Shown here piece by piece: positions 1-20,129 of a stretch of DNA of 20,129 bases; position 1 is the first letter of the stretch; every line of letters starts with the position of its first letter. Source of the DNA: a virus; the IMG/VR virus record IMGVR_UViG_3300030331_003519, positions 2,454 to 22,582 of that record, one strand, 5' to 3'. The translations under genes and the position numbers were made by a program. The notes beneath the pieces were generated by a model. That model was not told where the DNA came from and searched no databases. It was given only the letters and a program-made list of their open reading frames with translations.

Positions 1-2
1 CT

Positions 3-263
3 AGTGCATATGCAAACGCCTATGCCTCTAAAGTCTGTGCGGGTAAAATTAAAGATCCAAGTGGAGTAAAAAGAAAAGATTTTAAAGGCCCTAAACCATC
101 AGGGAAAGCAGATGGAGGAATGATTAATGGTGTTTCTCAACAAAGAAAACAAGTTTCTGCTCAAAGAATGTCTAAAGGCGGAAGAATTGTAGCTGCTGGT
201 TGTGGTATGGTAGAGGGTAAGAGAAGAAAAAAAACTAAACTACCTCAAAGTATTTATGCCTAA
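3..263 (+). CDS. Small basic conserved phage protein (5' end cut off)
   Basis: An open frame enters from the left edge and stops with TAA at 261-263, giving the last 86 residues of a protein with no start codon in view. It begins with an Ala/Tyr/Asn-rich stretch (AYANAYASKVCAGK), has a Gly/Lys-rich middle and ends in a very basic tail (EGKRRKKTKL). I recognise the style as a small protein that recurs in uncultured marine phages, usually next to DUF5872-type proteins as here, but its function is unknown. The stop overlaps the start of the next gene by 8 bases, so the two are probably translationally coupled. The high Lys/Arg content would allow nucleic-acid binding, but no motif proves it. Confidence 0.65.
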   Translation, partial: SAYANAYASKVCAGKIKDPSGVKRKDFKGPKPSGKADGGMINGVSQQRKQVSAQRMSKGGRIVAAGCGMVEGKRRKKTKLPQSIYA

Positions 264-546
264 GGACCCTGTAAAAGGAACAGGGAAAAAACCAAAAGGC
301 TCTGGTAGAAGACTCTATACAGATGAAAACCCAAAAGACACTGTTCGCATTAAATTTGCTACTCCTGCTGATGCACGGGCGACGGTCTCGAAAGTGCGTA
401 AAGTTAAAAAACCATTTGCAAGAAAAATTCAAATCCTTACTGTTGCTGAGCAACGTGCTAAAGTAATGGGTAAAACACAAGTTGCTAGTATCTTTAAAAA
501 AGGTAAAAATAGTATAAGGAAACAACATGGCAAAAAGCGGACTTAA
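256..546 (+). CDS. DUF5872-like small basic protein
   Basis: This is a 96-residue, strongly basic protein (Lys/Arg-rich throughout, no Cys). The pattern GSGRRLYTDENPKDTVRIKF near residues 15-34, followed by a run containing KPFARKIQ and AEQRAKVMGK, is one I associate with the DUF5872 group of short proteins common in marine phages and some giant viruses. Their biochemical role is not known. The ATG at 256 overlaps the stop of the upstream gene, and the gene's own end (546) overlaps the next start at 527, forming a tight chain of small basic genes. DNA binding or packaging is a guess from charge alone. The family call comes from memory of sequence patterns, without a profile search. Confidence 0.7.
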   Translation: MPKDPVKGTGKKPKGSGRRLYTDENPKDTVRIKFATPADARATVSKVRKVKKPFARKIQILTVAEQRAKVMGKTQVASIFKKGKNSIRKQHGKKRT

Positions 547-811
547 AGAGTGGTTCAGACAAGACTGGGTTGACATAGGCTCTAAGAAAAAAGGTGGAGG
601 ATTTGCTAAATGTGGTAGGTCCAAACAAAAGAAAGACGCTAAACGAAAGTATCCTAAATGTGTCCCTAGAGCGAAAGCTAATAGAATGACTAAGGGACAA
701 ATTAAATCAGCAGTATCTAGAAAAAGGGCAGTCGCTCAAGGAGTTGGTGGTAAACCAACTAACGTAAAAACAATTGTCTCGAAAAAAACAAGCAGAAAAA
801 ATAAAAGATGA
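527..811 (+). CDS. DUF5872-like small basic protein with two Cys
   Basis: This is a 94-residue basic protein. Its N-terminus, LKEWFRQDWVDIGSKKKGGG (residues 6-25), followed by FAKCGRS and YPKCVPRAKA, is the pattern I associate with the DUF5872 domain. The two Cys, in CGRS and CVP contexts, could form a metal site with partners or a disulfide. The C-terminal 30 residues are Lys/Arg/Thr-rich and look disordered. AAGGA about 8 bases before the ATG is a reasonable ribosome-binding site. The gene starts inside the end of its upstream neighbour and overlaps the next one. Function is unknown. Its repeated occurrence beside other basic proteins suggests a nucleoid-related or structural role, which is inference. 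Confidence 0.72.
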   Translation: MAKSGLKEWFRQDWVDIGSKKKGGGFAKCGRSKQKKDAKRKYPKCVPRAKANRMTKGQIKSAVSRKRAVAQGVGGKPTNVKTIVSKKTSRKNKR

Positions 812-1379
812 TGTGATTCAATGGTCTAAGCATGTCTTAGAACCAATGAATAAACACTTAGGTTTTCCAGCGTGTCCTTTTGCAGCTAAATGGAGAAAAG
901 ACAAAAAGCTTCGAATAGAAGTTCGTATGGACAAATCTAAATATGAAAAACAACTAACTACTGTTTTAAAATCTTGGAATAAAAAAGAACATGATATAAT
1001 AATATATTGCGACCCTTTTTGGGAGCAGTACTCTCCTGAAGAGTTTGGAGAAAAAATAGATTTTTATAATAAAATATATAATAAAAGAGATGTGTATTTT
1101 ATGGGATTTCACCCTGAAGTGCCTGCTAATGAAGATGAACATGAATTTTTGGTGGAACCCACAGATAATTGTGAGTATCACTCTGATTTAGCATACTCAA
1201 TGATGTTAATACAAAAGTTTAAACAACTCTATGATGCAAGTTGCAAACTACATAAGATAGGTTATTATAAAAAATGGCCAACAGAGTATTACGACGAAGT
1301 TGTAAAAACTCGGCAAGACAAATACGAACAATTGTTCAAAAAGGAGCGAAAAGATGAGAGCAAAAAAATCAATAAGTAA
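774..1379 (+). CDS. Uncharacterised protein with DUF1415-like pattern
   Basis: A 201-residue soluble protein. The opening TTG (774) overlaps the previous gene by 38 bases and has no clear ribosome-binding site. GTG at 813 or ATG at 846 are alternative starts. Residues near 30 read FPACPFAAKW, and residues near 110 read FMGFHPEVP, followed by an acidic stretch and YSMMLIQKFKQL. DUF1415 proteins have the same order: a CPFA motif, a strand ending FHP, then a Y..YPM.HLLRE-type helix. I therefore suggest a divergent DUF1415 relative, although the AsnTyrThr element of that family is replaced by CEYHSDLAYS. DUF1415 itself has no established activity. The C-terminus is Lys/Glu-rich and probably helical. 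The neighbouring basic genes give no clear functional clue. Confidence 0.6.
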   Translation: MSRKKQAEKIKDDVIQWSKHVLEPMNKHLGFPACPFAAKWRKDKKLRIEVRMDKSKYEKQLTTVLKSWNKKEHDIIIYCDPFWEQYSPEEFGEKIDFYNKIYNKRDVYFMGFHPEVPANEDEHEFLVEPTDNCEYHSDLAYSMMLIQKFKQLYDASCKLHKIGYYKKWPTEYYDEVVKTRQDKYEQLFKKERKDESKKINK

Positions 1380-1488
1380 AATGCGTGGCGGCGGTAAAGT
1401 TATGCCTATGAAAGGCGGCGGTCGTGCAAAAAAATCTGTCAAAAGAAAAGGTAAGAAGAAATCAGTCGTTAAGAAAAAACGAGGATAA
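1354..1488 (+). CDS. 44-residue highly basic peptide
   Basis: The start ATG at 1354 is preceded by AAGGAG at 1341-1346, a good ribosome-binding site, and the frame closes with TAA at 1486-1488, giving 44 residues. More than a third are Lys or Arg, with two Gly-Gly-Gly clusters (RGGGK, KGGGR) and a terminal KKKRG. There are no Cys and no acidic residues. It overlaps the end of the upstream gene by 26 bases and stops 5 bases before the next start. The composition resembles protamine-like or histone-tail-like peptides, so DNA or RNA binding is plausible. The sequence is low complexity and homology cannot be judged by eye. The combination of ribosome-binding site, spacing and start favours a real gene. 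Confidence 0.6.
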   Translation: MRAKKSISKMRGGGKVMPMKGGGRAKKSVKRKGKKKSVVKKKRG

Positions 1489-1493
1489 TTTGA

Positions 1494-2168
1494 ATGGCCA
1501 CATCGGACACTACAACTTTTGATTTACAAATTGACGAGGTAATCGAGGATGCATATGAACGATGTGGTTTTTCAGGAACAAGAACTGGTTATCAATTACG
1601 ATCTGCCAGAAGAAGTTTAAATCTTTTATTTTCTGAATGGGGTAACCGCGGCGTTCACATTTGGAAAGTGGATAATCACACACAAAGTTTAACAGCAGGA
1701 TCAACTGAGTATACAGCTCCTAGTGATGCTGCAGATGTTTTAGAGATGGTGTTTAGAAATAGTTCAAGTATTGATACGACCATGACAAAAATATCTCGTT
1801 CAGAGTATCAAGCTATACCCAACAAGACTCAACAAGGAACTCCTACTCAGTATTTTATTGAAAGAAAATTATCAAGTGTAAAAATTAATCTTTACCTTGC
1901 TCCTGATACTACGGGGACAAATATTAATTATTATTATGTGAAAAGAATTCAAGATGCGGGTGCTTATACTAACACTCCAGATGCTCCATTTAGATTTTTA
2001 CCATGTATGGTTTCTGGTCTTGCTTATTTTATCTCTCAAAAAGTTTCACCTGAAAGAACACAGTCTTTAAAATTATATTATGAAGATGAGTTACAAAGAG
2101 CGTTAACTGAAGATAGTCAGTCTACTTCTGTTCATATTGTTCCTCAAAACTATTTTGTGAGTAACTAA
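1494..2168 (+). CDS. Virion neck/head-tail connector-type structural protein
   Basis: This 224-residue protein belongs to a family common in marine phages. Its hallmarks are the N-terminal IDEVIEDAYERCGF (residues 13-26) with GYQLRSARRSLNLLFSEWGNRG shortly after, a middle with strand-like segments, and a C-terminal PFRFLPCMVSGLAYFISQKV helix followed by a second helix (ERTQSLKLYYEDELQRALTED). That helix-rich architecture with a beta insertion is seen in neck and gatekeeper proteins such as T7 gp11. The assignment as a neck component rests on pattern and on the SU10-like adaptor two genes downstream. GAGGA at 1481-1485 provides the ribosome-binding site. The stop codon overlaps the next ATG by one base (TAATG). 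Confidence 0.75.
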   Translation: MATSDTTTFDLQIDEVIEDAYERCGFSGTRTGYQLRSARRSLNLLFSEWGNRGVHIWKVDNHTQSLTAGSTEYTAPSDAADVLEMVFRNSSSIDTTMTKISRSEYQAIPNKTQQGTPTQYFIERKLSSVKINLYLAPDTTGTNINYYYVKRIQDAGAYTNTPDAPFRFLPCMVSGLAYFISQKVSPERTQSLKLYYEDELQRALTEDSQSTSVHIVPQNYFVSN

Positions 2169-2500
2169 TGGGCAACTTTGCTACCGGTGTTCATGCCATA
2201 GCGTTGTGTGATCGTTGTGGTCAACAATATAATTTTCATGAGTTGAGACAGGAATGGAACGGACTTAAAACTTGTCCCTCTTGTTTTGAAACAAAACATC
2301 CACAATTAGAACCTCCACATCATAGAGCCGATGCACAAGCTTTACCATGGAGTAGACCAGCTAGAGTAGAACCAATGACAGTTTTTGTGGGTGCTCCTGG
2401 CGATTCTGCCTTTCAATCAAATGGTATGCAACCATCTGAAGAAATCAGAGAGTTGATTATAGGTTCAAGTGTTGGTACAGTGACCGTGGTGATATCATGA
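2168..2500 (+). CDS. Zinc-ribbon phage protein between neck genes
   Basis: 110 residues. Cys14-x2-Cys17 and Cys36-x2-Cys39 form an evident four-Cys zinc ribbon. The spacer includes HELRQEWNG and is followed by FETKHPQ. This CDRCG...LRxEWNGLxxCPxC.ExxHPQ pattern recurs in small proteins located in phage neck/tail operons. The remainder (50-110) is Pro-rich and then beta-like and may be a flexible arm. The role is unknown; a structural or assembly function is inferred from its position between two neck-type genes. It begins at the overlapping TAATG and its own stop overlaps the next start by four bases (ATGA), so the three genes look translationally coupled. Confidence 0.75.
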   Translation: MGNFATGVHAIALCDRCGQQYNFHELRQEWNGLKTCPSCFETKHPQLEPPHHRADAQALPWSRPARVEPMTVFVGAPGDSAFQSNGMQPSEEIRELIIGSSVGTVTVVIS

Positions 2501-3192
2501 ATTATTCTGAGTTATTAGACAATGTAAGAAACTATACAGAAGTTACTAGCGATGTTTTGAGTAACTCTGTCATTAATGTTTTTATAACTAACGTTGAAAA
2601 TAAAATCGATAGGGCAGTAGACGGTGATTATCAGAGAAGATATGCAACTTCAACATTCGAAGCTAACAATGCTTTTTTAGATATATCCGCACCTGAGGGT
2701 GGTTTTAGATTTGCAAGAGGTTTAGAATTAGTTGAGACAGATGGCACAAGAACTTGGTTACAACAGGTTGATACAACTTTTATTGATGAGTATAGTCCAG
2801 AGCGATCAACTACGGATACTAACTTTACAGGTAAACCAAGATACTGGGCTAACTGGGATGGAACACAATTAGTTGTTGCCCCCACTCCAAACGCAGCTTA
2901 TACAGTTGAAATGTGGTATCAAGAAACTCCTGAAAGATTAGGTAACGGATCAGGTAGCACAAGCACAACAACTTTTGTATCTAACAATGCTCCAGAGACC
3001 CTTTTATATGGAACTCTGACGGAGGCATATTCTTACTTGAAAAATACACAGGATATGCAAATATACCAACAAATGTTCCAATCCTCTTTGAGTGAGTTTG
3101 CTCAAGAGCAAATGGGACGTAAACGTAGAGACGAGTATGTAGACGGTGTCTTAAGACTCCCTCTTAAATCAGTAGACCCAGGAGGTAAATAA
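2497..3192 (+). CDS. SU10-like phage adaptor (head-tail) protein
   Basis: A 231-residue protein matching the pattern of the adaptor protein of phage SU10 and its many relatives. It has an N-terminal helical segment (MNYSELLDNVRNYTE), a central beta region with GKPRYWANWDG (112-122) and VVAPTPNAAYTVEMWYQ (126-142), then a C-terminal helix with NAPETLLYGTLTEAYSYLKN (164-183), followed by a helix ending in EFAQEQMGRKRR. Such proteins form the ring that joins the portal to the short tail. The order adaptor-zinc ribbon-neck protein supports this. It starts at an ATGA overlap with the preceding gene. The last residues (KSVDPGGK) overlap the ribosome-binding site of the next gene. Confidence 0.8.
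   Translation: MNYSELLDNVRNYTEVTSDVLSNSVINVFITNVENKIDRAVDGDYQRRYATSTFEANNAFLDISAPEGGFRFARGLELVETDGTRTWLQQVDTTFIDEYSPERSTTDTNFTGKPRYWANWDGTQLVVAPTPNAAYTVEMWYQETPERLGNGSGSTSTTTFVSNNAPETLLYGTLTEAYSYLKNTQDMQIYQQMFQSSLSEFAQEQMGRKRRDEYVDGVLRLPLKSVDPGGK
3180..3186 (+). promoter_or_regulatory. Strong ribosome-binding site (AGGAGGT)
   Basis: AGGAGGT lies inside the end of the adaptor gene, 8 bases before the ATG at 3195. It is a near-perfect complement to the 16S anti-Shine-Dalgarno sequence, consistent with high expression of the following small structural protein. Confidence 0.75.
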
Positions 3193-3194
3193 AC

Positions 3195-3638
3195 ATGGCA
3201 ATAAATCAAGCAGTCTGTGCTTCATTTAAAAAAGAGTTATTGGCAGGGGATCACGATATTGATAACGATACAATTAATCTTGCTCTCTACACAAGCTCTG
3301 CAACTTTAAATGGAAACACAACAGCATACTCCACTTCAAACGAAGTTGGGGCATCAGGAACATATGCAGCAGGCGGTGCAACTTTAACAAGCCCTACCAT
3401 TGGCTTAACAGCAACAAGCGCAACAGCTTCAACAGCATTTGTAGACTTTGCAAACGTAAGTTTTACATCAGCAACTATTTCTGCTCAGGCAGCTTTGATC
3501 TATAATAGATCATCAGCAAATACTAATGCAGCTATTGCAGTTTTAGATTTTGGTGCAGTTAAGACATCAACAAACGGTACATTTACAATCGCATTCCCAA
3601 CTAACGATGCTTCAAGTGCTATATTAAGATTATCTTAA
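3195..3638 (+). CDS. Phage structural protein, probable decoration/minor virion protein
   Basis: 147 residues, rich in Ala, Thr and Ser. It opens with INQAVCASFKKELLAG and continues with NLALYTSSATLN. Toward the end are LIYNRSSANTNAAIAVLDFG and a final beta-rich stretch (NGTFTIAFPTNDASSAILRL). This layout is characteristic of a widespread phage virion protein found near tail and fibre genes. Most of the chain should be beta-sheet, as in capsid decoration or tail-spike domains, but the location on the particle cannot be read from the sequence. It has a strong ribosome-binding site at 3180-3186 and is followed by another at 3642, suggesting abundant synthesis of both this protein and the next. 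Confidence 0.75.
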   Translation: MAINQAVCASFKKELLAGDHDIDNDTINLALYTSSATLNGNTTAYSTSNEVGASGTYAAGGATLTSPTIGLTATSATASTAFVDFANVSFTSATISAQAALIYNRSSANTNAAIAVLDFGAVKTSTNGTFTIAFPTNDASSAILRLS

Positions 3639-3641
3639 TAT

Positions 3642-3648
3642 AGGAGGT
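3642..3648 (+). promoter_or_regulatory. Strong ribosome-binding site (AGGAGGT)
   Basis: AGGAGGT sits 7 bases before the ATG at 3656, in a 17 bp gap after the preceding stop. It fixes the start of the repeat-bearing structural gene. Confidence 0.75.
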
Positions 3649-3655
3649 CATCACC

Positions 3656-4642
3656 ATGGCAGATGCTTGGAATGAGGGCACGTGGGGGCAAGGCTTTTGG
3701 GGACAACAGAGTTCTGTTACAGTTACCCTTTCAGGTGTCTCTTCTACATTTGCATTAGGCACTGAGTCCTTTGTCGGTGACGTTGTAGTCACATTAGGAT
3801 CTTTACAAGTCACTTCAGCTTTAGGCACCGCTACTGGTGAAGCTGAATCAATTTATCCTTTAACAGGTGTTTCATCTCAATTTAATTTAGGTGCTCCAAG
3901 CATAGAAGAAGGAGCAGGAGTCACTCTTGCGAGTTTATCTATGGCATTTACTGCAGGGGACGAAACTGCCTCTGGTACTGTGGATGCTGGATGGGGCAGA
4001 AATACATGGGGCTCATTTGCTTGGAATGAAAATATAACTCAAACTGTTAGTTTAGAGGGTGTGGCGATGTCCACGACTTTAGGCACCACTACACAAGAGG
4101 TGGGCACTGGTGTAATAGTTTCAGCTACTGGTGTCAGCATGACAAGTGCTTTAGGCACTACAACACAAACGGGCTCTGCATTAGAAACTCTTGATAGTCT
4201 TACAATAGGAGCAGCACTATCAGGTGCATCAGGTATTACTGGTGAGGGTAATGTAGGCGTGATAGCTCCGTCAGATCAACTCGATTTTAATATTGGTACA
4301 GTCACTATTGATATTTTTACACAGGTGGATCCTGTGGGTGTTTCTGCCACTACATCACTTGGAACTGCAGTCGTAGAAGCCGACGCATTAGTAACGCTGG
4401 GTAGTTTATCTAGCAGTTTCTCATTAGGCACAGAAACAGTTGAGGTTGGAACGGGTGTTATTGTAAGCGTCTCTACATTGGCTTTGACCTTTGCAGAAGG
4501 CACAACAACACCAACAGCGGGAGCAACGGTAAATGTCACAGGGCTTGATTTAAGTATAGTCTCAGGTAATCCTTTTGCTACACCTTGGGCAAATGTAGTA
4601 ACTGGTGCAAGTAATACATGGACAGAGGTAGACGCAGCATAA
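3656..4642 (+). CDS. Repeat-containing phage structural protein (22-24 residue beta repeats)
   Basis: A 328-residue protein, low in charge and rich in Thr, Ser, Gly and Val. It contains about eleven degenerate repeats whose marker is a LeuGlyThr-like tripeptide. The Gly falls near residues 35, 57, 79, 101, 143, 167, 190, 214, 236, 258 and 282, that is every 22-24 residues. Each unit resembles V-T-L-x-G-V-S-x(3)-A-L-G-T followed by a polar linker. Trp/Gly-rich elements occur at residues 5-16 (WNEGTWGQGFWG) and 112-124 (GWGRNTWGSFAWN) and seem to head two repeat blocks, suggesting an internal duplication. Proteins of this style accompany tail genes in uncultured marine phages. A fibrous tail or virion-surface role is inferred. 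A strong ribosome-binding site precedes the ATG. Confidence 0.72.
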   Translation: MADAWNEGTWGQGFWGQQSSVTVTLSGVSSTFALGTESFVGDVVVTLGSLQVTSALGTATGEAESIYPLTGVSSQFNLGAPSIEEGAGVTLASLSMAFTAGDETASGTVDAGWGRNTWGSFAWNENITQTVSLEGVAMSTTLGTTTQEVGTGVIVSATGVSMTSALGTTTQTGSALETLDSLTIGAALSGASGITGEGNVGVIAPSDQLDFNIGTVTIDIFTQVDPVGVSATTSLGTAVVEADALVTLGSLSSSFSLGTETVEVGTGVIVSVSTLALTFAEGTTTPTAGATVNVTGLDLSIVSGNPFATPWANVVTGASNTWTEVDAA

Positions 4643-4648
4643 AAAGTG

Positions 4649-4676
4649 TTGCTCTAATACTAAAAAACGATATATT
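4649..4676 (+). promoter_or_regulatory. Weak candidate promoter ahead of fibre gene
   Basis: The 49 bp gap between 4642 and 4692 is the largest non-coding interval in the window. TTGCTC (4649-4654) and TATATT (4671-4676), 16 bases apart, loosely resemble -35 and -10 boxes. In AT-rich DNA such a match is expected often by chance, so this is only a candidate. No terminator hairpin is visible in the gap. Confidence 0.2.
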
Positions 4677-4680
4677 TTAC

Positions 4681-4686
4681 GGAGGT
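4681..4686 (+). promoter_or_regulatory. Strong ribosome-binding site (GGAGGT)
   Basis: GGAGGT with 5 bases to the ATG at 4692 decides the start of the fibre gene. It is at the downstream end of the 49 bp gap. Confidence 0.7.
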
Positions 4687-4691
4687 AAAAA

Positions 4692-5765
4692 ATGAGCAGC
4701 ACATATTCATCTAGATACTTATTAGAATTAATGGCTACTGGAGCCAACGCTAACACTTGGGGTACAAATACCAATAATAACCTCAATGTTATTGATGCTT
4801 TTTCAACTGGTTACATATCAAAATCTGTTGCAGGATCTTCTAATATTACTCTTACCACAACTAATGGTAGTTCTACAACGGAGTCAGCAAATAGAAACAT
4901 TGAATTAACGGGTGCTTTAACTGGTGACATTGTTGTATTCATACCAGCCACAGAGAGCACTTATACATTTTTCAACAACACTACAGGTTCTCAAACATTA
5001 ACTATTGCTGCTACAGGTCATCAAGCTAACGGTGTTACAATCACACAAGGTGCAAAGACAAGTATTTTTTGTGATGGTGCTTCAAATTTTAATATTAAAA
5101 AATGGGCTTCTACTGACTTAGGCTCATTGACAGGAACATTACCTGCTGTTTCAGGTGCTAATTTAACAACACTAAACGCATCTGAACTAGATTCTGGAAC
5201 AGTTCCTAATGCTAGACTAGATGCGCAACTTCAAGATATTGCAGGATTAGCAACAACTGACAGTGGTATTATTGTTGGTAATGGATCTAATTTTGTTCTT
5301 GAAACAGGCGCGACCATGAGAACTTCTTTAGGCTTAGGCACAGCTTCTGATGTTCAGTTTAATGATATGCAAGTAGACTCACTTGGTGTTGCTACTGCAG
5401 CCTCAGGAACAAGTGGTGAAATTAGAGCAACTAACGATATTACAGCTTTCTTTTCATCAGATGTAGCCTTAAAAGAAAACATTGAAAACATATCCTCACC
5501 TATGGAAAAAGTACAAAATTTAAATGGTGTATTGTTTGATTGGAAACAAGATTATATAGACGGAAAGGGTGGTGAAGACGGCTACTTTGTTCGTAAAAGA
5601 GATGTAGGTGTCGTAGCTCAAGATGTAGAAAAAGTTTTACCAGAGGTTGTTGGCACACGACCTGATGGTGTCAAGGCTGTAAAATATGACAGATTATGTG
5701 CATTATTAATTGAATGTGTAAAGGACTTACAAACTCAAGTAGATGATCTTAAGAAGGGAGAATAA
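4692..5765 (+). CDS. Tail fibre protein with C-terminal S74 self-cleaving chaperone
   Basis: 357 residues. The N-terminal 40 residues (YSSRYLLELMATGANANTWG, then NTNNNLNVIDAFSTGYIS) are the usual head of a phage fibre family that attaches to the tail. A beta-rich shaft follows. From about residue 254 lies a peptidase S74/intramolecular chaperone domain: SSDVALKENI with Ser256-Asp257 and Lys261, then DVGVVAQDVEKVLPE (304-318), VKAVKYDRLCALLIE and a terminal coiled coil. In the endosialidase family this domain trimerises the fibre and then cuts itself off next to the Ser, using a Ser/Lys pair five residues apart. That spacing is conserved here. Its position before an adhesin-like gene supports a receptor-binding role. 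Confidence 0.85.
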   Translation: MSSTYSSRYLLELMATGANANTWGTNTNNNLNVIDAFSTGYISKSVAGSSNITLTTTNGSSTTESANRNIELTGALTGDIVVFIPATESTYTFFNNTTGSQTLTIAATGHQANGVTITQGAKTSIFCDGASNFNIKKWASTDLGSLTGTLPAVSGANLTTLNASELDSGTVPNARLDAQLQDIAGLATTDSGIIVGNGSNFVLETGATMRTSLGLGTASDVQFNDMQVDSLGVATAASGTSGEIRATNDITAFFSSDVALKENIENISSPMEKVQNLNGVLFDWKQDYIDGKGGEDGYFVRKRDVGVVAQDVEKVLPEVVGTRPDGVKAVKYDRLCALLIECVKDLQTQVDDLKKGE

Positions 5766-5768
5766 TTT

Positions 5769-6854
5769 ATGACTACACCTTCCGGTCAAATTAGTTTAGA
5801 CGATGTTAATACTGAGCTAGACATATCCCCAGGAACACAAATAAACATGAACGCATCGGCCGTTCGTACTTTAGCAGAAGTGCCAACTGGTGCTATAGGT
5901 ATGTCTGATTTACAAGGTAAATCTAATGCTCAATTTGTTGTAGCCAGTGGTGGATCCACTTCTACACAAGGTGATTTTAAAATTCATGTTTTTAATTCAG
6001 GTGGTACTTTTACTGTAAACCAAGCTGGTAATGCTGCAGGTAGTAACCAAGTAGAATATATGGTTGTTGCTGGTGGCGGAGGCGGTGGTTCAGGTAGAGG
6101 TGGGCCAGAAAATCCATCTAGAAGATCAGGAGGATCAGGTGGTGGTGGAGGATTTAGAGAAGCTAAAAACCCCAATGCACCTTTTCCTGCTAGTCCCTTA
6201 GTTACAAATACTTTAATACCTGTTACAGCCACAAATTTTCCTATTAGCGTTGGTGGAGGCGGGGCAGGTGGCGCAACATCAACTCCTAAAGCTCAGGGTG
6301 GTCCTAGAGGTGATCAAGGTTCAACATCAAGTTTTTCTAACATATCCTCAGCAGGTGGTGGAGGTGGATCAGGCACAAATTTCCCTAATGGTAACGCTGC
6401 ACAATCAGGTGGATCTGGTGGTGGTGGCGGACCTTTCTTTCCTCCTGGTGGATCTGGCAACAGTCCTCCCGTATCTCCACCTCAAGGACAACCTGGTGGC
6501 ACGGGTTCACAAAACCAAGGTGGCAATTCTGGTGGAGGAGCTACAGGATCAGGTTCAACACCTATGGGTGGTGGAATTGTGGGAGCTTCAGGTGGTTCTG
6601 GTGCAACAACTTCTATTGCTTTTAACTCTCAATCATTTGCAGGTGGCGGTGGAGTGGGAGGAGAACCTGGTGGATCAGGAAACAGTGGTGGTGGATCAGG
6701 AGCGGGTCAAACAGGACAATCCGCAACCGCAGGACAAGCAAACACAGGCGGCGGCGGTGGATCAGGAACTTTATTAAGAAACGTACCATCTTCTGAATTA
6801 CAAGGAGCTGCAGGTGGTTCAGGAAAAGTTGTTATAAGGTATAAATTTCAATAA
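5769..6854 (+). CDS. Glycine-rich adhesin-like tail protein
   Basis: 361 residues. Residues 1-52 (SGQISLDDVNTEL..., GAIGMSDLQGKS) form a small domain often found at the start of phage tail/fibre proteins. Residues 53-100 are beta-rich and end in VEYMVVAGGGGGG, a signature of glycine-rich phage and bacterial surface proteins. Residues 101-350 are dominated by Gly, Ser, Asn and Gln, with a Pro-rich island at 222-242 (FFPP, SPPVSPPQGQPGG). The chain closes with GKVVIRYKF. Poly-Gly domains form the tips of some phage adhesins (for example S16 gp38), so host recognition is a fair inference. A GGGAG ribosome-binding site precedes the start. The stop overlaps the next ATG by one base. Confidence 0.72.
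   Translation: MTTPSGQISLDDVNTELDISPGTQINMNASAVRTLAEVPTGAIGMSDLQGKSNAQFVVASGGSTSTQGDFKIHVFNSGGTFTVNQAGNAAGSNQVEYMVVAGGGGGGSGRGGPENPSRRSGGSGGGGGFREAKNPNAPFPASPLVTNTLIPVTATNFPISVGGGGAGGATSTPKAQGGPRGDQGSTSSFSNISSAGGGGGSGTNFPNGNAAQSGGSGGGGGPFFPPGGSGNSPPVSPPQGQPGGTGSQNQGGNSGGGATGSGSTPMGGGIVGASGGSGATTSIAFNSQSFAGGGGVGGEPGGSGNSGGGSGAGQTGQSATAGQANTGGGGGSGTLLRNVPSSELQGAAGGSGKVVIRYKFQ
6069..6821 (+). repeat. Low-complexity Gly-codon repeat tract
   Basis: The segment encoding residues 101-351 of the glycine-rich protein is built largely of GGT/GGA/GGC runs interspersed with TCA and ACA. It produces long open stretches in other frames that are not genes. Such tracts are prone to slippage and recombination and could vary in length between related phages. 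Confidence 0.6.
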
Positions 6855-7345
6855 TGGCACATTTTGCAAAACTAAGTGAAGAAAACATTGTTTTACAGGT
6901 AGAAGTAATAGCTGATGCAGATGCTCCGACAGAAGAGGCAGGGATAGCTTTTTGTCAAAATTTATTTGGGTGGAGTCTTTGGAAACAAACTTCTTATAAT
7001 ACCAGAGGAGGAATTTACTATAATAGTGATGGTACCGAAGGAGATCAATCAAAAGCTTTTAGAAAAAATTATGCAGGTATAGGTTTTACTTATGATAGTT
7101 CTTTAGATGGTTTTATATCACCTAGACCTGAAGGAATGGCCTCATGGGTTATAGACACTTTTTCAGGATATTATCAAACTCCTGTTCCGTATCCAACAAT
7201 TACAACTTATGAATATAATGGACAAACCAAAAATTATCAAATTTCTTGGGATGAAACTAATGTTAGATACGTAGCTTATGACAAAAAAGACCCTGTTAAT
7301 AATTATCGATGGGACTCCTCGGCATTAGAGTGGATAATTATCTAA
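6854..7345 (+). CDS. Small cyanophage-type tail/virion protein
   Basis: 163 residues. The N-terminus MAHFAKLSEENIVLQVEVIA, the segment AFCQNLFG, and the motif RKNYAGIGFTYD (70-81) followed by DGFISPRPEG are typical of a family found in cyanophages and pelagiphages, often several copies per genome and near fibres. Members end in short Trp-containing strands, as here (YRWDSSALEWI). It is thought to be a virion component from its genomic company, but the biochemical role is not established. It begins at a one-base stop/start overlap after the glycine-rich gene and ends 3 bases before the first oxygenase-like gene, so it marks the left border of the accessory island. Confidence 0.75.
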   Translation: MAHFAKLSEENIVLQVEVIADADAPTEEAGIAFCQNLFGWSLWKQTSYNTRGGIYYNSDGTEGDQSKAFRKNYAGIGFTYDSSLDGFISPRPEGMASWVIDTFSGYYQTPVPYPTITTYEYNGQTKNYQISWDETNVRYVAYDKKDPVNNYRWDSSALEWIII

Positions 7346-7348
7346 TTA

Positions 7349-7909
7349 ATGTTTTTTAAACAAAATCTAATTGATCAATCAATATACATAAAAAAAATAC
7401 CGACACAGTTTTCAGACATAGATTTTACGCAAATAAAAAAAGATGCTTTAGAAAGCTATAAAAATAAAAAAGTTTTATCAACTAACAAATTTTCTCCAGA
7501 AATTAATTATTACAAAGTTAAAGATAGAAAAGATAATTTTTGGGTTTATGAATTTATAAGAGATCACTTTAGATTATCGTTTTTACAAAAAACACAAAAC
7601 ACATTGATAATGACAGAAAGTGCTTATGTCGTTGTTAATACAAACTCTGATATTACTTCTCATAATCACATAAATGAATATGATATTAACAATTCACCTG
7701 ATTACACCGCTGTGGTTGTTATCGATGCTGATAAGGATAGTTTTATTGAAATAAATTATGAAGGTGGAAGAAAAAGAAATATGAAACAAAGGATTCCATT
7801 AATACCTATGGAGGTAATTGTTTTTAATGCTGAATTACATCACAGATACTTACTGAACAAAAATCTAAAAAACACAATAGTTTTGGCTTTTAAGTTACAG
7901 TTATTTTGA
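7349..7909 (+). CDS. Divergent 2OG-Fe(II) oxygenase/cupin-like protein
   Basis: 186 residues and the first gene of the accessory island. A mainly helical N-terminal third is followed by a likely jelly-roll core. His105-Asn-His107 (ITSHNHINEYD) and a distal His164/His165 (FNAELHHRYLL) with a basic residue near 171-174 have the order of metal ligands in 2-oxoglutarate/Fe(II) oxygenases, but with HxH instead of the usual HxD. The distal strand ending TIVLAFKL resembles the last core strand of this fold. It may be an oxygenase with an altered triad, a cupin-type metal enzyme, or an inactive relative. It is Lys- and Asn-rich like its neighbours. The gap to the next gene is 21 bases with no clear signal. 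Confidence 0.5.
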   Translation: MFFKQNLIDQSIYIKKIPTQFSDIDFTQIKKDALESYKNKKVLSTNKFSPEINYYKVKDRKDNFWVYEFIRDHFRLSFLQKTQNTLIMTESAYVVVNTNSDITSHNHINEYDINNSPDYTAVVVIDADKDSFIEINYEGGRKRNMKQRIPLIPMEVIVFNAELHHRYLLNKNLKNTIVLAFKLQLF

Positions 7910-7930
7910 TAAGATAATAAAAATTTTAGA

Positions 7931-8551
7931 ATGAACTTAGAAAATTACTACGCTTGCTTTGATAGCATAGTTCCAAGTAGAATTTGTGATTATATAATTG
8001 AGGACGCAGAGCGACAGAGTGAACAAACAGCTATCGTAGGTGATTACAACGAAGTTCCTAAAGACGAAAAAGATATTGCTAAGCTTTACAAGACAAGAAA
8101 CTCATCCATAGTATGGATGAATGATCCTTGGATCTATAGGGAGATAATACCTTTTGTTCGTGAGGCAAATCAATTTTGTAATTGGAATTTTGATTTTCAT
8201 CTATCTGAATCTTGTCAGTTTACAAAATATAGTAAGAGTCAACATTACACCTGGCATCAAGACAGTTGGAATAAGCCTTATGATAGACCAAAAGATATTG
8301 AAAACGGATTAATTAGAAAATTATCTGTTACACTGTCTTTGGCTGACGGAAATAGTTATGAGGGAGGGGATCTAGAGTTTGATATGAGAAACAATGGTGA
8401 TAGCACAAGTAATATACAAAGACCTGAGATGGTTAGAAACAAAGGGACCATTGTAGTGTTTCCATCATTTGTTTGGCACAGAGTAACACCTGTTACAAAA
8501 GGCACAAGATATTCATTAGTTGTTTGGAATTTAGGGTTACCATTTAGATAG
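7931..8551 (+). CDS. PKHD-type 2OG-Fe(II) oxygenase
   Basis: 206 residues. This is the clearest member of the island's oxygenase set. His109-Gln-Asp111 (YTWHQDSW) is the HxD pair. His183 (FVWHRVTPVTKGTRYSLVVW) is the distal iron ligand, and Arg193 ten residues later is the expected 2-oxoglutarate carboxylate binder. RKLSVTLSL (129-137), EGGDLEF and GTIVVFPSF (172-180) are the usual core strands of prolyl-4-hydroxylase-like phage enzymes. Such proteins use Fe(II), O2 and 2-oxoglutarate to hydroxylate a protein or small molecule. The substrate here is not known. The start is the first ATG after a 21 bp gap, and the gene ends where AGGAG serves the next. Confidence 0.88.
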   Translation: MNLENYYACFDSIVPSRICDYIIEDAERQSEQTAIVGDYNEVPKDEKDIAKLYKTRNSSIVWMNDPWIYREIIPFVREANQFCNWNFDFHLSESCQFTKYSKSQHYTWHQDSWNKPYDRPKDIENGLIRKLSVTLSLADGNSYEGGDLEFDMRNNGDSTSNIQRPEMVRNKGTIVVFPSFVWHRVTPVTKGTRYSLVVWNLGLPFR

Positions 8552-8558
8552 GAGAAAT

Positions 8559-9191
8559 ATGAAAACTAATTTTTTTCAAGAAAAAAATTTTAATGTTGTA
8601 AAAGAAGCTATACCTACTGATCTAGCTTTTTTCTTAAATAATTATTTACATAACAAAAGAAAATGTTTTTTATATATGCAAGAAACAAACAACATATCAA
8701 AAAGTGATAAATCATGGGGAGAATACACGGACACACAAATACCTAATACTTGGGGTAATTATGGTGATCTTTGTATGGATTCTTTATTAGAATGGATATC
8801 ACCAACCATGCAAAGAATCACAGGTTTAGAATTAATACCTTGTTATTCTTATACTAGAATTTACAAATATGGTGATGAGTTACATAGGCACAAAGATAGA
8901 CCATCTTGTGAAATATCTTGCACAATGAACTTAGGTGGGGATACGTGGCCTATATTTTTAGAGCCCTCAGGTGAGGAAAACAAAGAAGGAATATCTGTTA
9001 TATTAAATCCTGGTGATATACTTGTTTACAAAGGGCAATTATTGGAACATTGGAGAGAGCCGTTTCAGGGATTTGAATGCACACAAGTTTTTCTTCATTA
9101 CAATGATAAGAACGGACCTTTTGGTGAAACTAATTTGTATGATAGACGACCTGTATTAGGACTACCCTCATGGTCAAGACCACAGAATTAA
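8559..9191 (+). CDS. 2OG-Fe(II) oxygenase-like protein
   Basis: 210 residues. His111-Lys-Asp113 (DELHRHKDRPS) matches the HxD motif and is preceded by LIPCYSYTRIYKYG, a strand seen in many phage 2OG oxygenases. His164 (LLEHWREPFQG) is the probable distal ligand, with NPGDILVYKG as the strand leading to it. No Arg or Lys lies exactly ten residues after this His, where CTQVFLHY occurs, so 2-oxoglutarate binding may use another residue such as Arg166. The same HWREPF...QVFLHY ending occurs in other marine phage proteins as far as I recall. The start has AGGAG at 8550-8554. The 3' end overlaps the next gene by 22 bases. Substrate unknown. Confidence 0.75.
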   Translation: MKTNFFQEKNFNVVKEAIPTDLAFFLNNYLHNKRKCFLYMQETNNISKSDKSWGEYTDTQIPNTWGNYGDLCMDSLLEWISPTMQRITGLELIPCYSYTRIYKYGDELHRHKDRPSCEISCTMNLGGDTWPIFLEPSGEENKEGISVILNPGDILVYKGQLLEHWREPFQGFECTQVFLHYNDKNGPFGETNLYDRRPVLGLPSWSRPQN

Positions 9192-9769
9192 AGGAATATA
9201 AGTTAGATTACAATACCTTCATGGGTGGATGGTACATATCGCCAAATATATGTGAAGGGCTTATTGATCATTATGAAAACAATAAGGATAAATCTTTACT
9301 TGGACATGTTGGTAATGATGATAAAGCAATAGTTAATCGTAAACTCAAAGATTCCAGAGATGTTAAAATACACGCAGAAAACGAACATGGCATAATTGGT
9401 ATCTATCGTGAGGAACTACAAAAAGTTTTAATTAAATATTTAGAAAAATATCCTATGGCAAATAGTGTCTTAAGATTTTCAATAACTGAAAATTTTAATT
9501 TACAAAAGTATCCAAAGGGAGGAGGCTTTAAAGCGTGGCATTGTGAAAATAACGGAGCTGAAAAAATAATGAGTAGGAATTTGGTTTTTATGACATATTT
9601 AAATTCTGTCGAAAAAGGTGGTACAGACTTTTATCATCAAAAAATTACCACACCCGCGGAGGTGGGCTTAACATTAATTTGGCCTAGCTATTGGACACAT
9701 GTTCATAGGGGGCAGGTCTGTAAAACAGAAGAAAAGTACATTATTACAGGATGGTATAATTTTGTCTAA
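9170..9769 (+). CDS. 2OG-Fe(II) oxygenase with HxE iron motif
   Basis: 199 residues. PKGGGFKAWHCENNG carries His124-Cys-Glu126, an HxE in place of HxD. RNLVFMTYLNSVEKGGTDFY is the following core, and WPSYWTHVHRG provides His177 (or His179). Lys189 in EEKYIITGWYNF sits at the 2-oxoglutarate-binding position. Glu is an accepted iron ligand variant in some dioxygenases, and FKxWHxE...TGWY is a recurrent phage version. The ATG at 9170 gives an N-terminal extension of 17 residues before MGGWYISP. That internal ATG (9221) is an alternative start without a close ribosome-binding site. The gene overlaps its upstream neighbour by 22 bases and the next start by 8. Confidence 0.8.
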   Translation: MVKTTELKEYKLDYNTFMGGWYISPNICEGLIDHYENNKDKSLLGHVGNDDKAIVNRKLKDSRDVKIHAENEHGIIGIYREELQKVLIKYLEKYPMANSVLRFSITENFNLQKYPKGGGFKAWHCENNGAEKIMSRNLVFMTYLNSVEKGGTDFYHQKITTPAEVGLTLIWPSYWTHVHRGQVCKTEEKYIITGWYNFV

Positions 9770-10325
9770 AAAATTAAAAGATTTTATTTATCATCAAAAT
9801 ATTTTTTCTAAAGATTTAGCTGATGAGATTATTTTTGAATATAAGGATAATGACTTTGATAGACACTCACATCACAATCAAGAAACAAGACATTTAGGCA
9901 GTATAGAGATTAGTAACAGTGAAACTATAAATCAAGTTAATAGTTATGAAAGAGCTTTAATTGTAGAAAAAACGACAAAAGAAATTGATAAAATAGTAGA
10001 GAATTATTTAAAATTTATAAAAACAGAAAGTTTACCTATAGAACAATCCTCTCCTTTCTCACTTCGTCAGATGAATGTGGGTGATTGGTATGGTGAGCAT
10101 GATGATGATGGAGTAGGTGCTTCTACAGGTGATTATAAGTTTACCATATCTATTTGTTTGAATGATGACTATAAGGGAGGAGATTTTTCTTTTTTTAACA
10201 ACACCATTAAATACAAATTAAAAAAAGGTGATGTATTAATGTTTCCCTCTAATTTTATGTTTCCTCATCAAGTAAATAAAATTATCAAGGGGACACGTTA
10301 TCAGCTTTTGTTATGGCTAAGATAA
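9762..10325 (+). CDS. PKHD-type 2OG-Fe(II) oxygenase (TTG start)
   Basis: 187 residues when started at TTG 9762, which has AGGA at 9748-9751 upstream and overlaps the previous stop. An in-frame ATG at 9699 would add 21 residues lying entirely within the previous gene, and the extra sequence does not look like a domain, so I prefer the TTG. Catalytic features: His113-Asp-Asp115 (WYGEHDDDGVG), the core FTISICLNDDYKGGDFSFF, GDVLMFPSNF, distal His169 (FPHQVNKIIKGTRYQLLLW) and Arg179. This is the full set of iron and co-substrate ligands. N-terminally, IFSKDLADEIIFEY is the usual helix of P4H-like phage enzymes. It ends 13 bases inside the DUF616-like gene. Confidence 0.85.
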   Translation: MSKKLKDFIYHQNIFSKDLADEIIFEYKDNDFDRHSHHNQETRHLGSIEISNSETINQVNSYERALIVEKTTKEIDKIVENYLKFIKTESLPIEQSSPFSLRQMNVGDWYGEHDDDGVGASTGDYKFTISICLNDDYKGGDFSFFNNTIKYKLKKGDVLMFPSNFMFPHQVNKIIKGTRYQLLLWLR

Positions 10326-10969
10326 TTTTTTATTGTGTGCAAACAGGTAAAAGAGGATTGATGCCTTGCATAAAAAAACAAAAAATAAATGATTTTGAAT
10401 ATTGGTTTGCTCATGACAATCATTCACAAGCAAAAGAGAATAAAGGATGGAACTACATAAATATAAGTAATAATCACACACATCTATCTGATCCTAAAAG
10501 ACAAAGGCTTTATAGATTTATACCAAGATTATTATTTACAGATTTTGATTATACTGTCTATGTAGATAGTAAATTTTATCAACACCGTGATTTTTATAAT
10601 TTTTGTTTAGATATAATAAATAAAGAAAAACCAAACTGGATGACTTGTTTTCATAAAGAAAAAAGAACATTTGAACAGGAACTGCAATTTGCGATCGAGC
10701 ATAAGAATATACCAGAGCAAGACATTAAAAAAGTTATGTCAATTGTTAATTCTAATAAGTGGGTTTCTTATGACACGTGTTGGCTTATTCGTAAAAACAC
10801 AGATAAAAACCATGACATAGGTCACAAATGGTTTGAACTTACCGATAAGTGCTTTTCGTATAATTGTAGAGATCAACTAACTTTATCAGAATGCATAAGT
10901 AAAAATTATGTAAACACTAACCATACTATTCAAGAATTAGAGAAATATTCAATTATAAAGCATGTATAA
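10313..10969 (+). CDS. DUF616-like glycosyltransferase
   Basis: 218 residues. PKRQRLYRFIPRLLFTDFDY, then VYVDSKFYQ (83-91), reproduces the DUF616 (TOD1/MUCI70-type) signature: a basic helix, a 'Phe-x-Asp-Tyr' segment and a V-D-x strand in the place of the donor-binding DxD of GT-A enzymes. CFHKEKRTFEQE and CRDQLTLSE (185-193) correspond to the family's H..R...EE and RDQLSF motifs. Members are presumed sugar transferases, and few have been tested. It starts 13 bases inside the upstream oxygenase gene and overlaps the ComB-like gene by 8. No signal peptide or membrane segment, so it should act in the cytoplasm. Donor and acceptor sugars cannot be predicted. Confidence 0.72.
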   Translation: MAKIIFYCVQTGKRGLMPCIKKQKINDFEYWFAHDNHSQAKENKGWNYINISNNHTHLSDPKRQRLYRFIPRLLFTDFDYTVYVDSKFYQHRDFYNFCLDIINKEKPNWMTCFHKEKRTFEQELQFAIEHKNIPEQDIKKVMSIVNSNKWVSYDTCWLIRKNTDKNHDIGHKWFELTDKCFSYNCRDQLTLSECISKNYVNTNHTIQELEKYSIIKHV

Positions 10970-11603
10970 AATATATGAACAGCCTTTTGATTATAAAACA
11001 TTAGATAATAATGTAGTCTTAATTGATGTCTTAAGAGCAGCCACTGTGGCAAACGTTGTGTTAAGTAAAAACCCAGTTGTTTATTTTATGTCTGCTAATG
11101 AGGACGAGATAAATATAATAAAACAAAAAAATAAAAACGCTGTAACAATAGGTAAAAGACAAAAAAATATTTATACTTATCCTAACTCTCCTAGTGTTCT
11201 TTGGAGCGCAGATTTAAATAAAAGGTGTGTTTTGCATAGTTCAGCAGCTTGTGGCGGAATGTTGGATAAACTAAAAAAGCACAATGTGTTATTATGTGGG
11301 TTTTGTAATATTTCTGCAACTGCCGATTATATACAAAACAGTAATTTAGATTGGAGTATTGTTTGTTGTGGATTTAGAGGAGAGGAGCGTAATGATGAGG
11401 ACAAACTATGTGCCGATATGATTACTAAAAATATAAACAGTAATCAAAATGATATTTTTTTAAATTTAAAAGACTCAGAGTCCTTAACTATATTTGAAAA
11501 AAATCAACAAGATTATCCTAAAAAAGATATTGAAATATGTTTAACTTTAGACATGTTTTCATTCCCGATAAAAGCAAAAGAAAATATTATTACAAAGGCA
11601 TGA
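10962..11603 (+). CDS. ComB-family (2-phosphosulfolactate phosphatase-like) protein
   Basis: 213 residues, close to the usual ComB length of about 230-240. VVLIDVLRAATVANVVLS (18-35, with Asp22 and Arg25) matches the ComB opening motif VVIDVLRATT. NSP at 75-77 fits the GNSP motif, VLHSSAACGG (90-99) replaces TTTNGT, GFCNISATA (113-121) matches G.(L/F)N..A.A, and SIVCCGFRGEERNDEDKLCA (132-151) matches the (I/V)VCAG..G....ED.LCA box. The ending DIEICLTLDMFSFP is also ComB-like. ComB is a Mg-dependent phosphatase that converts 2-phospho-3-sulfolactate to sulfolactate in coenzyme M synthesis. The family's GER/GFD segment is degraded here (GKRQKN), so substrate and even activity may differ. No other coenzyme M gene is present. 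Confidence 0.75.
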   Translation: MYKIYEQPFDYKTLDNNVVLIDVLRAATVANVVLSKNPVVYFMSANEDEINIIKQKNKNAVTIGKRQKNIYTYPNSPSVLWSADLNKRCVLHSSAACGGMLDKLKKHNVLLCGFCNISATADYIQNSNLDWSIVCCGFRGEERNDEDKLCADMITKNINSNQNDIFLNLKDSESLTIFEKNQQDYPKKDIEICLTLDMFSFPIKAKENIITKA

Positions 11604-12049
11604 TAAAAGTTTTAGACAATTTTTTTCCTAATGATGTGTACGATAAAATGTTGGAGGATTCAAAAAATAATTGGCAAAACAAAGAATATTTTATTTACAA
11701 AGACTTAACTGAAAAATTATATACTATAGATGTAATTAATTATATGAGCTCTAAATTAGAGCAAAATATTACATTATATAGAGCTTATTCGCACGGACAT
11801 CCAAGCGACTACCCGCACAACATACATCAAGATAAAAACTCTACACACACTGCAATACTGTTTTTAAACAAGGATTATTATAAAGATTGGCAAGGTGGGA
11901 CTATAATATATACAAATTGTACTAATTATATAGATTTTGTGCCTAACAGACTTATAATATTTGAAGCAAATTTAGATCATGTTGGAACACCGTTTACAAA
12001 TACAAATAATTTTAGACTACAGAATGTTTGGAAAATAAATATTAATTAA
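11600..12049 (+). CDS. Small 2OG-Fe(II) oxygenase
   Basis: 149 residues using the ATG at 11600 (ATGA overlap with the ComB-like gene, AAAGG a few bases upstream). An in-frame ATG 63 bases earlier lies wholly within the previous gene and is less likely. NIHQDKNSTHTAILFL supplies His76-Gln-Asp78, QGGTIIY is the core, FEANLDHVGTPF gives His127, and Arg139 (NFRLQNVW) sits in the 2-oxoglutarate position. This is a minimal jelly-roll enzyme with a short N-terminal helical lead (NFFPNDVYDKMLED). It resembles phage enzymes of the prolyl hydroxylase type more than AlkB. Substrate unknown. It is followed by a 5 bp gap. Confidence 0.82.
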   Translation: MIKVLDNFFPNDVYDKMLEDSKNNWQNKEYFIYKDLTEKLYTIDVINYMSSKLEQNITLYRAYSHGHPSDYPHNIHQDKNSTHTAILFLNKDYYKDWQGGTIIYTNCTNYIDFVPNRLIIFEANLDHVGTPFTNTNNFRLQNVWKININ

Positions 12050-12054
12050 TAATT

Positions 12055-12534
12055 ATGCTGGAGATATTTGATAATAAAATTAAAGATATTGATAAAATTT
12101 ATAAAGAATTAAAAAAACTACCTTATTACTATGGCGAGGTTGATGATATAAATTATGAACCCACAGGTTTGACATCTGAGTTATCCGAGGATAGTTTCAC
12201 TTATAAATCAATAAAATCTTTTATTTTTGAAAATGAAGTGCTTAGAAATAAAACAATACTTAGATCCTATGTAAATTTATTTTTACCTAGAGAACAACCT
12301 AATTACCATACAGATGGAGATGTAGGCACAACATTATTGTATTATGCTAATTTATATTATGATATAAATGAAGGAGGAGAAACAAAGTTTTTATCAGAAA
12401 ATAATACATTGATTTCTGTTTTACCAACACCTGGAAGAGTAGTTTTTTTTCCTGCTAATTATAAACACACTGCCTCTTCTTTCAAAAATAAACATAGATT
12501 TACAGTAGCATTTAAGTTTAAGGAGAGTATGTAA
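12055..12534 (+). CDS. Prolyl-4-hydroxylase-like 2OG-Fe(II) oxygenase
   Basis: 159 residues. QPNYHTDGD supplies His85-Thr-Asp87. LLYYANLYYDINEGGETKF is the canonical P4H core (strand then GGET), LPTPGRVVFFPANYKHTASSF supplies His138, and Arg148 (NKHRFTVAFKF) is the co-substrate ligand ten residues later. The order and spacing are those of P4H-like enzymes, which hydroxylate proline or other residues. The N-terminal part (FDNKIKDIDKIYKELKKLPY) is helical. No membrane segment or signal peptide. The final residue overlaps the next gene by one base (TAATG). As with its neighbours, no target can be read from the sequence. Confidence 0.87.
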   Translation: MLEIFDNKIKDIDKIYKELKKLPYYYGEVDDINYEPTGLTSELSEDSFTYKSIKSFIFENEVLRNKTILRSYVNLFLPREQPNYHTDGDVGTTLLYYANLYYDINEGGETKFLSENNTLISVLPTPGRVVFFPANYKHTASSFKNKHRFTVAFKFKESM

Positions 12535-13346
12535 TGTTAACACAAGAAGAATTAAAGAAAAAAGATTTTAAAATATTTTTAGGTATGCCTATGTATGGTG
12601 GCATGTTATCAGAGGCAACCTTACATGGTTTATTAGAACTACAACAATGGTCCATGGCCCACAACATAGGTTTACGAATACAAACAATGGGTAATGAAAG
12701 TCTAATCACAAGAGCGAGGAACACCATAGTTTCTATGATGATGGATCAAACTGATTATGTTGCGACTCATTTATTATTTATAGACGCTGATATAGGATTC
12801 TCGTGGAGAAACGTAGAGAGATTATTGTGTGCAGAAAAAGATATAGCTTGTGGCATTTATCCTAGAAAACATTTACATTTTGAAAAAGTTGCAAATGTTC
12901 TTGCAAATTTTCCAAACGCTACGCCTGACGAGATAGAGGCTAAGATACTTGGTTACAACGTGAACTTTGATGACCCGACACACTTAAAGGGAGAGAATGG
13001 TTTTTTTAAAGTAAATGAAGCGGCCACGGGGATGATGTTAGTAAAGCGTCATGTTTTTAGAACTATGTTTAAAAAGTTTCCTGAAAGAAAGTATGAGTCA
13101 GATCAAATAGTTAACGGTGGCGGTTATAAGTCAGATAACTGCTATGACTTATTTGCTGTGGGTCCTTACGAAACTGTCGGACAAAAAAGATATTTATCAG
13201 AAGATTATTATTTTTCTAGATTGTGGCAAGAGTGTGGTGGAGAGATATGGGCTGATTTATCTATGCCATTAACACATTTTGGAAACAGAGGTTATAAAGG
13301 ACACGTGGGTGCGTTAGTTGCACAAGTTAAAAATGAGACATCTTAG
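12534..13346 (+). CDS. Glycosyltransferase-like protein (GT-A, LFIDADIGF motif)
   Basis: 270 residues. IFLGMPMYGGMLSEAT opens a nucleotide-sugar-binding type fold. LITRARNTIVSMMM (57-70) is followed by THLLFIDADIGFSW with Asp84-Ala-Asp86, a DxD motif that binds metal and sugar nucleotide in GT-A enzymes. A later SEDYYFSRLW (222-231) gives the typical acidic catalytic region, and HFGNRGYKGH (248-257) may supply a metal ligand. Proteins with this combination occur in many marine phages, and I recognise them as GT2-like. It has no membrane segments. It is flanked by oxygenase genes and overlaps both. Acceptor unknown: a virion protein, host glycan or modified nucleotide are all possible. Confidence 0.8.
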   Translation: MLTQEELKKKDFKIFLGMPMYGGMLSEATLHGLLELQQWSMAHNIGLRIQTMGNESLITRARNTIVSMMMDQTDYVATHLLFIDADIGFSWRNVERLLCAEKDIACGIYPRKHLHFEKVANVLANFPNATPDEIEAKILGYNVNFDDPTHLKGENGFFKVNEAATGMMLVKRHVFRTMFKKFPERKYESDQIVNGGGYKSDNCYDLFAVGPYETVGQKRYLSEDYYFSRLWQECGGEIWADLSMPLTHFGNRGYKGHVGALVAQVKNETS

Positions 13347-13896
13347 GTTAATTCAACACAATATCGCATCTCATTATGCTGTATATATAGTAGATAATTT
13401 TTTAGAAAGTGATTATCACAAACAAATTTTAGAAAAGGTCATAGAGCTAACGCAGAAAGATAGTATGGCACAACAAACTAATGTGAAAGCAAACATGACA
13501 AAATTTACTGAATTACTTAATCATAAATTATTTGAAAAAATGTTTATGATGTCAGTAGAATTATTACAAATGTTTTTTACATTAAGATCGCCATCACCAA
13601 CTAACCCTTATGAGTATATCATAGATGAAGCATGGGCCATGAAACATCTCAAAGGTAATAACACAATAGAGCACATTCATGGATGCGAGTATTTTTCATG
13701 TGCATATTATCCAAAAATACCAGGGGAGACCACCATGTCATTTTCAGATTTTGGTTGTTTTGAAACCTTAAAAGAAAATTCATTATATATCTTCCATGGT
13801 TTAACTAAACATGCGGTTTTACCACAACAATATGATGAGCCCAGATACTCAATTGCATTTAATATATTACAAAAAAATATTAAAAATAAATTGTAA
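13333..13896 (+). CDS. Putative 2OG-Fe(II) oxygenase, HxH type (2OG-FeII_Oxy_5-like)
   Basis: 187 residues with ATG at 13333, which overlaps the upstream gene by 14 bases. TTG at 13318 would add five residues. WAMKHLKGNNTIEHIHGCEY, then FSCAYYPKIPG, resembles the H.H....SGVYY segment of PF13759 (2OG-FeII_Oxy_5). Here His114-Ile-His116 stands where other members of the island have HxD. TMSFSDFG, LYIFHGLTKHAVLP (His155, His160) and Arg171 in EPRYSIAFN complete the pattern. Sequence order supports the fold. Whether an HxH-type site retains catalysis is not clear. The first 70 residues are helical and longer than in most family members. The stop overlaps the next ATG by one base. Confidence 0.7.
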   Translation: MRHLRLIQHNIASHYAVYIVDNFLESDYHKQILEKVIELTQKDSMAQQTNVKANMTKFTELLNHKLFEKMFMMSVELLQMFFTLRSPSPTNPYEYIIDEAWAMKHLKGNNTIEHIHGCEYFSCAYYPKIPGETTMSFSDFGCFETLKENSLYIFHGLTKHAVLPQQYDEPRYSIAFNILQKNIKNKL

Positions 13897-14393
13897 TGGA
13901 CATAAAAATAAATGAAAATGTCATTTCAAGAGAGTACAATGTTTTATCGCAAGATGATAAAAACCTCATTCTTGATGATGTAAAATATCAAATTAAACAT
14001 CATCCTTGTAAGGATGTTGCTCCTTATCAAACACACGCTAATCTTTTTCAAAGATATAAAGATAAGATTTATTGGAATAGACTATATCTTAATGCAAGAG
14101 CCATGGTTGATGAAAATTACGAGTATTATAAATCATGGGCTAATTTATCAAATGAGGACAATGACTACAAATTTCACAAACATAAAAATAAAAGGACTTG
14201 CATATATTATTTAAAAAGTAATTTACCGGAGTTTGGCACTAAATTAGAGAACAATATTATCATTGAGGCGGTAGAAAATTCTATGGTCTCTTTTGATGGA
14301 ATGATACCTCATTCTGTAGCAAATATGCCTAAAAACATAGCAAAGAAAAACCCTAGATATTCTGTTGTTTTTGACTTTAAACTGGCTTTCTAG
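13896..14393 (+). CDS. 2OG-Fe(II) oxygenase-like protein, HxH type
   Basis: 165 residues and the last gene of the contiguous island. YKFHKHKNKRTCIYYLKS carries His94-Lys-His96 in the place of HxD, followed by the core GTKLENNIIIEAV. SMVSFDGMIPHSVANMP supplies His139, and Arg154 in PRYSVVFDFKL is the probable co-substrate ligand. This makes it a relative of the preceding HxH-type gene, though the two share little sequence beyond the motif. A hydroxylase function is inferred from fold pattern only. It begins at a TAATG overlap and ends 12 bases before the nozzle-like structural gene, so it marks the right border of the island. Confidence 0.65.
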   Translation: MDIKINENVISREYNVLSQDDKNLILDDVKYQIKHHPCKDVAPYQTHANLFQRYKDKIYWNRLYLNARAMVDENYEYYKSWANLSNEDNDYKFHKHKNKRTCIYYLKSNLPEFGTKLENNIIIEAVENSMVSFDGMIPHSVANMPKNIAKKNPRYSVVFDFKLAF

Positions 14394-14405
14394 TATATTA
14401 TCGCA

Positions 14406-16232
14406 ATGCCTCTAGTAAATTTTAGACCAGCTCCTGGTATCAACAAAGAAGTTACTGACTATACTGGTCAGGGTAAGTGGACTGATGGTGATATGGTGAG
14501 ATTCTTTCAAGGATCTGCACAGAAAATCAAAGGATGGGAAAAGTTTATAAGCACCACATTAGTCGGTGTTGCCAGAGACGCTCATGCGTGGGTTGGATTG
14601 GACGGCACAAGATTACTTGCTGTAGGAACAGACAGAAAACTTTATATAGTTATTGAGGGTCTTGCCTATGACATTACTCCAATAAGAGAAACTCAAGCAT
14701 TAACTAACCCATTTACAACTAATGGCACGACTTCAGTGTCTGTTGCAGACTCATCGCATGGAGCAACTAAAGGTGACTTTGTTACATTTGACTCTTTTAG
14801 TGCCATAGATGGCTTAGACATGAATAAAGAGTTTGAGATAACTTCAATTACTGACAACAATAATTATGTTGTGACAGCTACATCGGCTGCATCAGGATCA
14901 ACTTCTGGTGGCGGGGGTAGTGGTAATGCTAAGTATCAAATAAGTATTGGACCTGAAGTATCCACGTCTGCTTTTGGATGGGGTACAGACACATGGGGAG
15001 CTGGGGGATGGGGTAGCCCATCAACATCATCTACCGTAACATTAGAGGCTAGACAATGGTCTTTGGACAATTTTGGAGAAGATCTCATAGCCACAGTATT
15101 AAATGGGGGAGCATTTAGGTGGGACACATCTAGTGGTGTAGCTACAAGAGCAGCAGTGATTACAAATGCACCTACAAGATCAAGATTAAGTTTAGTTTCT
15201 ACACCTGATAGACATTTATTATTTTTTGGTACACAGCCTACTATTGGTGGTACAAACGCACAAGATGATCTATTATTAAGATTTTCAGATCAAGAAGATA
15301 TAAACACATATCAACCAACTGCAGAAAACACTGCAGGTTCGCTGCGCATAGCTGACGGATCACGGATCGTGGCCGCAGAGCGATCAAGAGGTCAAATATT
15401 GGTGTGGACAGATACATCATTACACTCTTTACAATTTATCGGTCCTCCTTTTACTTTTGGTTTGAGACAACTAGGTCAAAATTGTGGCATTGTAGGGATA
15501 CACGCAGGAGTTGATATAAACGGTGTAAGTTATTGGATGTCTCAAGACTCTTTCTTTTTATTTGATGGTTCTGTTAAAAAACTACCCTGCACTGTAGAAC
15601 AGTTTGTTTTTAACAATTTAAACGTGACAGGTGCAGAAAATGCTTTTGCAGGCCACAATGGTGAGTTTAATGAAATTATGTGGTTCTATCCTAGAACAGG
15701 ATCAGATACGATAAACGCAATCGTAGCTTATAATTATTTAGAGCAAACATGGTGGACAGGGACACTAGATAGAACTACTTGGTTGGATAGAGAGGTATAT
15801 GACAACCCTCTGGCTACAGACTATCTACCAACGACCACTGCTAACAATGAAGTAATCTCAGGACTGACCGATGGTGCAACACAATTGTTTTTACACGAAA
15901 CAGGGAACAATGGTGATGGTGCTGCTATCACAGCTTTTGTAAAATCAGGTGTTGTGCAAATAGGTGAGGGTAATGAATTTGCTTTTGTATCAAAACTAAT
16001 ACCTGATATAGAGGATCAAGAGGGCACCTTAAATGCTAAATTAGAATTTAAAAATTATCCAAATAATAGCACAAGCGTAACAAAAACAGTTTCATTTCAG
16101 GATAACACAGACTTTGTAAGTCTTCGTGGCAGGGGTAGAGAATTTACAGTAAACGTTGTATCGAACACTACAGGCACCGCATGGAGATTAGGCACACAAA
16201 GATTTGACATACAGCCTGATGGTAGAAGATAA
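14406..16232 (+). CDS. Nozzle/tail tubular-type structural protein
   Basis: 608 residues, the largest gene. The N-terminus (NFRPAPGINKEVTDYTGQGK, then WTDGDMVRFFQGSAQKIKGWEKF) is the hallmark of a large marine phage structural family with INxEVT-Y..-G.W.D.D.VRF..G...KIGGW. It is followed by repeated beta segments ending in Trp or Phe (LLFFGTQ, ILVWTDTSLHSL, YWMSQDSFFLFDG, EIMWFYPRTGSD, AYNYLEQTWW), consistent with a beta-propeller such as in T7 gp12-type nozzle proteins. A Trp/Gly-rich insert at 191-204 (GWGTDTWGAGGWGS) echoes the repeat protein at 3656. With the adaptor at 2497 it would form the short tail tube. It restarts the virion operon after the accessory island. Nozzle assignment is by pattern and context. 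Confidence 0.78.
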   Translation: MPLVNFRPAPGINKEVTDYTGQGKWTDGDMVRFFQGSAQKIKGWEKFISTTLVGVARDAHAWVGLDGTRLLAVGTDRKLYIVIEGLAYDITPIRETQALTNPFTTNGTTSVSVADSSHGATKGDFVTFDSFSAIDGLDMNKEFEITSITDNNNYVVTATSAASGSTSGGGGSGNAKYQISIGPEVSTSAFGWGTDTWGAGGWGSPSTSSTVTLEARQWSLDNFGEDLIATVLNGGAFRWDTSSGVATRAAVITNAPTRSRLSLVSTPDRHLLFFGTQPTIGGTNAQDDLLLRFSDQEDINTYQPTAENTAGSLRIADGSRIVAAERSRGQILVWTDTSLHSLQFIGPPFTFGLRQLGQNCGIVGIHAGVDINGVSYWMSQDSFFLFDGSVKKLPCTVEQFVFNNLNVTGAENAFAGHNGEFNEIMWFYPRTGSDTINAIVAYNYLEQTWWTGTLDRTTWLDREVYDNPLATDYLPTTTANNEVISGLTDGATQLFLHETGNNGDGAAITAFVKSGVVQIGEGNEFAFVSKLIPDIEDQEGTLNAKLEFKNYPNNSTSVTKTVSFQDNTDFVSLRGRGREFTVNVVSNTTGTAWRLGTQRFDIQPDGRR

Positions 16233-16570
16233 TGGAGCCTTTAGAAGAACTTAAAATTTGGAAACAAAAGCCTTATATGAGGTCAAATTATGATAACATA
16301 CATATTTTTTACGATGATCAAAAATACATTAGGATGAAACCTAAAACACAAATAGGTTTATCACCTGGTTTTTTACATTTAATATTGAAAAAGCCAGGAC
16401 ATTGGAAAAAAGAAAATATAAAAATTGAAGATGATGTAACATTGTGTAATGAAACACATAATGTGATATACTATACTCTTATAGAATCACTAATATCAGA
16501 TGAGGAAAATGAATTTAAATTACATGTTAAAAACGGTGTGCCTGGAGATAATGAAAAATGGCTAAGTTAA
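16232..16570 (+). CDS. Hypothetical protein
   Basis: 112 residues, acidic and Lys-rich, with no Cys motif of note (single Cys near 71). Segments such as IHIFYDDQKYIRMKP and GFLHLILKKPGHWKKENI suggest a small mixed alpha/beta protein. I do not recognise the family. It starts at a one-base overlap with the nozzle-like gene and shares its last 13 bases with the next small gene, which argues that it is a real, coupled gene within the virion operon. No signal peptide, membrane segment or lysis-type signature is visible. It could be a chaperone or minor virion part. The sequence does not decide. Confidence 0.6.
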   Translation: MEPLEELKIWKQKPYMRSNYDNIHIFYDDQKYIRMKPKTQIGLSPGFLHLILKKPGHWKKENIKIEDDVTLCNETHNVIYYTLIESLISDEENEFKLHVKNGVPGDNEKWLS

Positions 16571-16728
16571 CAATAACAAGATTTCCTGATCCTAGGCCTG
16601 AATATGATCAACAACAGTCTGCTGAATTAATAAGATTACTTGAAGAGTTGATTTTACAATTAAACACACAGTACACACAAGACACACAAGAAGAGTCTAC
16701 AAGAAGGGCATTTTTTTTAAATGGCTGA
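16558..16728 (+). CDS. 56-residue conserved marine phage protein
   Basis: The ATG at 16558 opens a frame ending with TGA at 16726-16728 (56 residues). It reads MAKLTITRFPDPRPEYDQQQ, then a helix SAELIRLLEELILQLN, TQYTQDTQEESTRRAFFLNG. The VITRFPDPR.EYD..Q..ELIRxLE...QLN pattern is one I recognise as a small protein that follows nozzle-type genes in uncultured marine phages. Function unknown; the helix is coiled-coil-like, so oligomerisation or virion assembly is possible. It overlaps the previous gene by 13 bases and the next by 8. A run of eight T residues (16711-16718) lies just before its stop. Confidence 0.7.
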   Translation: MAKLTITRFPDPRPEYDQQQSAELIRLLEELILQLNTQYTQDTQEESTRRAFFLNG

Positions 16729-17077
16729 TGTATTTAGAAGATTTATCGCAAATCTAACAACGACTGATTTGACGACCGTGTTTACAGTGCCCACTGCTAA
16801 TGTTGCAGCCACTCCACCAGTTCCTGTATCTACTTTTATTGTTAAAACAATTAACACGCACAACTATGATGGCTCGAATGCGGTCACTGTAGATGTTGAT
16901 CATAATAATGGTAGTGCTGATTTACAAGTTTTTCAAATTGATGTATCGGCTTCGAATACTAATACCATCAATAGTAGCATGGTATATCAAGAGGGTGACT
17001 CTTTTAAGGTTCAAGCAAATGCTGCGTCAAGAGCTATGGTTGAAGTTTCTGTATTGGAGATCAAACAACAACAGTAA
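16721..17077 (+). CDS. Small beta-rich phage structural protein
   Basis: 118 residues. FRRFIANLTTTDLTTVFTVP starts the chain, followed by strand-like blocks (FIVKTINTHN, NAVTVDVDHNN, LQVFQIDVSAS) and YQEGDSFKVQANAASRAMVEVSVLEI. Small beta-sandwich proteins of this kind, with the 'L..T.LTT.FT.P' opening and 'EGDxxKVxA' ending, recur in phage tail operons. Probable virion component, exact place unknown. It starts within the final codons of the small upstream gene and its stop overlaps the next ATG by one base, so it is part of a coupled chain. Confidence 0.7.
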   Translation: MADVFRRFIANLTTTDLTTVFTVPTANVAATPPVPVSTFIVKTINTHNYDGSNAVTVDVDHNNGSADLQVFQIDVSASNTNTINSSMVYQEGDSFKVQANAASRAMVEVSVLEIKQQQ

Positions 17078-17610
17078 TGAAAATAGAATTATTTTCTATT
17101 CCTATTTGGATAGGTAATATAGATTCATCCAGAATTAAGATTCAAGACAAAAACATAGGAGAGAGTTTTAAATCAAAAATAAGAACATCGATACATGGTC
17201 AGAACATAATTGATGAAGATTCTTTAAATTATTTATATGAAGTAATATCTAAGCTTTTAAAAAAAAACGTGCTACCAAGATATAAGCTGCAGTTGGAGCA
17301 CATTTGGACTAATTATTATGAAGACTCTGATTATCAAGAAAATCACGCACATGCAGGAACTCATTTATCATTTATTATTTATAAAAAAATTGAAGAATCT
17401 AATGTAGTTTTTGTAAACCCTAACTCTATTGTTTTAGACTCATATTATAATGGTGATGACGACAAAATAGCCTTTTTTGGTGGCACCACTTTTAGACCTC
17501 AATGTAGAGAAAATCAAATCATTCTTTTTCCTTCTTATTTGGAACATTTTGTAAAAAGAACTAATGATGCAATATCCATAGCAGGGAACTTATATATGAA
17601 TTTTGAGTAG
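17077..17610 (+). CDS. Putative 2OG-Fe(II) oxygenase (2OG-FeII_Oxy_5-like), outlying copy
   Basis: 177 residues. The N-terminus MKIELFSIPIWIGNID is typical of PF13759 members. LEHIWTNYYEDSDYQENHAH carries His90-Ala-His92, followed by THLSFIIYKK (compare SGVYYL) and VFVNPNS. RENQIILFPSYLEHFVKR gives the distal His157, and ISIAGNLYMNFE is the closing strand. This is the canonical layout of the family, whose substrates are unknown. It stands apart from the main island by about 2.7 kb, between two small virion genes, and joins its upstream neighbour through a one-base overlap. This looks like a separate insertion into the structural operon. It is AT-rich and Lys/Asn-rich like the island genes. 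Confidence 0.78.
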   Translation: MKIELFSIPIWIGNIDSSRIKIQDKNIGESFKSKIRTSIHGQNIIDEDSLNYLYEVISKLLKKNVLPRYKLQLEHIWTNYYEDSDYQENHAHAGTHLSFIIYKKIEESNVVFVNPNSIVLDSYYNGDDDKIAFFGGTTFRPQCRENQIILFPSYLEHFVKRTNDAISIAGNLYMNFE

Positions 17611-17628
17611 AATAACCTATTGATTTCC

Positions 17629-17650
17629 TAGTTTTAAGCCTATAAAACTA
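17629..17650 (+). repeat. 8-bp inverted repeat in 44 bp gap
   Basis: TAGTTTTA (17629-17636) and TAAAACTA (17643-17650) are perfect reverse complements separated by 6 bases. They lie immediately before the ATG at 17655. The stem has one G-C pair and no following T-run, so it is not a good terminator. It could be a weak RNA hairpin over the start region or chance in AT-rich DNA. Confidence 0.35.
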
Positions 17651-17654
17651 TATT

Positions 17655-17903
17655 ATGGCAAAGATTGTAGACGAACCAGTGCTTCTACGATATGACACAA
17701 TAGAGGGTAAACAAATACCTGTTTATAGTGCTAAAGTTGAAACAACAGTTACGAATACAAAAACAGGACATGAATATAGCTCTCATGAAGAAGTAGAAGC
17801 TGATATCGCCGACCCTGCAACAGATACTAAAGAAGAAGACATACGTAGAGACGTGCACGTTATCGCACCTAATTTATTTGGGGGCGCAGCAACAGGGGAA
17901 TGA
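17655..17903 (+). CDS. Small conserved phage protein
   Basis: 82 residues. It reads MAKIVDEPVLLRYDTIEGKQ, then IPVYSAKVETTVTNTKTG, YSSHEEVEADIADPATDTKE, DIRRDVHVIAPNLFGG. The motif order 'KQ.PVYSA.V.T.V..T.TG..Y.S.EE..AD...PATDT...DIRRDV.V' recurs in small proteins upstream of ejection-type proteins in marine phages, so I take it as a conserved virion or assembly component. No ribosome-binding site is obvious, and a short inverted repeat sits right before the ATG. It is acidic in the middle and likely partly disordered. Function unknown. Confidence 0.68.
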   Translation: MAKIVDEPVLLRYDTIEGKQIPVYSAKVETTVTNTKTGHEYSSHEEVEADIADPATDTKEEDIRRDVHVIAPNLFGGAATGE

Positions 17904-17906
17904 TAG

Positions 17907-19214
17907 ATGCTAAAAAAATTTATAGAGGGTGTTAAAGACGTTTTACCAGCGATCGGTGGCACTATTGGATATGCTGTTGCAGGCCCTGCAGGAGCAGCTC
18001 TTGGTTCCGGTTTAGGCTCTATCGTCAGAGGAGATCCTGGTCAAGAAGCTTTTCAAAATGCATTATTAGCTGGGTCCATTGGTGCTGGTGGTCAACGTTT
18101 CTTATCTGGTGGCTCAGGACCAATTGGACAATTTTTTTCAAGAGGAACAATACCAGGTGTTGTTGGTGACACAGGAATATTAAGATCATTTAGTCAACGT
18201 AGTTTTTCTCCAAGTATGACAAAGTTAGGGTTTGGCGGTAAGTATTTACCGGTTGAGCCTGAAGTAAGTGCAAGAATGATTGGAGCTAATACTCCTGTTT
18301 ATGATACAGGCACCGGTAAAACAATCATGACAGGTGGTCAAACAATTAGTGGAGATACATTAGCAGAATTTGATAGGTTAAAAAACTTAGGCACTGGTGA
18401 GAGCGACGTAAAAATATTAGAAATGGCAAGAGAAAATGTTTTAAGTGGCGAAGCAGGTGGCGATGAGGGCATTTTAAGTCAAGTCTTAAGCTTTGGAAAA
18501 GAAAATCCAGAATTAGTATTAGCTGGGGGTGTTTTGTTAGATAGATTAGGTTTTTTTGATGAAGGTGATAAAGATCAATTACCTAAGCCACCAGAAATAG
18601 GCTCTCAAGGTTCACTGCCTGGAGGCATAGCTAGATTAGTAAATCCTGTTTTGACTGCAGGTGGTCAGTTCTCATATGACATGAGTGCAAACGGTGGCAT
18701 CATGAGGGCAAAAAAAGGTAAGCAAGCTAAAACGGTTGCTCCAGATGATCTTGAAGAGTTTTTAAATGATCCAAGTAGATTTATTCAAACCTCTCCTAAT
18801 GCTCCTAAACTTTATGACAGAGATCAAAAGTTTAAGGTTCTTGAAAGACTAGGTATTGTAGGTAGAGCAGCAGAGGGTATGTTAATGGAACGAAGGTTTA
18901 ACCCTGAGGGCGGTTTTCAAGAAATGAAAGAAGGTAACATAGCAAGCTTTCAAGAAAACAGTCCAAGAAGAGATTTATTTTTAGAAAGAGATGGTCCAAT
19001 ATCCGATGACCGTGGATCACCGGACAAGGACACTGTATTTGCAAAACTAGCTGATGGGGAATTTGTAGTTAATGCTGACACAGTCGCCGATATAGGTTAT
19101 GGTATGGGTGCAAAAAGTTTAGATCAGGCAAAAGAAATGGGTGGATCTTTCTTTTACGGATTACAAGATGCTCAAAAGAAGGGTATATTAGGTAATATGG
19201 TAGGTATGGCATAA
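17907..19214 (+). CDS. Probable internal virion/ejection protein
   Basis: 435 residues. Residues 12-62 are Gly/Ala-rich and hydrophobic (VLPAIGGTIGYAVAGPAGAA and following), the kind of segment expected to insert into a membrane during DNA ejection. The middle is Gly-rich with several short helices. The C-terminal part contains DTVFAKLADGEFVVNADTVA (375-394) followed by GAKSLDQAKEMGGSFFYGLQDAQ, a widespread marine phage ending also seen in other structural proteins. AGGGGA at 17894-17899 precedes the start, and its stop overlaps the next ATG by one base. The pairing with a Gln/Ala-rich protein next door is typical of ejection-protein operons. The assignment is by context and composition, not by a defined domain. 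Confidence 0.65.
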   Translation: MLKKFIEGVKDVLPAIGGTIGYAVAGPAGAALGSGLGSIVRGDPGQEAFQNALLAGSIGAGGQRFLSGGSGPIGQFFSRGTIPGVVGDTGILRSFSQRSFSPSMTKLGFGGKYLPVEPEVSARMIGANTPVYDTGTGKTIMTGGQTISGDTLAEFDRLKNLGTGESDVKILEMARENVLSGEAGGDEGILSQVLSFGKENPELVLAGGVLLDRLGFFDEGDKDQLPKPPEIGSQGSLPGGIARLVNPVLTAGGQFSYDMSANGGIMRAKKGKQAKTVAPDDLEEFLNDPSRFIQTSPNAPKLYDRDQKFKVLERLGIVGRAAEGMLMERRFNPEGGFQEMKEGNIASFQENSPRRDLFLERDGPISDDRGSPDKDTVFAKLADGEFVVNADTVADIGYGMGAKSLDQAKEMGGSFFYGLQDAQKKGILGNMVGMA

Positions 19215-20129
19215 TGGCAACTCAAGAACAAATTATTAGACAAGCACCTTTTATTGAAAACAGAACGGAACAGCTTTTACAGTCTGTGTTTGGACCTAGC
19301 GGAGTTGCTAATGTAGCTCAAACAATCCCTGCTGCTAGTGTTGCAGCATTTCAACCTTTACAGAATACTGCTTTTTCAGCAGCAAATACTGCAGCCAGTC
19401 AAGGTGTGTCCTCTGGCATAGGTGCTTTTCAACCTTTTTTAGGGACAGCTACATCTCAGTTGGGTGCTGCAGGAAGCACCATGGGTGCAGGTATTGGAAC
19501 AATAGGACAGGGTGTAGGATTTACAGGACCATCAAACGTGCAACAGTTCATGGATCCTTATCAACAACAAGTTACTCAACAAGCTTTAGCTGAGATTGAC
19601 AGACAGGCAAACATAGCTAGACAAACAGCAGCAGCTCAGGCGATAGGAGCAGGTGCCTTCGGTGGTGGTCGTGAGGGTGTGCAAAGAGCTGAACTTGATA
19701 GAAATTTACAAGATATTAAATCAAGAAGAATTGCAGAGGATCTGCAGAGAAACTTTTTGCAGGCTCAACAACAGCAACTTAGAACCGCAGCTACTTTGGG
19801 TCAATTAGGTCAACAAACTTTGGCCGGTGGCATCGCACAAGCAGGATTAGGAGAACAACTCGGTGCTCTAGGCAGTAGAGCTCAGCAAGCAGGTTTTGCA
19901 GACACACAACAATTATTAGGACTTGGTGCATTACAACAACAACAAGAACAAATGCAACGTGATGTGGCTCGTCAAAATGTTTTAGAGGCACAAAGAGAAC
20001 CGTTTGGTAGAATACAGTTCGCTTCGGATATTTTAAGAGGAGTGCCTTCATCTCAACAAACTTTCGTAACGCAGCCTTCTCCTTCACCATTTAGTCAATT
20101 ACTTGGTGCCGGTGTTGGTTTAGCGGGGA
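19214..20129 (+). CDS. Gln/Ala/Gly-rich virion protein (3' end cut off)
   Basis: The frame from ATG 19214 stays open to the right edge (305 complete codons). It begins MATQEQIIRQAPFIENRTEQ, then LLQSVFG. It has a Gly/Ala-rich section with FQPFLGTATS and a conserved box FMDPYQQQVTQQALAEIDRQ (around 113-132), then AIGAGAFGGGREGVQRAELD. The long helical stretches rich in Gln (QQQQEQMQRDVARQNVLEAQ) suggest a coiled coil. 'FGGGREGVxxAE' and 'FM.PYQQ.V' are recurrent features of a marine phage structural family that I take to be internal virion or DNA-ejection proteins. The upstream gene is probably its partner. Confidence 0.7.
   Translation, partial: MATQEQIIRQAPFIENRTEQLLQSVFGPSGVANVAQTIPAASVAAFQPLQNTAFSAANTAASQGVSSGIGAFQPFLGTATSQLGAAGSTMGAGIGTIGQGVGFTGPSNVQQFMDPYQQQVTQQALAEIDRQANIARQTAAAQAIGAGAFGGGREGVQRAELDRNLQDIKSRRIAEDLQRNFLQAQQQQLRTAATLGQLGQQTLAGGIAQAGLGEQLGALGSRAQQAGFADTQQLLGLGALQQQQEQMQRDVARQNVLEAQREPFGRIQFASDILRGVPSSQQTFVTQPSPSPFSQLLGAGVGLAG

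Follow-up and report, generated by a model that had tools for sequence, protein, structure and literature searches.

In a marine phage that is kin of the SAR11-infecting phages, the upstream adhesin predicts which oxygenase pair follows, which is a new observation. The first two oxygenases of a large gene block (the 7931/9170 type, OXb/d, and the 8559 type, OXc) are inherited with the adhesin type and not with the rest of the genome, and these sequence comparisons suggest that they modify host-binding proteins. This co-inheritance favors the adhesin as the substrate, for the first two oxygenases only, and gives them a concrete candidate substrate that can be tested. Based on the oxygenase folds and profiles, metal-ligand motifs in most of the proteins, the fixed genomic site and the close tie in inheritance between the first two oxygenases and the adhesin type, we lean towards reading the block as a putative virion-modification module that is encoded among the structural genes, with these two enzymes dedicated to the adhesin. 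If this is right, part of the pelagiphage literature on auxiliary metabolic genes should be reread in terms of virion maturation and not of host metabolism.

The oxygenase block and its genes

Positions 7349-14393 of the window, the whole 20,129-nucleotide stretch of DNA that was analyzed, are filled by twelve ORFs on one strand: nine with a 2OG-Fe(II) oxygenase fold, two glycosyltransferase-like and one ComB-like. An earlier note on this DNA had proposed the same nine, two and one, and Pfam and PHROG profiles, AlphaFold models and family matches bear it out. The block and its surroundings are as follows.

4692..5765, +, tail fibre protein with C-terminal S74 intramolecular chaperone (PF13884, E 1.6e-13; tail phrogs)
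5769..6854, +, glycine-rich adhesin, 27% Gly, the probable partner of the first oxygenases (PF21722 Gly_rich_2, E 4.6e-12; composition)
6854..7345, +, small adhesin-associated protein, phrog_7759 (E 5e-33; adjacency to OXa)
7349..7909, +, OXa, oxygenase-fold protein, HxH...H, without RxS anchor (AlphaFold; 2rg4/vCPH fold match; hhalign; alignment)
7931..8551, +, OXb, PKHD/P4H-like 2OG oxygenase, HQD...H...R (PF13640, E 2e-15; P4H profile, E 1.7e-12)
8559..9191, +, OXc, phrog_2954 'ferrochelatase', predicted P4H-fold oxygenase, HKD...H (AlphaFold; fold search; invariant residues)
9170..9769, +, OXd, 2OG oxygenase, HCE at the HxD position (PF13640, E 5e-8; phrog_61, E 6e-34)
9699..10325, +, OXe, 2OG oxygenase, HDD...H...R (PF13640, E 1e-11)
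10313..10969, +, TOD1/MUCI70 (DUF616)-type glycosyltransferase-like protein (PF04765 in family members)
10962..11603, +, ComB-like protein, 2-phosphosulfolactate phosphatase family (PF04029, E 3e-19; 2yyv, E 8.5e-7; co-occurrence)
11600..12049, +, OXf, 2OG oxygenase, HQD...H...R (phrog_274, E 7e-15; NF052475, E 8e-7)
12055..12534, +, OXg, 2OG oxygenase, HTD...H...R (phrog_274, E 1e-24; PF13640, 3.6e-5)
12534..13346, +, GT-A-like glycosyltransferase, phrog_1574 (E 2e-37; phrog_34859; Anp1 in relatives; D84xD86)
13318..13896, +, OXh, PF13759 2OG oxygenase, HIH...H...R (PF13759, E 2e-8; profile matches 2rg4/3bvc)
13896..14393, +, OXi, PF13759-like oxygenase, HKH...H...R (phrog_274, E 9e-9; phrog_81, 3e-7)
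14406..16232, +, nozzle/tail stabilisation protein, the backbone reference gene (phrog_3287, E 8e-84)
17077..17610, +, OXj, a tenth oxygenase downstream of the nozzle gene and beyond the block first described (PF13759, E 1.5e-8; phrog_81, E 1e-27)

The true start of OXe may lie downstream of 9699, and OXf probably starts at 11600 and not at the longest-ORF start 11537, which gives an ATGA overlap with the ComB-like gene. The GC content of the block is 0.30; this was not taken as a sign of recent import, as the blocks of relatives also have a mean of 0.30 (nozzle 0.39; 77 loci).

Four of the block oxygenases pass the Pfam cut-off, OXb, OXd and OXe with PF13640 and OXh with PF13759. OXf (ORF 11537), OXg and OXi fall under it, yet match PHROG oxygenase families. 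OXa and OXc are without Pfam support, and OXa is also without any profile match; PDB sequence-profile searches with the families of OXa, OXc and 10313 gave no useful match. For these two oxygenases the jelly-roll (double-stranded beta-helix) anticipated by the earlier note was found by AlphaFold (pLDDT 86 and 95, respectively) and PDB fold search, and for the others by the Pfam and PHROG profiles. The OXa model resembles prolyl hydroxylases and other 2OG enzymes (2rg4, Z 16; vCPH, Z 15.6), and hhalign pairs OXa with the 13318/17077 profile (probability 97%, E 2e-10). Fold search places the OXc model with 2OG oxygenases, prolyl hydroxylases among them (Z 15-17), its family shows invariant H111, D113 and H164, and it matches phrog_2954 at E 5e-48. 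Since hhalign of the OXc family against the OXb family is weak (13%), the OXc assignment rests on fold and motif.

The HxD/E...H motif is present in OXb to OXg, while OXa, OXh, OXi and OXj carry HxH...H; HxH is invariant in the OXh/j alignment and its iron binding is putative. By eye, an R/K is found at the RxS position in OXb, OXd, OXe, OXf, OXg, OXh and OXi, and the usual RxS 2OG anchor was not seen in OXa, OXc and OXj. In HTVC023P the orthologue of OXa has lost the metal histidines, as judged by alignment. The OXb/d/e profile matches P4H chains (E 1.7e-12 to 1e-10), and the remaining oxygenases are assigned at the superfamily level only. A link of OXf to FlmC through NF052475 was dropped, as Caulobacter FlmC is described in the literature as a cytidylyltransferase-like protein.

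Of the two glycosyltransferase-like genes, 12534 has a phrog_34859 glycosyltransferase match (6e-5), Anp1 is found in 4 of 23 relatives, and its DxD (D84xD86) is invariant. For 10313, the DUF616 family, which the earlier note had named for a profile search, is matched by relatives and not by the protein itself: 4/5 members of its family match PF04765 TOD1/MUCI70 (best 1.2e-6) and 10313 does not. The ComB-like protein exceeds the curated PF04029 cut-off (69.3 bits vs 26.4) and shares this domain with the 2-phosphosulfolactate phosphatase ComB, but it lies far under the NCBIfam equivalog cut-off (best 72 bits vs 235), and a coenzyme M pathway was not seen. Across loci the ComB-like gene occurs only beside the DUF616 gene; both are restricted to a few contigs, and neither had a match among 50,697 phage records.

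Conservation of the site and co-inheritance with the adhesin

In relatives that carry the block it sits, as in the window and as the earlier note had placed it, between the adhesin genes and the nozzle gene. Most relatives have the core, namely the 7931/9170-type, 8559-type and 12534-type genes, in conserved order, so that the block behaves as the linked unit whose absence the earlier note had named as a possible refutation, and its synteny across many related contigs excludes chance (the near-identical contigs L080 and L090 are not independent evidence; family searches used domain-trimmed profiles). OXa directly follows a 6854-type gene in 32/32 OXa loci, and for four 6854-type genes the neighbours include no labelled oxygenase. 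Across 89 lineage loci the number of oxygenases per block is 2-9, with a median of 4. The nine-oxygenase density is thus extreme for the lineage, yet it has precedent elsewhere, and the earlier description of it as exceptional was too strong: HTVC023P-type pelagiphages carry the block generally, and in Syn9 and S-SM1 the runs reach 8-9. Oxygenase runs adjoin tail-fibre genes in unrelated myoviruses too (HTVC008M, Syn9 and S-SM1), and in S-SM1 a glycine-rich and 6854-type pair directly precedes the run, as here.

The coupling to the adhesin was followed on gene trees, with the nozzle gene as the backbone reference and t3656, the gene on the other (upstream) side of the adhesin, as a neighbour. 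Adhesin type changes 2 times on the OXc tree (8559 family, 81 rows) and 15 times on the nozzle tree (89 rows). In the first locus set there were 2-3 changes on the OXc and OXb/d trees and 9-10 on the nozzle, GT, t3656, t3195 and 16721 trees. In held-out loci the nearest OXc predicts the adhesin type in 44/45 cases, against 31/45 for the nozzle, 31/45 for the GT and 16/30 for t3656 (sign tests: p 0.001, 0.001 and 0.0002). When each locus was left out in turn and close backbones were excluded (chance about 0.43), OXb/d/e predicted the adhesin type in 80/81 cases and OXc in 85/89; the counts were 52/68 for accessory oxygenases before the GT, 52/78 for those after it, 76/121 for the downstream oxygenases and 42/61 for t3656. 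Even inside one adhesin type, adhesin distance still goes with OXc once the nozzle is accounted for (partial Mantel r 0.58; 0.10 for t3656).

Proposed function and rival explanations

In the proposed mechanism the first two oxygenases would draw on Fe(II), O2 and 2-oxoglutarate to hydroxylate side chains of the adhesin, or of its small partner at 6854-7345, ahead of tail assembly. The GT-A enzyme could then add or process a group on the hydroxylated residues, as might the DUF616/ComB pair in this subgroup, and OXf-OXj, which are more loosely coupled to the adhesin, may modify other virion proteins. The likely gain would be a receptor-binding surface that is stabilised or chemically diversified. 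Profiles and folds close to those of the protein hydroxylases P4H, PHD2, vCPH and Pseudomonas P4H favor this reading. Against it stand the small-molecule enzymes with prolyl-hydroxylase-like folds (SnoN, EctD and H11), the 2OG anchor not seen in OXa, OXc and OXj, the lost metal histidines of the HTVC023P orthologue of OXa, and the four 6854-type genes mentioned above. The earlier idea of a chemical-modification module tied to the virion genes is thus supported by the site and the co-inheritance, while among its candidate substrates the adhesin is favored for the first two oxygenases only. Two more specific targets were rejected: a collagen-like Gly-X-Y substrate, as the adhesin is glycine-rich but has no such repeats, and the C-terminal extension of 6854-type proteins as the OXa target, which lengths had hinted at until the alignment gave OXa-positive members without it.

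The main rival is that the adhesin and the first two oxygenases travel together merely by recombination between the conserved flanks t3656 and GT, with no action on the adhesin needed. These anchors could carry the whole interval whatever its function, and the accessory oxygenases within it show the intermediate coupling that linkage predicts (52/68 to 61/70, 0.76-0.87). However, the coupling of OXb/d and OXc (0.96-0.99) far exceeds that of the other interval genes, and the coupling stops short of the gene upstream of the adhesin. Moreover, the tie between OXa and the 6854-type gene survives between backbones whose nozzles share about 42% identity, and the HTVC023P OXc groups with those of this lineage despite the same divergence. 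We regard this explanation as unlikely.

Another option is that the oxygenases and the 'ferrochelatase' are auxiliary metabolic genes acting on host metabolites or on iron/heme metabolism during infection, as put forward in the available text on HTVC023P-type phages (PMC9599517) and seasonal pelagiphages (PMC11561400). Yet phrog_2954, the 'ferrochelatase' reported beside pelagiphage oxygenases and used in ecological interpretation, turns by its predicted model into one more oxygenase fold with HxD...H, and the ferrochelatase Pfam domain was absent in all 38 members (search at E<=1). A metabolite role also leaves the adhesin-tracking of the enzyme pair unexplained, and we find it improbable. 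Still more doubtful is that host surface glycans or phage-made surface sugars are modified, for example in superinfection exclusion, where GT, DUF616 and ComB would all work on sugars; GT-A-like and TOD1/MUCI70-like genes are indeed in the block, but the GT, a core gene of the site, follows the backbone rather than the adhesin, and the other two have the narrow distribution given above.

Beyond the adhesin-modifying pair of this phage, we tentatively consider that marine phages may hold exchangeable cassettes of adhesin and modifiers, in which each adhesin type has its own hydroxylating oxygenase pair and glycosylation comes from shared enzymes; this is possible, though somewhat short of an even chance. 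If so, enzymes would add to sequence in diversifying host-binding surfaces. Among the auxiliary metabolic genes of marine phages 2OG oxygenases are common, and the literature consulted establishes no substrate for them; many of those annotated as '2OG oxygenase' or 'ferrochelatase' in phages of SAR11 and in cyanophages would in that case serve to modify the virion.

Comparison with known systems

Hydroxylation followed by glycosylation of the collagen type (lysyl hydroxylase/glycosyltransferase) serves as a functional analogy only, as hydroxylases and glycosyltransferases lie here beside a glycine-rich fibrous protein; the adhesin differs in its repeats, and the phage enzymes are separate. Protein prolyl 4-hydroxylases (PBCV-1 vCPH, Pseudomonas P4H and PHD2) and PKHD hydroxylases are related through the OXb/d/e profile and the OXa and OXc folds, but the phage enzymes have about 9-15% identity and their metal and 2OG motifs vary (HxH, HxE, missing Arg).

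Clusters of 2OG-Fe(II) oxygenase and 'ferrochelatase' genes were published for HTVC023P-type pelagiphages (Wittmers et al., 2022; PMC9599517), where, in the available text, they are described as host metabolism with a true ferrochelatase and the adhesin coupling is not described. Lineage, families and neighbourhood are common to both, and in HTVC023P this block occupies the equivalent site as gp64-71, whereas the window has more oxygenases (9+1) and the DUF616 and ComB genes. The cyanobacterial myoviruses Syn9 and S-SM1 differ in their host, in the added tryptophan halogenases of Syn9 and in that DUF616 and ComB were not detected, but in both (gp45-54 and 051-061, respectively) the tail-fibre genes are followed by a compact run of 8-9 oxygenase genes from the same families, all on one strand.

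Layout and identity of the oxygenase block

The window covers bases 2454-22582 of a viral contig 22,582 bases long. The region 7349-14393 is filled by 12 ORFs, all on one strand: nine oxygenase-like, two glycosyltransferase-like and one ComB-like. This confirms the island described in the earlier note, which is extended by a tenth oxygenase:

4692-7345, tail-fibre/adhesin genes, upstream border of the block
14406-16232, nozzle-type protein (phrog_3287, E 8e-84), downstream border of the block
17077-17610, OXj, the tenth oxygenase, outside 7349-14393 and beyond the nozzle gene

By ORF start, the oxygenases are OXa (7349), OXb (7931), OXc (8559), OXd (9170), OXe (9699), OXf (11537/11600), OXg (12055), OXh (13318), OXi (13896) and OXj (17077). 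Five of the ten (7931, 9170, 9699, 13318 and 17077) pass the Pfam cut-off and three further proteins match PHROG oxygenase families. For the two doubtful ones, 7349 (OXa) and 8559 (OXc), structures were predicted and the models were compared with solved structures. The 8559 model (pLDDT 95) best matches a Pseudomonas P4H (Foldseek E 1.4e-9), with Z of 15-17 against SnoN, PHD2 and P4H. The 7349 model (pLDDT 86) shows Z 16 against 2rg4/3bvc, solved proteins that are also matched by the PF13759-type profile of OXh/OXj (13318/17077), and Z 15.6 against the viral collagen prolyl hydroxylase vCPH; hhalign links it to the same 13318/17077 profile (97%), an alignment that brings HxH and the distal His into register. 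The usual RxS anchor for 2OG is absent from 7349, 8559 and 17077, and OXa orthologues have lost the metal-binding histidines at both sites in HTVC023P (L086, 6542-7042) and 023Pt_psg01 (L089, 7820-8320) and the distal one in L182, so some of the ten proteins are possibly inactive. The orthologues without metal histidines are probably pseudo-oxygenases retained beside the gene of the 6854-type, a small adhesin-associated protein; in some members of the lineage OXa may be a pseudo-enzyme or may serve in assembly as a factor.

The 8559 family is phrog_2954 (window 8559-9191; HTVC023P gp67; HTVC008M gp068, L113), named "ferrochelatase" in PHROGs and GenBank records. This name is built upon in PMC9599517 and in PMC11561400, where phrog2954 is named explicitly. 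It is a naming error: no ferrochelatase Pfam match was found among phrog_2954 members, in which HxD...H is invariant and the fold is that of an oxygenase, prolyl-hydroxylase-like. Another family, phrog_274, named "DNA endonuclease V", also collects the oxygenases 11537, 12055 and 13896 (11537-12534, 13896-14393); in Syn9 (L116) and S-SM1 (L117), genes matching oxygenase profiles are labelled phrog_274 or phrog_1644 ("minor coat protein").

Coupling of oxygenases to adhesin type

Three types of gene occur immediately upstream of the block: a short S74 fibre, a long one, and a glycine-rich adhesin accompanied by a 6854-type protein. In the first 45 loci the kind of OXb/d and of OXc differs with the adhesin type, each type having its own; adhesin type requires two changes on the OXc tree (the minimum for three types), three on the OXb/d tree and 9-10 on the trees of the nozzle, GT (the 12534 glycosyltransferase family), the tail-gene families t3656 (upstream of the adhesin) and t3195, and the small-gene family 16721. 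For a held-out set, 45 newly retrieved loci with unseen nozzle sequences were kept, of the same lineage and incompletely independent of the first; here the nearest relative predicted adhesin type in 44/45 cases by OXc and 39/43 by OXb/d, against 31/45 by nozzle, 31/45 by GT and 16/30 by t3656 (sign tests of OXc against these three: p 0.001, 0.001 and 0.0002). Over all loci the changes number 2 on the OXc tree versus 15 on the nozzle tree. OXa immediately follows the 6854-type gene in 32/32 cases, HTVC023P included, several being near-copies. This quantified link between adhesin and oxygenases is the new element of this analysis.

Leave-one-out prediction of adhesin type (89 loci; nozzles of at least 95% identity excluded; chance about 0.43)
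OXb/d/e: 80/81
OXc: 85/89
Accessory oxygenases, OXc-GT interval: 52/68
Accessory oxygenases, GT-nozzle interval: 52/78
Downstream oxygenases: 76/121
GT: 56/86
Nozzle: 64/89
t3656: 42/61
16721: 32/69

The interpretation of the block as a chemical-modification module holds in part. Folds, motifs, site and co-inheritance are observed, and we infer catalysis, substrate, order of steps and benefit. Most likely, the first two oxygenases would hydroxylate the adhesin, with GT acting either on their product or on a different virion protein; the other oxygenases would have virion targets other than these. The chief rival is that adhesin and oxygenases are co-transferred when recombination takes place within two conserved genes, t3656 and GT; yet OXb/d and OXc are more sharply coupled to the adhesin than the other genes of that interval, and the gene on the adhesin's other side shows weak coupling. 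When only the short-S74 type is considered, distances between adhesins still go with those of OXc and OXb/d once the nozzle is accounted for (partial Mantel r 0.58 and 0.57) but hardly with those of t3656 (r 0.10).

Distribution and known systems

A search of IMG/VR with the nozzle gave 80 loci; the relatives that are isolates or carry a name are HTVC023P, HTVC027P and 023Pt_psg01. Most related loci carry the block at the identical site, with the core order OXb or OXd, OXc, GT. In a set of 89 loci that differ in nozzle sequence, the number of oxygenases between adhesin and nozzle ranges from 2 to 9 (two in 5 loci, three in 27, four in 28, five in 22, six in 5, eight in 1 and nine in 1), the window being the maximum. 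In HTVC027P (L087, 10283-11944) the three oxygenase genes of the site are on the opposite strand. OXc and OXb are fused as one ORF in L018, L030, L042 and L065; where the adhesin of these loci can be seen, it is of the long-S74 type. In L071 OXc is fused to GT.

ComB (ten IMG/VR contigs) and DUF616 (eight) are rarer, and neither turned up in 50,697 phage records. In every case where the adjacent gene can be seen, ComB directly follows DUF616 (window 10313-11603; L057, L090-L096) and was never seen without it; DUF616 without ComB does occur.

Tryptophan halogenase genes lie near the oxygenase clusters of HTVC008M (1293-2687) and Syn9 (10966-14071), and these enzymes might share their virion substrates with the oxygenases. 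The oxygenase density, called exceptional in the earlier note, is indeed extreme, but its kind was already known: the cyanomyoviruses Syn9 and S-SM1 carry 8-9 oxygenases of the same families in runs next to their tail-fibre genes, and five are present in HTVC008M, where they separate tail-fibre from neck genes. In S-SM1 the glycine-rich and 6854-type pair immediately precedes the oxygenase run. The block is a variant of a known pelagiphage/cyanophage feature, the largest found here, with DUF616 and ComB as additions.
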